64,000 bases of DNA from Paraburkholderia ginsengiterrae (GTDB taxonomy: Bacteria > Pseudomonadota > Gammaproteobacteria > Burkholderiales > Burkholderiaceae). Shown in pieces: positions 1-64,000 of this stretch. The position numbers were made by a program, and so were the translations under genes. The notes beneath the pieces were generated by a model, which saw only the letters and a program-made list of their open reading frames with translations, made no database searches and was not told the DNA's origin. How positions within the stretch are numbered: position 1 is the first letter of the stretch; each line of letters begins with the position of its first letter. Where the stretch lies: assembly GCF_001645125.1 (NCBI RefSeq), contig NZ_LXKA01000087.1, positions 62,001 through 126,000 on the forward strand. The letters are read 5' to 3'.

Positions 1-1164
1 ACCCTGGATCAGACCCGGCGTGATGATCTGCGTGAACGTCATGGTCAGCGTGAAGTGCGCGTCCCACCACAGCACGGCGGCGAACACGAGAAAGCCGAAC
101 GTGGCGAGTACGCGCGCGTCGAACCGCGCCGCATGAATGCCGACCAGAATCGAGAACACCAGCGCGAGCACGCCGAGCGGCGCCGTGGCGAGTCCGGCCT
201 GGTAGGCGGTGTAGCCCATCACGGCTTGCAGCCACAGTGGAAAGATCACGCCGACCACCGAGAAGCTCATCATGCCAAGCGAAATGATCAGCACACAGAA
301 CGAAAATGTGCGATCGCGGAACAGGCTCAAATCGATCACCGGATGACGCTCGCCCGCCTCCCAGATCAGCAGCGACGCGATCGCCAGCACTGCCACAATC
401 GCCAGTATCAGAATTAGCGGCGAATCGAACCAGCCGCGGTCGTGGCCGAGGTCGAGCACGGCCTGCAGCGACCCGACACCCACGACCAGCAGCACGATGC
501 CCGGCAGATCGATCGGCGCGGCCTTGCGGTTGGGTGCTTCGCGACGCAACAGCGTCATGCACACCGCAAACGAAAAGATGCCGATCGGCAGATTGATCAG
601 GAAGATCCACGGCCACGAAAAATTGTCGATGATCCAGCCGCCGACCACCGGCCCGAAGATCGGCGCGAGCAGCACCGTCATCGCCCACAATGCGAGTGCC
701 ACCACGCGCTTGTCCGGTGGAAAGGTGCGCAGCAGGATGGTTTGCGAGAGCGGCACCATCGGACCGGAGAATAGGCCTTGCAACGCGCGGCACACCACCA
801 GCACGTGAAAGTCGCCCGCCACGCCGCACAGCAGCGACGTCAATGTGAAAAGAATCACCGCGCCGAGGAAGAGCCGCGTCTCGCCAAGGCGCAGCGATAG
901 CCAGCCCGTCAACGGCACGGCGATGGCCGCGGCCACGGAATACGAACTGATGACCCACGTGCCCTGGCTATTGGACACGCCCAGACCGCCGGAAATGGCC
1001 GGCACCGCGACGTTCGTCACCGTCGAATCCAGCACTTCGATAAACGTGGCCAGCGACAGTGCGAACGTCAGCAATGCGAGCCGCGCGCCGCGCAAGTTGC
1101 GCGCGCCGCGATGTGCGTCCGGCTCCATCGCGGCGCCGCCCGCCAGCGGCGTTGTGGCGCTCAT
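1..1164 (-). CDS. EmrB/QacA-family MFS exporter (partial, 3' end outside window)
   Basis: Proton-driven multidrug or glycolipid exporter of the inner membrane, DHA2 (14-TM) branch of the major facilitator superfamily. The N-terminus reads MSATTPLAGG, then a first membrane segment running into IEVLDSTVTNVAVP and the GTWVISSYSVA stretch typical of EmrB proteins. The remaining visible part is a succession of hydrophobic segments with DHA2 loops. 388 codons are visible and the C-terminus runs off the left edge. Its ATG overlaps the rhlB stop by 4 bp (ATGA), so it is translationally coupled to the rhamnolipid genes. An EmrB-like exporter directly after rhlB is usual in Burkholderia rhl clusters, so rhamnolipid export is the inferred role. 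Confidence 0.9.
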   Translation of the reverse strand, partial: MSATTPLAGGAAMEPDAHRGARNLRGARLALLTFALSLATFIEVLDSTVTNVAVPAISGGLGVSNSQGTWVISSYSVAAAIAVPLTGWLSLRLGETRLFLGAVILFTLTSLLCGVAGDFHVLVVCRALQGLFSGPMVPLSQTILLRTFPPDKRVVALALWAMTVLLAPIFGPVVGGWIIDNFSWPWIFLINLPIGIFSFAVCMTLLRREAPNRKAAPIDLPGIVLLVVGVGSLQAVLDLGHDRGWFDSPLILILAIVAVLAIASLLIWEAGERHPVIDLSLFRDRTFSFCVLIISLGMMSFSVVGVIFPLWLQAVMGYTAYQAGLATAPLGVLALVFSILVGIHAARFDARVLATFGFLVFAAVLWWDAHFTLTMTFTQIITPGLIQG

Positions 1165-2501
1165 GCGCGTTGCCCGCTGTTTGCCAACGCGGGCAGCAGC
1201 TTGGACACGGGCTGGTGAGTGACGTATTGCTCTCGCACGCCGCCCGGCATGAACCCTTCGATATAACGCGCAGCCGCCTCGCAGCCATCCGGCGACGCCG
1301 CCAGCCTGTCCTGCATGCGCACGCACTGGAGCGCAATCGACGGGTTGCCAAGTACGTGACCCAGCGCGCGCGCCAACGCTCGCGGCTGCAGAGGATCGTC
1401 GAGCCGGACCCCGCAGCCGCTGGCGGCGACGCGCTGCGCGTTATCGAACTGGTCGTGCGCAAACGGCGTCACGACTTGCGGAATACCGGCCTCGTAGGCA
1501 AGCGCTGCCGTGCCGATCCCGCCGTGATGCACCAGCGCCCGGCAGCGCGGCAACAGCGCCTGGAGGGGAACATAGCGGCGCTTGAGCAGCGCGAATTGCG
1601 CGTCCGCCTGCGGCGTGCTCGCTTCAGCAGACGGTGCATCCGGCGTCAGGAGAATGCCGCGCAGGCCGCGCTCCAGCGGCGCCGCGCGCACCGCCGCTTC
1701 ATACTTCGCGTGATCGACCAGCGTCGAACCCGCCGTGAACACCACAGGCCGCTCACCGCTGTCGAGGAACGCGTCGAGTCCCGCGTCGATGGCTTGCGCG
1801 CTGGTGTCGTTAAAGAGCGGAAATCCGCTCGCGCGGTATGGCGCCGGCCAATCCGGCTGCGGTTGCGCGAACCATTCGGGAAAGAGGCAGAGCACCCCAT
1901 CGGTCGAATGCAGCCACTGGCCGAAAATGCGCTTCGCCGGCGCGAGGCCGAGCTCCCCACGCAGCGCGTTAAGCGCCGGGCCGCAGACCTTGTCGAGCGC
2001 ATACCGCTCGATCAGCCGCATCAGCGCCACCTTCACGGCAAGCGGCAAACCGCGCGGGATGGTAAGCCTCGGATGAGTAGGCGGGGCGTGCGCGGACAGC
2101 AACGTGGATGGCGACACCTGAACCGACACGAACGGCACGCGATACAGCTCCTGCATCAGCCGCGCGGAAAAAGCCCACAACGTGCCCACCAGCACCGTAT
2201 CGTCATCCGTCAACGCGGCAAGCGTATCGAAATGCGGCCGTAGCGTCGGCGCGATCACCGCCCACAAGGTTCGAAACGACGTGCGCGGATGCCATAGCGC
2301 CGGATTCGCCATCGCCGCTGCATACTCTTCGGCCGTGCCGATCGGCACGAAGGTGAACCCCTGTCTCCGGGCGGCCTCCGCGAACGGCGGATGCGTGCAG
2401 AACACGATCTCGTGCCCGCGTGCGGCCAGTGCCGCGCCGATGCCTAGGAGCGGATGCACGTCGCCCGCCGAACCGATCGCGGTAATGATGACTCTGGTCA
2501 T
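1161..2501 (-). CDS. rhlB: Rhamnosyltransferase RhlB-like (GT1 family)
   Basis: 446-residue GT1 glycosyltransferase. RhlB moves rhamnose from dTDP-L-rhamnose to 3-(3-hydroxyalkanoyloxy)alkanoic acid, giving mono-rhamnolipid. The sequence opens with the GT-B start ITAIGSAGDVHPLLG, has the RhlB-like VSPSTLLSAHAPP segment near residue 130, and ends with the donor-binding HHGGIGTAALAYEAGIPQ and PFAHDQFDNAQR motifs. Length is close to P. aeruginosa RhlB (about 426). It follows the methyltransferase gene by 10 bp and overlaps the exporter by 4 bp. The resemblance to RhlB runs along the whole protein, and rhlA lies two genes upstream, so the assignment is strong; acceptor chain length cannot be read. 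Confidence 0.9.
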   Translation of the reverse strand: MTRVIITAIGSAGDVHPLLGIGAALAARGHEIVFCTHPPFAEAARRQGFTFVPIGTAEEYAAAMANPALWHPRTSFRTLWAVIAPTLRPHFDTLAALTDDDTVLVGTLWAFSARLMQELYRVPFVSVQVSPSTLLSAHAPPTHPRLTIPRGLPLAVKVALMRLIERYALDKVCGPALNALRGELGLAPAKRIFGQWLHSTDGVLCLFPEWFAQPQPDWPAPYRASGFPLFNDTSAQAIDAGLDAFLDSGERPVVFTAGSTLVDHAKYEAAVRAAPLERGLRGILLTPDAPSAEASTPQADAQFALLKRRYVPLQALLPRCRALVHHGGIGTAALAYEAGIPQVVTPFAHDQFDNAQRVAASGCGVRLDDPLQPRALARALGHVLGNPSIALQCVRMQDRLAASPDGCEAAARYIEGFMPGGVREQYVTHQPVSKLLPALANSGQRA

Positions 2502-2511
2502 GGCGCCCGCT

Positions 2512-3081
2512 TCAGAAGACGCCGGGAATCAGCGCAGCGACATCGCGCCGATACTGCGCATAGGCTCCGCCAAAGTAGCCGGTCAACCAGCTTTCCTCCA
2601 CGCGAACCTTATACGCAAGCGACGCAAAAATCATCAGCAGCCCAGCCACGCCGCGCCACTCCGCGCCGATCAGCACGGCACCCGCGAGCGCCAGCAGGCA
2701 ACCGGTATAAATAGGATGCCGTACGAGCCCATACGGGCCGCTGCGCACCAGTTCATGTCCTTCTTTCAGCGTTACCGAGACGCTCCAGTTCGTGCCGAGA
2801 TGCAGCCGTGCCCACACCGAAAACGCGAGGCCGGCCAGCAGCACGGCGAGGCCCGCGAGTTGCAGCGGCCCAATCGTGTGCAGATCGAAAGACCATGCCG
2901 CTGCTTGTGCATCCGGCAAGATGATCAGCGCACCGCCGGCGATCAACGGAATCGACTGCAACGTGCGCGAGACAGACGCTTCTTTGCGCGCGGTCTCCTT
3001 AACCTGGTTCGACGTCGCGACCCAATACAACAGCCAAAGGGTCCACGGTACAACGATGGCGATACTCTGAGCGATATTCAC
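2512..3081 (-). CDS. Isoprenylcysteine carboxyl methyltransferase (ICMT)-like membrane methyltransferase
   Basis: 189 residues, mostly hydrophobic, with four or five predicted membrane segments. The C-terminal half carries the ICMT/phospholipid methyltransferase signature: GPYGLVRHPIYTG near residue 115 and a later EESWLTGYFGGAYAQY block. These form the SAM and substrate sites in the family, which methylates carboxylates of lipid-modified substrates or lipid headgroups. The start is GTG at 3081, overlapping the rhlA stop by 4 bp (GTGA), so it is coupled to rhlA. Position between rhlA and rhlB suggests it acts on the hydroxyalkanoyl lipid or the finished rhamnolipid, for example by methyl-esterifying the free carboxylate. 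That role is inference; no catalytic specificity can be read. Confidence 0.85.
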   Translation of the reverse strand: MNIAQSIAIVVPWTLWLLYWVATSNQVKETARKEASVSRTLQSIPLIAGGALIILPDAQAAAWSFDLHTIGPLQLAGLAVLLAGLAFSVWARLHLGTNWSVSVTLKEGHELVRSGPYGLVRHPIYTGCLLALAGAVLIGAEWRGVAGLLMIFASLAYKVRVEESWLTGYFGGAYAQYRRDVAALIPGVF

Positions 3082-4049
3082 GGTAGTTCGGCCTGTTGGA
3101 ACGAGTGATCGGCAGCGGACTGCAATGCGGCGTCCACGATGGCTCGCGGCGCGAGCGGCAAGCTGGGCGAACGCGCCGTCAGCGCGTCGAGGCAGTCGAG
3201 CGCCCGGCCCGAAGCCTGCGCCGGCGAGGGGCCGAAGTAATCGAGAATGGCCGTGCGAACCTGGCGCAAGGCGGGGCGCCCTTCGAGGTCAAGAAAGTGA
3301 CCGGCCTGCTCGATCGTGGCGAACTCCGCGCGCTTCAGATGCGCGCTCAACGAGCGGGCGTCATCGGGTGTGGTGTATTCGTCGAGTTCGCCGTTGAGGA
3401 ACTTCAGCCCGCAGTCGATGTTGCGGAACTCGTGCAGATAATCTTCCGGACGTATCGACAGAATCTGGTCGACGTGAAACGCCACCTGCTCCTGCTCGTC
3501 GCGCGGCAGCGTCGACAGATAGCGGTAGTTGTAGAGCTTCATGATGCGCGGCAGATGACGGCCCACGGTATCGTTGAGCAGTTGCGCGGCTTTGAGGTTT
3601 TCGCCCGCGGCGATATGGTCGCGCGCGGCGGTCACGTACGCGGTCATCGGTTCGTTGAGCCGCGGCGAGAACGACGCAATCACAGCGCGCTTGACGCTGG
3701 TGCGCGCACGCGACAACGCCAGCAGCGACGCGACCCCGCCCCACGATACCGACAACAGGAAGCTCGGCTCGAATACGCCGATCAGATGCAACAGGATGTC
3801 GACTTCATCGTCTTTGGTGAGGATGAAATCGCAAACGTTATGAGCTTTCGATTGCCCTGCATAAGGCAAATCGAAACAGATTGGGTTGTAGCGTTCGCCG
3901 AGGTATTTGATCGTCTGGCCGAACGACGCAGTGGTAGCCAGTGCGCCATTGATCAGAATGACACTCTCGAAGGCCGGATTGAATACGTGACGTTCAACGT
4001 AGACTTTCAGGCCCGCGGGTAGCGGAACAAGGAGTTTTTCGATGGGCAT
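3078..4049 (-). CDS. rhlA: 3-(3-hydroxyalkanoyloxy)alkanoate synthase RhlA
   Basis: 323 residues, alpha/beta-hydrolase fold. RhlA condenses two 3-hydroxyacyl-ACP units into the dimeric lipid that RhlB glycosylates. Visible landmarks are INGALATTASFGQT, LPYAGQSKAHN, the nucleophile elbow SVSWGGVASLLALSR, the acid in NGELDEYTTPDDAR and the base in QAGHFLDLEG, all matching known RhlA proteins. The frame is open further upstream, but the ATG at 4049 (MPIEKLLVPLPAG) aligns with the family start, so I use it. It is the first gene of the rhl operon; a candidate promoter and a palindrome lie upstream. Confidence 0.92.
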   Translation of the reverse strand: MPIEKLLVPLPAGLKVYVERHVFNPAFESVILINGALATTASFGQTIKYLGERYNPICFDLPYAGQSKAHNVCDFILTKDDEVDILLHLIGVFEPSFLLSVSWGGVASLLALSRARTSVKRAVIASFSPRLNEPMTAYVTAARDHIAAGENLKAAQLLNDTVGRHLPRIMKLYNYRYLSTLPRDEQEQVAFHVDQILSIRPEDYLHEFRNIDCGLKFLNGELDEYTTPDDARSLSAHLKRAEFATIEQAGHFLDLEGRPALRQVRTAILDYFGPSPAQASGRALDCLDALTARSPSLPLAPRAIVDAALQSAADHSFQQAELP

Positions 4050-4244
4050 GGCGTATTCGCAAGCACTTGCACTAAGCAGGTGCGTACCGATACCGCGCCC
4101 GCCAACGCGGACGCCTTGCGGCCGTACTGCCGGAAGATCAGGCCCATGCGACTCGCCCTTGCAGGTCAAGTCAGATCCCCCACAGCCGCTTCTGCATCGA
4201 AGCACGCACACCTTGTGTGATACGTGCCGGCTCTCCAGGTCACG

Positions 4245-4260
4245 CGCCTGAGTTCAGGCG
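4245..4260. promoter_or_regulatory. 16-bp palindrome in the rhlA 5' region
   Basis: Perfect inverted repeat CGCCTGA-GT-TCAGGCG between the candidate -10 box (4296-4301) and the rhlA start. It could be an operator or an RNA hairpin in the leader. It does not have the CTG-N10-CAG spacing of a lux box. Confidence 0.4.
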
Positions 4261-4295
4261 AGTTTCAATCGAGCGTTCGATGCCTCGTAATATTT

Positions 4296-4326
4296 CTTAT
4301 AGGTAAATTCGAAAGCGTTGCGTCAA
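4296..4326 (-). promoter_or_regulatory. Candidate sigma-70 promoter of rhlA operon
   Basis: On the minus strand a TTGACG (-35, 4321-4326) and a TATAAG (-10, 4296-4301) are separated by 19 bp. Spacing is a little long. It would give a leader of about 240 nt before rhlA. The rest of the 485-bp spacer 4050-4534 holds the palindrome at 4245-4260, an AT-rich tract around 4410-4440 and no convincing gene. Confidence 0.35.
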
Positions 4327-4534
4327 CATCTATCGCACGCCATTCGTTGACCCCAGTCTGCCAGCACCGCGTGAAGGCTACGTGTCAAGCTGAGGTAGCG
4401 GAAGGTTTTTTAACACATTTCAAAAATAATTTCTAAAAAAATCCTAGACCATGCATTCGACATAGACGGGTAAATGCGTCATGCAACGGATCGCTTGAGC
4501 GACTGACTTCATACGGCACGCACAACACTGGGTA

Positions 4535-6025
4535 TCAGGAACGGCAGGCCCTGCTGGCGAGGTCACGCACGATCGTTGCGAGGCGCGCCACCAGAGCATC
4601 GGCGTCTTGCGGTTTGATGCCCGCATAGCCAAGCATGAAACCGTTGTAGCGCGCGGTGTCTCGCGCCGGGTGATGGCAGAACGCGCTCAGCGCAGAGATA
4701 TACAAGCCGTGTTCGCGCGTGGCGGCGCTCACGTCCTGATCGCGTAGCGGCGCGTCGAGCCGTACGGTCAGATGCATGCCGCCGCTGTCCGACGAGATCG
4801 TCACCAGGTCGCCCATGTGCCGCTCGATCGCTTCCACCAGTGCGCCCCGGCGTTGCTGATAGAGGCGCCGCATGCGCCGCAGATGTCGCGCATACTTTCC
4901 GCTTTCGATGAAATCGGCCAGCGCGATCTGTTCGGCCACGCGCCCTTGCCGCGCGATCTCGCTGAGCGTCGCGTCGACCTGGGCGGCAAGATGCGCCGGC
5001 ACGATCATGAAGCCCATGCGCAACGCCGGGAACATCGTTTTGCTGAAAGTGCCGAGATAGATCACCGGCGTGTGCTCCGCTAGCCCCTGGATCGACGGTA
5101 ACGGCGGACCGCTGTGGCGCAGCTCGCTGTCGTAATCGTCTTCGATGATCCACGCACCGCGCGCCATTGCGTTCTCGATGATCGACCAGCGCCGCTCCAG
5201 GCTCAGCACGCTGCCAAGCGGATACTGATGCGAGGGCGTGATGTACATGAGGTGCGGCGGCGTCTCCTGCCAGTGAGCGGGCGTCGGCGCCATGCCGGCG
5301 GCGTCGACGGGAATCGGCACGAGGCGCAACCCTGCTGCCAGGAACGCGGCTTTCGCGCCGTGATAGCCAGGATCTTCGACCCACACGCTGTCGCCCGGAT
5401 CGGCGAGCATGCACGCGCACAGATCGAGACTCGCCTGCGTGCCGGCAGTGATGAACACCTGCTCGGCCGAACAGCGCACGCCCCGTGAGACGCGCACATA
5501 TTCGGCAATCGACCGGCGCAGCGCAGGGTGTCCCGAGTTGTTGCCGTAGCCGAGTTCGTTGGGCTCGACGGCGCGCCACGCGCGTTCCATCGAGGCCCGC
5601 CATTGGCCGAGTGGGAATTCGTCGAGTGCGGGCACGCCGGGCCGAAACGGCGTAGGCTCGTCGGGATTGGAGCGTTCCCGCGGCAGGTCCGTCGCGCGGC
5701 GCGACAAGCTGTTGCCGGGCTCGCGCAGCCTGCTGGTCGAAGACGATGTCGCGCCACCCGCGCCGCTCACCATGTTGACGATTGAACCGTGGCGGCTCGC
5801 CGTGATGAATCCCTCTTCCGTGAGCCGCTCGTAGGCGTATAAAACCGAGTTGCGGGCAATGCCCAGTTGCTCGGCGAGCGCGCGGCTTGCAAGGAGACGG
5901 CTGCCGTGATGAATGTCGCCGTCGAGAATCGCGCGGCGCAGGCTCTCGTAAAGCAGGTCTTGCTGCGTGAGCTTGCGGCCGCCCAAAGCGCGTTCGACAT
6001 TCGACATCAACAGACCGTAGTCCAT
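4535..6025 (-). CDS. MocR/PdxR-family transcriptional regulator (GntR wHTH plus aminotransferase domain)
   Basis: 496 residues. An N-terminal GntR winged helix (about 18-85, with LLASRALAEQLGIARNSV) is joined to a type I aminotransferase domain from about residue 125. The PLP-binding core is present: IIEDDYDSELRHSG, and the Schiff-base lysine in YLGTFSKTMFPALRMGF. MocR proteins act as regulators that sense PLP or an amino compound, often controlling a divergently transcribed neighbour. Here the divergent neighbours are the small membrane protein at 6140 and the GNAT gene at 6446. The start is ATG at 6025, 114 bp from the divergent gene. Its real target cannot be read. Confidence 0.9.
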   Translation of the reverse strand: MDYGLLMSNVERALGGRKLTQQDLLYESLRRAILDGDIHHGSRLLASRALAEQLGIARNSVLYAYERLTEEGFITASRHGSIVNMVSGAGGATSSSTSRLREPGNSLSRRATDLPRERSNPDEPTPFRPGVPALDEFPLGQWRASMERAWRAVEPNELGYGNNSGHPALRRSIAEYVRVSRGVRCSAEQVFITAGTQASLDLCACMLADPGDSVWVEDPGYHGAKAAFLAAGLRLVPIPVDAAGMAPTPAHWQETPPHLMYITPSHQYPLGSVLSLERRWSIIENAMARGAWIIEDDYDSELRHSGPPLPSIQGLAEHTPVIYLGTFSKTMFPALRMGFMIVPAHLAAQVDATLSEIARQGRVAEQIALADFIESGKYARHLRRMRRLYQQRRGALVEAIERHMGDLVTISSDSGGMHLTVRLDAPLRDQDVSAATREHGLYISALSAFCHHPARDTARYNGFMLGYAGIKPQDADALVARLATIVRDLASRACRS

Positions 6026-6139
6026 TTCGTGGCTCCAAAATTTGACCGTCTTGTGGAGCTAACAATGGTGCCACAAATTTCTTATGCTGATGGTTCGGGA
6101 GTCTTTACAACCGACTATCGACAGAGAAAGGCCGACGCC

Positions 6140-6397
6140 ATGAACACGCATGCACAAGGAACCGCAGCCGCGCGGCCGGGCTATGGCCTCGTGGCAACGT
6201 CCTGTGTGGCGCTGGCGTGCGCCGCGTATGCTTATTACGCGCTCGAACCGGCTGCAACGGCGCGGGCCACGCTGGATGCCTGCGTGCGCGAACGTGTCGC
6301 ACAGCGCAGTTACGCGGCGAGCCCGGCTACTGTCGCCAACGCAGACCGCGAGCAGGCGCTGAGCGCGGCGCTCTACGCCTGCTCGACTCAGCCTTAG
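6140..6397 (+). CDS. Small single-pass membrane protein, unknown function
   Basis: 85 residues. Start ATG at 6140 is chosen for its purine-rich ribosome site (AGAGAAAGG, about 8 nt upstream). Residues 15-33 form one hydrophobic segment rich in Ala, Val and Tyr; the rest is polar and Ala-rich with two cysteines (in DACVRERV and ALYACSTQP) that could pair outside the membrane. I do not recognise a family. It lies between the divergent MocR gene and the GNAT gene, and may be the first gene of a two-gene unit. Confidence 0.6.
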   Translation: MNTHAQGTAAARPGYGLVATSCVALACAAYAYYALEPAATARATLDACVRERVAQRSYAASPATVANADREQALSAALYACSTQP

Positions 6398-6445
6398 CAT
6401 CGGTGGCCGATTCGTTTGCCGCCATCACTTAACGAGGAACCGTGT

Positions 6446-6907
6446 ATGTCCGATTCGATTCAAATCCGCTCCGTCACGCGTGACGACTTCGACGCGTGGC
6501 TGCCGCTCTGGGATGCGTACAACGCGTTCTATGGCCGCTCGGGGGAAACGGCGTTGCCGCGCGAGATCACGCAAATAACGTGGGAACGTTTCTTCGACGG
6601 GTATGAGCCGATGCACGCGTTTGTTGCGGAACGCAATGGCAAGATAGTCGGCCTTGTGCACTTCCTGTATCACCGTCACACGACGATGGCGGGCCCGACC
6701 TGCTATCTGCAAGACCTGTACACACTCGAAAGCGAGCGCGGCAAAGGTGTGGGGCGTGCGTTGATCGAGGCGGTGTATGTGCGCGCCAAGGCTGATGGTT
6801 CGCAGCGCGTCTACTGGCAGACGCATGAAACGAATCAGACCGCGATGAAGCTGTATGACAAGGTGGCTGACCGGTCGGGGTTTGTGGTGTATCGCAAGGC
6901 GTTGTGA
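6446..6907 (+). CDS. GNAT-family N-acetyltransferase
   Basis: 153 residues. Start at the internal ATG at 6446 (MSDSIQIRSVTRDDF), preceded by a GAGGA site; the frame is open further upstream but without a ribosome site. The acetyl-CoA-binding motif A is seen as LYTLESERGKGVGRALIEAV around residues 93-112, followed by the ETNQTAMKLYDKVA helix usual in GNAT enzymes. The substrate is unknown. It sits 48 bp after the small membrane protein gene and is followed by a terminator shared with the converging aromatic operon. Confidence 0.88.
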   Translation: MSDSIQIRSVTRDDFDAWLPLWDAYNAFYGRSGETALPREITQITWERFFDGYEPMHAFVAERNGKIVGLVHFLYHRHTTMAGPTCYLQDLYTLESERGKGVGRALIEAVYVRAKADGSQRVYWQTHETNQTAMKLYDKVADRSGFVVYRKAL

Positions 6908-6920
6908 TTGCGTAAAAACA

Positions 6921-6946
6921 AAGGGCGCACCACCCAGTGCGCCCTT
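6921..6946 (-). terminator. Rho-independent terminator, end of the aromatic operon
   Basis: Perfect 9-bp stem AAGGGCGCA / TGCGCCCTT with an 8-nt loop. On the minus strand the stem is followed by TGTTTTTACG, giving a U-rich tail, so it ends the operon read from 20.4 kb. It may also stop transcription from the converging GNAT gene. Confidence 0.8.
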
Positions 6947-7010
6947 CGTCTCCCTACTATCGCGGTACTACGACATCAACCGCCCACCAAACTCATCACC
7001 ACGGCGAACT

Positions 7011-8414
7011 TCAAGCCTCCAGTTGCTCCAGCACCTTGCCCTTGGTTTCAATGCCAAGAAAGTGCACCGCCACCGCCGCAAGAAACGGCACGGCCGCGAG
7101 GATATAGAACGCCACCTGCAGATTCCCGCCGATCATCGTCTTCGACACGATAGCCGGCGCGAAGATCGCCGCCACCTTCAGCCACGCGCCGCCCACGCCG
7201 CAACCCATCGCGCGGATGCTGGTCGGATAGAGTTCCGGCGTATAGACATAAGCCGTGATAAATCCGCAAGCGAGGAAACCCAGTGAGAAAGCACAGCACG
7301 TCGCCACCACATACACCGACGAGTCGTGAAAAATACCCGCCAGCAGCAGCGAAATAGCACACGCCACGAACGACAGATTGATAATCGGCTTACGCCCCAC
7401 CTTGTCGACCAGCAACGCACAAGTCAGCGAACCCACCACACCGAGTACGGAAGCGGCCACCGCCAGATTCAGCGCGAGTTGCAGCGGCGCGTGATAAATC
7501 GTGCGGTAGATCGTCGGCAGCCAGGTCGACAGACCATACTGAATGAAACCGCAGGTGACCCACAGCATCGCCACCGCCAACGTACGCTTCAGATACGCCG
7601 GACCGAACAGGTCACCCATACGGCGCTTCGGATGACGATTGGCCATCGCATCGAACTCAGCCGAATGCACCACCGGCGGCAACGGCCCCTTCACGGCACG
7701 CTCGAACGCATGCACGGCAACATCTGCATCGGCCATCCGTTCGCGTTCGGCGAGCCAGCGCGGCGATTCCGGCACCAGCCTGCGCAGCACGAAGAACAGA
7801 ATCAGCGGCATGCCGCCAATAAAGTACATGGCTTGCCAGCCGAAACGCGGCACGATCCACGCGCCCAATGCATTCGACGCAAGCAGGCCGACCGGAAAAA
7901 CAATTTCATACAGGAGCACGAAACGTCCACGGCCATGCGCACGGCTAATCTCGTTGATGTAAGTCGCGGCCACCGGCAATTCGCCACCGAGCCCGAGACC
8001 CTGAATCACGCGCAAGGCAACGAACACCGCAAAGGTCGGTGCAAAACCACACGCAATACTGGTGACACCGATGATTCCCGAACTCAACGCAATCGCCTTC
8101 ACGCGGCCGTTGCGCTCCGCAAACCACGGGAAGACGAACGCGCCGATCAGTTGCCCGACGGAGCCGGAGCCGATCAGGAAGCCGATTTCCCACGGCGTCA
8201 GATGCCACTTCGCGATCAGGATAGGCAGCGTGGCCGCGATCGCGATCACGTCGAAGCCGTCGAAGAACGTCGCTAGACCGATCAGTATGCGTGCGCGCAC
8301 CTGCATCGCATTCTTGGGCAAACGCTCCAGACGCGCAATGATCGAGCCTCGTGTCTCAGTGCCTGAAACGCCGGCACTGCTGCGGTCTCCTATTGTGTTA
8401 TCGATAGTTCTCAT
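7011..8414 (-). CDS. MFS permease, aromatic acid/sugar porter type
   Basis: 467 residues, 12 membrane segments. MFS signatures are visible: GLATFFDGFDVIAIA in the first segment (the D-x-x-D style start seen in aromatic-acid:H+ symporters), the loop 2-3 motif ending WFAERNGRVKA, RVIQGLGLGGELPVA in segment 4, PESPRWLAERER after segment 6, and LVDKVGRKPI in the loop 8-9 repeat. It is the last gene of the 14-gene operon, 25 bp after the ferredoxin reductase gene. The likely job is uptake of the aromatic growth substrate. Start: ATG at 8414 (MRTIDNTIG) is preferred over a TTG further upstream that would overlap the preceding gene. Confidence 0.88.
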   Translation of the reverse strand: MRTIDNTIGDRSSAGVSGTETRGSIIARLERLPKNAMQVRARILIGLATFFDGFDVIAIAATLPILIAKWHLTPWEIGFLIGSGSVGQLIGAFVFPWFAERNGRVKAIALSSGIIGVTSIACGFAPTFAVFVALRVIQGLGLGGELPVAATYINEISRAHGRGRFVLLYEIVFPVGLLASNALGAWIVPRFGWQAMYFIGGMPLILFFVLRRLVPESPRWLAERERMADADVAVHAFERAVKGPLPPVVHSAEFDAMANRHPKRRMGDLFGPAYLKRTLAVAMLWVTCGFIQYGLSTWLPTIYRTIYHAPLQLALNLAVAASVLGVVGSLTCALLVDKVGRKPIINLSFVACAISLLLAGIFHDSSVYVVATCCAFSLGFLACGFITAYVYTPELYPTSIRAMGCGVGGAWLKVAAIFAPAIVSKTMIGGNLQVAFYILAAVPFLAAVAVHFLGIETKGKVLEQLEA

Positions 8415-8439
8415 GCCGTTGTGCCGTCCGTATATATGG

Positions 8440-9705
8440 TTAGGCAAGCGCCGTCGAGGCGTCGGTCAGGGTGGCAAGGTCGATGGTCCGGCCTTGGTTC
8501 ATCCATTTGCGCGACAGTTTCAGTTCGCGCGGTGTGTTGATCGCGATCACGCCGCGAATCGCGTCGTCTTCCAGATGGAACAGCGTGGCGCGTTTGCCCG
8601 CCAGATCGCCGCGCACTGCAAGCTGCGCATCGGCCGGAATGTCGCCGAGAATCTGCAGGTTCACGTCGTACTGATCGGACCAGAACCACGGAATGTCCGC
8701 ATACGGTTCAAAGTTGCCGAGCAGCGCTTTCGCCACGGAGATCGCCTGGTTCTGCGCGTTGGCCCACGATTCGAGGCGCACGCGGCGCTTGAGCCATGCG
8801 CTTGGATGGTTCGCCACGTCGCCGCACGCGAAAATGCGCGGGTCGTCGGTGGCGCCGAAATGATCGACCACCACGCCGTCGTCCACCTTTACACCGGCGG
8901 CTTCCGCCAGCGCCGTGTGCGGCGTGAGACCGATGCCGGCGACCGCGAAGTCGGCATCGAGCGTCGAGCCGTCCGCGAAGGTGGCGCGAATCCGGTTGGC
9001 GTCGTTGGGATGATCTTCGAGCTTCGTCAGCGATGCTTTCAGGCGCACGTCCACGCCGTTCGCGCGATGCAGGTCGAGCAGGAAGCGCGACACCAGCGGC
9101 GGCAACGAACGCGCGCACAGACGCGGCGCGCCTTCCACCACGGTCGCCTCGACGCCGAGCTTGCGCGCCGTGGCCGCAACCTCCAGGCCGATCCAGCCGC
9201 CGCCCACCACCAGCACGCGCTTGCTCGCCCGCAACCGTTCGCCGAGCGCGACGGCTTCGTCGAGCGTGCGCAGGTAAGCGATGTGCGAGGTCTGCACGAG
9301 GGAATCCGGCAAACGGCGGGCCGCGCCGCCGGTGGCGATCACCAGACGGTCGTACTGCACCTCGCGGCCCGACTGCGTGCGCACGATGCGCTGGGCACGG
9401 TCGATCGCGGTCGCGCTATCCGGCTGCCACGCTTCGACATTCAGCGCGTCGAAGTCGTCGGGCTTCACGAGCCGCACGGTTTCGATATCCGCTTCGCCTG
9501 CGAGCACGGCCTTCGAGAGCGGCGGGCGCTCGTATGGCAAGTGGACCTCGTCGGCGATCATCACGAGGCGGCCGTCAAAGCCTTCCCTGCGCAAGGTCTT
9601 GACGACCCAGCCGGCCGCCTGACCGCCGCCGATCACGACGATCGTGCGCGGCGCTTCGAGTCCAGCATGGGCGGCTTGCGCCTTTGCAACAGCAGCGTCA
9701 GTCAT
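8440..9705 (-). CDS. FAD-dependent ferredoxin reductase of ring-hydroxylating oxygenase
   Basis: 421 residues. The family (BphA4/HcaD type) passes electrons from NADH to the Rieske ferredoxin. Visible: N-terminal FAD motif VVIGGGQAAGWVV (about 22-34), LPYERPPLSK, second dinucleotide motif VLVVGGGWIGLEVA near 165, RIFACGDVAN near 295 and the C-terminal reductase domain with WFWSDQYDVNLQILG. With the ferredoxin at 20086 and the oxygenase at 18632 it completes a three-component system, although reductase and oxygenase genes are separated by nine others. It overlaps the dioxygenase gene by 8 bp. Confidence 0.92.
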   Translation of the reverse strand: MTDAAVAKAQAAHAGLEAPRTIVVIGGGQAAGWVVKTLRREGFDGRLVMIADEVHLPYERPPLSKAVLAGEADIETVRLVKPDDFDALNVEAWQPDSATAIDRAQRIVRTQSGREVQYDRLVIATGGAARRLPDSLVQTSHIAYLRTLDEAVALGERLRASKRVLVVGGGWIGLEVAATARKLGVEATVVEGAPRLCARSLPPLVSRFLLDLHRANGVDVRLKASLTKLEDHPNDANRIRATFADGSTLDADFAVAGIGLTPHTALAEAAGVKVDDGVVVDHFGATDDPRIFACGDVANHPSAWLKRRVRLESWANAQNQAISVAKALLGNFEPYADIPWFWSDQYDVNLQILGDIPADAQLAVRGDLAGKRATLFHLEDDAIRGVIAINTPRELKLSRKWMNQGRTIDLATLTDASTALA

Positions 9706-10663
9706 TTTTACGCTCCGTCATGAATTTGCCCTCGGGCGCCTTGGCGTTTTTCTGGCGCCGCGTATTGCCGTCGAGGCCGCCGTCGATCGCCCATTCGGCG
9801 AACACGGTCGGACCCGGCTCGAAGTCGCGCGGCTGCCAGGCGGGCGTGAGCTGGTCTTCGTCGGCGTAGTACTCGATCAGGCCGCCAGCCGGGTTCTGGA
9901 AGTACCAGAAGTAAGCCGACGACACCGGATGACGCCCCGGCCCGAGCTGCGTGTCCCAGCCGCAACGGCTGATATGCATGCCGCCGCCGAACACTTCGTG
10001 AATGTCGCGCACGGTGAACGCCACGTGATTCAGGCCGCGTTTGCCACCGGGCAAGGCCAGCAGGAAGATGTCGTGATGGCCGCCGTGTGGCGCGCAGCGC
10101 ATGAACGCGCCACGGCCCGGATAACGGTCGGACATCTCGAAGCCGAGCAGATCCTGATAGAACTTTTCCTGTTCGGCGAGACAGTTCGTGAAGAACACCA
10201 CGTGACCCACTTCGACGGGCTCGGCGCGTTCGTAGATCGTCGACGGCTGATCGACGCGCAGCATCTGGCCCCACACGTTCGAGGGCGAGCCGTGCACGTC
10301 GAGCGCACGCTTGCGCGTCACTTCAACGCGAATCGCCATGCCGTTCGGGTCGATGCAACCCACCGCGTCGGCGGTTTCGAAGTGGCCCGGCTGACCTTTG
10401 AAGCGGCCGCGCAGTGCGTCGAGTTCGGCTTGCGTCGCGACGCCCCACGTCACCTCGCGCAGCGTCGAGCCTTCCTCGAACGCGGGCGGCAGAGACGGAT
10501 CGTTCGCGTCCACCACGAGAATCGTGCAGCCGTTCAGCGTTTCGAAGCGCGCGCGCGTTTCGTCGTGTGCGACTTCCTTCAGGCCCCAGTCCGCGAAAAA
10601 GCGGCGGCAGGTGGCGAGATCCGTCACGCCGTAGGTAATCTGTTCAATGCCGAGAATCGTCAT
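9698..10663 (-). CDS. Extradiol ring-cleavage dioxygenase (type I, VOC fold)
   Basis: 321 residues with two VOC domains, the usual BphC-type length. The Fe(II) ligands are visible as H154 (EVGHVVFF), H213 (LNHVAFTV) and E264 (GLIEYYAD), with an HH pair at 196-197 where the family has its acid-base histidine. These enzymes open a catechol ring next to the hydroxyls to give a yellow meta-cleavage product. The C-terminal tail is long and charged (KNAKAPEGKF). Placed after the oxygenase and dehydrogenase genes, it should cleave the catechol made by them. The exact catechol is not readable. Confidence 0.9.
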   Translation of the reverse strand: MTILGIEQITYGVTDLATCRRFFADWGLKEVAHDETRARFETLNGCTILVVDANDPSLPPAFEEGSTLREVTWGVATQAELDALRGRFKGQPGHFETADAVGCIDPNGMAIRVEVTRKRALDVHGSPSNVWGQMLRVDQPSTIYERAEPVEVGHVVFFTNCLAEQEKFYQDLLGFEMSDRYPGRGAFMRCAPHGGHHDIFLLALPGGKRGLNHVAFTVRDIHEVFGGGMHISRCGWDTQLGPGRHPVSSAYFWYFQNPAGGLIEYYADEDQLTPAWQPRDFEPGPTVFAEWAIDGGLDGNTRRQKNAKAPEGKFMTERKND

Positions 10664-10676
10664 AACTGCCTCTTGC

Positions 10677-12176
10677 CTAGTTCGCCCACGCCAGCGGCGC
10701 GTCGTTCAAGCCCCAGTAGAGGCTCTTCTGTTGCATGTATTCGCGGATGCCGAGACGGCCTTTCTCGCGTCCCATGCCGCTCTCTTTCCAGCCGCTGAAC
10801 GGCGTCGAGATCGAGAACAGCTTGTAGGTGTTGATCCAGATGGTGCCGGCTTCGAGCGCGCGGGCAATCCGGTAAGCGCGCTTGTAGTCGCGCGTCCAGA
10901 TGCCGGCGGCGAGGCCGAACACACTGTTGTTCGCTTCTTTCAGCAGCGAGGCTTCGTCGTCGAACGGCATCGCCACCAGCACCGGGCCGAAGATTTCTTC
11001 CTGGCAGATGCGGGCGTTGTTGGTCAGCCCTTCGAGAATCGTCGGCTGGAAATAGGTGCCCGCTTCGCGGCCGTCTCCGACCGGACGCTCGCCGCCGCAC
11101 AACAGGCGGCCGCCTTCTTCCAGACCCAGCGCGACATAACGCTCGACCGTTTCGCGGTGCGCCGCCGTGATCAGCGGACCCATCTGCGTTTGTTCGCGCG
11201 ACGGATCGCCCACGCGCAGCTTGCGCGCGCCTTCCGCGAGACGCGCCATGAACGCGTCGTAAATCGAGCGCTGCACGAACAGGCGCGAACCCGCGATGCA
11301 CGCCTCGCCCGACGAACTGAAAATGCCGTACAGCACGCCGTTCACCGCGTGATCGAGATCGGCGTCGTCGAACACGATGGTCGGCGACTTGCCGCCGAGT
11401 TCGAGCGAAACCGGCATCAGCTTGTCCGCGGCAATGCGCGCGATGTTGCGGCCCACTTCGGTGCCGCCCGTGAACGACACTTTCTTCACGAGCGGATGAC
11501 GCACCAGCACGTCGCCGATCACCGAGCCCTTGCCCGGCAGCACGCTGATCACGCCCTTCGGCACACCGGCTTCTTCGCAGATGCGCGCCAACGCCAGCGA
11601 CACCAGCGGCGTCACCTCAGCCGGCTTCAGCACCACGGCATTGCCGCCCGCGAGAGCCGGCGCCAGCTTCTGCGCGTCCGACGCGATCGGCGAATTCCAC
11701 GGCGTAATCGCGGCGATCACACCGATCGGCTCGTAGAGGCTCATCGTCAGATAATCGCCGCGCGAGGGCGTGACTTCTTCGTCGAGCGTTTCGAGGCAAG
11801 CGGCGAAATAGCGGAAGGTGTTCGCCGCGCTCGCCACGAGCACGCGCGTTTCGCCGATCGGCTTGCCGTTGTCGCGGCGCTGCAATTGCGCGAGCGCTTC
11901 GTGGCGCGCCATGATCAGGTCGGCGATGCGGTACAGAATCAACGCGCGTTGATGCGGCTTGAGACCCGACCAATCGGCCTTGCGCCAGGCGATGTCCGCG
12001 GCTTCCACGGCTTCGCAGGCGTCGTCGGCATTGGCCGTCGAGATTTCCATGTTGACCGACTGATCCGCCGGATACAGGCTTTTGTACGGGTTGCCACGCC
12101 CTTGCCGCCATTCGCCGCCAATGAAAATGTCGCCGGTGGGCACGAGGCTGGTATCGAAGTGAGTCATGTCGGTCAT
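10677..12176 (-). CDS. NAD(P)-dependent aldehyde dehydrogenase
   Basis: 499 residues, full-length ALDH. The catalytic glutamate is in SLELGGKSPTIV and the nucleophilic cysteine in SSSGEACIAGSR, with ITPWNSPIA and SFTGGTEVG cofactor motifs before them and EIFGPVLVAMPFDD after. It oxidises an aldehyde to an acid. In this operon the aldehyde could come from the ThDP decarboxylase (13045) or from the meta-cleavage product. The start is ATG at 12176 (MTDMTHFD); a second in-frame ATG lies 9 bp on. The 45-bp spacer before it contains a triple 11-bp repeat. Confidence 0.92.
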   Translation of the reverse strand: MTDMTHFDTSLVPTGDIFIGGEWRQGRGNPYKSLYPADQSVNMEISTANADDACEAVEAADIAWRKADWSGLKPHQRALILYRIADLIMARHEALAQLQRRDNGKPIGETRVLVASAANTFRYFAACLETLDEEVTPSRGDYLTMSLYEPIGVIAAITPWNSPIASDAQKLAPALAGGNAVVLKPAEVTPLVSLALARICEEAGVPKGVISVLPGKGSVIGDVLVRHPLVKKVSFTGGTEVGRNIARIAADKLMPVSLELGGKSPTIVFDDADLDHAVNGVLYGIFSSSGEACIAGSRLFVQRSIYDAFMARLAEGARKLRVGDPSREQTQMGPLITAAHRETVERYVALGLEEGGRLLCGGERPVGDGREAGTYFQPTILEGLTNNARICQEEIFGPVLVAMPFDDEASLLKEANNSVFGLAAGIWTRDYKRAYRIARALEAGTIWINTYKLFSISTPFSGWKESGMGREKGRLGIREYMQQKSLYWGLNDAPLAWAN

Positions 12177-12179
12177 TCC

Positions 12180-12212
12180 GGTTTGCTTCGGGTTTGCTTC
12201 GGGTTTGCTTCT
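12180..12212. repeat. Triple tandem 11-bp repeat upstream of the aldehyde dehydrogenase gene
   Basis: GGTTTGCTTCG occurs three times head to tail (third copy ends in T) in the only sizeable gap of this stretch of the operon, directly before the aldehyde dehydrogenase start. On the mRNA strand it gives repeated CGAAGCAAACC units, about where the ribosome site should be. Confidence 0.9.
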
Positions 12213-12221
12213 GCTATTGGC

Positions 12222-13052
12222 TTAAATCACACAGCGCGCCGCGCGGTTGCGCAGCGCACGCATCGCGCTATAAGCGGTCAGCGCGGACGTCTTGGGGTTG
12301 TCCGGCAGCGGCTTGCCGCACATTTCCAGCGACATCTCGCCGAATGCGCCGCGCGCCACGATGCGGTGCACGTTGCGCGTCACGTTCGGGTCCGCGATCA
12401 GCCGAACCCGGGTCTGGTCCAGACCGAGGCCGGCCAGCGCGATCGTCGCGGCAACGTTGGCGTTCTTCGGATACAGACGCGCCGCTTCGCGCGCGCTGCC
12501 TTCGAAAATCACCTTCTCTTCGTTCAGCGTGGTCAGATCGCAGAGCTGTTCCGCCGGCGTGCCGAGCCATCCCGTAGGCGGCTTGCGGCCCGTGTACAAC
12601 ACCTCGTCGAGACCGCCGAGCTTGGCCGCGGCCAGCGCGTCCACTCCGCCGATTGCGCCCGAGAGCAGCGTCAGCGTGGCGTCGCCTTCATCGGCGGCGG
12701 CGGCGAGCGTGTCGAGCAGCACCATGTCGGACAGCGCGCCGATCGACGCCACCGCGCAGTCCGTGCCGGCTTTCAGCAACGGCACCACGTGATCGACCAG
12801 CGCGCTATGTCCCGCGCATTCCAGCGCGAAATGCGGCTGGCTGCTCAATGCCGACACGGAGGCCACCACATCCACCGAGCCGCCCACTACTTCACGCACC
12901 GAAGCCATGTGGCGCTCCGGCACGATCACGTGCGACACGCGCACGGTCGGATCGGCGGCAACCGAGCGGTACACCGCCTGGCCGATCGCGCCGAAGCCGA
13001 TCATCGCGACGTCGACGGGTGCGTGATGCCCCGCGTAGCCGGGTTCATGCAT
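12222..13052 (-). CDS. L-aspartate dehydrogenase family protein (NadX-like)
   Basis: 276 residues. The N-terminal NAD(P) fold has [18 protein letters not shown], and the C-terminal domain has the DUF108 block with [20 protein letters not shown] and the catalytic-histidine region [12 protein letters not shown]. The family oxidatively deaminates L-aspartate to iminoaspartate/oxaloacetate with NAD(P). No nadA or nadC is next to it, so a role in NAD synthesis is not indicated. In this aromatic operon it may act on an amino or imino acid from the substrate, which is inference. Its ATG overlaps the ThDP enzyme stop by 8 bp. Confidence 0.88.
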
Positions 13053-14703
13053 GTTCAGGCTCCTGTGCCTTGACCGGCGGGCCCGCGAACGCGGTGGCGA
13101 ACGAGCCGACCGACAGCATGTCGACTTCGACCAGCACCGGGCCGGTCTTCGCCATGCCTTCGCGGATGATCGCTTCGGCCTGGTCGAGCGATTTGATGCG
13201 ATAGTGCGTGAGCTTCAGGCTCTCGCAGAACTGCGCGAAATCCGGCTGGTGCAGATCGACGTAGCAACGGCGGCCGCCGTAGTGCGCGTCCTGAATGTTG
13301 CGGATCACGCCGTAGCACTGGTCGTTCATCAGCACGATCATCACGTTGGCGTTTTCCTGCACGGCCGTCGCGAGTTCGCCGACGTTGACCATCAGGCCGC
13401 CATCGCCGACGAGACACACGGTCTTCGCCGCGCTGCCCGCGAGCGCCGCACCGATGCCCATCTGCATGCCCTGGCCGATGCCGCCGCCGAGTGCGTGCAC
13501 GCCCGCGCGCGGCGAGAAAATCTTCAGCATGCGGTTGCCCCACGTGCTGTTCGAGATCGTGACGTCGCGCACCCAGTTGTAGTCGCGGCCCACCGCCTCT
13601 TGCAGCGCATCGACGAGACGCTTGTAGGGACCAAGGCCCTTGCCCACATCGGCAACCGCGATTTCGCGTGCGGCGGCCAGATCCTGCGCGAACGCCGGAT
13701 CGACCTGCAGGCGGCCTTCGAGCAGCGTCGCCAGTTCGTCGAGAACGGCCGATGCGTCGCCGTGAATGAACATCTCGTTGCGGTAGCCGCGGTTATCGGC
13801 GAGCGCGTCGGCGTCGATGCGATACAACGGTTGCGGCAGCGCGAGCTTGTACTTCAGCGTTTCATTGCCACGCAGACGCGAGCCCACCACCAGCAGCGCG
13901 TCGCACGTCTTATAGAAGCTCTCGACCGACGCGTGCACGTTGAATGCGCCGAGTGTGGCCGGATGATCTTCCGGCAGCACGCCGCGGCCCTGCACGCTCG
14001 TCACGACGCCGAAGCCCAGCGCCACCAGACGCTCGACCGCCTTGGTCGCGTGGCGCGTGCCGCCGCCCAGCCACAGGAGCGGACGCTTGGCCGTGGCCAG
14101 CGAGTCCGCGAGTTGCGCGACGCGCTGTTTGCAATGCGTGAGCGTGGTGACGTGCGGTGCGCCCAGATCGGCGGGCCATTCGATTTCAGCGGCTTGAATG
14201 TCGATTGGAATCTCGACGCTGACCGGACCGCTCGGCGCGGTTTGCGCAACGCGCACGGCTTCGCGGATGGTCGGCAGCGCGGTTTCGACCGAACGCACGC
14301 GGAACGCGGCCTTCGAGATCGACGACAGCATCGACAGTTGATCCGGTGCTTCGTGGATATACGCGAGGTCCTGATCGAGGTATTCGGTTTCGATCTGGCC
14401 GGTGACGTGCAGCAATGCCGTGCCCGCCGTCAACGCTTCGACCATCGCGCCCGCCGCGTTGCCCGCCGCGGTGCCGGTGCTCGTGAACGCGACGCCGAGG
14501 CCGCCGGAGACGCGTGCGAGGCCGTCGGCCATGTTCACCGCGCCCGCTTCGCCGCGCGGGCCGACGTAGCGGATCTTGCCGCGGTTGTGGATCGCGTCGA
14601 GGATCGGCATGTTATGGATCGAGATCACGCCAAATGCGGTTTGAACGCCGCATTGCTCGAGAAAAGCGGCGATCAGCTCGCCAACGGTGGTTTTGTTAGA
14701 CAT
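13045..14703 (-). CDS. Thiamine diphosphate-dependent enzyme (2-oxo acid decarboxylase/acetolactate synthase-like)
   Basis: 552 residues with the three ThDP-enzyme domains: PYR, central and PP. The activating glutamate is E52 in [14 protein letters not shown], and the ThDP-Mg motif begins [14 protein letters not shown] and ends with the VLMNDQCYG block. The family contains acetolactate synthases, benzoylformate decarboxylases and related carboligases; the specificity is not clear here. In the operon it probably decarboxylates a 2-oxo acid to an aldehyde for the adjacent dehydrogenase. The start is ATG at 14703 ([10 protein letters not shown]), overlapping the preceding SDR stop by 8 bp; an upstream in-frame start would overlap more. 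Confidence 0.85.
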
Positions 14704-15505
14704 GTCGTGCAACGCCTCCAGAAACATCGATATGACTGCCCGTCGTGTAGGACGACAGCGTCGTAGCCAGATAAAAGAGCGCTTGAGCGGCTTCTTCGGG
14801 GCGACCGAAGCGGCCTAGCGGAATGTTTTTCTTGCGTGCCAGTTCGGCGGTCCAGTCTTCCCAGCTCTGCCCCGGCTGCGCCTGCTCCGCATAACGGCGG
14901 CGCCACTGACCCGATTCGACAATGCCGATCAGAATCGAATTGACGCGGATGCGCTGCGGCGCGAGTTCCACCGCGAGCGACTTGAGCAGGTTCTGCACAC
15001 CGGCGCGCGCCGACGAGGTCGCCACCATGTGCGGCTCGGGTTGCAGCGCGAGCAGCGAGTTCACGCAGACCACCGACGCGTTGTGGCCGGCCCCGGCCAC
15101 GTCGCGCAGCATCGGCAGAAACGCGCGGGTCGGACGGATCACGCTGAAATACTTCAGTTCGAGTTCTTCGCGCCAGGCGTCGTCGGTCGTGTCGGCGAAG
15201 GTCGACACTCGGCCCTGGCCGGCGTTGTTCACCAGCATGTCGGCGCGGCCGAAGCGCGTCTGCACCGCTTGCGCGAATGCGTTGACGTCGTCGGCATCGA
15301 GCACGTCGCAGCGCTGCGCGAGCAATTGCGAGGCGGGGAACTGCTCCTTCAGCGCGGCTTCCGCCTGCGCGAGCCGCTCGGTGTCGCGGCCGCAGATCGC
15401 GACCGAGGTGCCGGCGCGCAAAAACAGTTCGGCGGTGGCGAGGCCAATGCCGGACGAACCGCCCGTCACTACCGCTACCTGCCCGGTCAAGTCGATTTGA
15501 ATCAT
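14696..15505 (-). CDS. SDR-family protein with altered active site
   Basis: 269 residues, classical SDR fold. The cofactor motif TGGSSGIG and the NNAG motif are intact and the active-site serine is S150 (VNSLL). The catalytic Tyr-x-x-x-Lys is missing: the aligned stretch reads ATSSARAGV, giving Thr163 and Arg167. It may be a divergent SDR with another mechanism, an NAD-binding non-reductase, or a partner of the other SDR in the operon (17872). Its ATG overlaps the IclR gene stop by 4 bp and its own stop overlaps the ThDP gene, so it is tightly coupled. Confidence 0.88.
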   Translation of the reverse strand: MIQIDLTGQVAVVTGGSSGIGLATAELFLRAGTSVAICGRDTERLAQAEAALKEQFPASQLLAQRCDVLDADDVNAFAQAVQTRFGRADMLVNNAGQGRVSTFADTTDDAWREELELKYFSVIRPTRAFLPMLRDVAGAGHNASVVCVNSLLALQPEPHMVATSSARAGVQNLLKSLAVELAPQRIRVNSILIGIVESGQWRRRYAEQAQPGQSWEDWTAELARKKNIPLGRFGRPEEAAQALFYLATTLSSYTTGSHIDVSGGVARHV

Positions 15506-16389
15506 CGGAGTCCCAGTGCTTTCATGTATTTGCTGCCCGCATTCGGCCCGCCTTTGGGCCGGTAGTTGAGCCGCTGCGATAGTTCGTCGGCCGCGCGGCG
15601 GACCTTGTCGATCAGGCCGCTGTCGAGCAGCGACGCATCGATCTCGTGGCGCGGAATGGTCGTCGTAATGACAGCGACGATGCGGCCCGTGTCGTTGCGC
15701 ACCGGTGCGCTAACCACCGAAATGCCGCGCTCGAACGACGACTCGCTGATCGCGAAACCGCGCCGCGCATCGTCGCGCACCCGCTCGTAGAGATCTTCGA
15801 CGGTGGCGGGCGTCTGCTTCGTGAAGCGCTCGAGTTCCGGCTCGGGATAGAGCTTCTTCAGGTCGTCGAGCGTCATGTCGCCCATCAGCACCTGACCGTG
15901 CGTCGTGGCATGCGCCGGCAGGCGTGTGCCCACGTTGACCTTCACCGAGCTGAAAATCGGCGCGTGGCTTTGTGCCTTGGCGACGAACACGACATCGCGT
16001 CCGTCGCGAATCACGATGTGGCTCGTCAAACCCGTTTCCGACCGCAGCGCTTCGATGATCGGCAGACCGAGATCGGTCAATTCGAGCGAGCTCAGATATT
16101 CGAAACCGAGCCGCAGCACCGCGACGCCGAGACGATAGTTGCGGTCCTTGTCTGCGCGCTCGAGAAAGCCGAGCGATTCGAGGGTTTGCAGCAGACGGAA
16201 TACGGTCGTGCGCGGGATCTTCAGGCGCCTGGACAATTCCGGTGCGCCGAGAACCGGTTCACGAGGCGAAAATTCCGTGAGAATCTTCAGGCCGCGTTCG
16301 AGACCCGGCACCCGGTAGCTAGATTCGCTGCCGGTGTCGTTGCGGCCATCGTCCGCATCGCGCTCGGGGTTAATGATCTCGGGCGTCAT
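15502..16389 (-). CDS. IclR-family transcriptional regulator, inside the operon
   Basis: 295 residues: N-terminal winged helix (GLERGLKILTEFS, then PRTTVFRLLQTLESLGFLER) and a C-terminal effector-binding GAF-like domain (VFVAKAQSHAPIFSSVKVNVG, RLPAHATTHGQVLMG, SESSFERGISVVSAPVRN). IclR proteins bind an aromatic or acid effector and repress or activate catabolic promoters. It is placed mid-operon, directly abutting the hydrolase gene and overlapping the SDR gene by 4 bp, so it should be co-expressed and could autoregulate. It is very similar to the second IclR gene at 21930. Confidence 0.93.
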   Translation of the reverse strand: MTPEIINPERDADDGRNDTGSESSYRVPGLERGLKILTEFSPREPVLGAPELSRRLKIPRTTVFRLLQTLESLGFLERADKDRNYRLGVAVLRLGFEYLSSLELTDLGLPIIEALRSETGLTSHIVIRDGRDVVFVAKAQSHAPIFSSVKVNVGTRLPAHATTHGQVLMGDMTLDDLKKLYPEPELERFTKQTPATVEDLYERVRDDARRGFAISESSFERGISVVSAPVRNDTGRIVAVITTTIPRHEIDASLLDSGLIDKVRRAADELSQRLNYRPKGGPNAGSKYMKALGLR

Positions 16390-17280
16390 TCACTGGCTCC
16401 GTTGTCTGTCGCTCGCGCGGCAGAACGTGTCGATGATCGCGGTGTACGCGGCGGGGGCTTCGATATAGCCGGCGTGCCCCGCGCGAGGCACGACCTGCAA
16501 GGGGGTGTCCGCAGCCAGCGCGAGTCGCTCGCAAGCCGCGGGGGATGTAATGGTGTCGTCGGCGCCGACCGCCACGTTGACGCGGCCCCGGTAGCGCGCG
16601 AGGTCAGCGGCAAGATCGGCGTTGGCGAGCAGATGGGTCGCTTGCGCGTAGCCGTGCGGGATCACGCGCGCCATGTTCCAGCGCACCCAGGCGCGCGCTT
16701 CGTCGCTCGCGTGCGCTGACAGCATATTGCTGCTGCGTTGTTCGGCCAGGCCTTGCGGACCAAGTTCGTTCAGCATCGCGAGGCGCTGATCGCGTTTGCT
16801 TGCACGCACCTCGGCGGATGCCGCGCCGTAGCCACCTGCCGGAGAGAGCAGCAGCAAACCGGCCACACGTTGCGGGTTCACCGCTGCAAACGCGCCGGCG
16901 ATGATCGCGCCGAGCGAATGGCCGAGCAGCACACAACGTTCGATACCGAGCGCGTCAAGCCATTCCTTCAGCACAGCCGCGTAATCGGCCGCGGCGGGGG
17001 ATTCGCCCGCGACCGGCGTGGAAGCGCCGTAACCCGGTGCATCCCACGCCAGCACACGACGCGTCTGTCCGAGTACTTCGAACTGCTGCACCCACGAAGC
17101 CGCGCCCGAACCGATACCGTGCAGCAACACGAGCGGCAGCGCAGTGCCGTTTGTGCTATCGGCTTCGCGATAGCTCACAGCGCGTTGCGATGCCAGCCCG
17201 ATCTGCTGCGCCGGAAAGCGCGCAAGGCGTGCTTCGAGCGAGGCGTGCTGATCGGCGGTGGCGGATGGGACTGCGGACAT
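16390..17280 (-). CDS. Alpha/beta hydrolase, probable meta-cleavage product hydrolase
   Basis: 296 residues. Catalytic features: oxyanion motif LLHGIGSGAASW near 52, nucleophile in LLGHSLGAIIAG, acid in VAVGADDTITSP and base in PRAGHAGYIEAP. The order and spacing fit carbon-carbon bond hydrolases (BphD/MhpC group) as well as esterases. Because an extradiol dioxygenase is in the same operon, hydrolysis of the ring-opened dienoate is the likely role. The start ATG lies 37 bp after the cupin gene. Confidence 0.87.
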   Translation of the reverse strand: MSAVPSATADQHASLEARLARFPAQQIGLASQRAVSYREADSTNGTALPLVLLHGIGSGAASWVQQFEVLGQTRRVLAWDAPGYGASTPVAGESPAAADYAAVLKEWLDALGIERCVLLGHSLGAIIAGAFAAVNPQRVAGLLLLSPAGGYGAASAEVRASKRDQRLAMLNELGPQGLAEQRSSNMLSAHASDEARAWVRWNMARVIPHGYAQATHLLANADLAADLARYRGRVNVAVGADDTITSPAACERLALAADTPLQVVPRAGHAGYIEAPAAYTAIIDTFCRASDRQRSQ

Positions 17281-17317
17281 GATTTCCTTCGCGGGTGAGT
17301 CTGGAACGAACGGCGGC

Positions 17318-17845
17318 TTAGCGCTTGAGCTTGGCGAGCGGCGAATCCGGCGGATAAGTCGGCGTGATCGGCTTCGGCGAACCGAGCATCACGCACATCA
17401 GCGCGTCTTCCTCGCCGACGTTGACTTCCGTGCGGTACACGCCCGGCGGCACGGAGATCAGGTCGCGCTCGCCCAGTTCGGCTTCCCACGTTTCACCGTC
17501 TTTCTCGCAGATCACCTTCATCTTGCCGCGCAGCACGAAGAAAATTTCTTCGACGTCCATATGAATATGGCTCGGACCGATGTTGCCGGCCGGAATCACC
17601 ATCGTCGAGAACGTGAAGCCGCCGGCGGGCACCGTGTTCACGTCTTTCGCGACACCCGTGCCGCCCGTGCCGACATAGCGCATTTGCGCGCGGCGATACT
17701 TTGGGTCGTAGTCGGCCTGGAACTTCAGCGCGTCCCAGTCATAGCGACGCGTTGCGAGGCGCGCGACGCGGCTGTCCAGCCATTGCGCAAAGCTCGCGTC
17801 CGCGGGCTGTTCCCACGATTTGCGTTCGGTATCGGCGTCCGCCAT
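17318..17845 (-). CDS. Cupin-domain protein
   Basis: 175 residues. The start is fixed at ATG 17845 by a strong AAAGGAGAAAGAG ribosome site. One cupin domain (about 75-155) with metal-ligand motif GPSHIHMDVEEIFFVLRGK and the second motif ISVPPGVYRTEVN. A helical N-terminal extension of about 60 residues precedes it. Cupins of this kind may be dioxygenases, isomerases or binding proteins; no activity can be assigned. Between the SDR and hydrolase genes it is likely a step or accessory of the same aromatic pathway. Confidence 0.88.
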   Translation of the reverse strand: MADADTERKSWEQPADASFAQWLDSRVARLATRRYDWDALKFQADYDPKYRRAQMRYVGTGGTGVAKDVNTVPAGGFTFSTMVIPAGNIGPSHIHMDVEEIFFVLRGKMKVICEKDGETWEAELGERDLISVPPGVYRTEVNVGEEDALMCVMLGSPKPITPTYPPDSPLAKLKR

Positions 17846-17871
17846 CTCTTTCTCCTTTCGATTCGACAAGA

Positions 17872-18639
17872 TCAATTCATCACGAAGCCGCCGTTGACCG
17901 GCAGCAGTTGGCCAGTCACAAAGCGTGCGGCGTCGGACAACAGGAACAGCACCGGCCCGGTCACGTCGTCGGGCACTTGTGCGCGCGTGAGCGCGCGGCC
18001 TTGCAGGTAATACTGGTGACGCTCGGCGGGCACATAGGCGGTCGCCTCGACTTCGGTCAGTCCCGGCGCAATCGCGTTGACGGTCACCTGATGGGCGCCG
18101 AATTCGCGTGCCAGCGACCGGGTCATGGAAATCACCGCGCCCTTGCTCGCCACATAGGCGAGCAGCTTCGGTGCGCCCCACATCGCCGTATCCGAGGCGA
18201 TGTTGACGATGCTGCCGCGGTGCGAGTCGCGCAAATACGGCAGCGCGGCGGTGCTCATCAGCCAGGTGCCACGCACGTTGACGTTCATCACGGCGTCCCA
18301 CGTCTCGACTGACAACTCGTCGGCGAACTTGCCGCCGGAATTGGTGATGGCCGCGTTGTTGATCAGTGCGTCGAGACCGCCGAGGCGTGCTGCGGCCTGA
18401 TCGGCGAATTCCCGGATGCTGACGGGATCGGCGAGGTCGAGCGGCAGGTAGGTCGCCGCGTGGCCTTGCTCGACGAGCGATGCCGCAAGCGCGCGGCCTT
18501 CGTCGTGCAACACGTCGCCGAACACCACCTGAGCGCCGGCTTGCACCAGCGCGCGGACGAACGCCGCGCCAAGACCGCGCGCGCCGCCCGTCACCAGGAC
18601 GCGCCGGCCGTTGAGCGCTGCGGGCGCGTCGTTATGCAT
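17872..18639 (-). CDS. SDR-family dehydrogenase, probable cis-dihydrodiol dehydrogenase
   Basis: 255 residues, classical SDR with complete site: cofactor motif TGGARGLG near 18-25, NNAA at 94-97, S149, Y162 and K166 (AYVASKGAV). It oxidises or reduces a hydroxyl/carbonyl with NAD(P). Directly after the Rieske oxygenase gene (8-bp overlap), its likely job is turning the cis-dihydrodiol into a catechol. FabG-like reductases have the same motifs, so the specificity rests on context. Confidence 0.9.
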   Translation of the reverse strand: MHNDAPAALNGRRVLVTGGARGLGAAFVRALVQAGAQVVFGDVLHDEGRALAASLVEQGHAATYLPLDLADPVSIREFADQAAARLGGLDALINNAAITNSGGKFADELSVETWDAVMNVNVRGTWLMSTAALPYLRDSHRGSIVNIASDTAMWGAPKLLAYVASKGAVISMTRSLAREFGAHQVTVNAIAPGLTEVEATAYVPAERHQYYLQGRALTRAQVPDDVTGPVLFLLSDAARFVTGQLLPVNGGFVMN

Positions 18640-19723
18640 GGCTGTGGCCTGCTTCGGTCGAAGCCGGCGTAGCGCTGGCCGCTTGAGCGCGATGCGCGTC
18701 CAGATCGGCGAAGTCCTGCTGCGCGCGCTGACGCAACATGCGGCGCACGCGCGTCATGCCGACGTCGTGCTGATAGAGGAATTCGTGATTGCGCGCATTC
18801 GGCGCCATGCTTTCCAACACGTAGCGGTCTTGCTCAAGCACGTCCCAATGCAGGCCTTCCAGACGGTTGCGGTACATGAAGCGCCATGCGTCGCGCTGCC
18901 AGCCTTGCACCTTGCGGGTACGCCAGAAGTAGACCTGGCAGTTGTCTTCGTCGACGGGAACGGCGAAGCCGATGATCCCGAAGTTGCCGCCCGGGCCGAA
19001 CTTCTTCTTGTACGGAATCGCGAGGCGCATCCACAGGCAGCCGGTTTCGCCGAGTTCCACCCAGTCGAAGTTCACGTCGCGCTGGCCGACCTTTTCGAAC
19101 ATCAAGCCGGTTTCGGTCTTGCGCACGCGCATGTCGGCCTGCTTGTCGCCTTCGGCCATCGAGTGCGAGGTCGCGTGCAGATACGCGCCGTGCATCGGGT
19201 CCATCACGTTGTCGATCGCGTACTGGTAATTGCACTTCCAGTTCGACATGCACAGGAAGCTCGCGTATTCCTCGCCGACCAGTTCTTCCGGCAGCACCAG
19301 CGGCGTGGGTTCCTTATGCGCTTCGTCGCCGAACCACAGGAAGATCGCACCGGCATGCTCTTCGACCGGATAGGACTTCACGCACTTCTGGCCTTCCAGC
19401 GGGCAGTTCGACACGGCCGGTACTTTGGTGACCGTGCCGCCGCCGTCGATTTCAATGCCGTGATACCAGCACGCGACGCTGCCGCCGAGATTCCAGCCGA
19501 GCGACAGGCGCGCGCCACGATGCGGGCAGCGGTCTTCGAGCGCGCGGACTTTGCCTTCGTTGTCGCGCCACAGCACGATCTGGTCGCCGAGGCGCGTGAT
19601 GCCGATCGGCGCATTGCCGACTTGCCAGCTCGGCGCAACGGGATACCAGTAGTTGCGCAGGCCTTTGTTCAGGTACGCCTGGATCGGATCGGCCGCGCCT
19701 TGAGTGGTGTTGGGGGACGTCAT
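18632..19723 (-). CDS. Rieske ring-hydroxylating oxygenase, alpha subunit
   Basis: 363 residues. Rieske [2Fe-2S] ligands C66-x-H68 (RCPHRGARL) and C85-x2-H88 (ACWYHG). The catalytic iron site is seen as N172...D175-P-M-H178-x4-H183, with a likely third ligand D299 (LEQDRY). Length and lack of a neighbouring beta-subunit gene put it with alpha-only oxygenases such as carbazole dioxygenase or phthalate 4,5-dioxygenase types. It should receive electrons from the ferredoxin encoded at 20086 and the reductase at 8440. The substrate is unknown. The 8-bp overlap with the SDR gene suggests coupling. Confidence 0.93.
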   Translation of the reverse strand: MTSPNTTQGAADPIQAYLNKGLRNYWYPVAPSWQVGNAPIGITRLGDQIVLWRDNEGKVRALEDRCPHRGARLSLGWNLGGSVACWYHGIEIDGGGTVTKVPAVSNCPLEGQKCVKSYPVEEHAGAIFLWFGDEAHKEPTPLVLPEELVGEEYASFLCMSNWKCNYQYAIDNVMDPMHGAYLHATSHSMAEGDKQADMRVRKTETGLMFEKVGQRDVNFDWVELGETGCLWMRLAIPYKKKFGPGGNFGIIGFAVPVDEDNCQVYFWRTRKVQGWQRDAWRFMYRNRLEGLHWDVLEQDRYVLESMAPNARNHEFLYQHDVGMTRVRRMLRQRAQQDFADLDAHRAQAASATPASTEAGHSHA

Positions 19724-19772
19724 GAAGAGACTCCGGATACGGATGCGATGAAACGTGTTCGGGAAAGCGCGC

Positions 19773-20084
19773 TTATTCGGCGAGCAGGCGGAATTCGGCG
19801 GCGAGGCGCTCGCCGTCCCACGCTAGGCCTTCCGGGGTGCGGAAGCCAACGCGATTCAAACCGTCGACCACTTCCTGCAACTCCACTGCGCCGGCTTCAA
19901 AAACCTGTTCAAGCGCGTCGCCGAAGTCGTTTTCATACTGGGTCGGCTCGGCCTTGCGCGTTTGCCAGATGAAGTTGCCGGTCTCGCCCGGCTTTTCGAT
20001 CACGCCTTTGCCCGCGACGTTGTTCGGCTGCGGCGCAAGCCACGGCTTCAGGAAGGGATTGAAGTTCACGGTTTGCTCTCGCAT
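19773..20084 (-). CDS. Small protein of the 'recombinase-like helix-turn-helix' type, unknown role
   Basis: 103 residues. The start is ATG at 20084 (MREQTVNFNPFLKPW), one base after the ferredoxin stop and preceded by AAGGTGGA. The protein is acidic, with an N-terminal segment rich in Pro/Asn and a helical C-terminal half (EVVDGLNRVGFRTPEGLAWDGERLAAEF) that resembles a small HTH fold found in proteins named recombinase-like. In this operon a recombinase role is implausible; it may be a small accessory protein of the oxygenase. No catalytic motif is seen. Confidence 0.8.
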   Translation of the reverse strand: MREQTVNFNPFLKPWLAPQPNNVAGKGVIEKPGETGNFIWQTRKAEPTQYENDFGDALEQVFEAGAVELQEVVDGLNRVGFRTPEGLAWDGERLAAEFRLLAE

Positions 20085-20085
20085 G

Positions 20086-20400
20086 TCATTCCACCTTGAT
20101 CTGGATTTCTTCACCTGCGAGACGCACCGAGTACATCTTCAGGTCGCGGCCGCCGGGCTCTTTCAAGCACTTGCCGGTCGGGATATGGAACACGGCTTCG
20201 TGCAAGGGGCACTCGACGGTGTCGCCGTCAATAAAGCCCTGCGTCAGCAACGCATACGCATGGGGGCAGACGTTTTCCAGCGCGTACAGCGCATCGCCCA
20301 CCTTGTAGATGCCGATTTCCGTGCCGTCGAGCTTGAACTCGAGCGGCGTGTCATCGGACAGGTCGCCGGCATGGCCGGCGCAGCGCCATTGTTCAGTCAT
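20086..20400 (-). CDS. Rieske-type [2Fe-2S] ferredoxin
   Basis: 104 residues. Cluster ligands C45-x-H47 (NVCPHAYA) and C64-x2-H67 (ECPLHEAVF), with the GKCLKEPGGRDLKMY loop typical of BphA3-type ferredoxins. It carries electrons from the FAD reductase (8440) to the oxygenase (18632). It is the first gene of the 14-gene operon and has a strong AGGAGAAGG ribosome site. Promoter and operator-like palindrome are directly upstream. Confidence 0.93.
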   Translation of the reverse strand: MTEQWRCAGHAGDLSDDTPLEFKLDGTEIGIYKVGDALYALENVCPHAYALLTQGFIDGDTVECPLHEAVFHIPTGKCLKEPGGRDLKMYSVRLAGEEIQIKVE

Positions 20401-20423
20401 TTCTCGCCTTCTCCTGAAGCCTT

Positions 20424-20443
20424 ATGTTCCATACAAGGAACAT
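20424..20443. promoter_or_regulatory. Operator-like palindrome at the ferredoxin promoter
   Basis: Perfect palindrome ATGTTCC-ATACAA-GGAACAT. It lies just downstream of the predicted -10 box, about +11 to +30 of the operon transcript, a position suited to repression. The half CCATANNNGGAACAT recurs at 20715-20729. An IclR protein encoded nearby is the likely binder (inference). Confidence 0.65.
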
Positions 20444-20460
20444 CAGTTCGTGTATGGATA

Positions 20461-20488
20461 ATTATAGGAGCGACCTTGGCGAGAGCAA
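20461..20488 (-). promoter_or_regulatory. Candidate sigma-70 promoter of the aromatic operon
   Basis: Minus strand: TATAAT consensus -10 (20461-20466) and TTGCTC -35 (20483-20488), 16 bp apart. It would start the transcript near 20454, some 54 nt before the ferredoxin ATG. Confidence 0.6.
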
Positions 20489-20666
20489 ATAAAAATCTGG
20501 ACTGGTAGGGGAAAACACCGAGTGTGGCGCTCGCAAGACAGCGGCGGGTGGGCTGCGGCAACTATTGCGATCTCACGCTAAGCCTTTACAGGCTTAGGTT
20601 TGAGCATAATTTTCAGACAAATTCCGAAGCCTTCATGCGGGTTTGTACGGGGTCCAAAATTTTATT

Positions 20667-20692
20667 TTGACCACCTGAAGACTCACTATACT
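20667..20692 (+). promoter_or_regulatory. Candidate promoter of the porin gene
   Basis: TATACT (-10, 20687-20692) with TTGACC (20667-20672) upstream. The spacing is only 14 bp, so the -35 is weak and the promoter may need an activator. Confidence 0.4.
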
Positions 20693-20693
20693 T

Positions 20694-20729
20694 TTCCATA
20701 GGCGATACAAACGCCCATAGGTGGAACAT
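20694..20729. promoter_or_regulatory. Second operator-like element, porin promoter
   Basis: Inverted repeat TTCCA ... TGGAA flanking GGCG-ATACAAA-CGCC, directly after the porin -10 box. The segment CCATAGGTGGAACAT (20715-20729) matches CCATACAAGGAACAT (20429-20443) in 12 of 15 positions, the differences lying in the central three bases. Probably the same regulator binds both promoters. Confidence 0.55.
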
Positions 20730-20840
20730 AAAGCGTGGCAGTTTTGGCGCATAAACCCAGAACTGCATTCAACCCAAAGCAAGGATCAGGGAAGACGAAT
20801 CCGGCGAGAGCTATTCGTCGGGTGATCAGGAGAACCAACG

Positions 20841-21914
20841 GTGAAGCACATCATTGCAGCCGGCTTGACGGCAATCTGCGCAACGACGGGCGCATGGGCG
20901 CAGAGCAGTGTGACGCTATACGGCAGCCTGGATGCCGGTATCGCGTATGTCAGCAATGTAGGCGGCCATTCGAAGTGGATGGAAGAACAGGGCAACATGC
21001 AGCCTGACCGCTGGGGCCTGAAGGGTGTGGAGGATCTGGGCGGCGGTCTGAAGACGGTCTTTCAGCTGGAAAACGGCTTCTATACGAACACTGGCTCGTT
21101 TGCAAAAGCCGGTGTGCTGTTCAATCGCCAGGCGTTTGTTGGGTTGAGTTCAGACACGATCGGCACGCTTACGCTCGGCCATCAAACGCCTTTCAGCTTC
21201 GACGTGCTGGGTCCGCTGAGCACGGCGTATCTGGCGGCCAGCTGGTACGCGTTCCACCCGGGCAATATCGACGAACTCGCCGACACGGGCGTGGTGCCGT
21301 TCGACAACTCGGTGAAATTCCGCTCGGCGAGCTTCTATGGCTTCCAGGTCGGCGCGATGATGGGTCTCGGCAACACGACCAACTTCTCGACCGGCAAGAC
21401 ACTGAGCTTTGCACTTAGCTATGCTAATGGTCCGTTCAAGGCCGGCGCAACGTATGCGAACGAGCACAACCGCACGCCGTCGATCGTCACCACCGGCATC
21501 ACCACCTTCCAGGGCGTGGCCGCGGCGAACTACACCGCTGACAAGGTCGAAAACATGGGCGCGGGCGCGTCATATCAATTCGGCAAGCTGCTGGTGCATG
21601 CGCTGTACACGCGCGTGAAGCTGGAGTCGGCCGGGCACTCGGACACGTATCAAAGCTACGATGCCGGCGCGAATTACCAGTTCACGCCGTTTAACAGCAT
21701 CGCCGGCGGCGCCGCAACGACGACGCTGGCGGGCCACCGCTGGACGCAGTTCGAGATCGGCGACATCTACGCGCTGTCGAAGTCGACGCAGTTGTACGTG
21801 AACGCGCTGTATGAGCGCGCAGGCTCGAACACGGATGCGGCGTTCTTTACCGCAGGTGTGTCGAGTGGCCGGAACCAGACAATCATTCTGACCGGCATCC
21901 ACCACTCGTTCTGA
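20841..21914 (+). CDS. Outer-membrane porin, Omp32-type
   Basis: 357 residues, GTG start at 20841 with an AGGAG site 8 nt before. The signal peptide (about 1-20) ends in GAWA, and the mature protein begins QSSVTLYGSLDAG, the classical beta-proteobacterial porin start. DRWGLKGVEDLGGGLKTVFQLE and VGLSSDTIGTLTLGHQ follow, and the C-terminus ends in Phe (IILTGIHHSF) as required for outer-membrane insertion. It forms a general 16-strand diffusion pore. Divergent from the aromatic operon and sharing an operator-like motif with it, it likely admits the aromatic substrate. Confidence 0.94.
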   Translation: MKHIIAAGLTAICATTGAWAQSSVTLYGSLDAGIAYVSNVGGHSKWMEEQGNMQPDRWGLKGVEDLGGGLKTVFQLENGFYTNTGSFAKAGVLFNRQAFVGLSSDTIGTLTLGHQTPFSFDVLGPLSTAYLAASWYAFHPGNIDELADTGVVPFDNSVKFRSASFYGFQVGAMMGLGNTTNFSTGKTLSFALSYANGPFKAGATYANEHNRTPSIVTTGITTFQGVAAANYTADKVENMGAGASYQFGKLLVHALYTRVKLESAGHSDTYQSYDAGANYQFTPFNSIAGGAATTTLAGHRWTQFEIGDIYALSKSTQLYVNALYERAGSNTDAAFFTAGVSSGRNQTIILTGIHHSF

Positions 21915-21929
21915 TTCAGCTGTTCAGCG

Positions 21930-22904
21930 TCAGCTCGCCGCAACCGGTTTGCGGCGCGCCTGCTGCGCGGTCGGATCGTCCGGCCGCGGCCGGTAGCTGA
22001 GGCGCTCGGACAGTTCGAGCGCCGCCTGGCAAACGGCGATGATGAGCGGCTCGCGCTCTTCGGCTTCGCCGATATCCGAGCGTGGAATCGTGACCGTCAA
22101 GGCGGCGGCGATCTTGCCGCTTTGATCGCGCACCGGCGCGCTCACCACCGAAATCCCCCGCTCGAACGACGCTTCGCTCAACGCATAGCCGAGCGCCGCG
22201 CTTTCGCGCACGCGTCCGTACAGTTCCTCGACGGTGACCGGCGTGCGTTCGGTGAAGCGTTCGAGCTGCGGCTCCGGGTACAACTGACGCAATTCCTCGA
22301 AAGTCAGATCGCCCATCAACACCTGCCCGTGCACGGTTGCATGCGCGGGCAAACGCGTGCCGACGTGCACCTTCACGGAACTGAACATCGGCTCGTGGGT
22401 TTGCGCCTTGGCGACGAACACCACGTCGCGCTGGTCGCGAATCAGCAAATGCGTACTTAAACCCGTGGCATCGCGCAAACGCTCGAGAATCGGCGTGCCG
22501 ACATCGGTCAGTTCGAGCGAGCTCAGATATTCGAAACCGAGCCGCAGCACCGCGACGCTCAAGCGGAAATAACGGTCGCCATTGACGCGTTCGAGAAAGC
22601 CAAGTGCTTCCAGCGTCTGCAACAGACGGAAAGTGGTGGTGCGCGGAATGCCGATGCGCTTGGACAACTCGGGGGCGCCGAGCACCGGTTCGCGCGCGCT
22701 GAATTCCGCGAGAATGCGCAGGCCGCGTTCGAGGCCCGGCACCAGATACGTCGATCCGCCGGCGCTCTCTTCGCCGGTGGAATCGGGGGAATCAACGCCG
22801 TCCGCCTGGTCCGGCGACGCCGTCTCGTCCGGCAAGGCCGCGGCCGCCGCGCCGCGCGGCTTTGCCTGCTTGCGTCCCGCTCCTGTTTGCTCTTCTTTTG
22901 CCAT
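21930..22904 (-). CDS. IclR-family transcriptional regulator, paralogue of the operon-internal one
   Basis: 324 residues. A 50-residue acidic, low-complexity N-terminal extension precedes an IclR winged helix (GLERGLRILAEFS, IPRTTTFRLLQTLEALGFLER) and effector domain (VFVAKAQTHEPMFSSVKVHVG, HATVHGQVLMGDL, SEASFERGISVVSAPVRD). These blocks are almost identical in pattern to the regulator at 15502, so the two arose by duplication. It converges on the porin gene with a 15-bp gap. It probably controls the porin and operon promoters; which paralogue binds which site is open. Confidence 0.93.
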   Translation of the reverse strand: MAKEEQTGAGRKQAKPRGAAAAALPDETASPDQADGVDSPDSTGEESAGGSTYLVPGLERGLRILAEFSAREPVLGAPELSKRIGIPRTTTFRLLQTLEALGFLERVNGDRYFRLSVAVLRLGFEYLSSLELTDVGTPILERLRDATGLSTHLLIRDQRDVVFVAKAQTHEPMFSSVKVHVGTRLPAHATVHGQVLMGDLTFEELRQLYPEPQLERFTERTPVTVEELYGRVRESAALGYALSEASFERGISVVSAPVRDQSGKIAAALTVTIPRSDIGEAEEREPLIIAVCQAALELSERLSYRPRPDDPTAQQARRKPVAAS

Positions 22905-23130
22905 CTTGGCTGCCGTTTCTGCTGTTCATCAAGGTCAGATCAGCATCATAGCGCGAAGCACGCGCCGGTCAGCCGCCGTGGACGGGCGCCACGCGAATGC
23001 CGAGGTGTGACCGGCCATGTCAATTGCTGCACTGCCATCATATAGCGCGGTGCTATGCTTTGAACCGGTCCAATGCGCGAGGCTTGATTGCCGCGCTTTC
23101 GCTCTGCCCAGGCGTTCGGAGGCCACGCTC

Positions 23131-23418
23131 ATGTCCGATTCCATCCAGATCCAGGTTGCCGATTCGCACCTTTATCCGGGCTGCGCGGTGCAAATTCCGC
23201 ACTTGCCCGAAACGGAGAGCGCGGCGGCGGCCGTCGTCGAATTCGCGGACGGTTCCGGTGCCAACGCCACCTGCCATCGGCGGGCATTCGACGAACTCGA
23301 ATTGATGGTCGAGCGCTATGCCACGCAAAAGCGCCATCCTGTCGACACGAGGCACTGGCTACTCTTTGCCGTCGACGCATCGCATCACAGCTGGCGAGTG
23401 AAGCGCCGGCTGCCGTAG
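23131..23418 (+). CDS. Conserved small protein of unknown function
   Basis: 95 residues. The start at ATG 23131 (MSDSIQIQVADSH) is supported by a GGAGG site 8 nt upstream. No signal peptide, membrane segment or known motif is seen. The protein is soluble, mixed alpha/beta in composition, with His- and Trp-rich C-terminus (RHWLLFAVDASHHSWRVK). It is divergent from the second IclR gene and 98 bp before the phosphoesterase gene; no function is suggested by context. Confidence 0.7.
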   Translation: MSDSIQIQVADSHLYPGCAVQIPHLPETESAAAAVVEFADGSGANATCHRRAFDELELMVERYATQKRHPVDTRHWLLFAVDASHHSWRVKRRLP

Positions 23419-23516
23419 CCTGATCTTCAACCCGCCGCCCTTCTGCAACCGGTGCCGCGCGCACGCCGCCCCGAGCGGCGCCCCAGCGTCCGTTACCGCC
23501 ACTTCGGAACCGACTG

Positions 23517-25220
23517 ATGACAGACGACGACTCCAAACTGCCGCCGAACGCCCAGAACACCCACCACATTGATGACGCCCCCGACAACCCTGACCGCCGC
23601 CGCGTCCTCACCGGCCTTGCGGCAGTCGGAATCGGCCTGGCGCTGACGGGCTGCAAAACCGGCGACGCCATCGCGGAAAACGGCGCGCCGCGCAGCGCCG
23701 CCGACATGCGCCTCGACGCCGCGCTCCACGATCAGGTCAAAAACATCGTCGTGATCTACGCGGAGAATCGCAGCTTCGCGAATCTGTATGGCAACTTCCC
23801 CGGCGTTGAGCATCCGCTCGATGCGGTGAGCGCCGAGCGCTATCTGCAACTCGACCGCGACGGCAAAACGCCGCTGCCGCGTTTGCCGGCCATTTGGGGC
23901 GGCCTCGTGCCGCAAGCGCAGGAAGTGGACGGCAAGCGCTACATGATTGGCCAGAAGGACATCGCCAGCCTGCACAACCGCCCGTTCCATATCACCGACG
24001 CGCAAGGCACGCCGCTGCCGACCGGCGTGATCACGCGCGATCTGATACATCGCTTCTATCAGAACCAGATGCAGATCAACGCCGGCCGCAATAACCAGTT
24101 CGCCGCGTGGGGCGATTCCGGCGGCCTGGTGATGGGGCACTACCGCAATTCCGCCGACACGCTGCGTCTGTGGAATCTCGCGCAGCAATACACGTTGTGC
24201 GACAACTTCTTCATGGCGGCCTTCGGGGGCTCGTGGCTGAACCACATCTTTCTGATCTCGGCGCAAGCGCCGTTTTATCCCGACATCCAGAACAGTCCGG
24301 CGAAGAAGATGATGTCGGTGATCGAAGGCGACGATCCAACCGGCACGCGGCTCAAGCAGACAGCGGACTCGCCCGCCTCCGCATTGGACGGTCCGCCGAA
24401 GTTCGTCAACGACGGCGCATTCACCGCCGACGGCTACGCCGTCAACACCATGGCGCCGCCCTACCAACCCAGCTTCGTGCGCCCGGCCGAAGGCGGCAAT
24501 CCGGCTTACGCGGATCCGTCGAGTCCGCGCGTGCTGCCACCGCAAAATTACGCGACGATCGGCGACCGCCTGACGGAGAAAGGCGTGGACTGGGCGTGGT
24601 ACAGCGGCGCATGGCAATACGCGCTGGACCATCAGGACACCGGCGCGGTGCCCGACTTCCAGTATCACCACCAGCCGTTTAACTACTTCGTCAATTACGC
24701 GCCGGGCACCGCGGCGCGGCGCAAGTATCTGCGCGACGGCGGCCTGGGCAACGACGCCGCGACCAATCGTTTTATCGCCGACATCGACGCGGGGCGGCTA
24801 CCCGCCGTCACGTTCTACAAGCCGCAAGGCGACCTGAACATGCACGCGGGTTACGCGGACGTGGCATCGGGCGACCGGCACATCGCGACCGTCATCGAGC
24901 GCATTCAGCGCGGCCCGCAGTGGGCCAATACGGTGGTGATCGTCACCGTCGATGAAAACGGCGGCTGGTGGGATCCGGTCTCGCCGCCGAAGGGCGACCG
25001 CTGGGGGCCGGGCTCGCGGATCCCAGCGCTGGTGGTGTCGCCGCTGGCAAAGAAAGGGAATGTCGATCACACGGTGTACGACACCAATTCGATTCTTCGT
25101 CTGATTAGCCGCGTGCATGGACTGGCACCGCTTGACGGCGTGGCGGCGCGGGATCGGGCGTTCGCGGCTGGTGGGCTCGCGCCGTTGGGAGATTTGACGG
25201 CGTCTCTCGATCTGGCTTGA
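23517..25220 (+). CDS. Phosphoesterase, AcpA/phospholipase C family
   Basis: 567 residues. The N-terminus has a twin-arginine-like DRRRVLTG followed by a hydrophobic stretch and a lipobox-like LALTGCK (Cys about 44), suggesting an exported, possibly lipid-anchored protein. The catalytic domain matches the bacterial phosphoesterase family: IVVIYAENRSFANLYGNFPG, then WGDSGGLVMGHYRN, CDNFFMAAFGGSWLNH, and VTVDENGGWWDPVSPP near the end. Members include acid phosphatases and phospholipases C; which substrate is used here cannot be read. It converges on the DUF4410 gene. Confidence 0.88.
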   Translation: MTDDDSKLPPNAQNTHHIDDAPDNPDRRRVLTGLAAVGIGLALTGCKTGDAIAENGAPRSAADMRLDAALHDQVKNIVVIYAENRSFANLYGNFPGVEHPLDAVSAERYLQLDRDGKTPLPRLPAIWGGLVPQAQEVDGKRYMIGQKDIASLHNRPFHITDAQGTPLPTGVITRDLIHRFYQNQMQINAGRNNQFAAWGDSGGLVMGHYRNSADTLRLWNLAQQYTLCDNFFMAAFGGSWLNHIFLISAQAPFYPDIQNSPAKKMMSVIEGDDPTGTRLKQTADSPASALDGPPKFVNDGAFTADGYAVNTMAPPYQPSFVRPAEGGNPAYADPSSPRVLPPQNYATIGDRLTEKGVDWAWYSGAWQYALDHQDTGAVPDFQYHHQPFNYFVNYAPGTAARRKYLRDGGLGNDAATNRFIADIDAGRLPAVTFYKPQGDLNMHAGYADVASGDRHIATVIERIQRGPQWANTVVIVTVDENGGWWDPVSPPKGDRWGPGSRIPALVVSPLAKKGNVDHTVYDTNSILRLISRVHGLAPLDGVAARDRAFAAGGLAPLGDLTASLDLA

Positions 25221-25303
25221 GCGGCGCAGCATGGGTGGGGCGGGAATCGTTCGATTCGTCGGTGTTGAACCGCCTGCGGCGCGGCCGCGGGCGGCCGGTC
25301 GAA

Positions 25304-25978
25304 CTATTGCGCCGCACCGTGCAGCTTGGCGATCACGGCGTCTGAAATCTGCTGAGCGGTTTTCTTGATCGTCTTCTGCTCGTCATCGCGCGACATCACG
25401 AACTTGGCGGCAATCACATACGGGTTCAGTTTGATGACCGCGCCCGGCTTACCCTTGCTGTCGGCTTCGTCGACGGCCTGATACAGCGGCGGCAAGTCGG
25501 CCGCCCCGAGGCTGTCGCACGACACCGCCACCTGGATCGAATTCTGGCCGGCGCCGAAACCCACCATTGCCCGCCTGAGGCGGTTGCCGTCATCCACGCT
25601 CAGAAACACGCCGCGCACTTCCCACCCCGCCGTGGGCAGCGGACTGCCCGGCGCGCTGCGGCGCGCGTCGACGCCGCCCTTCTTCAGATCCGCGGTCAGC
25701 GCCTCCGCCATCTCGTCCACGATGTGCTTCGCGTGGTCCTGCGGATTCTTGTCCTGCCCCATCGGTCCCGGTCCGCTCGGCAGCAATCCGCGCAGCCGGC
25801 GCAAGCGTTGCCCCGGGCCACTGTCCGGCGTCACGTTCGCGGCGTCGAGTTCGAAGTCGGACACATAGACGACCGGCGCCGGCGCGGCGAACGCCGCGCT
25901 GTCCGCCGCGGCGCTCACGGCCGCCACCATGCTCAGGCATCCGGCCACCGCCGCGCAGTGCAAAAATCGACGCGCCAT
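25304..25978 (-). CDS. DUF4410-type exported protein
   Basis: 224 residues with a cleavable signal peptide (about 1-25, hydrophobic core AAVAGCLSMVAAVSAAA). The mature protein has the VVYVSDFELDAAN start and a helical region (AKHIVDEMAEALTADLKKGGVDA) seen in DUF4410 proteins, followed by a domain with GWEVRGVFLSVDDGNRLRRAMVGFGAGQ. Function unknown; probably periplasmic. A short GC-rich spacer separates it from the converging phosphoesterase gene and 160 bp from the divergent gene at 26139. Confidence 0.8.
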   Translation of the reverse strand: MARRFLHCAAVAGCLSMVAAVSAAADSAAFAAPAPVVYVSDFELDAANVTPDSGPGQRLRRLRGLLPSGPGPMGQDKNPQDHAKHIVDEMAEALTADLKKGGVDARRSAPGSPLPTAGWEVRGVFLSVDDGNRLRRAMVGFGAGQNSIQVAVSCDSLGAADLPPLYQAVDEADSKGKPGAVIKLNPYVIAAKFVMSRDDEQKTIKKTAQQISDAVIAKLHGAAQ

Positions 25979-26138
25979 AGTCCGCCTCCGCGAACGTCAT
26001 CAGGACGCGGCTATCGTACAACCCGCGCACATCGCGCGTCCGTTTTTTCGTGTCTGGACCTCTTACCTTTTGCCTTGCATAACGCCGCTCGCGGCATAGA
26101 CTGTTAGAGCAAAACTTCGCAATTTGTACGGGAGTGCT

Positions 26139-26498
26139 ATGCGCCTGACTATCCTCATCAACGGTTCCGATCCCACCGTCAATCACGACTATGCGGTCTT
26201 ATGGCTCGACACCGACGAACACCGGTGGTCGAGGGAAGCGCATCAAGGGATCGATTTGCCCCCGTGGGGCGAGTTGCACGACGAGAACGGCGTGACGACA
26301 CTCTGCGCCCCTAGCGCGGACTCACCGTTATGCACGCTGCGCGGATTGCACGTCGACCGCAAGCAGCGCGTGAGCGCGGCGCAAGGCGCTGCCGCCTGGA
26401 CAGCCCTGCCGACACATGCGGCAACCAGCGGCTTCTGGCGCCTGCAAGCCGTGGACCGCCAAAACATCCACGCCGAACACAGCGTATTCGGTAATTAG
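26139..26498 (+). CDS. Conserved protein of unknown function
   Basis: 119 residues, soluble, no signal or membrane segment. ATG at 26139 (MRLTILINGSDP) has a GGGAG site 4-5 nt upstream, better than the in-frame TTG before it. Residues YAVLWLDTDEHRW and AHQGIDLPPWGELHDENG are Trp/Asp-rich but match no family I know. It is divergent from the DUF4410 gene and is followed, 128 bp on, by a strong terminator. Confidence 0.65.
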   Translation: MRLTILINGSDPTVNHDYAVLWLDTDEHRWSREAHQGIDLPPWGELHDENGVTTLCAPSADSPLCTLRGLHVDRKQRVSAAQGAAAWTALPTHAATSGFWRLQAVDRQNIHAEHSVFGN

Positions 26499-26625
26499 GA
26501 TCGAACGCTTTTTTGTGTCGGTCGAAATGCCCGTTCGTGCATTACCCCGCATTCTGAATCTTCCGCTCCCGCTCGTTTAAGCCCTTCTTAAGTTTGCGTG
26601 CGTAGAGTTGGAAGTCCACGCATTA

Positions 26626-26653
26626 GGGTCGCTGCAAAGCGGCCCGTTTTTTT
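26626..26653 (+). terminator. Rho-independent terminator, possible sRNA end
   Basis: Stem GGGTCGCT / AGCGGCCC (one G-U pair) with GCAA loop, followed by G and T7. It is 128 bp after the nearest gene stop, and the 327-bp spacer 26499-26825 has another short inverted pair (GCGTG ... CACGC, about 26596-26622) just before it. It may end the 26139 transcript or a small RNA; nothing else is seen in the spacer. Confidence 0.75.
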
Positions 26654-26825
26654 GCTGCTGCGCATGGCGGACGCGTCTGCCTGCGCCACGCGCCGCCATT
26701 GATTCCCTACCGGTGCGCGCGGCGCGTCAAGCCACTTTCCTTCCAGTCTTTTCCCCGTAGTCGACGTCGCGCAATACACGCCCGCGACGCTATACTTTCG
26801 CCCCCATCCCTCGACTGACTGACAC

Positions 26826-27575
26826 ATGAAGAAGTGGTTTGCCTGTCTGTTGTTCGCCGCTGCCGCTCACGTGAGCGCAGCGCCTTCCTGCACCCAGTTC
26901 ACGCCGAATGCGCAATGGCCCGCTCTGACCAATCAGAAGATGGCGCCAAAAACGCGCATGCTTTGCTACAGCGATTTCGCGGTTCTGCATTCCGGCATCA
27001 CGCACGGTCCGCTGTGGTCTGCCGAGTTTCTGACGCGCGACCATGTCGAAGCCGCCAAAGACATGGTGCGCACCAACAAATTCTTCGAAGACGCGCGCTT
27101 GCCTGACGGCGAGGGCGCCACGCTCGCGGACTACAAGCGCAGCGGCTTCGATCGCGGTCATATGAGCCCGGCGGGCAATCGCTGGAATCCTGAAGCGATG
27201 GCACAATCGTTCTCACTGGCCAATGTCGTGCCGCAAAACCGCGAGAACAATCAGCGGCTGTGGGCGCGCATCGAAACGTCCGTGCGCAAGATCGCGGTGT
27301 CGTACGGCGACACGTATGTGGTCACCGGTCCGATCTTCAATGGCCAGCAGTTGCAGACCATCGGTCCGACGCGCGTGTTCGTGCCGACGCAATTGTTCAA
27401 GGTAGTCTACGTGCCGTCACGGCAGCTGGCGTTCGCGGTCCTGGTGGACAACGTCTCAACCAACCGCTACGAGATGAAGACGATTCACGAACTCGAAGCC
27501 GCTTCGGGTATCCGCTTTCCGGGAATTCCGGAGAACCTCAAAGATCAGCGACCGGGAGGACTGAAAGGTGTTTAA
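26826..27575 (+). CDS. Secreted DNA/RNA non-specific endonuclease
   Basis: 249 residues. Signal peptide 1-19 (KKWFACLLFAAAAHVSAA). The catalytic signature DRGHMSPAGNRW (about 113-124) is the beta-beta-alpha metal motif of the Serratia/NucA nuclease family, followed by the expected Asn in NVVPQNRENNQRLW. It hydrolyses extracellular DNA and RNA, acting in the periplasm or outside. Its last 8 bp overlap the next small gene, so the two are co-translated. Confidence 0.92.
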   Translation: MKKWFACLLFAAAAHVSAAPSCTQFTPNAQWPALTNQKMAPKTRMLCYSDFAVLHSGITHGPLWSAEFLTRDHVEAAKDMVRTNKFFEDARLPDGEGATLADYKRSGFDRGHMSPAGNRWNPEAMAQSFSLANVVPQNRENNQRLWARIETSVRKIAVSYGDTYVVTGPIFNGQQLQTIGPTRVFVPTQLFKVVYVPSRQLAFAVLVDNVSTNRYEMKTIHELEAASGIRFPGIPENLKDQRPGGLKGV

Positions 27576-27828
27576 ACCTTATACGAACGACGACGATGTA
27601 CTCAACATTCAGGGCGATGCGCTGACCGTGACGAACGGCACCACGCGCGTCGTACTGAACGGCACGCTGGAGCTGACGCAGGATCAGCGTGGGTTGAAGG
27701 CGGCGCTCGCGCTCAAGGAAGCGGTGGACGCGATTGTCGCCAGCTTGCAGGCGCAAAGCAATTTGCCCGCGAAGGTGAAGGACGAACCGGATGCGAAACC
27801 GGGGGTTGTGCAGAATCCGTTTCAGTAA
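27568..27828 (+). CDS. Small cytosolic protein coupled to the nuclease gene
   Basis: 86 residues, GTG start at 27568 with a GGGAGGA site, overlapping the nuclease stop by 8 bp. The sequence is polar and acidic, with a possible beta region (LNIQGDALTVTNGTTRVVLNGTLEL), a helix (LKAALALKEAVDAIVASLQAQ) and a disordered Pro-rich end. No signal peptide. I do not recognise a family. Overlap with a nuclease raises the idea of an inhibitor, which is speculation. Confidence 0.75.
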   Translation: MFKPYTNDDDVLNIQGDALTVTNGTTRVVLNGTLELTQDQRGLKAALALKEAVDAIVASLQAQSNLPAKVKDEPDAKPGVVQNPFQ

Positions 27829-27854
27829 CAAACCAGCGCGGCATATTAGCGCGA

Positions 27855-27877
27855 AGGCAGGGAGCTTCTCCCTGCCT
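27855..27877. other. Perfect stem-loop after the nuclease unit
   Basis: 10-bp inverted repeat AGGCAGGGAG / CTCCCTGCCT with a 3-nt loop, 27 bp after the small gene. There is no T-run on either side, so it is either a weak terminator or an mRNA 3' stabilising hairpin. Confidence 0.55.
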
Positions 27878-28042
27878 GTGCCGCATTAACCGCAACTGCT
27901 TCGGTATCCCGACATGTTTCAGCGGTTACGTTTTGTCACCAGAGCGTCGTCAACTCCTGTCTTCCCGTCAGCGTTAAACCGGCAGCGCTGAAACTTTTCA
28001 GCCGCGACACAAGAATCAACCGGTTAAACCAGGAGTTAAACC

Positions 28043-28441
28043 ATGAAGACGCTTCTCGCCACACTCGCTTCCGCTCTGCTCGTGTCGACCGCTTTTGCCC
28101 AAACGGCCGCACCGACCGCCGCACCCGCTGCCGCTCCGGCCACGCAACCCGCGCAAGCGCAGCCTGCCGGCCAGGCGAATCTGAAGGCAAGCACCGCCGT
28201 GCAAACCGGCGCCACGGACGAAGTCGCGGCCGCCACGAAAGCGCCGGCCAAGGCCGAAGGCAAGACGCATGTGAAGAAGGCTTCCGCTCATCACACGGCG
28301 AAGGCACACAAGGCCACCAAGAAGACCATGCCCAAGGCCGATACCAGCGACGCCAAGACCAAAACGGAGAGCGCGAAAGAGGCCAGCACTGCTCCGGCAA
28401 AAACCGATGGCGCAAAGACCGACACGACCAAGACGCAATAA
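28043..28441 (+). CDS. Exported Ala/Lys/Thr-rich low-complexity protein
   Basis: 132 residues with a clear signal peptide (MKTLLATLASALLVSTAFA) and an AGGAG site before ATG 28043. The mature part is low complexity: an Ala/Pro/Gln-rich stretch (PTAAPAAAPATQPAQAQ), then Lys/Thr/Ala-rich (KKASAHHTAKAHKATKK), strongly basic and probably disordered. Function unknown; periplasmic location likely. It stands as a single-gene unit with its own terminator at 28515. Confidence 0.82.
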   Translation: MKTLLATLASALLVSTAFAQTAAPTAAPAAAPATQPAQAQPAGQANLKASTAVQTGATDEVAAATKAPAKAEGKTHVKKASAHHTAKAHKATKKTMPKADTSDAKTKTESAKEASTAPAKTDGAKTDTTKTQ

Positions 28442-28514
28442 CACGTGATCGGCTTCGGCACACACCGGCCATGCACTTCTAGATAAACAAAGCCGAACGG
28501 TGCCGTTCAGGGAG

Positions 28515-28541
28515 GGCGAGTCATACGACTCGCCTTTTTTT
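28515..28541 (+). terminator. Rho-independent terminator
   Basis: Perfect 8-bp stem GGCGAGTC / GACTCGCC with loop ATAC and T7 tail, 73 bp after the low-complexity protein gene. Confidence 0.9.
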
Positions 28542-28678
28542 ATGTGCGTTCATCTGGCGTTACGCGCACCGGATCCGAATACGTCTGGATTCAGGCCGTA
28601 CGATTTTTTCAACACACGCCTCAATTTTTGCACCGCGTTTACCCGCAGAAGTCTAATCTCGAACTGTCTTGATCAACC

Positions 28679-29044
28679 ATGGCGTCAACGAACGCCGCAG
28701 ATATGGCTCTCACTCAAACAATCGACAGATTCGCCACGCGACCCCTGAACGAGCCGCAAGCGCCACGCAACAACGTCATTCCTTTTCCCGCGGCGCGCGT
28801 GCGCCTGCCGGTGACTCTGCCACACGCGGCGCACGAACTTCCCGGCACCCAACTGCGCGCACTGCTTCACTCGCCGCTTGGCGTGTACGTGGTCAGCACG
28901 GAAGCCGATCGTGACGAAGTTCGCGTGCTGCTCGACATTGCGTTCGACGATCTCGACTTCACCCTTCACACGCTGATCTCCTCGCTCCCGGCCGCGCTGA
29001 TCGGACCGCTGAAGCGCCGCAACGCCAACACAAAGGCGCGCTAA
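28679..29044 (+). CDS. Small protein of unknown function upstream of a DapA-family gene
   Basis: 121 residues. ATG at 28679 is used; another in-frame ATG lies at 28703 and neither has a clear ribosome site. The N-terminal third is polar (NNVIPFPAARVRLPV), the C-terminal two thirds carry GVYVVSTEADRDEVRVLLDIAFDDLDFTLHTLIS-type helices and a basic end; in the product this is a small soluble protein with no motif I know. Only 2 bp separate its stop from the DapA-family start, so the pair is probably one operon. Confidence 0.65.
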   Translation: MASTNAADMALTQTIDRFATRPLNEPQAPRNNVIPFPAARVRLPVTLPHAAHELPGTQLRALLHSPLGVYVVSTEADRDEVRVLLDIAFDDLDFTLHTLISSLPAALIGPLKRRNANTKAR

Positions 29045-29046
29045 TC

Positions 29047-29931
29047 ATGTTCTCAGGTATCTGGTTGCCCATCGTCACCCCGCTGCGTAACGGCGAAGTC
29101 GATATCGATGCCTTGCAACGCCTCGCTGACTACTACCTGCATACGGAGATCAGCGGCTTCGTCGCATTGAGCACGACCGGTGAAGCCGCGCTGTTACAGG
29201 AGGCCGAGCGTCTCGCCGTTTTACAGGCGCTCACCGAAGTGGTCGGCACACGTCTGCCGATGCTGATCGGCGTCGGCGGTTCGAACACGCGCGATGTCCT
29301 GCACGATATCCAGCGCTATGAACGGTGGGATTGCGCGGGCTATCTGGTCTCCGCGCCGTCCTACGTGTGTCCGGATCAGGCCGGCGTGCAATGGCACTTC
29401 GAGCAGGCCGCGCTCGCCACCGAGCGCCCGATCGTGCTGTACAACGTGCCGCATCGAACCGGCGTGACGATCGCGCCGGACACGGTCGCGCGACTCGTCG
29501 AGTTCGACAACATCGTCGCGATCAAGGAGTGCGTGAAGGAGCACTTCGAGAAGTTGAGCAGCCTGCCGGTCAATGTGCTGTGCGGTACGGATGAAGCGTT
29601 CGACGATTGCCTTCATCACGGCGGCACGGGCGGCATCCTGGCGAGCGCGCATGTCTGCGCGGACCTGCTGGTCGCCGCGCAGGAACTGCTGCGCGCCGAA
29701 CGCTGCCAGGAGGCGCGCACGCTGTTCGCGAGTCTGCTGCCGGTGCTGCGGCTGCTGTTTGCCGCGCCGAATCCGTCCGCCATCAAGGCGATGCTCGCTT
29801 TCGATCATGCGCTCAGCGACGAGACACGCATGCCGATCACGCGCGCCTCGGCGCAACTCGTCGAGCGGCTGAGCACCGCGCGCGACCGGCTGCAAGACTT
29901 GCGCGCGGAGTTCGCCTGCGCGATTCACTAG
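29047..29931 (+). CDS. Dihydrodipicolinate synthase (DapA) family protein
   Basis: 294 residues, (beta/alpha)8 lyase. Key residues of 4-hydroxy-tetrahydrodipicolinate synthase are present: the TTGE motif near 43, the tyrosine and arginine of LYNVPHRTG (about 133-140), and the Schiff-base lysine in VAIKECVKE (about 161). DapA condenses pyruvate with aspartate semialdehyde in lysine synthesis; relatives use other aldehydes. With no other lysine gene nearby it may be a second DapA or a sugar-acid aldolase. Confidence 0.88.
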   Translation: MFSGIWLPIVTPLRNGEVDIDALQRLADYYLHTEISGFVALSTTGEAALLQEAERLAVLQALTEVVGTRLPMLIGVGGSNTRDVLHDIQRYERWDCAGYLVSAPSYVCPDQAGVQWHFEQAALATERPIVLYNVPHRTGVTIAPDTVARLVEFDNIVAIKECVKEHFEKLSSLPVNVLCGTDEAFDDCLHHGGTGGILASAHVCADLLVAAQELLRAERCQEARTLFASLLPVLRLLFAAPNPSAIKAMLAFDHALSDETRMPITRASAQLVERLSTARDRLQDLRAEFACAIH

Positions 29932-29985
29932 TTTCACTCGCGCGCTTCTATTCAACCCTTCTTGACTGCACCGCGAATCAGGAGA

Positions 29986-30621
29986 TCATTCGCGGTGCAA
30001 ACTTGCGTCGAAGCGCTGCATACGAAGCGCGACACGCCGCGCGTAGCCGCGTCCGCCGCCGCTATAGCGAAGCAGCGCGGCATCGAGATCGCCGCCGCTC
30101 TCATCGAGGTATCCACGCAGAATGGCCGAGCCAAGCCGCACGTTGACAGCCGGATCGGATAGATCGGTCGTGCTTGCGATCAATTGCGGATGGGCGGCGG
30201 GCAGAATCTGCATGAGCCCACGCGCGCCCGCCACACTCACCGCATGGCGATCGAAACTCGACTCGACCGCCATCACCGCAAGCAGCAAGATGGGCGAGAT
30301 GGCATGGCGGTCGGCTTCAATCAGCACAGCGCGTGCGATCTTCATCGACTCAGCAGGCGCCACGCGAAACTGCGCGCGCAGCAGGGCAGTGATGTCGTCA
30401 AGCGACGGCCACCCTGAATCTGAAGGCGTGTCGCTCGCGGCGATTGGAGCGGAGGCAGCCTGCATCGCCGCGTCCGATTGCGTGCCGGCGGCATCAGCGG
30501 CTTGGGCTGCTACGGCGAACGAGAGGACAATCGCCGCCAGCATGGCCGTCAGACCCGATGCTGGGTGACGGCCTGCTTTTCGTTGTACTGACACACCATT
30601 CAGTGCGCTATTTCCATGCAT
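29986..30621 (-). CDS. Lytic transglycosylase-like (SLT domain) exported protein
   Basis: 211 residues. Start ATG at 30621 (MHGNSALNG) has an AGGAAGCG site; the open frame continues upstream without one. A hydrophobic segment (about 25-42, LTAMLAAIVLSFAVAAQA) is a signal peptide. The SLT domain shows the catalytic glutamate in MAVESSFDRHAVS, GARGLMQILP and the C-terminal ALLRYSGGGRGYARRV. It cleaves peptidoglycan glycan strands in the periplasm. It lies 125 bp after the Crp/Fnr gene on the same strand. Confidence 0.88.
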   Translation of the reverse strand: MHGNSALNGVSVQRKAGRHPASGLTAMLAAIVLSFAVAAQAADAAGTQSDAAMQAASAPIAASDTPSDSGWPSLDDITALLRAQFRVAPAESMKIARAVLIEADRHAISPILLLAVMAVESSFDRHAVSVAGARGLMQILPAAHPQLIASTTDLSDPAVNVRLGSAILRGYLDESGGDLDAALLRYSGGGRGYARRVALRMQRFDASLHRE

Positions 30622-30746
30622 GTTTTCGCTTCCTGACCGGGGTCTCTCGACCTTACCGGGCTCGGCGTAGCGAATCGCCAAAGAAACAGGGGTGCGCCGT
30701 AAAATGATTATAAAAATGCGCCGATTGCGAAGCGCGTATACGTTTT

Positions 30747-31466
30747 TTATGCGCCTCGCGCCGCGTGGTCCAGCTCCGCCAACGCGCTGAGTTTTTGCAC
30801 GTCCGCAATTTCGATTTCCGCATAGCCCAGCTTCAGCGCGCCTTGCGATTCGAACTGCTTCAGCACCTGGTTGATCGTCTGCCGGGACAACGCCAGCATC
30901 ATCGCGAGATCTTCCTGCGGGACTTTGAGTACGCGCCGCAATGCCCCAGGCTCGCCGTAGCCGCCCGCCATCAGCAGCAAGCGGCGCGCGACGCGTGGCG
31001 CGGCAGGCAGCAGCGCGGCCTCTTCAATCGCCTCGAAAGCGAGGCGCAGCTTTTGCGTCAACAGCAATCCGAACGCATGCCAATACGCGGGCGTGTGCTC
31101 GAGCAGCGCAACGAGTGCGGCGCGCGGCACATGAAACAGCTCGGAATCGCGCTCGGCATACGCGTCGTGGGTTCGCGGCCGGTTGTCGAACAGCGCGATC
31201 TCGCCGAACCAGTTCACCGGTTCGATCACGGCAAGCAAAGCTTCTTTGCCCGTCGAACTGGCCGCTCCGATTCTCACCAATCCGTCGAGCACACAGTAAA
31301 GGCCGTCGTCGGTATCGCCGCGCATAAAGAGCCGTTGACCGGCCACGAGCCGCTCGACACGCCCCGCTTCGATCAGGCGCGCCTGCAGGGCCGCAGGCGC
31401 CGAGCGAAACCACGCGCTGCGCCCAAGCAACACGGCAAGCTCATTCGATGGGAAACTCGCAGTCAT
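30747..31466 (-). CDS. Crp/Fnr-family transcriptional regulator
   Basis: 239 residues: N-terminal cyclic-nucleotide-binding-like domain (GQRLFMRGDTDDGLYCVLDGLVRIG split over residues 43-68, and NWFGEIALFDNRPRTHDAYA) and C-terminal HTH (VPQEDLAMMLALSRQTINQVLKQFE). No cysteine cluster for Fe-S is present, so it is not an FNR oxygen sensor. It recognises an unknown signal and target. Divergent from the Mpo1-like gene (91-bp spacer). Confidence 0.9.
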   Translation of the reverse strand: MTASFPSNELAVLLGRSAWFRSAPAALQARLIEAGRVERLVAGQRLFMRGDTDDGLYCVLDGLVRIGAASSTGKEALLAVIEPVNWFGEIALFDNRPRTHDAYAERDSELFHVPRAALVALLEHTPAYWHAFGLLLTQKLRLAFEAIEEAALLPAAPRVARRLLLMAGGYGEPGALRRVLKVPQEDLAMMLALSRQTINQVLKQFESQGALKLGYAEIEIADVQKLSALAELDHAARGA

Positions 31467-31557
31467 AGAACAGCATCCACGCCCGATTGTCGGCTACCCG
31501 ATGGTTTCAAAATCCGCTGCCCGCGATTATGCTGACTTTGACGCAGAAGAGGCATCC

Positions 31558-32097
31558 ATGAGAACGCTGACGCAACAGCTCACGCAATACGCGGCTTACC
31601 ATCGTGACCGGCGCAATATCGTCACGCACTTCATCGGCATTCCAATGATCGTGCTGGCTTTGGCGGTGTTGCTGGGCCGGCCTGCGGTCGTGCCCGGCGC
31701 ACTCTCGTTGACTCTGTCGCCCGCCTCGGTGCTATTCGTCGCCGCAACCCTCTACTACCTGAGGCTCGACGTGCCGCTCGGCTTGATGATGGCGGTCGTG
31801 TCGGCCGTATGCCTCGCGTTCGGCCAGTGGGCGGCGGCGCAATCCACGCTGGCGTGGCTCGCAATCGGCGTCGGGCTCTTTGTGATCGGCTGGGTGTTTC
31901 AGTTCATCGGCCATGTGGCTTACGAGCATCGCAAGCCGGCCTTCATCGACGATGTCATCGGCCTGCTGATCGGACCACTGTTCGTGCTCGCGGAAGCGCT
32001 ATTCGGCTTCGGCTGGCGGCCCGCGCTGCGCGAAGCCATCGAGCAGCAAGTCGGCCCCACGCGAATCAACACGGATCGCGCGGCGGCGCATCGCTAA
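31558..32097 (+). CDS. Mpo1/DUF962-like membrane protein
   Basis: 179 residues. ATG at 31558 (MRTLTQQLTQYAAYHRD) has an AGAGG site; earlier in-frame starts lack one. YHRDRRNIVTHFIGIP near residue 14 and the later FIGHVAYEHRKPAFID supply the histidines of the Mpo1 family, iron-dependent enzymes that shorten 2-hydroxy fatty acids in yeast. Four membrane segments are visible. A fatty-acid oxidation role is transferred from the family. Confidence 0.85.
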   Translation: MRTLTQQLTQYAAYHRDRRNIVTHFIGIPMIVLALAVLLGRPAVVPGALSLTLSPASVLFVAATLYYLRLDVPLGLMMAVVSAVCLAFGQWAAAQSTLAWLAIGVGLFVIGWVFQFIGHVAYEHRKPAFIDDVIGLLIGPLFVLAEALFGFGWRPALREAIEQQVGPTRINTDRAAAHR

Positions 32098-32125
32098 AGC
32101 ACGCCGCCCGAGCCGACCGAGCCGT

Positions 32126-33022
32126 TCAATTCGGCGCGAAGCGAACGAGGCGCACGCCGTGCAATGCGGTCAGCGCGACCGCGATCCAGATTGGAACGTA
32201 GGTGGCCAATTGCGCACTGCTTAGCGTTTCGCCGAGCAGCACAACCGAGACCAGCACCAGCAACACAGGCTCGACATAGCCGAGGATGCCGAACAACGCG
32301 ATCGGCAACAGGCGGCTCGCCTTCAGATACGATGCCAACGCAACGGTGCTCAGCGCGCCAAGGCCCGGCAGCAATAGACACCACATGTCCACGCGGCCGG
32401 CGATCATGGTCAGCGAACCGCCGCTGATCACGAAGACGATCGCCGCCGGCAGCAGCAGCGCCATCTCCACCGTGAACATCGCCAGCGAATCGCGATTGAT
32501 CCGGCGGCGCAGTACGAAGTACGGCGGATAGCCGAGCGCGACCAGCAAGGTTGGCCACGAAAAGGCGCCGGTCATCCATAGCTCGTGAACAACGCCCACG
32601 GCCGCGAACGCAACAGCCAGCCACTGCAAACCGTCGAGACGCTCGTGGTAATAGAAGCGCCCCACCAGCACCATCACCAACGGCAGAAGGAAGTAGCCGA
32701 GCGAGACTTCAAGCATCCGGCCGTGCAGCGGCGCCCAGAGAAATACCCACAATTGCAAGCCGAGCAACACCGCGCTCACGATCATCGCCACGCCCAGTTT
32801 CGGCTGCGTCACCATGCGGTAAAGAAGCTCCCGGAGAATCGGCAAGCGCTTGCGCAATGCGATCAGCAATAGCGCGCCAGGCACAGTCCAGATAATGCGC
32901 CACGCGAAAATATCGAGGCCGCCAAGCGGCGCGAGCAACGTAGCGTAAGCGGACAGTAATGCGAACAGCGCGGACGCGCCGACCGACAACGCGATACCGC
33001 GTTTGGGGTCATACTGGTTCAT
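32126..33022 (-). CDS. rarD: RarD-type EamA transporter
   Basis: 298 residues with ten hydrophobic segments in two EamA repeats. RarD hallmarks are present: KRGIALSVGASALFALLS at the start, FAWRIIWTVPGALLL, LNW-type loop replaced by LQLWVFLWAPLHGRMLEVSLGYF-like sequence, and the last repeat with SRLLPIALFGILGYVEPV. Members export metabolites or drugs; the substrate of RarD is not settled. It converges on the Mpo1-like gene. A possible 28-residue leader peptide and a hairpin lie in its 5' region. Confidence 0.88.
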   Translation of the reverse strand: MNQYDPKRGIALSVGASALFALLSAYATLLAPLGGLDIFAWRIIWTVPGALLLIALRKRLPILRELLYRMVTQPKLGVAMIVSAVLLGLQLWVFLWAPLHGRMLEVSLGYFLLPLVMVLVGRFYYHERLDGLQWLAVAFAAVGVVHELWMTGAFSWPTLLVALGYPPYFVLRRRINRDSLAMFTVEMALLLPAAIVFVISGGSLTMIAGRVDMWCLLLPGLGALSTVALASYLKASRLLPIALFGILGYVEPVLLVLVSVVLLGETLSSAQLATYVPIWIAVALTALHGVRLVRFAPN

Positions 33023-33105
33023 CGCGCACCCCGTTGCGCGATCTTTTTGGCGGAGATGGCGTTTTGCTGCGCAGCGCCCGGACGCGCGGCGTTGATGGTT
33101 GTCAT
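33019..33105 (-). CDS. Possible 28-residue leader peptide of rarD
   Basis: Open frame MTTINAARPGAAQQ... whose TGA overlaps the rarD ATG by 4 bp (ATGA). It is downstream of the candidate promoter at 33183. There is no clear ribosome site, so translation is uncertain; the exact stop/start overlap is the main argument. Confidence 0.3.
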   Translation of the reverse strand: MTTINAARPGAAQQNAISAKKIAQRGAR

Positions 33106-33128
33106 TGGAAAGGCAGTCTCACAAGCGG

Positions 33129-33156
33129 GCAGTGCGAATCAGGCGCTGCGTTTTTT
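33129..33156 (+). terminator. Terminator-like hairpin upstream of rarD
   Basis: GCAGTGC / GCGCTGC stem (one G-U pair), 7-nt loop, G and T6 on the plus strand. No plus-strand gene precedes it; on the minus strand it falls in the rarD leader as a hairpin after an A-run. The rest of the 441-bp spacer 33023-33463 shows only the rarD promoter motif. Confidence 0.45.
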
Positions 33157-33173
33157 GTCTTCATTAAGCGACG

Positions 33174-33189
33174 CAAGCCGGCATTCTAG
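33174..33189 (-). promoter_or_regulatory. Candidate -10 region of rarD (repeat copy 1)
   Basis: Minus strand TAGAAT (33183-33188) inside CTAGAATGCCGGCTTG, identical over 16 bp to the element before the acylphosphatase gene (34880-34895). No good -35 is seen. It would give a leader of about 155 nt. Confidence 0.45.
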
Positions 33190-33463
33190 ACGGGTTGCCC
33201 GACCCCGGGGTCGCGCGCTTTCGCCGGCAGGTTGTAATTATTCCGTGCACATCGTGCATTGATGCACTAGAACATAACTTCACGTGCGGCGGCCTGAACA
33301 CGCTTTTTCATCGGCAGCGCCGCATTTCTTTCGCGCAGGACGGCTCACGCGCGAATCTTGCTACGGAGTCTTGCGACGCTGTTGGCCTGTCTGAACGGCG
33401 TCATATCTCGCATGCTCCGCCCGGCAGCAATCCCGTTCATCGTATGTGACTACTGGAGCCAGC

Positions 33464-34444
33464 ATGACCCAGCCAGCCCTATCACACGACGTATCGCCCA
33501 ACCTGCGCGCAGCCTTCGCCGCCGAAGTACGCGCGGGACTCGAGCACACACCGCAAAAAGAGCTGCCGTCGAAGTATCTGTATGACGAAGTAGGCTCCGC
33601 CCTGTTCGAAGTGATTACCGTGCTCCCCGAGTACGGCGTGACGCGCGCCGAGGAGCGCCTGCTCACGAAGCACGCCGCGGACATCGTCGCGCATCTGCCG
33701 CACGACGTGACGGTTGCCGAACTCGGCAGCGGCAGTGGCCGGAAAACGCGGCGCATTCTGGAAGCGCTGTGTAAAAAGCGCCCCACTTCGTACCATCCGA
33801 TCGAAATTTCGCGAAGCGCCTTGCAGTTGTGCCGGCGCGAACTCGGCGACATCGAGCGGATTTCGATTGTGGGTTATGAACGCGACTATCTGGCCGGTCT
33901 CGCCGAAGTCAGCAAGAAGCGCGCAACGGACGAGCGGTTACTGGTGCTGTTTCTTGGCAGTACGATCGGTAATTTCGGCAGACTCGCGGCCACGCGTTTC
34001 CTGCGCGATATCCGCAATATGCTCGCCCCCGGCGACGCGCTGCTGCTCGGCACGGATCTGATCAAGCCGACGCCTGTGCTGGTAGCTGCTTACGATGATT
34101 CGATCGGCGTCACCGCGTCGTTCAATCTGAACCTGCTCGCGCGTGTCAATCGTGAACTGGACGGCGACTTTCCGCTCGACGCCTTCGAGCACGTCGCGCG
34201 CTTCAATCCGGACGCGCGCAGCATCGAAATGCATTTGCGCGCAAAGCGCGATGTCACAGCGAACGTGGGCGCCGCGCAACTGACGGTGTCGCTCAAGGCC
34301 GGCGAAACGATCTGGACCGAGAGCAGCCACAAATATCGCGCGGAAGAGGTGCCCACGATCGCCGACGACGCCGGCTTTGCGTGCAGCCATCAATGGATCG
34401 AAGACGAATGGGGATTCGCGGAGAGCCTGCTCGTGGCGCGATAA
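33464..34444 (+). CDS. egtD: EgtD-like L-histidine N-alpha-methyltransferase
   Basis: 326 residues, close to the 321 of mycobacterial EgtD. The start is ATG at 33464 (MTQPALSHDV) with a TGGAG site. Family signatures: LPSKYLYDEVGSALFEVIT, LPEYGVTRAEERLL, SAM site VAELGSGSGRKTRRIL, LGSTIGNF and the late ETIWTESSHKY. EgtD makes hercynine, the first step of ergothioneine synthesis. No EgtB-like sulfoxide synthase gene is adjacent, so it may work with a distant partner or make hercynine only. Symbol is by family resemblance. Confidence 0.85.
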   Translation: MTQPALSHDVSPNLRAAFAAEVRAGLEHTPQKELPSKYLYDEVGSALFEVITVLPEYGVTRAEERLLTKHAADIVAHLPHDVTVAELGSGSGRKTRRILEALCKKRPTSYHPIEISRSALQLCRRELGDIERISIVGYERDYLAGLAEVSKKRATDERLLVLFLGSTIGNFGRLAATRFLRDIRNMLAPGDALLLGTDLIKPTPVLVAAYDDSIGVTASFNLNLLARVNRELDGDFPLDAFEHVARFNPDARSIEMHLRAKRDVTANVGAAQLTVSLKAGETIWTESSHKYRAEEVPTIADDAGFACSHQWIEDEWGFAESLLVAR

Positions 34445-34499
34445 ACGCCGGCAACTTCGATGGCCGCGCATTGACGCGGCCGCACTCCGACAACACTTG

Positions 34500-34537
34500 G
34501 GCGGCGCACCGTCATGCATGACGGCGCTGCCTTTTTT
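34500..34537 (+). terminator. Rho-independent terminator after the EgtD-like gene
   Basis: Long GC-rich hairpin GGCGGCG(CA)CCGTCA / TGACGGCGCTGCC, loop TGCA, with a 2-nt bulge, followed by T6. It lies 55 bp after the stop and before the converging acylphosphatase gene. Confidence 0.85.
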
Positions 34538-34562
34538 GCATCAAGCCGCCCAGTGCGGCTCC

Positions 34563-34856
34563 TTAATGCTGCTCGAAGCGCTCGTAACGTTTTTCAGTAA
34601 GGCGCTCTTCGCCGGTCACTTCGGTCACGCGCGCCGCGGGCGGGCCGTGCCGCAGCCACGACAGCATGCGGTCGACCTGGTTGGCCGCGCCCTGCAACAT
34701 GGCTTCGACGGAACCGTCGTCGAGGTTCGCCACCCATCCCTTGATACCAAGCGCGTGAGCCTGCCGCACGGTCGCGTGGCGAAAGCCGACGCCCTGCACG
34801 GTGCCGCGCACGCGCACGTAATACGTTTCGATCCGCTGATCCAGATCCGGGGCCAT
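34563..34856 (-). CDS. Acylphosphatase
   Basis: 97 residues, the normal size. ATG at 34856 has a GTGAGGA site. The acylphosphatase signature is clear: TYYVRVRGTVQGVGFRHATV (catalytic arginine in GFRH) and GWVANLDDGSVEAMLQG (catalytic asparagine). It hydrolyses acyl phosphates in the cytosol. It is a single gene between the EgtD-like gene and hpnA and has its own -10 motif at 34889. Confidence 0.93.
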   Translation of the reverse strand: MAPDLDQRIETYYVRVRGTVQGVGFRHATVRQAHALGIKGWVANLDDGSVEAMLQGAANQVDRMLSWLRHGPPAARVTEVTGEERLTEKRYERFEQH

Positions 34857-34879
34857 GCTGTCCTCACTTTGCTGTCTTT

Positions 34880-34895
34880 CAAGCCGGCATTCTAG
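34880..34895 (-). promoter_or_regulatory. Candidate -10 region of the acylphosphatase gene (repeat copy 2)
   Basis: Minus strand TAGAAT (34889-34894) within CTAGAATGCCGGCTTG, the same 16 bases as upstream of rarD. It is about 35 bp before the acylphosphatase start. Confidence 0.5.
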
Positions 34896-34976
34896 TCGCG
34901 CCGCGGCGAGCTTGCTCGGCAATCCGCGCGCCCGCCACGTACAATCCGTCGTCTGTCATGCGGGGAATGGAAAAGA

Positions 34977-35987
34977 ATGACCGAACAGAATGGCGATCTC
35001 GTGCTCGTGACCGGCGCTTCAGGCTTCGTCGGCTCGTCGGTGGCGCGCATCGCGCAACAGAAAGGTTTCAAGGTGCGCGTGCTGGTGCGCGCCACCAGTC
35101 CGCGTCAGAACGTCGAGGCGCTGAACGCGGAAATCGTGGTCGGCGATATGCGCGACGAAGCGTCGATGCGCAACGCGCTGCGCGGCGTGCGCTATCTGCT
35201 GCATGTCGCCGCCGACTATCGCCTGTGGGCGCCGGACCCGAGCGAGATCGAGCGCTCCAATCTCGAAGGCACTGAGGCGACCATGCGCGCGGCGCTGAAG
35301 GAAGGCGTCGAACGCATCGTCTATACGAGCAGCGTGGCGACCCTGAAAGTGACCAGCTCCGGCCAGTCCGCCGATGAAACCTCGCCGCTCAAGGCCGACC
35401 AGGCGATCGGCGTGTACAAGCGCAGCAAGGTGCTGGCCGAACGCGCGGTGGAACGGATGATCGCCGAAGACCGGCTGCCGGCAGTGATCGTCAATCCGTC
35501 CACGCCGATCGGTCCGCGCGACGTGAAGCCGACGCCGACCGGGCGGATCATCGTCGAAGCGGCGCTCGGCAAGATTCCCGCGTTCGTCGACACGGGTCTG
35601 AACCTCGTGCACGTGGACGACGTCGCGGCGGGCCATTTTCTGGCGCTCGAGCGCGGCAAGATCGGCGAGCGCTATATTCTCGGCGGCGAAAATCTGCCGC
35701 TTCAGCAGATGCTCGCGGACATCGCGGCGCTGACCGGCCGCAAGGCGCCGACGCTGAGCTTGCCGCGCTGGCCGCTCTACCCGCTCGCCATGGGCGCGGA
35801 AGCGGTCGCCAAGATCACGAAACGCGAACCGTTCGTCACCGTCGACGGTCTGAAAATGTCGAAGAACAAGATGTATTTCACGTCGGCGAAGGCAGAACGC
35901 GAACTCGGCTATCAGGCGCGCCCCTATCGCGAGGGTTTGCGCGATGCGCTCGACTGGTTCAGGCAAGCCGGCTATCTGAAGCCGTAA
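34977..35987 (+). CDS. hpnA: Hopanoid-associated NAD-dependent epimerase HpnA
   Basis: 336 residues, extended SDR. N-terminal NAD motif VLVTGASGFVGSSVA, HVAADYRLWAPDP, active-site TSSVATLK and the catalytic GVYKRSKVLAE (Tyr-x-x-x-Lys). The pattern and length match HpnA, found with hopanoid genes in most producers and thought to modify the sugar or polyol side chain. It starts the hopanoid region; divergent from the acylphosphatase gene. Confidence 0.9.
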   Translation: MTEQNGDLVLVTGASGFVGSSVARIAQQKGFKVRVLVRATSPRQNVEALNAEIVVGDMRDEASMRNALRGVRYLLHVAADYRLWAPDPSEIERSNLEGTEATMRAALKEGVERIVYTSSVATLKVTSSGQSADETSPLKADQAIGVYKRSKVLAERAVERMIAEDRLPAVIVNPSTPIGPRDVKPTPTGRIIVEAALGKIPAFVDTGLNLVHVDDVAAGHFLALERGKIGERYILGGENLPLQQMLADIAALTGRKAPTLSLPRWPLYPLAMGAEAVAKITKREPFVTVDGLKMSKNKMYFTSAKAERELGYQARPYREGLRDALDWFRQAGYLKP

Positions 35988-36129
35988 CGCCTGTCCGTAT
36001 GAATACGCGACGCGTGCTCGGCCATCCGTCACGCGCCGCCAAGAATTTGTTACAACGTCACTGTGTTAGCGAAAGGTAAAAGCCTACGCGCAGCAGGTAA
36101 AATCGTGGGTCTTACCAGAGAAACCTCGC

Positions 36130-36672
36130 ATGAATCTTCACGAACAGCTCGGCGCACTGGAAATGGGCGTCGATCAGCTCATTCAGGCTGTCGTGGCCCC
36201 GCAGGCCAAAAACACTCCCGAGACACCCGCCAACAACGCCGCCGAGCACGTGCCGGCGGAACAGGCCGCGGCCGAACCCCAGGCGGATGCGCCTGCGGCC
36301 GAGACCGTGGCGGTCGTTGAAGAGAACGAGGCGCCGGCTCAAAAGCCCCAGCCCACGCTCCAAATCAATCGACCCGCGCAGAACGAGATCACCATGACGA
36401 TCGGCGATCAGACGGTCGCGTTACGCACGGAGCAGATCGGCCAGCTGATCGAGGAATTGTCGAACGCGCGCGCCTCGATGACGCCGGAGCCGCCGCCGGG
36501 CATTCCGCCGGGCTGGCGCTTCGTATCGACGAAGAATCCGGTCATGGCGGTTCAGAAGCAGTCGAACGGCGACCGTTTGCTGGTCATGCGCCACACCGGC
36601 CACGGCTGGGTGCCGTTCTCCTTCTCGCCCGACATGGTGATCCAGCTCTACATGATGCTGACCAAAGCCTGA
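36130..36672 (+). CDS. Conserved protein of unknown function
   Basis: 180 residues. A helical N-terminus (MNLHEQLGALEMGVDQLIQ), a disordered acidic Ala/Pro/Glu-rich linker (about 25-75), and a folded C-terminal part starting ITMTIGDQTVALRTEQIGQL and ending FSPDMVIQLYMMLTKA, with PGIPPGWRFVSTKNP between. No catalytic motif or signal peptide is seen. It lies between hpnA and hpnB with a terminator directly after it. A -10-like TAAAAT is 33 bp before the start. Confidence 0.75.
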   Translation: MNLHEQLGALEMGVDQLIQAVVAPQAKNTPETPANNAAEHVPAEQAAAEPQADAPAAETVAVVEENEAPAQKPQPTLQINRPAQNEITMTIGDQTVALRTEQIGQLIEELSNARASMTPEPPPGIPPGWRFVSTKNPVMAVQKQSNGDRLLVMRHTGHGWVPFSFSPDMVIQLYMMLTKA

Positions 36673-36676
36673 TACG

Positions 36677-36705
36677 AAAAAGCGGTGCCCGAGCGCCGCT
36701 TTTTT
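36677..36705. terminator. Bidirectional rho-independent terminator
   Basis: Stem AAAAAGCGGTGC / GCGCCGCTTTTTT around loop CCGA, with A-run before and T-run after. It separates the converging genes at 36130 (+) and hpnB (-). Confidence 0.88.
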
Positions 36706-36739
36706 CATTCAGGTCACACCCTTCATTTCGCGCGCCGCC

Positions 36740-37912
36740 TCAGCGCTCCTGCACGGGCGCCTGAACGCGCGCCTTCCACTGGCCACCCTTACCGCGCCAG
36801 TAGCGCACCGCCGACGCGAACGTCGCGCCGACATAGAACAGCGCGACCAGCGGCAGGAACGGCGCCCACAACGGCGAGCGGCGGTAGTAGCTCAGCATCG
36901 GCGCGTACGCGCAGCACATGGCCGCCCACGCGAGCCACGCGGGCCAGCCCGTGGGTCCGAGCACCAGCGCGGCCACCGGCGGCATCAGATAGATGATCGT
37001 CATGCCGGCCAGCGTTCCGGCCAGCAGCAGCGGCGAATAACGCAATTGGGTAAATGCCGTGCGCGCGATCATGTTCCAGATATCCCGCCAGCTATCGTAT
37101 GGACGCAGCGACACGCTGCGCGCCGCCACATCCAGCCGGATCGCATGACGCCCCGTGCCGCGATGCTTGATGCGCGCGGCGAGACTGCAGTCGTCGATCA
37201 GCTCGGCGCGGATCGACTCGATGCCGCCCGCCTCCTCCAGCGCGCCACGCCGCACCAGCATGCAGCCGCCCGCGGCGGCCGCCGTGCGATTGCGCGGGTT
37301 GTTGACCCACGCGAACGGATACAGCTTGGCGAAGAAGAACACGAAGGCCGGAATCAGCGCCTTTTCCCAGAACGAGTCGCAGCGCAAACGGACCATCAGC
37401 GAGACGAGGTCGCGCTGTTCCGCGTCGGCGCGCGCCACGAGTTGCACGACCGCGTCGGCGGGATGGCCGATGTCGGCGTCGGTCAGCAGAAGAAAGTCCG
37501 CCGGCAGGCCGAGCGTGCGCACGGCCTCGATGCCCTGCGACTGCGCCCAGACCTTGCCCGACCAGCCCGGCGGCAGCGGCTTCGCGCTCAGCACCGTCAG
37601 GCGGCCGGGGCATTGCAGCTGCAACGCGGCGGCACGCGCGGCGTCGGCGGTGCCGTCGGTGCTGTGGTCGTCGACCACGATCACGTGGAATTCGCCCGGA
37701 TAGTCCTGCTGCAGCAGGCTGGTGACCGCCTCGCCAATCACATCGACTTCATTGCGGGCCGGCACGACGGCAGCGACCGCCGGCCATGATTCGCGAGGCC
37801 CGATCGTTAGCGGCGCGGCAGGACGCGCGCGCCAGAAGCCGCCGCGTGCGAACAGCAGCACGCACCAGATCAACAGCGAAAGACACGAAAGAAGAAACAG
37901 AACCACTGCCAT
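36740..37912 (-). CDS. hpnB: Hopene-associated glycosyltransferase HpnB
   Basis: 390 residues. N-terminal membrane anchor (about 1-24), then a GT2 domain with VAAVVPARNEVDVIGEA, VIVVDDHSTDGTA, LLTDADIGH (DxD-like) and LIDDCSLAARIK, and C-terminal membrane segments near 290-365. This arrangement is that of HpnB, predicted to act on the hopanoid side chain in the inner membrane. It follows hpnC with a 1-bp stop/start overlap (TAATG). Confidence 0.9.
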   Translation of the reverse strand: MAVVLFLLSCLSLLIWCVLLFARGGFWRARPAAPLTIGPRESWPAVAAVVPARNEVDVIGEAVTSLLQQDYPGEFHVIVVDDHSTDGTADAARAAALQLQCPGRLTVLSAKPLPPGWSGKVWAQSQGIEAVRTLGLPADFLLLTDADIGHPADAVVQLVARADAEQRDLVSLMVRLRCDSFWEKALIPAFVFFFAKLYPFAWVNNPRNRTAAAAGGCMLVRRGALEEAGGIESIRAELIDDCSLAARIKHRGTGRHAIRLDVAARSVSLRPYDSWRDIWNMIARTAFTQLRYSPLLLAGTLAGMTIIYLMPPVAALVLGPTGWPAWLAWAAMCCAYAPMLSYYRRSPLWAPFLPLVALFYVGATFASAVRYWRGKGGQWKARVQAPVQER

Positions 37913-38778
37913 TAAACATTACCCTCGATTGAGCGCGCCTCGACCCCAACGCGCCGTGACAGCCACATCACCACAGTGCGCGCCGCGACAACGCACCAGT
38001 CAAATGTATTAAGCACTGGCCGCGCGCGAAACACGTCGTAGTCCGCGCGCTCGATCCGTTCGAGGAAGCGCAGACCGCCCTGAACGGCGCCGCAGAGTTC
38101 GAAACCCAGCCGCCCCGGGATGCGCAACGCGAGCGGCGCGCCGCGCACCAGCGTGTCCCGCACGAAGGATACTTCGTGCGCCATGAGCGCGCGCCAGTTG
38201 TCGTCGGCGACACCTTTGGCGATGTGCGCCTCGGTGACATTAAAGCGCCGCAAATCCGCGAGCGGCAGATACACACGATCTTTTTTCCAGTCGGCGGCCA
38301 CGTCGAGCCACAAGCCGATCAACTGCGACGCCGTGCAGATCGCGTCGGCGTCGGCGAGATTCTCCGGCGTGCCGGCGCCGATCAGATGCAGCATCAGATG
38401 CCCCAGCGGGTTCGCGGACAGGCGGCAATAGCCGAGCAGCGCGGCCCGGTCGGCGTAACGCGGGGTGTCGATGTCCCGCGCGCACGCGTCGAGCAGTTCG
38501 TAGAACGGCGCGAGCGGCAACTGATGCTGCGCCACCACGCCGGCAAGCTTGCCGAACAGCAGCGGATGCACCGGCGCCGCGCGCCGCTCCGCCACCGCGT
38601 CGAGACCCGCGCGAAAATCGGCGAGACAGGCGTGCCGTTCGGCCGCGCTCCAGTCGTCCTCGTCGGCAATGTCGGCGGCCGTGCGGACCACCTGATAGAT
38701 AACGCCGATAGGCGCGTGCAGCGCCTTTGGCAGCAACACGCTCGCGACCGGAAAGTTTTCGTATTGATCGACGTCCAT
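37912..38778 (-). CDS. hpnC: Squalene synthase-like HpnC (hydroxysqualene synthase)
   Basis: 288 residues, all-alpha trans-isoprenyl diphosphate synthase fold. MDVDQYENFPVASVLLPKA is the usual HpnC start, which is why ATG 38778 (GAGG 8 nt upstream) is preferred over a TTG further out. The first Asp-rich motif reads TAADIADEDDW and the second DVAADWKKDRVYLP. HpnC turns presqualene diphosphate, made by HpnD, into hydroxysqualene, which HpnE reduces to squalene. In this genome hpnC is about 12 kb from hpnD and hpnE. Confidence 0.9.
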   Translation of the reverse strand: MDVDQYENFPVASVLLPKALHAPIGVIYQVVRTAADIADEDDWSAAERHACLADFRAGLDAVAERRAAPVHPLLFGKLAGVVAQHQLPLAPFYELLDACARDIDTPRYADRAALLGYCRLSANPLGHLMLHLIGAGTPENLADADAICTASQLIGLWLDVAADWKKDRVYLPLADLRRFNVTEAHIAKGVADDNWRALMAHEVSFVRDTLVRGAPLALRIPGRLGFELCGAVQGGLRFLERIERADYDVFRARPVLNTFDWCVVAARTVVMWLSRRVGVEARSIEGNV

Positions 38779-39161
38779 CCAGCGAGCCTCGAAACCCTTT
38801 TGTAATACTGGCGCCAAGCGCCGCGAACTGCGTAGTTTAAGGGTTCCGTTCGACCGGTGCAGCGTGTAATCTTTGCCAGGCCCGCTGTGCCCGGATCGCT
38901 GTGCCGGGTCCGGCTGACCGCCCGTGCCGCGGGCGCCGCAAGTGCAATATCGCGTAAGATCGGCTGGTTCCTTTGGCGCCCGTCCAACACCCGGCGGGCA
39001 CGTCGAAGCAAAGCCGGCCTGATAGCGTTAGAATGCGCGTTTGGTTTTGCTGTACCGGCCCGCTGCCGGGGCTCAAGACGTCAACTAACTAGATGATCGC
39101 GGCGATAAAGTCATATTTACCGACTTCTTCGAAACCCGCGTCAGTCGGAGTTCGCCAACTT
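38779..39161. other. Divergent spacer hpnC/ispH
   Basis: 383 bp without a supported gene. A -10-like TAGAATGC (39029-39034 plus TG) for ispH is seen on the plus strand, recalling the TAGAATGC of the rarD and acylphosphatase elements. The ispH frame is open back to an ATG at 39093, but that start has no ribosome site. Confidence 0.4.
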
Positions 39162-40106
39162 ATGCGAGTCATCCTTGCTCAGCCCCGCGGCTTTTGTGCG
39201 GGTGTTGTTCGTGCAATCGAGATCGTCGATCGTGCGTTACAGCAACACGGCGCACCCGTGTACGTACGCCATGAGATTGTTCACAATCGGCACGTAGTCG
39301 AGAATCTGCGTCAGAAGGGCGCGCGCTTCGTCGAAGAGCTCGATGAAGTGCCGCAAGGCGCGGTGGCGATTTTCAGCGCCCACGGTGTGGCTCAAACCGT
39401 CGAGCGCGACGCGGAAGCGCGCGGGCTCGACGTGCTGGACGCGACCTGCCCGCTGGTCACCAAAGTCCACGTGCAGGGGCGCCAGTATGTCGGCGCCGGC
39501 CGCACGCTGATCCTGATCGGCCACGCCGGGCATCCGGAAGTGGAAGGCACGATCGGCCAGATTCCCGGCAAGGTACTGCTGGTGCAAAGCGAGGCCGAGG
39601 TCGCGCATCTGGACCTGCCGGCGGATACACCGCTCGCTTACGTCACGCAGACCACGCTCTCCGTGGACGACACGCGTGGCATTATCGACGCCCTGCTGCG
39701 CCGTTTCACCGACATCGTCGGTCCTGACACGCGCGACATCTGCTATGCCACGCAAAACCGCCAGGCGGCGGTGCGCGAGTTGAGCAAGCAGGTCGATGTG
39801 CTGCTGGTGGTGGGCGCAACCAACAGTTCGAACTCGAACCGGCTGCGCGAGATCGGCAGCGAAAGCGGCGTGGCGAGCTATCTCGTCGCCGACGGTTCGG
39901 AAGTGAAGCCGGAATGGTTTGCGAACGTGCAAACCGTCGGCATTACAGCCGGCGCTTCAGCGCCGGAAGAGATGGTGAAGAACGTAATCGATGCGCTGAG
40001 CGCATTGGGGCCTGTCGATGTCACGACGATGGCGGGCCGTGAAGAAAAGGTCGAATTCAAGTTGCCATCGAAACTGATGCAACCACTCGCTGCGCGCGAA
40101 GTTTAA
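39162..40106 (+). CDS. ispH: 4-hydroxy-3-methylbut-2-enyl diphosphate reductase IspH
   Basis: 314 residues. IspH reduces HMBPP to IPP and DMAPP, the last step of the MEP isoprenoid pathway. The three [4Fe-4S] cysteines are C12 (RGFCAGV), C96 (DATCPLV) and C194 (DICYAT); the catalytic glutamate is E126 (HPEVEGT). ATG 39162 ([11 protein letters not shown]) matches the family start. Its place directly before hpnH suggests a copy dedicated to raising isoprenoid supply for hopanoids; Burkholderia normally has another ispH elsewhere. Confidence 0.93.
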
Positions 40107-40116
40107 GGAGGACGTT

Positions 40117-41271
40117 TTGTCTATTCCGCTGCTACAGAAAGTCCGGGTCGGCGCCTATATCATGCGTCAGCATCTGTCCGGCAACAAACGCTATCCGCTC
40201 GCCCTGATGCTGGAGCCCCTGTTCCGCTGCAATCTCGCCTGCAACGGCTGCGGCAAGATCGACTATCCGGATCCCATCCTGAACCAGCGCCTGTCGCTGG
40301 AAGAATGCCTTGGCGCCGTCGACGAGTGCGGCGCGCCGGTGGTCTCGATCGCAGGCGGCGAACCGCTGCTGCACAAGGAAATGCCGGAGATCGTCAAGGG
40401 CATCATCGCGCGCAAGAAGTTCGTGTACCTGTGCACGAACGCGCTGCTGATGGAAAAGAAGATGGACGACTACGAGCCGAATCCGTACTTCGTCTGGTCG
40501 GTCCACCTGGACGGCGATCAGCAGGCGCACGATCACTCGGTGTCGCAAGAAGGCGTGTACGACAAGGCTGTTGCCGCCATCAAGGAAGCGAAGCGCCGTG
40601 GTTTCCGCGTGAACATCAACTGCACGCTGTTCAACGACGCCGTGCCGGAACGCGTTGCTGCGTTCTTCGATACGCTCGGGCCGATGGGCGTGGACGGCAT
40701 CACCGTCTCGCCGGGCTACGCGTATGAGCGCGCACCGGATCAGCAGCACTTCCTGAACCGCGACAAGACCAAGCATCTGTTCCGTGAGATTTTCAAGCGC
40801 GGCAACAACGGCAAGAACTGGTCGTTCAGCCAGTCGGCCATGTTCCTCGACTTCCTCGCCGGCAACCAGACCTACGAATGCACGCCGTGGGGCAACCCGG
40901 CGCGTACGGTGTTCGGCTGGCAAAAGCCGTGCTATCTGGTCGGCGAAGGTTACGTGAAGACCTTCAAGGAACTGATGGAAACCACCGACTGGGACAAGTA
41001 CGGCACGGGCAACTACGAAAAGTGCGCCGACTGCATGGTGCACTGCGGTTTCGAAGCGACGGCCGTGATGGATACGGTGGCGCATCCGCTGAAGGCGCTG
41101 AAGGTGAGTCTGCGCGGACCGAAGACCTCGGGCGCGTTCACCAAGGACATTCCGCTGGATAAGCAGCGTCCCGCCGAGTACGTCTTCTCCCGCCACGTCG
41201 AGATCAAGCTGGAAGAGATCAAGGTCGCCGGCACGGGCAAGAACGTGCGGGCAGCGACAGCGGCGCACTGA
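40117..41271 (+). CDS. hpnH: Adenosyl-hopane synthase HpnH (radical SAM)
   Basis: 384 residues, TTG start at 40117 with a strong AAGGAGG site. Radical SAM cluster C38-x3-C42-x2-C45 (FRCNLACNGCGK), GGEPLLHKE, and a Cys-rich C-terminal region (YEKCADCMVHCGFEA). HpnH joins the 5'-deoxyadenosyl group to diploptene, the first step in making C35 hopanoids. It follows ispH by 10 bp and is ended by a strong terminator. Confidence 0.95.
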   Translation: MSIPLLQKVRVGAYIMRQHLSGNKRYPLALMLEPLFRCNLACNGCGKIDYPDPILNQRLSLEECLGAVDECGAPVVSIAGGEPLLHKEMPEIVKGIIARKKFVYLCTNALLMEKKMDDYEPNPYFVWSVHLDGDQQAHDHSVSQEGVYDKAVAAIKEAKRRGFRVNINCTLFNDAVPERVAAFFDTLGPMGVDGITVSPGYAYERAPDQQHFLNRDKTKHLFREIFKRGNNGKNWSFSQSAMFLDFLAGNQTYECTPWGNPARTVFGWQKPCYLVGEGYVKTFKELMETTDWDKYGTGNYEKCADCMVHCGFEATAVMDTVAHPLKALKVSLRGPKTSGAFTKDIPLDKQRPAEYVFSRHVEIKLEEIKVAGTGKNVRAATAAH

Positions 41272-41331
41272 ACGGCCGCCGGGGCGGTGCGGTGCCGCCC
41301 CTGAAGTCTGCTTGCGGCTGGATGTGAGCAC

Positions 41332-41369
41332 AAAAAAAGCGCGGTGGCTCGATGGCCACCGCGCTTTTT
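41332..41369. terminator. Strong bidirectional terminator after hpnH
   Basis: Perfect 11-bp stem AGCGCGGTGGC / GCCACCGCGCT with 6-nt loop, A7 before and T5 after. It serves hpnH on the plus strand and hpnM on the minus strand. Confidence 0.92.
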
Positions 41370-41403
41370 CTTTATGCCCCCTAACCCGCGAGGCGATCCA
41401 TGC

Positions 41404-42009
41404 TTACCCGGCGCTGCGCGCGTTGTGCGCGGTCAGGAACTTGATCAATCCATCGACACCGCCCTTGGACAACTGATCGGCGAACTGCGTCTGGTACACC
41501 TGGATCAGCCAGGCGCCCATCATGTTGATGTCGTAAATCTTCCAGCCGGACGGCCCTTTGGTGAGGCGGTAGTCGATCGCGTCGTCGCCGCCGTTGCTGA
41601 TCACGTGCGACTGAACGACGATGTCATTGGCCGAGCCCGCCGCGCTGGCCGGCAAGAATTTGAACTTCACGTCCTGGTCGCGCAGTTGCGACAGCGAGGC
41701 AGCATAGGTGCGTACGAGCAGCAGCGAAAATTGCTCATAAAGCTGCTTCTGCTGCTCAGGCGTGGCGGTGCTCCAGGCCTTGCCCACGGCGATGCGCGTG
41801 GTGCGCTGGAAGTCCGTGGCCGGCACGAAGCGCGTCTCGACCAGCTGGGTGATCTTCGCCATGTCGCCGCCGCGCGCCTGCGGATCCGCCTTCATCGCGG
41901 CTACCGTGCCCTCGACTGCACTTTTGACAACCGCGTCGGGCGCAGTTTGCGCATAGGCCGCCGTGGACACCACGGCCGCAGCCAGAAAAGCAGACAGATA
42001 ACGTTTCAT
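41404..42009 (-). CDS. hpnM: Hopanoid-associated MlaC/Ttg2D-like periplasmic protein HpnM
   Basis: 201 residues. The start is ATG 42009 with a clear signal peptide (MKRYLSAFLAAAVVSTAAYA). The mature protein matches the MlaC/Ttg2D lipid-carrier family: ITQLVETRFVPATDFQRTTRIAVGK-type segment, EQQKQLYEQFSLLLVRTYA, and KGPSGWKIYDINMMGAWLIQVY. MlaC-type proteins ferry lipids across the periplasm. Next to hpnN (divergent) and mlaA it is likely the periplasmic carrier for hopanoids or phospholipids. Confidence 0.9.
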   Translation of the reverse strand: MKRYLSAFLAAAVVSTAAYAQTAPDAVVKSAVEGTVAAMKADPQARGGDMAKITQLVETRFVPATDFQRTTRIAVGKAWSTATPEQQKQLYEQFSLLLVRTYAASLSQLRDQDVKFKFLPASAAGSANDIVVQSHVISNGGDDAIDYRLTKGPSGWKIYDINMMGAWLIQVYQTQFADQLSKGGVDGLIKFLTAHNARSAG

Positions 42010-42222
42010 ACGCTCGCCAGAACCTGAAAGAAGTAAGCGCCACCGAGCCCGCGAGCTCTTGGCGAAAGCAGGATAGACCAGTATACCGAGATTGCGTTCC
42101 CACCCCAATGAGCCACGCCGGGAACCGCACGTGCTGTCAAATACGAGTCGGACCGCTCCGGCTCTGTATACTTGTGCACTTTCTTCAAAAACTACGTCCG
42201 TAACAAGGCTACTTTCGCCTAC

Positions 42223-44841
42223 ATGCTGAAGCCATTCATTGTCCGTCTCGTCGCCTATTCGGTGCGCCATCCGTATCGGATCGCCGCGCTGTCGCTCGTG
42301 CTCGCCGTTCTGAGCGGCATCTACGTTGTCAACAACTTCAAGATCAACACGGACGTCAGCCGTCTCGTCGAGAACGACAAGCAATGGTCGTCGCTCGGCG
42401 ACGCCATCGACAAGGCCTTCCCGGATCGGGGCGACTCGGTACTGGTGGTGGTCGAAGCGCGCGCGCCGGAATTCGCCGACGCCGCCGCCAATGCCCTGAC
42501 TACCGCCCTCAAGGCCGATCCCAAGGAATTCGTCTCGGTGTCGCAGCCCGCCGGCGGTCCGTTCTTCGAACACAACGGGCTGCTGTTCCCGTCCATCGAC
42601 GACGTGATGTCCACCACCTCGCAGCTCGTCCAGTCCCGCCCGCTCGTCAACGCCCTCGCCCACGATCCCAGCCTGACCGGCCTCGCCGGCACGCTCACCA
42701 CCAGCCTGCTGCTGCCGCTTCAGCTCGGCCAGGTGAAACTCGGCGACATGAGCGGCCTGCTATCGCAAAGCGCGAACACGCTCGACCGCGTGCTGGCCGG
42801 CCAGCCGGCGGCCTTCTCGTGGCGCGCGCTGGTCGATAAGAGCACGGCCACCAATCCGGCGCGCGCGTTCGTCGTCGTGCAGCCGGTCCTGAACTACGAC
42901 GCGCTTGAGGCGGGCGCTACAGCGTCCAAGGCAATCCGCGACACCGCCGCGTCGCTGCACCTCGACTCGCGCTTCGGCGCCACCATCCGTCTGACCGGCG
43001 AACAGCCGCTCGCGGATGAAGAGTTCGCGTCGGTCCAGGATGGTGCGGTGCTCAACGGCATTGGCACTTTCATCGTCGTGCTGATCATTCTGTGGCTGGC
43101 GCTGCGCTCGGGCCGCATGATCGTCGCGGTGTTCATCACGCTGTTCGTCGGACTGGCGATCACCGCGGCGCTCGGTCTGCTGCTGGTGGGCGCGCTCAAC
43201 ATGATTTCGGTCGCCTTCATGGTGCTGTTCGTCGGGCTCGGGGTCGATTTCGGCGTGCAGTTCGGCGTCAAGTACCGCGAGGAGCGCAATCGCGACAACC
43301 GGCTTTCCGCCGCCCTGATGCATACATCGCACAGCATCGGCGTGCCGCTGACGCTTGCCGCGGTCGCGGTGGCGCTGAGCTTCTTCTCGTTCCTGCCGAC
43401 GGCATACCGTGGCGTGTCGGAGTTGGGTGAAATCGCGGGCGTCGGCATGTTCGTCGCGTACCTCACCAACATGTCGCTGCTGCCGGCGCTGATCAAGCTC
43501 TTCAAGCCGCCCGGCGAGGCCGCTTCACCCGGCTTCAGGCAGCTCGCGCCCGTCGACGATTTCCTCGACCGCAATCGCAAGCCGGTGCTGATCGGCACGC
43601 TCATCGTCGTGATCGGCGCCACGCCGTTGCTGACGCATCTGCGTTTCGACTTCAATCCGCTGCATCTGAAGGACCCGCATACGGAGTCGATGGCGACGCT
43701 GTTGTCGCTGAAGGATTCACCGGAAGCCGCCGTCAACAACGTGCAGGCACTGGCGCCGTCGCTCGCTGACGCCGACCGGATCGCCGCCCATCTGCGCACG
43801 CTGCCGGAAGTGGGCCGCGTGACCACGCTCGACACCTTCGTTCCCACCGAGCAGCAGCAAAAGCTGATGCTGATCGCGAGCGCGGCGCAGCAACTCCTGC
43901 CGGCGCTGCTGCAGCAGCCCGCCCCGCAGGCGACGGACGCGGTGCGCGTCGACGCGCTCAAGCGCACATCGAACCAGCTCTCGCTCGCCGCCGACGATCA
44001 CCCGGGCCCCGGCGCCGCCGAAGCCAAGCATCTGTCTGCCACGCTGCAGAAGCTGGCGGCCGCCGACGCGGCCACGCGCGATCGCGCCGAGACCGCGATG
44101 TCCGAGACACTGCGCATCGCGCTGAAGCAACTGGCCGACCTGCTGCAGCCCACCGAGATCACGCGCGACAACCTGCCCAAGGAGATCTCCAGCAGCTGGG
44201 TGTCGAAGGACGGCCACGCCCTCATCGACATTTCGCCGAAGGTGAAACCCGGCGCCGATCCGAGCGACGACACCGTGCTGGCCCGCTTTGCCCACGAGGT
44301 GAAGAAGGCGGAGCCGGGCGCGATCGGCGGGCCGATTTCGATCCTGCATTCGGCGGACACCATCATCAAGGCGTTCCTGCAAGCCGCCGCCTACGCGCTC
44401 ATCTCGATTGCGATCCTGCTGTGGGTCGCGTTGCGGCGGTTTGGCGACATGCTGCGCACGCTGGTTCCGCTGCTGGTCTCGGCGCTCGTGACGCTGGAGT
44501 TGTGCGTTGTGTTCGGTATGCCACTGAACTTTGCGAATATCATCGCGTTGCCCCTGATGCTTGGCGTCGGCGTAGCGTTTAAGATTTACTTCGTGATGGC
44601 ATGGCGCCACGGCCAGACCAGCCTCCTGCAGTCGAGCCTCACGCATGCCGTGCTGTTCAGCGCCGCAACCACGGCGACGGCGTTCGGCAGCCTGTGGCTG
44701 TCGCACCATCCTGGCACGTCCAGTATGGGGCGGCTGCTGGCGCTGTCGTTGTTCTGCACGCTGATCGGTGCAGTGGTGTTTCAGCCCGTGCTGATGGGTA
44801 AGCCGCGCCCGCATCTTGCGCGAAGCAAAAAGGAAAAATAA
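42223..44841 (+). CDS. hpnN: Hopanoid transporter HpnN (RND superfamily)
   Basis: 872 residues. ATG 42223 ([18 protein letters not shown]) is the family-like start; an upstream TTG is in frame but unsupported. RND topology: a first membrane segment (about 20-37), a large periplasmic loop, five membrane segments around 285-430 with [18 protein letters not shown], another loop, and a second bundle near 725-860. HpnN carries hopanoids from the inner to the outer membrane. It is 2 bp before an MlaA-like lipoprotein gene, so the two are co-transcribed. Confidence 0.93.
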
Positions 44842-44843
44842 GC

Positions 44844-45848
44844 ATGAAGCTGCGTAACACCGTGTTAGCGTTCGCCGCCACCGGTCTGATCTCTGGCTGC
44901 GCCACCGGTCCCGACCGCAAGCCGGGCGACCCGCTCGAACCCATGAACCGGGCGATATTCAGTTTCAACGACGGGGTGGACCGCTACGTCGCGGTTCCGG
45001 TTGCGAAGGGCTACCAGAAAGTGACGCCGCAGCCGCTGCGCACCGCCGTGAGCAACTTCTTTTCGAACCTGGGCGACCTGACCAACGCCGCGAACGCGCT
45101 GCTGCAGTTGAAGATCACCGACGCGACCGAAGACTTCGTGCGTTTCGCGTTCAACTCGACCTTCGGCCTAGGGGGCCTGCTCGACTGGGCGACGCCGGCC
45201 GGCCTGCCCAAGCATCACCAGGATTTCGGTCTGACGCTGGGTCATTGGGGCGTTCCGTCGGGCCCGTATCTCGTCCTGCCGCTGTTCGGTCCGAGCACGG
45301 TGCGTGACAGCATGGGACTGATCGTCGATGTGAAGTTCAATCCTCTGAACTACGTGGAACCGGCGGTGCGCAATCCGCTGTACGTGCTGCAGTTCGTGAG
45401 CGTGCGCTCCGACCTGCTGGGTGCGAGCAGCCTGCTGGAACAGGCCGCGCTGGACAAGTACTCGTTCGTGCGCGATGCCTACACGCAGCAGCGCAAGGCG
45501 CGTCTGCGCGGCACGAACGAAAATGCGGCGCCGTTGCCGAACTATGACGACCAAGGGGGCGATTCTGGCGCGTCGGCCACGCCGGCAGCGGCCGCACCGG
45601 CGGCCGGCGGCCTGCCGAACTACGCTGATCCGGGCGACGCCGCGCAAGCCCCGAATGCGGCCTCTGGCGCCGCCACAGGAGCACCGGCAGGCGTGCCTGA
45701 CTACAGCGATCCAGGCGAGGCTCCCGCGAGCGGCGCAGCGGGCTCGAACCCGGCCGCGCCCGCCGCCGCTTCAGGCGCGACGGTGCCGACGCCGCAGCCC
45801 GCACCGGCTGACGGCGCCAAGCCGGCCTCAGCACCGGTTTCGCAGTAG
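44844..45848 (+). CDS. mlaA: MlaA/VacJ-like outer-membrane lipoprotein with repeated tail
   Basis: 334 residues. Signal peptide with lipobox ISGCA (lipid-bearing Cys near 19), then the MlaA core: DPLEPMNRAIFSFNDGVDRY, NFFSNLGDLTNAANALLQ, FGLTLGHWGVPSGPYLVLPLFGP without gaps in the product. From about residue 228 a low-complexity Ala/Pro tail holds three degenerate units: PNYDDQGG, PNYADPGD and PDYSDPGE. MlaA moves phospholipids at the outer membrane. Coupled to hpnN, it may receive or sort hopanoids there. Confidence 0.9.
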   Translation: MKLRNTVLAFAATGLISGCATGPDRKPGDPLEPMNRAIFSFNDGVDRYVAVPVAKGYQKVTPQPLRTAVSNFFSNLGDLTNAANALLQLKITDATEDFVRFAFNSTFGLGGLLDWATPAGLPKHHQDFGLTLGHWGVPSGPYLVLPLFGPSTVRDSMGLIVDVKFNPLNYVEPAVRNPLYVLQFVSVRSDLLGASSLLEQAALDKYSFVRDAYTQQRKARLRGTNENAAPLPNYDDQGGDSGASATPAAAAPAAGGLPNYADPGDAAQAPNAASGAATGAPAGVPDYSDPGEAPASGAAGSNPAAPAAASGATVPTPQPAPADGAKPASAPVSQ

Positions 45849-45936
45849 GGAAAGAGAATCAGAAAAAGGCGTGCTGCGGGCACTCAAGCCGGTCGTTGTC
45901 CCGTTGTCCGGCGAGGGGCCCGCTTCCGGCGGTGTG

Positions 45937-46671
45937 TCAGGCAATCGCCGCCATCCGCAAAGCCCCGGCCGCGCCCATCGCGCGGCGCGCCTGAACCAGC
46001 GCGATACGCGCCGCCCGGGCGTCGCCGGCTAATTGAATGAGCGCGCCGATCTGCGACGGCTGCCGCATCAACTCGCGCAGAATCGGCCCGAGCGCCGTGC
46101 TGCCGTCGTCGCGCAGACCGGCCGTGGCGGCGGAAGGCAGCGTGCGCCAAGCCGGATCGACGATGGCCCGGCACACGGCGAAGGGCACACCATGCGCGGC
46201 GGCTGCCGTGCCGGCAATGTGCGACTCCATATCCACGGCCAAAGCGCCATTCGAGCGATGCAGCGCGTCCTTGTCGCTCGCGCTCACCAGCGGGGCGGCG
46301 ACCGCGGCCATGAGGCCGCGCCGCAGGCGCGCTGCAAGCGGCCCTGCCGCGATTGCGTCCGCCAGCCGGTCCGCCCACGCCCGATCGGTCTGGAGACGCC
46401 CCAACGGCCCCGCCACGGCGTCCGCGATGATCAGGGAACCCGCTTCCAGATCCGGCGCCAAACCGCCCGCCGTACCGAAACTCACAATGCCCGAGCAACC
46501 GCGCGCCATCGCCGCGCTCAGCGCACGCTCCAGCAGATCGGCGCGCGCCGCATAGACCACCTCGACGCCTTCGCCGCGCGCGATCCGCGCTTCGAAGGCC
46601 ATGCCCGCGACCACGATCACCGGCAAGGCAGAGCGGCCGTCAGCGGTTAACGGTGTTATCGAGCGTGGCAT
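45937..46671 (-). CDS. hpnG: Hopanoid-associated phosphorylase/nucleosidase HpnG
   Basis: 244 residues of the nucleoside phosphorylase fold: PVIVVAGMAFEARIA, IVSFGTAGGLAPDLEAGSLII, and the substrate-site ALAVDMESHIAG. HpnG removes adenine from adenosylhopane, giving ribosylhopane or its phosphate, the step after HpnH. It is the last gene of the hpnD-hpnE-shc-hpnG operon, 4 bp after shc, and converges on mlaA. Confidence 0.9.
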   Translation of the reverse strand: MPRSITPLTADGRSALPVIVVAGMAFEARIARGEGVEVVYAARADLLERALSAAMARGCSGIVSFGTAGGLAPDLEAGSLIIADAVAGPLGRLQTDRAWADRLADAIAAGPLAARLRRGLMAAVAAPLVSASDKDALHRSNGALAVDMESHIAGTAAAAHGVPFAVCRAIVDPAWRTLPSAATAGLRDDGSTALGPILRELMRQPSQIGALIQLAGDARAARIALVQARRAMGAAGALRMAAIA

Positions 46672-46675
46672 GCGG

Positions 46676-48706
46676 TTACATCCCGACCGCGACGCGCGTG
46701 AGGCCGTTGCGCTTCAGATGACGGAAACGCGCCAGCGCCCACAGCGGGAAGAACTTGCGATAGCCGTGGTAGCGGAGATAGAACACCCGCGGGAAGCCGG
46801 TCGCGGTGAAACGCGTTTCGTCCCACAAGCCATGCTCGCGCTGTTCACGCTGCAGATACGCGACGCCACGCGCCACCGCCTCGTGATTGACTTCGCCCGC
46901 CGCCATCAGGCCCATCAGCGCCCACGCGGTTTGCGAGGCCGTGCTCGGTGCGCGCTCATAGCCGTGGTAGTCGAGCTTGTAGCTCTCGCCACCCTCGCCC
47001 CAGCCGCCGTCCTCGTTCTGGATCGATACGAGCCACTGTGCCCCGCGCTTCATGCGCGGGTCGTCGTGCGGCATGCCGGCTGCGTTCAATGAACACAGCG
47101 CGGTCCACGTGCCATAGATGTAGTTCAGACCCCAGCGGCCGTACCAGCTGCCGTCCGATTCCTGCTCCTTCAGCATGTAGTCGAACGCGCGTTGCGCCGG
47201 CTCGCTGCCCTGCGGCAGTTCACCGATTTGCGCGAGCATCGACAGGCACCGGCCGGACACGTCCGCGGTAGGCGGATCGAGCAGGGCGCCGTGATCCGAG
47301 AACGGAATGTTGTTCAGGTAGTACTGCGTGTTTTCCGGCTCGAACGCGCCCCAGCCGCCGTCGCTGCTTTGCATGCCGACCACCCATTCGCGCGCGCGCG
47401 CAATGGCTTCGCGATCGACATCGGACTTCGTAATCGCCGCCGAACGGTACATCGCCATCGCCACCACCGCCGTATCGTCGACGTCCGGGTAGTGCGCGTT
47501 GTTGTACTGGAAGGCCCAGCCGCCAGGCCGCACATTCGGACGGCGCGAAATCCAGTCGCCGCGCACATCGAGAATCTGCAGCGGGCGCAGCCACGCGAGT
47601 CCGCGTTCGGCAGCCTGTTCGGCACGCGTCTCGCCGGTTTCGAGCAGCGCGTGCGCCGCGAGCGAGGTGTCCCACACCGGCGAAAGACACGGCTGGCAAT
47701 ATGCTTCGTCATCCTTGATAACGAGCAATTTGTCGATCGACTGGCGCGCAATCGCGCGATTCGGATGGTCGGCCGGATAGCCGAGCACGTCGTACATCAT
47801 CACCGAATTCGCCATGGCCGGGAAAATCGCGCCGAGGCCGTCTTCGCCGTTCAGCCGTTCATCGACGAAGGCCACCGCCTGGCGCACCGCGCGCTCGCTC
47901 GTGGCTTTCGGGAACAGCCCGTCGACCGCGCGCAGCACGCCGTCCACGCAGCGGAAAAAGCGGAACCAGCCGGCATGCTGATGCGGCGCGCGCTGCGGCA
48001 TGCCGGTGTTGACCGGCGCGCCGCGGAACAGCTCGTCGATCCGCACGCGGCGCGGGTTGCGTGCCACCGGCCGCTTCGCATTGAGCACCAGCAGGGGCAC
48101 GATCACGGTGCGGGCCCAGTACGACACCTTCGACAGATGGAACGGGAACCACATGGGCAACGACATGATCTCCACGGGCATCATCGGCACCGCGCGCCAC
48201 GACACCACGCCGAACAGCGCGAGCAGAATCCGCGTGAACACGTTCGCGGCTTCGGCGCCGCCGTGCGAGAGAATCGCCTCGCGCGCGCGGACCATGTGCT
48301 CGGCGTCCGCCGGGTCGCCGATCATCTTCAGCGCGAAGTACGCCTTGATGCTGGCGCTGATGTCGAGCGCGCCGTCGGTGAACAGCGGCCAGCCGCCGTT
48401 CGGCAACTGGATGCGGCGCAGGTAGCGCGCGATCTTCTGCTCCAGTTCCACGTTCGGCGTTTCGCCGAGGTAGTGAACCAGCAGCACGTATTCGGCGGGA
48501 ATCGTCGCGTCGGCCTCGAGTTCGTAGACCCAGTGGCCGTCCGGCTTTTGCGCGGCGAGAATCGCATCGGTCGCACGCGTGATCGCGGCGTCGAGCGACG
48601 CTGTGTGCGCTTCGCCCGCCACGGCCGGCGCGGGCGCGTCAGGCGCCGTATCGGCGATTTCGGGCAGGACGGCGTCCAGCGGCTGGGCTTGAGAAAAGTC
48701 GTTCAT
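46676..48706 (-). CDS. shc: Squalene-hopene cyclase
   Basis: 676 residues, the normal length. The protonating DxDD motif appears as YPDVDDTAVV near 395, and QW-type repeats recur (QLPNGGWPLFTDG, MQSSDGGWGAF, QESDGSWYGRWG, QNEDGGWGEGG). It cyclises squalene to hopene and hopanol at the inner membrane. The N-terminus has an Ala/Pro-rich leader of about 35 residues. It overlaps hpnE by 4 bp. Confidence 0.96.
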   Translation of the reverse strand: MNDFSQAQPLDAVLPEIADTAPDAPAPAVAGEAHTASLDAAITRATDAILAAQKPDGHWVYELEADATIPAEYVLLVHYLGETPNVELEQKIARYLRRIQLPNGGWPLFTDGALDISASIKAYFALKMIGDPADAEHMVRAREAILSHGGAEAANVFTRILLALFGVVSWRAVPMMPVEIMSLPMWFPFHLSKVSYWARTVIVPLLVLNAKRPVARNPRRVRIDELFRGAPVNTGMPQRAPHQHAGWFRFFRCVDGVLRAVDGLFPKATSERAVRQAVAFVDERLNGEDGLGAIFPAMANSVMMYDVLGYPADHPNRAIARQSIDKLLVIKDDEAYCQPCLSPVWDTSLAAHALLETGETRAEQAAERGLAWLRPLQILDVRGDWISRRPNVRPGGWAFQYNNAHYPDVDDTAVVAMAMYRSAAITKSDVDREAIARAREWVVGMQSSDGGWGAFEPENTQYYLNNIPFSDHGALLDPPTADVSGRCLSMLAQIGELPQGSEPAQRAFDYMLKEQESDGSWYGRWGLNYIYGTWTALCSLNAAGMPHDDPRMKRGAQWLVSIQNEDGGWGEGGESYKLDYHGYERAPSTASQTAWALMGLMAAGEVNHEAVARGVAYLQREQREHGLWDETRFTATGFPRVFYLRYHGYRKFFPLWALARFRHLKRNGLTRVAVGM

Positions 48707-49971
48707 CGGCGTTCCATCGGTTGATTCAGCAGCGTATCCGCGGCTTTCTGGCCGGAGCGGATCGCGCCTTCTATCGTCGCGGGCAGGCCAGTGGCCGTCC
48801 AGTCGCCCGCAAGCAGCAAATTGTTCCAGCGGGTACGCGTGCCGGGGCGTTGTGTTTCCTGGTCCGGCAGCGCGGCGAATGTCGCGCGTTTGTCCATCAC
48901 GACCTGCCAGGCCGGCATGGGCGTAAGCGGCAAACTGGCGGCCTTGGCCACCTCGGCCCAGACGGTGGCCGCCAGCGCTTCATGCGGCATGTCGAGCAGG
49001 CGTTCAGCGCCGTTCACCGTCACCGACAGGCGCCCGTCGGCGGCGAACAGCCATTCGGCCGTGCCGTTCAGGAGCCCGGTGATCGGCGGCAGGCCAAACG
49101 GCGGCTCAAACGCGAAATGCACGTTGGCGGTCGCCGCAAAGCGCGTTGGCGCGCGCAGCCCGGGCACGAGCGGCTGCGCGATTTCCGGCGGCACCGCGAG
49201 AATCACGGCGTGGTTCGGTTCGAGCGTGATGCTCTCGTCGGCGAAATTCAGTGCCTGCACACGGCCGTTGCCGGGGGCGAAGACGATGTCGTCCAGGCGC
49301 GATCCCAGCCTGATAGCCGCGCCGCCATGCTGCAACAGCCGCAGCGCCGGATCGACGAAGGCGCTGCCAAGACCGTTGCGCGCCACCAGCGGCCGGCATG
49401 CGAGGCCGCCGGCAAGCAGGGTCTCCCGCACCATGGCAGCCGTCATCTCAGCCGACGCTTCGCGCGGCTCGACGTTCAGCAGCGCATGAAAAAGCGGACG
49501 CAGCAGGCGGTCCCACAGCGGGCCGTTGCAGCGCATGGTCTGCGCGACGCTGCGCCCGGGTTTGGCGAATAGCAGCGGCACGAGCGCCAGATAATCGCTC
49601 GGCCCGGTGTTCGGCACGCGCGCGTTCGGATCGAAGATCCACCACGGCAAAAGCCCCGGCGACAGGCGCACGGTCCAGCGCGCCCGGGTGGCCAGATCCA
49701 CGAACGGATACTCCGGCTGCGCCGGGCCGACCAGTTCGTCGGCGGCGCCGATCGCTCGCGTGTAGTTCAGCGTCGCGGCATTGCCCGACAGGACCATGTG
49801 ATTGCCGCTGTCGATGGTCGCGCCCAATTTGGCGTCGTAATACGACCGGCAACGGCCGCCCGCCTGCCCGGCGGCTTCGTGCAGCACGACCTGCGCGCCG
49901 CGCCGCTGCAGTTGCACGGCGGCAGACAGGCCGGCGAGGCCGGCACCGACCACGTGTACGAGCCGCTGCAT
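48703..49971 (-). CDS. hpnE: Hydroxysqualene dehydroxylase/desaturase-like HpnE
   Basis: 422 residues. The start is ATG 49971 (MQRLVHVVGAGLAGLSAA), 4 bp after the hpnD stop; the FAD-binding GAGLAGLSAAVQLQRRG is at the very N-terminus, which fixes it. GRCRSYYDAKLG and the C-terminal LLAGDWTATGLPATIEGAI match flavin amine oxidase-type desaturases. HpnE reduces hydroxysqualene to squalene. Confidence 0.92.
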   Translation of the reverse strand: MQRLVHVVGAGLAGLSAAVQLQRRGAQVVLHEAAGQAGGRCRSYYDAKLGATIDSGNHMVLSGNAATLNYTRAIGAADELVGPAQPEYPFVDLATRARWTVRLSPGLLPWWIFDPNARVPNTGPSDYLALVPLLFAKPGRSVAQTMRCNGPLWDRLLRPLFHALLNVEPREASAEMTAAMVRETLLAGGLACRPLVARNGLGSAFVDPALRLLQHGGAAIRLGSRLDDIVFAPGNGRVQALNFADESITLEPNHAVILAVPPEIAQPLVPGLRAPTRFAATANVHFAFEPPFGLPPITGLLNGTAEWLFAADGRLSVTVNGAERLLDMPHEALAATVWAEVAKAASLPLTPMPAWQVVMDKRATFAALPDQETQRPGTRTRWNNLLLAGDWTATGLPATIEGAIRSGQKAADTLLNQPMERR

Positions 49972-49975
49972 CAGC

Positions 49976-50824
49976 TCAGAAAAGCGCGTAGCGCGCGACG
50001 ATCCACAGCAGGCGAAGCTTCGGCTTGCTGACCTTCGTGCGCGGAATGTCGAAGCCGCGCTCCAGCGTGCGTTCGAGCAGCACGCGATAGACGCCCGACA
50101 TGATGCGCGGCGCCCGCACGTGGGTGCGCGGCTCGCGGTCCATGATCGCGTCGGACAGGGCAAAGTGCTCCTTGGCCCGCTCGGCAAGCGTGGCGCACAC
50201 GCGCGGCAGCGACGGGTCGTCGGCGATCTGGGTGGGGCTCTGCGCCGCGATGCCTTCGCGCGCGAGCAATTCGTGCGGCAGGTAGCAGCGGTTGATGCCC
50301 GCATCTTCGTCGATGTCGCGCAGGATATTCGTGAGCTGCAGCGCGCGGCCCAAGTGGTGCGCCAGCAAACGGCCGGGCTCGTCCTGCATCCCGAATATTC
50401 TCACCGATAGACGGCCCGCCGCGCTCGCTACGCGGTCGCAATAGAGGTCGAGCGTGTTTTCGTCGGGTGCGCAGATGTCGGCGGCGGCGTCCATCGCCAT
50501 GCCGTCGATCATCGCGTGAAAGTCTTCGCGTTGCAGTTGAAACGTGTGAATGTGCCGCGTCAGCGCGCGCAGCGAAGCACGCGGCGCGCCGGCGTAGCAC
50601 GCGTCGATGTCGGCGCGCCAGGCCTCGAGCGCGGCGGCGCGTTCGGCGCGCGGCATGTCGCTGTCGGCGATGTCGTCGACAGCGCGGCAGAAAGCGTAGA
50701 CCTGATACATCGCGTCGCGCTGCGCAGCCGGCAGGATGCGCATGGCGAGATAAAACGAGCTGCCGGACGTGGCGGCAGCGGCGTCGATTTCTGTATCGTC
50801 CACGACAAGATTGGAAACAGCCAA
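49976..50824 (-). CDS. hpnD: Presqualene diphosphate synthase HpnD
   Basis: 282 residues from a TTG start at 50824, chosen because AGCGGAG lies 6 nt before it and because the SSFYLAMRILP block then sits near residue 22 as in HpnD relatives. An ATG at 50995 would add 57 residues without resemblance. Asp-rich motifs AFCRAVDDIADSD and NILRDIDEDAG are present. HpnD joins two farnesyl diphosphates to presqualene diphosphate. First gene of the four-gene operon; the 266-bp spacer to 51091 holds its promoter, which I could not place. Confidence 0.9.
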   Translation of the reverse strand: MAVSNLVVDDTEIDAAAATSGSSFYLAMRILPAAQRDAMYQVYAFCRAVDDIADSDMPRAERAAALEAWRADIDACYAGAPRASLRALTRHIHTFQLQREDFHAMIDGMAMDAAADICAPDENTLDLYCDRVASAAGRLSVRIFGMQDEPGRLLAHHLGRALQLTNILRDIDEDAGINRCYLPHELLAREGIAAQSPTQIADDPSLPRVCATLAERAKEHFALSDAIMDREPRTHVRAPRIMSGVYRVLLERTLERGFDIPRTKVSKPKLRLLWIVARYALF

Positions 50825-51090
50825 GACGATCTCCGCTGGAGGCGCCCGCTGAAAGGCGTTCAAGAAGTTGTATGCCCGCCGCTTGCGCAGGGCAGGCGGC
50901 ACGCGCGCGCGGACACGCGCGAAACACCCGGCTGGGAGGCCGGAAACGGCGAAAAGTATATCAACGTTTGTGAGATGCCGCAGAATCGCGGGCAAATAGG
51001 GGGCCGGAAGAGTGTTCGAAGCCGGGATGAGCCTGCGTCATTCGGCGCCTTATGGGTGGGACGAGGCAGTTCCGGCAGGTCAGCGTGCCG

Positions 51091-52029
51091 TCAGGCAAAT
51101 GCGACTGAACGGTTGCGCCCTTGCCGCTTCGCGCTGTAGAGCGCGGCATCGGCTTCGTTGATCAGCACGTCATACGCCGGCACGCCCAACCGGGCCGCCG
51201 CACCGCCCACGCTCGCGGTCACCGGCACGCTCGTGCCCTGCACTTCGACGGGCGTGTCGGCGATCGTGCGACGGATCTTTTCCGCGACGCGCATCGCGTC
51301 GTCGAGCGGCGTGCAGGGCAGCAGCAGCGCGAATTCCTCGCCGCCGAAACGCCCGAACGTGTCCTGCGCCCGCACGACCTCGGCGACCCGTTGCGCCATG
51401 ACACGCAGCACCGTATCGCCGACGCCATGGCCGAACTGGTCGTTGATTTTCTTGAAATGATCGAGATCGAACAGCAGCATCGACATCTCGCCGCCGTAGC
51501 GCTGCCAGCGCGTATATTCGTCGCGCAGGCGGGCCTCGAAGTAACGGCGGTTGGCGATGCCTGTCAGACCGTCGCGGTCCGCGTATTCCTGGAGTTTCGC
51601 GACCGCCTCTTCACGCTCGCGCTGCACGATGCTCACGTGCGTGACATCGGAAATGGTGACGCACACGGCCACCACTTCGCGATCGCGCATGAGCGGCATA
51701 AAGGTGCAGTCCTGCTGCATGAAATCGACACCGCCGGTAATCGGCCGGTCATGGTCGAACTTGAAGAGATACGGGCGCTGCTCCCACGAACTGAACGCAA
51801 AACTGCCGAGCTGAAACACGCTTTCGATCTTGCGCGACAGCCACACGCGCGGCAGTTCCGGAAAATGCGTGAAGAGTGATTTGCCGACCACCTGTTCCGG
51901 CGCCAGGCCGCTATGGTCCTGCATGAACCGGTTCCACATGAGCACGTTCATGTCGCGATCGAGCACGAAAATGCCGAAGCCGACACGTTCGACCACCAGA
52001 TCGCTCAACGAATCCACGGGCACGCTCAT
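51091..52029 (-). CDS. PAS-GGDEF diguanylate cyclase
   Basis: 312 residues. N-terminal PAS domain (about 8-130: VGFGIFVLDRDMNVLMWN) and C-terminal GGDEF domain with DRDGLTGIANRRYFEA and active-site GRFGGEEFALLLP. It should make cyclic di-GMP. ATG 52029 overlaps the CheC-like stop by 4 bp. No membrane segment. Third gene of a CheY/CheC/GGDEF operon, so the PAS domain and the upstream receiver probably feed c-di-GMP output. No RxxD inhibitory site is evident five residues before GGEEF. Confidence 0.9.
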   Translation of the reverse strand: MSVPVDSLSDLVVERVGFGIFVLDRDMNVLMWNRFMQDHSGLAPEQVVGKSLFTHFPELPRVWLSRKIESVFQLGSFAFSSWEQRPYLFKFDHDRPITGGVDFMQQDCTFMPLMRDREVVAVCVTISDVTHVSIVQREREEAVAKLQEYADRDGLTGIANRRYFEARLRDEYTRWQRYGGEMSMLLFDLDHFKKINDQFGHGVGDTVLRVMAQRVAEVVRAQDTFGRFGGEEFALLLPCTPLDDAMRVAEKIRRTIADTPVEVQGTSVPVTASVGGAAARLGVPAYDVLINEADAALYSAKRQGRNRSVAFA

Positions 52030-52649
52030 AGGCTCGACAACAGCGCGTCGAGCGCCCCGTTCATGTGGCGAATCGACTCTTCGGCCATCAGCATCACGAG
52101 GTGCGCGCGGAAGCTCTGGTCCTCGAGCGCGAAATTCACTTCGACCAGCAGCGCCACTTCCCATTGCAGCACGCCGGGCTGGAACACCTCGTCGAGCGTG
52201 GTGGCTTCGCCGAGCAAACCCGGCGCGGAGAAAATCGGCGTGCGGCCAAGCTGGTCGAGAATGCACGAGACGCAGGCGCCCGTCAGCACGTTCGCGACAT
52301 CGAACACCAGTTCTCTCTGACTCACCGCATCGTAGGATGAGCGCGAATAGGGGTCGCTCACGAGCGAGCACAGTTGCTCGATGCTGTCGCTGCGGCAGAT
52401 CACCAGCGCCTCGCCCTTGATGTCGGAGCGAAAACCCTGCCGCACCGCGCTCACCGTATCTTCGATCCCGGTCATTTCCCGCAGCGCCTGCGCCGCCTCG
52501 CTGACCGCCACGACCTTCACGCGCGGCACCGACAATTCGATGAACGCATCGAGCAGCCGCGCCAGACGCGTCGCCGCCTGGCCCATCGCCAGATTGGCGA
52601 CCTCTTGCAGCGCGTCGCGCTGATCTTCGGTGAGGGCGGGCTCAGACAT
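52026..52649 (-). CDS. CheC-like phosphatase
   Basis: 207 residues. Two CheC/CheX-type active-site helices are seen: E16-x2-N19 (LQEVANLAMGQAATRL) and D117-x2-N120 (FDVANVLTGACVSCI); the second has Asp in place of Glu. Such proteins dephosphorylate CheY-P. It overlaps both neighbours (8 bp with the receiver gene, 4 bp with the cyclase gene), so it likely resets the receiver encoded first in the operon. Confidence 0.85.
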   Translation of the reverse strand: MSEPALTEDQRDALQEVANLAMGQAATRLARLLDAFIELSVPRVKVVAVSEAAQALREMTGIEDTVSAVRQGFRSDIKGEALVICRSDSIEQLCSLVSDPYSRSSYDAVSQRELVFDVANVLTGACVSCILDQLGRTPIFSAPGLLGEATTLDEVFQPGVLQWEVALLVEVNFALEDQSFRAHLVMLMAEESIRHMNGALDALLSSL

Positions 52650-53010
52650 ACAAGCCGTACTCCTTGAGGATGGGCACCAGCGCCTCCGGCGTCACGGGCT
52701 TGGCGATGAACGCGGCCGCGCCGAGCGTGCGCACGCGCGACTGGGCCATCGGCTGGATATCCGCGGAAACGACGATGACGAAGGTGTTCAGATCCTCATG
52801 CTGCAAGGCTTCGAGCACCTGATAACCGGTCATGTCGGGCATGGTCAGGTCGAGGAACATGACTGACGCTTTACCCTCGCGATACAGCCCGAGCGCTTCG
52901 CGCCCGTTCGATGCGTAGGAGACGTCCACATCCCAGTCCGGCGGCAATGCCTTGGTGAGCACCTTGCGGGCAAGCAGCGAATCATCGGCGATCACAATAG
53001 GCAACGGCAT
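52642..53010 (-). CDS. Single-domain CheY-like response regulator
   Basis: 122 residues, one receiver domain. Acidic pair at 9-10 (IADDSLLAR), phospho-acceptor D54 (MFLDLTMPDMTG), conserved Ser (VVSAD) and Lys (FIAKPV). No output domain. Partner of the CheC-like phosphatase and GGDEF enzyme downstream. The kinase is not in this operon; the hybrid kinase at 53707 is divergent and could supply phosphate (inference). Confidence 0.92.
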   Translation of the reverse strand: MPLPIVIADDSLLARKVLTKALPPDWDVDVSYASNGREALGLYREGKASVMFLDLTMPDMTGYQVLEALQHEDLNTFVIVVSADIQPMAQSRVRTLGAAAFIAKPVTPEALVPILKEYGLYV

Positions 53011-53706
53011 GGGCGGGTCGGAAGGCGGAATGGGGGTCTTACGCGTTATCGGCAGTTGGGGGCGCTTTCTTTAGCGTGCGCTCTGCCCGCTAACGGTGAA
53101 GTGTGCCAACGCTGGCTGGAATACAGGGCGCCGTCGACGAACGAGGAGGCCGCGCGGTGCGGCGCGACGGGCGGAACTGGCGGGCGGGCATGAATGCGTG
53201 CGCGCACGGTGGACGACGGCGATGACCAGCATGTTCGAAGCCTACCCCGTAGACGAATCTGCGCAGCTACGTGGATCGGGTTGGTCCCCTGCCGCGCGCG
53301 TGATTCCGCGAACACCTTCCGCCACGCGTTGTACGCATGTCTGGTCGGGCGGTCCTCGCGGGAGAGGCGTCCGAACGTGGCGGACGCATTTTTGTGATGG
53401 AACCGATTTTCAAAGCAAAACAACGGAAAAGCAACTCGCCAATTTCACTTTCATTAATGAGATTTTCCTGCCACTCACTATTGAAGAAAATATTTTGGTG
53501 AATTTTCAGCAATTTCTTTTGTTTTATACTTTTGTGTACGTTTGCGCTTCTCGATTCGTCACTGTTTAAAAAAATCCGACGAATCAAGCCTGAGCGAAAG
53601 CCCATTCATTGACGGCGGTAACTTCTACCGCCGCGCGGCGTCTATGCTTCTCGTATGATGCCTATTCTCGGGCACTTTGCCCTGAACGACCCTCGCACGA
53701 CCGACA
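53011..53706. other. Long divergent spacer with AT-rich tract
   Basis: 696 bp between the receiver gene and the hybrid kinase gene. The first part (to about 53390) is GC-rich with no gene I can support; 53395-53580 is strikingly AT-rich with A- and T-runs, unlike the rest of the window. It ends in an inverted repeat at 53614. Open frames here have no ribosome site or recognisable product. Confidence 0.6.
53614..53632. promoter_or_regulatory. Inverted repeat before the hybrid kinase gene
   Basis: GGCGGTA-ACTTC-TACCGCC, perfect 7-bp arms, 75 bp upstream of the kinase start and followed by a -10-like TATGAT near 53654. Candidate operator or leader hairpin. Confidence 0.45.
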
Positions 53707-55983
53707 ATGAAATCCGACCGGTTCGATCCGCCTCAAGCGAGCCGCCTGTCCGCTGACCGGCAGGACGAGGCTTTATTTCCCGCCGTGCCGGAACAGAATT
53801 TCCAGGTGAGGCGCATCACGCTGATTGCGCTGCTGATCGCCGCGATCGTCTTGCCGTGCGTGTACGTCGCGGCCATGGCCTTCAACGATCTGCGCAACCG
53901 TGAAGCCGACGCCACCGACATGACTCTGCGCACCGTCCGGGTCGCGGAAGAACACGCGCTGAAAGTGTTCGACATGAACGAGACGCTCGACGCGCGCGTA
54001 GTCGATCTGACGGAAGGTCTGGACGACGACGGCATTCGCGCCCGCGAAGCGGTCATTCACGAAAAACTGCGCGTCATGGGCGGCGGTTATCCGCAGGTGG
54101 CCGCTGTGTCGATCTTCGGACGCGACGGCGACCTGCTCGCCAGCAGCCGTTACCTACCTTCGCCAGCTATCTCGATCGGCACGCGCGACGACTTCACCGG
54201 CATTCGCGACGGCAAGGATCTCGAACACGTCTCGAAGGTCATGACCGGGCACGTGGCCGGCGAACAGGTCTTCAACATGGGCGTGGAGCGGCCGGATGCG
54301 AATGGCACTTTCGCCGGCATGGTCTCGGTCGCGCTGCGGCCGAGTTATTTCGAAGCGTTCTACCGCGAACTCATTGGCGCCGACGGCAGCATGACGATGA
54401 GCCTCGTTCGCATGGACGGCTCGATCCTCGCGCACTATCCGCGCAAGCCCGGTGAGCCAACGGCCATGGCGCCGCAATCCCCGTTCGCCGACGCCGTGGC
54501 ACAAGGGCGGCGGGCCGGCGTCCTGCGGATGCGCTCGAACGCCGGCGGCGAGGATCTGATCGTCGCGTTCCGGCACGTCGGCTCGTATCCCGTGTACGTG
54601 CTGTGCGGCTACCGCACCTCGGCGATCTGGGCTGCCTGGTACCAGCATCTCGCCGTGCTGCTTCTGTCGATGTTCACGCCGTCCATCGCGCTGTGGTGCG
54701 TGATCTGGCTCTCGCTGCGCCGCCTCGGCGCGGAAGAGGAAGCGTGGGAGCGCTGGCAGGCCGAAGCGTCCATGCGCCGCTCGATCGAGTCCGCTTATCG
54801 CCAGTCGCGCAAGATGGAAGCGCTCGGCACGCTGGTCGGCAGCGTCGCGCACGATTTCAACAACCTGCTGATGATCCTCTCGACCAACGTGCAGATCGTG
54901 CGGCGGCGCGGCGCAACCGGCCTCGACCGGGAATTGTCGGCCATGGAGCGCGCGCTCAAGAGCGGCGAGTCGCTCACCCGTCAGTTGCTTGGCGTCGCGC
55001 GCAAGCAGCCGCTGCGTAACGAAACGTTGTCCCTCGAACGCTGGCTGCCGGCAAGCCGCGAGTTGCTGCGCGCATCGCTCGGCGCGAAAGTGTCGCTCGT
55101 GATCGATATCGGCAGCGAGGTCTGGCCGATGCGCGTCGACGTCGCCGAGCTGGAGCTGGCGCTCATCAACATTGCCGTGAACGCGCGCGACGCCATGCCC
55201 AATGGCGGTCGCTTCACGGTACGGGCCACCAATCTCCATTTCCGCCACGAAGACGGCTTTCCGTTGACCGGCGACTTCGTGCAGCTGGCGCTCGAAGATA
55301 CCGGCGGCGGCATGGCGCCTGACGTGCTCGCGCATGCGTTCGAACCGCTCTTCACCACCAAGCCGAAAGGCATGGGCACGGGCCTCGGGTTGCCGCAGGT
55401 TTTCGCGTTCTGCGAGCGCTCCGGCGGCCTTGCCGCCATCGACAGCGCGGTCGGCGCGGGCACCTCGGTGCGCCTCTATCTGCCGCGCGCCACGGCTGCG
55501 CCCGAGGCCGACGGTGCGGCCGAACCGCCCGCCGATGAAAGCAGTACCCCGCTGGGCCTGCGGATTCTGCTGGTCGAGGACAACGACGAAGTGGCCGCCG
55601 GCACCGAGGCCTTGCTGCAGATGATGGGCCATCAGGTCACGTGCGTCTTCAACGCCGATACCGCCCTGCACCTGTTCGACGACGCCCGTGCACGGCTGGC
55701 CGAAAGCGGCGCGCCGTTGCCGTTCGATCTCGTGCTCTCCGACATTCACATGCCGGGCAAGATGAACGGCATCGATCTGGCCGAGGCAGTGCGCACCTTC
55801 GACAGCAAACTGCCGGTGATTCTGGTCACTGGCTACGCGGAGGAACTCGACCGGGCGCGCCACGTGAACGTGCGGGTGCTGTCCAAGCCGTTCGATATCG
55901 GCTTGCTGGAAAAGTTGCTGCGCGACATCCAGCATGCTCTCGCGCAGTCCGGCGCGAATCCGGAGACCCATTCGGCAAGCTGA
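53707..55983 (+). CDS. Hybrid sensor histidine kinase with periplasmic sensor and receiver domain
   Basis: 758 residues. First membrane segment 37-60 (ITLIALLIAAIVLPCVYVAAM), a dCache-like periplasmic sensor to about 310, second membrane segment near 318-338, then the kinase core with phospho-accepting histidine near 382 (GSVAHDFNNLLMIL), N-box INIAVNARDAMP, GLGLPQVF, and a C-terminal receiver with D679 (DLVLSDIHMPG). The phosphate probably passes to an unlinked Hpt protein or stays internal. No cognate regulator gene is adjacent; the divergent CheY-like gene is a possible target. Confidence 0.92.
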   Translation: MKSDRFDPPQASRLSADRQDEALFPAVPEQNFQVRRITLIALLIAAIVLPCVYVAAMAFNDLRNREADATDMTLRTVRVAEEHALKVFDMNETLDARVVDLTEGLDDDGIRAREAVIHEKLRVMGGGYPQVAAVSIFGRDGDLLASSRYLPSPAISIGTRDDFTGIRDGKDLEHVSKVMTGHVAGEQVFNMGVERPDANGTFAGMVSVALRPSYFEAFYRELIGADGSMTMSLVRMDGSILAHYPRKPGEPTAMAPQSPFADAVAQGRRAGVLRMRSNAGGEDLIVAFRHVGSYPVYVLCGYRTSAIWAAWYQHLAVLLLSMFTPSIALWCVIWLSLRRLGAEEEAWERWQAEASMRRSIESAYRQSRKMEALGTLVGSVAHDFNNLLMILSTNVQIVRRRGATGLDRELSAMERALKSGESLTRQLLGVARKQPLRNETLSLERWLPASRELLRASLGAKVSLVIDIGSEVWPMRVDVAELELALINIAVNARDAMPNGGRFTVRATNLHFRHEDGFPLTGDFVQLALEDTGGGMAPDVLAHAFEPLFTTKPKGMGTGLGLPQVFAFCERSGGLAAIDSAVGAGTSVRLYLPRATAAPEADGAAEPPADESSTPLGLRILLVEDNDEVAAGTEALLQMMGHQVTCVFNADTALHLFDDARARLAESGAPLPFDLVLSDIHMPGKMNGIDLAEAVRTFDSKLPVILVTGYAEELDRARHVNVRVLSKPFDIGLLEKLLRDIQHALAQSGANPETHSAS

Positions 55984-56208
55984 AGACCGGGCTGGTGGAC
56001 ACTTGATGAGACCGTGTCATTTACCGGCGGTTGTAAAAACGCCGCGGCGGCACGCCGTGCGTTTTCGCGTGGCGCCGCCCTACGGGTGCGCCGCCATGGT
56101 TCATGAGCGCATCGCGCGTGTCCGGCACGAACGTTGCGGCGTAATCTGAGGAGTAGGAGGGCGCGACAAGCGTCATCCGCTAGGTCAGGTTCACGTCGGG
56201 AGGCAGCC

Positions 56209-57210
56209 ATGCGACATACTGTGATTGGATTATTCGACACCTATGCGCGAGCCGAGGACGCCCGCAATACGCTTGTGCAGATCGGCTTCGCCCATGAAGC
56301 GATCGAGTTGCAGGCGAATCCGGAACCCTTGGTCGGCTCCGCCACTGATGAAGCCGGCTCGGGTGTGCTGGCGAACATTGAACGCTTCCTTTCGAGCCTG
56401 TTCGCGAGCGGTCCGCGTGCACCGGAGGCAGCGCACTATGCCGAAGCAGTGCGCCGCGGCGCGGTGCTGGTGTGCGTCAACGCGGCCAGCGAGGCCCATG
56501 CGGAGCTCGCCCGTAACACCTTGACCAGATTGGGGGCCACCGACATCGGTGAACGTAGGCCCGACTGGGACTCGTCAGCGGAATCGAGGCGCGAGCATTC
56601 GGTGCTCGACGAGCTCGGCATCGGCGCCATGACGCCGGGCACGCCGCACACGTCGAGCGTGACAATGCCAGGGGTGGCAACGCGGCCCGGCGCCACCGAT
56701 CCGCTGTACACGGCGCCGCCAGGCAGCACCGACGCCGAGCCGTTCGTACCGCCGCCGCCCAGCGAGCGCCCAATGCGTGATCCGGTCAACGAACCGATGA
56801 CCGATCCGCTAGTGGGCGATGCGGGGCGCAGCGCCATTGCTGCCGGCTCGGTGCCAGGCTCGGGCGCGATCATGCAGCCGCCGCCGGAAACCGCTTACCG
56901 GGCGGAGCCGCCTGCCGCGGATTCGAGCGGCCAGATGCCGAACGAATATCTGGAGTACGAAGAAGATTTCCGCTCGCACTTCGACGCGCAATACTCGGCT
57001 GAAAGCACGCGTTACGAGGACTACGTGCCGGCGTATCGCTATGGCGCGGAAATCGGCAATGACGTACGGTACCGCGACCGTGCCTGGGACGAGGTCGAAC
57101 CGGAAGCACGGCGTCACTGGGAACGCACCTCGCCAGACAGCACGTGGGAGCGCTTCAAGCTGGCCGTGCGTCACGGTTGGGAGCGGGTGACGGGGCATCA
57201 CCACGTTTGA
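56209..57210 (+). CDS. Protein with general-stress (17M-like) N-terminal domain and Pro-rich linker
   Basis: 333 residues. The start ATG 56209 has a GGGAGG site. Residues 1-100 (HTVIGLFDTYARAEDARNTLV, GSGVLANIERFLSSLF, EAVRRGAVLVCVNA) resemble the stress-protein domain of YflT type. A disordered Pro/Gly-rich middle (about 140-255, with EPFVPPPPSERP) leads to a charged C-terminus (about 265-333) with Tyr- and Trp-rich segments (YEEDFRSHFDAQYS). Function unknown; soluble. Confidence 0.8.
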   Translation: MRHTVIGLFDTYARAEDARNTLVQIGFAHEAIELQANPEPLVGSATDEAGSGVLANIERFLSSLFASGPRAPEAAHYAEAVRRGAVLVCVNAASEAHAELARNTLTRLGATDIGERRPDWDSSAESRREHSVLDELGIGAMTPGTPHTSSVTMPGVATRPGATDPLYTAPPGSTDAEPFVPPPPSERPMRDPVNEPMTDPLVGDAGRSAIAAGSVPGSGAIMQPPPETAYRAEPPAADSSGQMPNEYLEYEEDFRSHFDAQYSAESTRYEDYVPAYRYGAEIGNDVRYRDRAWDEVEPEARRHWERTSPDSTWERFKLAVRHGWERVTGHHHV

Positions 57211-57277
57211 TCAGGGAGGGTGAGCGGCGGCGCCGGACATCGACGGCATCGTCACTCGCCGCCGCAGCGCGTCGTCG

Positions 57278-57868
57278 TCAGGCGGCCGCAAACCGCTTGA
57301 CCCACGCCACGTAGCGATCCATGAACGTTTGCAGGAGTTTGCGCGTGCCCTCGTTGAGGATCTCGCCTTTCTCGTTGATCACCGCCGCGTCGTGCTTGAT
57401 GAACACTTCAGGCTAACCCAGCGTGGCGACGTCGAGATAAGCCAGCACGTTGCGCAGATGCTGCTGCGCGAGCGCCGTGCCGGTCGCGCCGAGCGACGTG
57501 CCGATCACGGCGCCTGGCTTGTTGCCCCACGAATCGGTGCCCCACGGGCGCGAACCCCAGTCGAGCGCGTTCTTCAGCACGCCGGGCATGGAGCGGTTGT
57601 ATTCCGGAGTCACGAACAGCTGGCCGTCGGCGGCTTCAATGCGTTGCTTCAACTGCTTGCCGGCCTCGGGGTAGTCGGCGTCGTAGTCCTGGCTGTAGAG
57701 CGGCAATGAGCCGATATCGATGAATTCGAACGTGAAATCGGACGGCGCGAGTGAGACCACGGCGTGCGCCAACTGCCGGTTGAACGACTCGCGGCGCAGG
57801 CTGCCGACGACGACTGCAATGTGATGGGCCGTGATTCGCTTCCTTGTGGATAGGCGCTGGACGCGCAT
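57278..57868 (-). pseudogene. NADPH-dependent FMN reductase, interrupted by an amber codon
   Basis: Flavodoxin-fold reductase (SsuE/azoreductase group): VVVGSLRRESFNRQLAH, FVTPEYNRSMPGVLKNALDWG and IGTSLGATGTALAQQHL are clear. After LDVATLG the frame hits TAG at 57413-57415, where CAG (Gln) would keep reading: the 44 codons that follow in the same frame (starting PEVFIKHDAAVINEKGE) continue the family's normal C-terminus to a TGA at 57278. A single C-to-T change explains it. The expected Met also seems to be replaced: ATC-ACG follows the AAGGAAG site, so the frame now relies on an ATG at 57868. Confidence 0.82.
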
Positions 57869-57973
57869 AAGGGTACGAACTGCCCATCATAGGCAATAGC
57901 CGGTTGGACCGCGAAGGCGACTGTCGAAACACGGGGATTCAATTATTGGGAAACAGACGGCGATCGACTTGGC

Positions 57974-58034
57974 GGTGGATAACCCTTCACCGCCAAAAGT
58001 TATCCACAGTTTTTCTGAATAACCTTGTGGATAA
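57974..58034. promoter_or_regulatory. DnaA-box cluster
   Basis: Two perfect boxes in opposite orientation, TTATCCACA (58000-58008) and TGTGGATAA (58026-58034), and one with a single mismatch, GGTGGATAA (57974-57982). A further near-match, TGTGGATAG, lies at 57845-57853. The spacing of the last three is 26 bp start to start. Confidence 0.7.
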
Positions 58035-58216
58035 CTGATACTTTTGCCTTGTCAATCAAGCGTGCTTTCGGCCTGAAATGTTTTGAGGCAAACGGGCGCG
58101 CTTCGCGTATTCGCGGTGGCGGAAGTCCGACCGTTGGGAAGAAATGACCGGCAAGAAGGGCGCTGGGGAGCGAATTTACCTTGTCGCAGGCGCGGCACGG
58201 ACGCACGAGAATCCTG

Positions 58217-58257
58217 GAAAAACAAAAAAGGGCGCCAACATGGGCACCCTCCTTTTT
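58217..58257 (-). terminator. Terminator of the two-cysteine peptide gene
   Basis: On the minus strand AGGGTGCC / GGCGCCCT (one mismatch) around a 6-nt loop, followed by TTTTTTGTTTTT. It lies about 50 bp after the peptide stop. Confidence 0.75.
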
Positions 58258-58303
58258 GATTTCGACATAGTGTCGCGTCGGCGGACCTGCGCCCGCCCAC
58301 TGA

Positions 58304-58435
58304 TCAGTTGCCGAAGAACACGTTGCAGTACGATGCCGGGCCGTTGCATTGCGACGGAGCCGCGGCGTGAGCCGAGCCGGAAGCGGCTGCAAACAGGGCG
58401 ACGGAGGCGATCAGGGCGGAAAGAATGCGTTTCAT
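58304..58435 (-). CDS. Tiny exported peptide with two cysteines
   Basis: 43 residues from ATG 58435, which has an AGAGGAG site. Residues 1-25 are a textbook signal peptide (MKRILSALIASVALFAAASG then SAHA), leaving a mature peptide of about 18 residues, APSQCNGPASYCNVFFGN, with two Cys seven residues apart that could form a ring. It has its own terminator and a possible promoter at 58490. I do not know a family function. Its translation is well supported by site, signal and terminator. Confidence 0.78.
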   Translation of the reverse strand: MKRILSALIASVALFAAASGSAHAAAPSQCNGPASYCNVFFGN

Positions 58436-58489
58436 GGTGCTACTCCTCTTCAGCGTGTGGTTCGCGATCGGGGCCGATCGATGGAGAGG

Positions 58490-58517
58490 AGAATAGCGAT
58501 TCAGTGTCCGCCTACAA
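58490..58517 (-). promoter_or_regulatory. Candidate promoter of the peptide gene
   Basis: Minus strand TTGTAG (58512-58517), 16 bp, TATTCT (58490-58495), about 55 bp before the start codon. The remaining spacer to 58886 shows a further AT-rich stretch near 58660-58690 but no gene I can support. Confidence 0.3.
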
Positions 58518-58886
58518 ATATCACGAACAGTAAGATTTTCTTGCAGAAAGTGAAACAGTCGGAATGCGCGCCGAATACAGGTTTGCCGCAACTCCGGCAG
58601 CACTGCTGGCGCTCATGGCAGTGCTCATCGAGCACTTCGGCAGGCGTGGTTTCAGTTTTCGCAATAATATGTTGTAGTTGTCATAAGCACCCGGCACAGC
58701 ACGACTAAGCACATCAAGTCATCGCTTTCTGGCGGGCATATGTTCAATACCAATTCGCTTGCGCACGCACTCGCGGGAGAATGGGGCACGAGTCCCAAAC
58801 CCACGCAAGGAAACTCACTTGCCTATGAGCCACGAAGATTCGCGCGAAAGCGCCCGGACAACGCCGCTGTACCGACGGAGCGGGCC

Positions 58887-59495
58887 ATGGCGCAAGTAGG
58901 CGGGCCGGCGCTCGACGATCCCGTCTATCTGACGCAATTGCGGCGCGACCTGGTGCGCTTCGCCCGGCTGCAACTGCGCGACGCCGCAGCTGCCGAAGAC
59001 GCCGTGCAGGAAGCCCTCGCCGCGGCATGGACGCAAGCCGACCGGTTCTCCGGGCAGTCGGAGCACAAGACCTGGGTGTTCGGCATCCTGCGGCACAAGC
59101 TCGTCGACACCCTGCGCGCCCGGCAACGCACGGTCAATTTGTCGGCGCTCGAATCCGAACTCGACGGCGAAGCGCTGCTCGATCGCGAACTGTTCCAGGA
59201 CAACGGCCACTGGTCACGCGAGGCCAAGCCGCGGCCGTGGCCGACGCCTGAAACCGCGCTGCGCCAGCAGCAGTTCTGGACCTTGTTTGAGATGTGTCTG
59301 GAACATCTGCCCGAACACATCGGGCGCGTGTTCATGATGCGCGAATTCCTCGATCTCGAGACCGAAGCAATCTGCTCCGAACTGCAGATGACCGCAAATC
59401 ATTGCAGCGTGCTGATCTACCGTGCGCGGCTGCGCTTACGCACTTGCCTGAGCGAAAAAGGCCTGTCCAGCGAGGATGCGAATGGGGAAGTGTAA
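58887..59495 (+). CDS. ECF-type RNA polymerase sigma factor
   Basis: 202 residues from ATG 58887 (MAQVGGPALDDPVYL), chosen for a GGAG site 6 nt upstream; the frame is open to an ATG at 58740 whose extra 49 residues look non-conserved. Region 2 is seen in LRRDLVRFARLQLRDAAAAEDAVQEAL-like sequence (DAVQEALAAAW) and region 4 in LEHLPEHIGRVFMMREFL plus NHCSVLIYRARLRLR. It overlaps its probable anti-sigma gene by 14 bp. Targets unknown. Confidence 0.9.
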   Translation: MAQVGGPALDDPVYLTQLRRDLVRFARLQLRDAAAAEDAVQEALAAAWTQADRFSGQSEHKTWVFGILRHKLVDTLRARQRTVNLSALESELDGEALLDRELFQDNGHWSREAKPRPWPTPETALRQQQFWTLFEMCLEHLPEHIGRVFMMREFLDLETEAICSELQMTANHCSVLIYRARLRLRTCLSEKGLSSEDANGEV

Positions 59496-59685
59496 GCACA
59501 TCACGCGTTTGTTGTCCGACTCGCTCGACCGGCGCCTCACGACCGGCGAATGGGTCGCGATCCGGCTGCATCTACCGACCTGCAGCGGCTGCCGCAACTA
59601 CCGCAAGCAGATCCGCCTGCTGCGCGCGGCCGCGCGCACGGTGAGCGGCATTGCGACGCCGGATGCGGGGAACAGCGAGGATTGA
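59482..59685 (+). CDS. Small zinc-finger (zf-HC2) anti-sigma factor
   Basis: 67 residues. ATG 59482 (MGKCKHITRLLSDSL) sits 6-7 nt after a GAGG; another ATG is 6 bp earlier. The zinc site HLPTCSGC (H-x3-C-x2-C) marks a ZAS-type anti-sigma domain. No membrane segment, so it is a soluble anti-sigma that should hold the preceding sigma factor in the cytosol, perhaps with redox control. Confidence 0.88.
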   Translation: MGKCKHITRLLSDSLDRRLTTGEWVAIRLHLPTCSGCRNYRKQIRLLRAAARTVSGIATPDAGNSED

Positions 59686-59741
59686 AGCGCGGCACGCAAG
59701 CGCGGGCTTTTTCGCGCGGCGCACGCATGCAACAGCGATGT

Positions 59742-60032
59742 CTAGCGCTCGCAGGGAGGCGTGTCGCGATAGCGCTCGAAAAACCGCGCGTGGGACGCGT
59801 CGTCGATTGAAACGGGATGCCGTTCGAGGGTCGCCGGATGCTTCTCGAGCTGCGCGCGCGTGCGGATCGGCCGATGCTGGAAATTACCGCCGCAATTCGG
59901 GCACACGTTGCGCAGCGTAGTGAGTGCACACACCTCGCAGAACGTGCATTCGTAGGTGCAGATCATCGCGTCGGTGGCATTCGGCGGTAGCGCTTTGCCG
60001 CATCCTTCACAAGACGGTCTCAATTCAAGCAT
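59742..60032 (-). CDS. DUF1272 zinc-binding protein
   Basis: 96 residues. ATG 60032 (MLELRPSCEGCG) is the family start. Four Cys pairs/knuckles (SCEGCG, ICTYECTFCEVC, VCPNCGGN) form the DUF1272 metal-binding core; the C-terminal third is charged (RTRAQLEKHPATLERHP). Function unknown. It lies 133 bp after the GntP gene on the same strand and converges on the anti-sigma gene. Confidence 0.88.
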   Translation of the reverse strand: MLELRPSCEGCGKALPPNATDAMICTYECTFCEVCALTTLRNVCPNCGGNFQHRPIRTRAQLEKHPATLERHPVSIDDASHARFFERYRDTPPCER

Positions 60033-60165
60033 CGTGGCTCCGGGTTTCAAGGACGGCGAGGCACGGGCAGCGCCTCGCTTGCGGCGCAGTGTAAGCGGCG
60101 CGGACGATCCGGAGAGGACAGGCAGGCATCAATTCCTGCCAATTTCGCCGAAGCCTGTCCCGCCG

Positions 60166-61542
60166 TCACGTCAGCGCTGTCCACAACACGAGCGTGAGTG
60201 CGAGGCCGACGACGGAGACGATGGTTTGCAGGACCGACCAGACCATCACGGTCTGCTTCAATTGCAGACCGAAATATTCGCGCACCATCCAGAATCCGGC
60301 ATCGTTCACATGGCAGAAAAACACCGAGCCTGCGCCAATGGCGAGCGCCATCAGCGAATTGTGCGTCGTGCTGAGGCCGGCGACGACCGGTGCGACGATA
60401 CCGGCCGTCGTGGTAGTGGCGACGGTTGCCGAGCCGGTCGCCTGGCGCAGCGCGACGGCGATCAGCCAGGCCAGCAGAATCAGCGGCATGTGCGCGCCGA
60501 CCGCGATCTTGCCGATCGTCGTGCTGATGCCCGCCACCACGAGCGCCTGCTTGAGGCCGCCGCCCGCGCCGATGGTTAGCAGCAGCGCGGCGATAGGCGG
60601 CAAGCTTTTGCGCAGAATCCCGCCGACGCGCTCGCGCGCCATGCCGCGTGACCACCCCAGCGCCACAATGGCGAACAGTACGGTGAGGCCGAGCGCAACC
60701 AGCGGCTCACCCAGGAAATTCAGCGTATTGAACAGGAAAGTCTCGGGTTGCAGCAGCAGCTTGGCGACCGTGCGTCCCAGCATCAGCACGACTGGCAACA
60801 GGATCGTGATAAGCGAGATCGCAAAACCCGGCGGCTCCGCGGTGTTCTGGTGTGCGGTGAACAGTTTGCCCAGCTCTTCCGGCTCGGCCACATGCATCCG
60901 TCTGGACAGCCACATGCCGTAGAGCGGACCCGCGAGAACCACTGCGGGAATCGCGACGATCAGTCCAAGCCCGAGCGTCAGGCCGAGATCGGCGTGTAGC
61001 GCGCTCACGGCGATCAGCGGACCCGGATGCGGCGGCAGTAGCGCGTGCAGCGTGGTCATGCCGGCCAGCGCCGGAATCGCGATCCGCAGGATCGGCTGCT
61101 GCGACCGGCGCGCCATGACGAAGATGATCGGCACCATCATCACGAGGCCGACTTCGAAGAAGAGCGGCAAGCCGATGATCAGCGCGACCGCCGCCATCAT
61201 CCACGGCAACGTGCGCGGCGTGGAGTGCTTGAGAATGGTCGAGACGAGCCGGTCGGCGGCGCCTGATTCGGCCATCAACGCACCAAGCATCGCCCCGAGC
61301 GCAATGATGATGCCGACATCGCCGAGCAATGCGCCGGCGCCTTTGCTGAATGCGCCGGCCACGGCCTCGAGCGGCAGGCCGGCGGAAAAACCCGCCGCGA
61401 ACGTGCCGACCAGAATCGACAGGAACGGCGCGAGCTTCAGCACGCTGATGAAAACGATGATCAGCGCGAGCCCAAGCACGCACGACAGGATCAATTGGGT
61501 GTCGTGGGATGACCACGGCGCGAGTGTTGTTGTCAGATGCAC
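60166..61542 (-). CDS. GntP-family gluconate:H+ symporter
   Basis: 458 residues, about 12-14 hydrophobic segments. Signatures: LILSCVLGLALIIVFI and KLAPFLSILVG at the N-terminus, GLPLFFEVGLVMMVPI, LLPPHPGPLIAVSALHADLG, ATGSATVATTTTAGI and HVNDAGFWMVREYFGL. The family imports gluconate or related sugar acids. No gluconate kinase or dehydratase gene is adjacent. Confidence 0.92.
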   Translation of the reverse strand: MHLTTTLAPWSSHDTQLILSCVLGLALIIVFISVLKLAPFLSILVGTFAAGFSAGLPLEAVAGAFSKGAGALLGDVGIIIALGAMLGALMAESGAADRLVSTILKHSTPRTLPWMMAAVALIIGLPLFFEVGLVMMVPIIFVMARRSQQPILRIAIPALAGMTTLHALLPPHPGPLIAVSALHADLGLTLGLGLIVAIPAVVLAGPLYGMWLSRRMHVAEPEELGKLFTAHQNTAEPPGFAISLITILLPVVLMLGRTVAKLLLQPETFLFNTLNFLGEPLVALGLTVLFAIVALGWSRGMARERVGGILRKSLPPIAALLLTIGAGGGLKQALVVAGISTTIGKIAVGAHMPLILLAWLIAVALRQATGSATVATTTTAGIVAPVVAGLSTTHNSLMALAIGAGSVFFCHVNDAGFWMVREYFGLQLKQTVMVWSVLQTIVSVVGLALTLVLWTALT

Positions 61543-61767
61543 GGCGTCCCTTTTCTATCGATTGACGCAGCCGTGGCCGCGCGTGGTTGACGAATTGTAG
61601 CGAGGCGGAGTGGTTCGGCGCAGCAAGGCAAGCGGACAGCGACGCGACGTGTTTCGCCCGCTTGTGTCATTTGCTTATGCGAATTAATCGGTTCGTCCAG
61701 GCTTGCAGACGAATTATCGTCGGAATCAATCGGTCCGCTTTGCGTCCGTCTTTTTAACGAGCCCTTC

Positions 61768-62751
61768 ATGTCCCGTCTTCCGCTTACGCGCCGCGCGTTC
61801 ATTACTGGTGTCGGCGCGACGCTCGCCGCCGCCACCTTGCCTGTCGTCTCGACTTCCGTTTTTGCCGCCGACGCGCGCGCCAAGGAATTTCGCATCGGTT
61901 ACCAGAAATCCGCCAACACATTGGTACTGCTCAAGGCACACGGCACGCTTGAAAAGCGGCTCGCTCCGCTCGGCATCACCGTCAAATGGACCGAGTTTCC
62001 TGCGGGGCCCCAGATGCTTGAAGGACTGAACGTCGGCGCCATCGACTTCGGTTATGTCGGCGAGGCGCCACCGGTGTTCGCACAGGCCGCGGGCGCGAAT
62101 TTTGTCTACGTCGCGTACGAAGTCCCGACGCCGCATGCCGAAGGTATTCTCGTGCATCACGATGCACCGATCAAAACGCTTGCCGATCTGAAAGGCAAGA
62201 AAATCGCCTTCAACAAAGGTTCGGACGTTCACTGGTTTCTGGTCGCCGCACTGAAGAAGGGTGGCGTGCAGTACAGCGAGATCCAGCCCGTCTTCCTCGC
62301 GCCCGCGGACGCTCGTGCGGCCTTCGAGCGAGGCGCCATCGATGCCTGGGCGATCTGGGATCCGTTCCTCGAGGCAGCGAAGCGGCAATCGAACGCACGC
62401 TTGCTCGCGGATGGCGAAGGTATCGTGAACCATCACCAGTTCTTTCTCGGCGCGCGACCGTTCGTGCAGCAGAACAGCGATGTGATCGCCATCACGATGG
62501 ACGAAGTCGGCAAGGAAGGCGAGTGGGTGCGTGGCCATTACGGCGAGGCTGCCGCGCAGCTTGCTCCCATTCAGGGGCTCGACGCCGGCGTGATCGAGGC
62601 AGGCTTGCGGCACTATGCACACATCTACAAACCCATCGACGCGAACGTACTTGCGGAACAACAACATATCGCCGATACGTTCAACGAGCTGCGCATTATC
62701 CCGACGAAGATCGTTACGCGGGATGCCGCATTGCCTGGCGCAAAAGTCTAG
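61768..62751 (+). CDS. ABC transporter substrate-binding protein, SsuA-like
   Basis: 327 residues. A signal peptide with a twin-arginine-like LTRRAFITGVGATLAAATLP. The mature protein has the SsuA/TauA pattern: FRIGYQKSANTLVLLKAHGTLEKRL across residues 40-64, WTEFPAGPQMLEGLNVGAIDFGYVGEAPPVFAQ-type pocket (FGYVGEAPP), KGKKIAFNKGSDVHWFLV and DAWAIWDPFLEAA. It binds an alkanesulfonate or similar sulfur compound in the periplasm. No permease or ATPase gene is adjacent, so it is an orphan in this window. Start ATG 61768. Confidence 0.9.
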   Translation: MSRLPLTRRAFITGVGATLAAATLPVVSTSVFAADARAKEFRIGYQKSANTLVLLKAHGTLEKRLAPLGITVKWTEFPAGPQMLEGLNVGAIDFGYVGEAPPVFAQAAGANFVYVAYEVPTPHAEGILVHHDAPIKTLADLKGKKIAFNKGSDVHWFLVAALKKGGVQYSEIQPVFLAPADARAAFERGAIDAWAIWDPFLEAAKRQSNARLLADGEGIVNHHQFFLGARPFVQQNSDVIAITMDEVGKEGEWVRGHYGEAAAQLAPIQGLDAGVIEAGLRHYAHIYKPIDANVLAEQQHIADTFNELRIIPTKIVTRDAALPGAKV

Positions 62752-62799
62752 ATTGCCAGCGTGGAATTCGTTTTCGATCTAGTCGTTCCTTTGTGACAT

Positions 62800-63159
62800 T
62801 TACGCAAATAGCGCGGCGACGTTTTCCGGCGGGCGGCCGATCACGGCTCGCCCGTTTCGCACGACGATCGGCCGTTGCAGAAGGATGGGGTGCTTCGCTA
62901 GTGCTTCGTATAACTGAGCGTCAGTCAACGCAGCGTCGGATAGATTGAACTCTTTGTATTCGGCTTCCGTGTCGCGAATCATTTCACGGACTGGGCAGCC
63001 TAGTTGCGCATTGAGTTGCTGGAGTTGCGCAGCGGTGAGCGGCTGCTTCAGATATTCGACGATTTCCGTTGCCTCGTTGGCGTTGTTGTAGGTGCCGGTA
63101 ATCAGCTCGCAAGTGGCGCGGGATTTTGAGCAGCGGGGATTGTGGTAGATCGTGATCAT
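62800..63159 (-). CDS. ArsC-family protein (arsenate reductase-like)
   Basis: 119 residues, glutaredoxin-coupled ArsC/Spx fold. Catalytic C10 in YHNPRCSKSR and the oxyanion-binding RPIVVRNGRAVIGRPPENV near the end are present. It may reduce arsenate with glutathione, but housekeeping ArsC-like proteins (YfgD type) share the motifs and no ars genes are adjacent. It converges on the SsuA-like gene with a 48-bp gap. Confidence 0.9.
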   Translation of the reverse strand: MITIYHNPRCSKSRATCELITGTYNNANEATEIVEYLKQPLTAAQLQQLNAQLGCPVREMIRDTEAEYKEFNLSDAALTDAQLYEALAKHPILLQRPIVVRNGRAVIGRPPENVAALFA

Positions 63160-63380
63160 GGCTTGTCTGAGATGGTGATGGGTGGACGCGTGGGCTGTTC
63201 GGCCTTGCTTGGCGTTGGCGGGATTTTAGCGGGTGCGGCAGGTGTCGGACGGCGCTTTGTGCGGGTGCGTGGGGTGCGTGAGAGTTGATGACTATCTGGC
63301 TACGGGAATAGGGTGGCCGGCGCTGGACGCAGCTTAATTTTGCGTCGGCCGTTCGTCGATCTACGGACAGACGCTAACGC

Positions 63381-63394
63381 TTTATGCGCATAAA
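63381..63394. repeat. parS-like palindrome, copy 1
   Basis: TTTATGCGCATAAA, perfect 14-bp palindrome, preceded by C and followed by T. Identical to copies at 63602 and 63914. Confidence 0.7.
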
Positions 63395-63601
63395 TCGGCC
63401 GTTATGGCACCGGGGGTTATCCGGTTCAACAAGCGTCGCCAGTCGCGCTGTGTTGCATAGCATGCGGCCCACAATATCCCTGTCGATCAAGAGCTAGCAT
63501 CCCTCTCGCCTGCACCGCCGAGCGCGGTGATGATGTGTCTATCCGCAACGCCAACTCGCCCCGGTTACCGACACGCGCGTAGGGCATTCCTTTGAGAAGC
63601 C

Positions 63602-63615
63602 TTTATGCGCATAAA
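63602..63615. repeat. parS-like palindrome, copy 2
   Basis: TTTATGCGCATAAA; here the palindrome extends to 16 bp (CTTTATGCGCATAAAG, 63601-63616). It is 221 bp from copy 1. Confidence 0.75.
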
Positions 63616-63913
63616 GTCCTGCCCCTCCTCTTATCGCTGGGGTCCCCTTCCCCTTTGTGCCCATACCAGCGTCGCCGAGATTCGCACGGACTAGCACGAC
63701 CCTATTGGGCAGACACGTACGTTCGCAGGGATCGGATCGACCTTATAGAGCACGCAAGGACATTCGCAGCAGCAACGCCCAGATGCCCCCAGCGTCGGGG
63801 ACATCCGAAGCACCCCAAAAGCCAACTATTTCTGGCGCCCTCTAGCCACCGTGGACACGCCAGCGTTCAAACCTGGCTCGCCCGCAGATGCCTTCACCTT
63901 CCCACCTCCAACC

Positions 63914-63927
63914 TTTATGCGCATAAA
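63914..63927. repeat. parS-like palindrome, copy 3
   Basis: TTTATGCGCATAAA, preceded by C and followed by C. It is 312 bp from copy 2. Three identical copies in 550 bp and none elsewhere in the window that I could find argue for a specific DNA-binding protein, most simply a chromosome-2 ParB. Confidence 0.7.
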
Positions 63928-64000
63928 CCTATCCCGAACGGTTAATCACTCTCGTGTTTACACAAAAACGATTGAAATACAAATTCATCCAGGTAAAATC

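Follow-up and report, generated by a model that had tools for sequence, protein, structure and literature searches.

A gene for a membrane methyltransferase of the ICMT family lies between rhlA and rhlB near the left end of the window, the 64,000-nucleotide stretch of Paraburkholderia ginsengiterrae DNA analyzed here, which spans positions 62001-126000 of a contig in a genome of 8.5 Mb. This position raises the question of what such an enzyme would methylate within a rhamnolipid operon. The best answer, to which we give a probability of about 0.93, is that the locus is a rhamnolipid methyl ester operon, in which the methyltransferase (RhlM) methylates the rhamnolipid carboxylate and the ester is probably exported by the transport genes of the same operon. 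The gene, its product and its genus-wide distribution were already published in 2024, and the system is not a new one.

Gene Organization of the Rhamnolipid Locus

The open reading frames and their junctions bear out the tight packing of rhlA, the methyltransferase gene, rhlB and the EmrB-like gene that the original prediction had claimed (Table 1). The GTG start of rhlM lies within the TGA stop of rhlA (GTGA, a 4-bp overlap), a 10-base gap separates the TGA of rhlM from the ATG of rhlB, and the TGA of rhlB shares bases with the ATG of the EmrB-like gene (ATGA, likewise a 4-bp overlap). On the parent contig, the EmrB-like gene could be read to its full length of 526 aa, and three further genes follow it on the same strand, with an EamA-family gene on the opposite strand beyond the last of them. 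The whole order on one strand is rhlA-rhlM-rhlB-emrB-rhlC-(outer membrane efflux protein)-(HlyD-type protein). In this order rhlM precedes rhlB, which was counted against reading methylation as the final step of the pathway.

The locus possesses every part of what we take to be a Burkholderia-type rhamnolipid operon, that is, rhlA, rhlB and an rhlC-like gene together with genes for an EmrB-type exporter, an outer membrane efflux protein and a HlyD-type protein on the same strand. The names rhlC, NodT and EmrB are customary labels; Pfam supplies families only. As for the two enzymes flanking RhlM, residues 4-277 of RhlA match the solved HAA synthase 8ik2 in a sequence comparison with the PDB, while RhlB matched 38 solved glycosyltransferase sequences at E<=1e-6.

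Table 1. Genes of the rhamnolipid locus and its upstream neighbor; positions are those of the window.
Gene	Position	Strand	Length and start	Supporting matches or remarks
MocR-type gene (GntR/aminotransferase)	4535-6025	minus		upstream of rhlA
rhlA	3078-4049	minus	323 aa, ATG	PDB 8ik2, E 3.9e-71; Abhydrolase_1
rhlM (ICMT-family membrane methyltransferase)	2512-3081	minus	189 aa, GTG	Pfam ICMT/PEMT
rhlB, rhamnosyltransferase	1161-2501	minus	446 aa, ATG	GT28 N-terminal and EryCIII-like C-terminal domains
EmrB-like exporter	1-1164	minus	first 388 codons	MFS_1; rest of gene left of window
rhlC-like GT2-family glycosyltransferase	left of window, after EmrB	same strand	327 aa	parent contig, Pfam
Outer membrane efflux protein	left of window, after rhlC-like gene	same strand		Pfam
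HlyD-type protein	left of window, after outer membrane efflux protein	same strand	409 aa	Pfam

A tblastn comparison (E<=1e-5) with 24 named rhl loci, in which about 4 kb upstream of rhlA was covered, found no match to the MocR-type gene, and this gene was therefore not counted in the operon. A scan of positions 3900-4700 for the sigma-70 consensus found 0 sites, with 0.3 expected.

Sequence and Predicted Structure of RhlM

RhlM matches both the ICMT family (PF04140; E 1.3e-13; 51.6 bits, with the cut-off at 24) and the PEMT family (PF04191; E 3.4e-11) of Pfam. In comparisons of sequence only, it is also homologous to the solved ICMT-like protein of the archaeon Methanosarcina acetivorans (4a2n; E 2.1e-12) and to a eukaryotic ICMT (5vg9; E 5.4e-6), with the RHP motif aligned in both. 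Unlike rhlM, neither of these has a link to rhamnolipid genes, and their substrates are given as prenylated proteins or an unknown substrate in PMC11069360. RhlM scores 83.3 bits against the NCBIfam model NF040696 (protein-S-isoprenylcysteine O-methyltransferase), below its cut-off of 160 bits, so it was placed in the wider ICMT family and was not called a protein ICMT.

The RHP motif occupies residues 121-123 and an EE pair residues 162-163, so that H122 and E162 carry the same numbers as the SAM contacts given for the published RhlM (PMC11069360). Both residues are invariant in all 18 aligned homologues, including six distant ones without adjoining rhl genes, and this conservation therefore reflects the chemistry of the family and not rhamnolipid specificity. 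The latter would rest on the gene context together with the published gene.

An AlphaFold2 model built from the alignment of the 18 homologues (mean pLDDT 86.9, pTM 0.85) has predicted helices at residues 3-22, 36-54, 72-98, 123-139, and 142-170. All of them except 123-139 nearly or fully span the stretches 4-24, 35-55, 76-94, and 144-163, which are described as membrane-embedded in the published protein (PMC11069360). Judged from these features, the methyltransferase of the window appears to match the rhlM already described in Paraburkholderia kirstenboschensis F3. Both genes immediately follow rhlA within a rhamnolipid cluster and encode ICMT-family membrane methyltransferases, and, as compared by published positions, the proteins agree in the numbers of H122 and E162 and have similar helix regions; no difference in kind was found.

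Published Function of rhlM and the Order of Steps

According to Liu et al. (2024, ISME J; PMC11069360), rhlM of P. kirstenboschensis F3, with the locus tag RW095_02150, is an ICMT-annotated gene downstream of rhlA. A deletion mutant no longer made rhamnolipid methyl esters but kept its desmethyl rhamnolipids and HAAs. Plasmid-borne rhlM brought the methyl esters back, and D3-methionine labelled their methyl group, so both RhlM-dependent methylation and a methionine-derived methyl group have been demonstrated in that strain. The same paper cites Gauthier et al. (2024) for a nonionic rhamnolipid from Burkholderia lata, and Magri and Abdel-Mawgoud (2022) is also among the works cited. The proposal that the carboxylate is methylated to a methyl ester is thus upheld by a gene in the same place, whereas the accompanying claim that no characterised operon carries this insertion fails, because the rhlM operon of P. 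kirstenboschensis F3 has been characterised; with it, the implied novelty of the arrangement is gone.

The original prediction had also offered a methylated intermediate. In this rival reading RhlM would act on the HAA before rhamnosylation, or methyl-HAA would arise as a separate product. Such early action would fit the position of rhlM between rhlA and rhlB and its 4-bp overlap with rhlA, but reaction order need not mirror gene order. In addition, the rhlB deletion mutant of strain F3 contained HAAs while methylated HAAs were undetected, which led the authors to propose methylation as the final step, and the rhlM mutant keeps making desmethyl rhamnolipids (PMC11069360). The order of steps in F3 is itself a proposal drawn from mutants, and on this basis we regard early methylation as very unlikely and retain methylation of the finished rhamnolipid as the preferred reading.

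Distribution of rhlM and Specificity of the Arrangement

A survey of 145 genomes of the genus, the source genome included, was performed with thresholds of E<=1e-40 for rhlA and rhlB and E<=1e-15 for ICMT. Matches to rhlA were found in 48 genomes and matches to rhlB in those same 48, and 46 of them have rhlM between the two in the same orientation, the exceptions being G200 and G243. This recurrence of an identical order in 46/48 genomes argues that the arrangement is not due to chance. The ICMT matches numbered 52, in 51 genomes; the 46 copies between rhlA and rhlB share 59-100% identity with the RhlM of the window, and the 6 copies elsewhere 30-43%. The survey of rhlA-rhlB intervals suggested with the original prediction thus found the methyltransferase inside nearly all of them, and the gene does not occur equally often away from rhl genes, which had been named as the outcome that would speak against the proposal.

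A family sample of 200 genomes, also including the source, gave a similar result: rhlM was present between rhlA and rhlB in 22 of the 24 genomes with both genes, 4 of which also belong to the genus survey, and was lacking there in G083 and G052. Eight of the 30 ICMT matches in this sample were elsewhere, with identities of 31-48%. The reading that the gene is common away from rhl operons was rejected, with off-locus matches at 6/52 in the genus and 8/30 in the family sample.

More flanking sequence, with its open reading frames, was read for four of the six off-locus matches of the genus (the second copy of G224, and G075, G171, and G143) as well as for two genomes from a different genus, G048 and G072, and Pfam was applied to some open reading frames of loci L152, L148, and L149. 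No rhlA or rhlB match was present in the genomes G075, G171, and G143 in the genus survey, nor in G048 and G072 in the family sample, and the sole rhlA and rhlB of G224 are located 3.2 Mb from its second copy on the same contig.

A scan of titled genomes yielded 48 loci, none from a record titled P. kirstenboschensis. Of these, 24 bear a Burkholderia, Paraburkholderia or Caballeronia label, and all 24 gave matches in the order rhlA-rhlM-rhlB-EmrB-rhlC; in L117, rhlA is split into two pieces. In a plasmid collection, rhlA matches occurred in 10 records and rhlM matches in 15; three Burkholderia records match both genes, and none of the four rhlA-matching records from B. glumae is among those matching rhlM.

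Least likely of all is that the methyltransferase is a generic ICMT/PEMT protein placed in the operon by accident and acting on another lipid or small molecule, as might be argued from its matches to both Pfam families, from the other 24 of the 48 scan loci (32-52% identity), whose fetched flanks, several of them on short contigs, show no match to rhlA, rhlB, or rhlC, and from 12 Rhizobium plasmid records that match RhlM at 37-40% identity and have no rhlA match; against it, all genus matches of at least 59% identity (46/46) lie between rhlA and rhlB, and the published knockout of rhlM ends the production of rhamnolipid methyl esters (PMC11069360).

Gain and Loss of rhlM and the rhlA/rhlM Junction

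The clusters without rhlM (G200, G243, two copies in G083, and G052) resemble that of the window in having rhlA and rhlB on one strand, and EmrB and rhlC-like matches follow downstream in G083, G200, and G243; G052 gave no EmrB or rhlC match within the 7 kb fetched. They differ in that the interval from rhlA to rhlB gave no rhlM match, and their expected product has a free carboxylate.

A tree of RhlB comprising 59 rows (54 different), with a midpoint root only and some long branches, placed rows of Paraburkholderia species nearest to the source genome. The five rows without rhlM need three changes on this tree. G200 and G243 form a pair, the next neighbor of which is the rhlM-bearing G183 (100/100), and these three share a fork with G253, which also carries rhlM (98/87). 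The nesting of the pair among rhlM-bearing rows suggests a probable secondary loss of rhlM in the G200/G243 line, but the midpoint root, the long branches and the poorly resolved placement of G083 limit this reading. This pattern agrees with the complex history described in PMC11069360. According to that paper, 92% of Paraburkholderia species having an rhl cluster carry rhlM, one subclade of Burkholderia carries the gene and the other, with one exception, does not, and the rhl clusters of Robbsia are without it.

The genes rhlA and rhlM overlap by 4 bp in 24 of 54 rows, namely in 20/20 rows of the supported fork of the window (98/94) and in L121, L156, L162, and L164 of other forks. RhlA is 318-330 aa long in 18 of the 20 rows of that fork; in the remaining two, L114 and L115, RhlA is 305 and 298 aa and the overlap is present, indicating that a longer tail is not required for it. 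In the unbroken rows L013, L014, and L016-L030 of the genus g12, RhlA is 300 aa and the rhlA-rhlM gap is 49-88 bp. We took g12 for Burkholderia because B. singularis and Burkholderia sp. TSV86 have RhlB identical to that of its members G134 and G187. In other Paraburkholderia forks, six further rows (a repeat not counted) are gapped at this junction, by 1-52 bp or more. The gap measures 49 bp in P. bannensis and 52 bp in P. tropica. Four pairs of rows (L012/L112, L013/L116, L015/L117, and L031/L155) are duplicates, representing the same gene or genome twice.

It might be speculated that the overlap couples the translation of rhlA and rhlM and would set methyl-ester output near HAA output, which would make the strain a near-pure ester producer with an exporter tuned to the non-ionic product; we consider this unlikely.

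Proposed Pathway

In the rhamnolipid methyl ester operon proposed here, RhlA would join two 3-hydroxyacyl units to form an HAA, to which RhlB and probably the rhlC-like enzyme would add rhamnose. RhlM, predicted to reside in the inner membrane, would then use SAM to methylate the rhamnolipid at its free carboxylate, which would yield a non-ionic methyl ester, and the set of EmrB, outer membrane efflux and HlyD-type proteins probably exports this ester. For the window strain, gene order, family membership, cofactor residues and a conserved arrangement have been demonstrated, and by analogy with P. kirstenboschensis F3 we infer that it would produce the methyl ester. The source genome is one more from which rhamnolipid methyl esters are to be expected.

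Variation around the rhl genes

Upstream of rhlA in the window lies a gene for a GntR/aminotransferase (MocR-type) regulator, for which tblastn searches (E<=1e-5) of about 4 kb upstream of rhlA gave no match in the 24 named relatives. The rhl gene order varies within the genus: in genome G183 (locus L155), an HlyD-type gene is followed by an rhlC match, while in G253 (L161) the rhlC match lies directly after rhlB, and an EmrB match was not found in the 4.5 kb fetched. In addition, one contig of G083, from the same family, carries two copies of the rhl cluster (L158 and L159), with identical RhlB and without an rhlM match in either. The rhlA gene is split over two overlapping frames in G187 (L015) and Burkholderia sp. 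TSV86 (L117). In G315 (L165), its reading frame is interrupted by a stop at about codon 65. These interruptions reflect either a broken gene or a sequencing error.

Features discussed in this section
Feature	Location	Strand and position
MocR-type regulator gene	window 4535-6025	same strand as rhlA, upstream
Gene row with distant rhlM homologue, G143	L152:66-7406 (within G143:C12:57500-68000)	
Extra rhlM homologue, G224	G224:C1:3792449-3793030	

Homologues of rhlM in other settings

ICMT-family homologues with 37-40% identity to RhlM are present in 12 large Rhizobium plasmid records (H14-H25). G224 possesses an extra homologue (43% identity) without adjoining rhl genes, 3.2 Mb from its rhl operon, which itself carries rhlM. 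As well, a distant homologue (32% identity) was identified in G143, of the same genus as the window, in a same-strand row encoding a polyketide synthase with DH, KR, and ACP domains, a zinc-type alcohol dehydrogenase, the ICMT/PEMT methyltransferase, a fatty acid hydroxylase, and an alpha/beta hydrolase. This row is reminiscent of a Rhodanobacter setting noted by Liu et al. 2024 (PMC11069360), which includes a fatty acid hydroxylase and an rhlA-like hydrolase.
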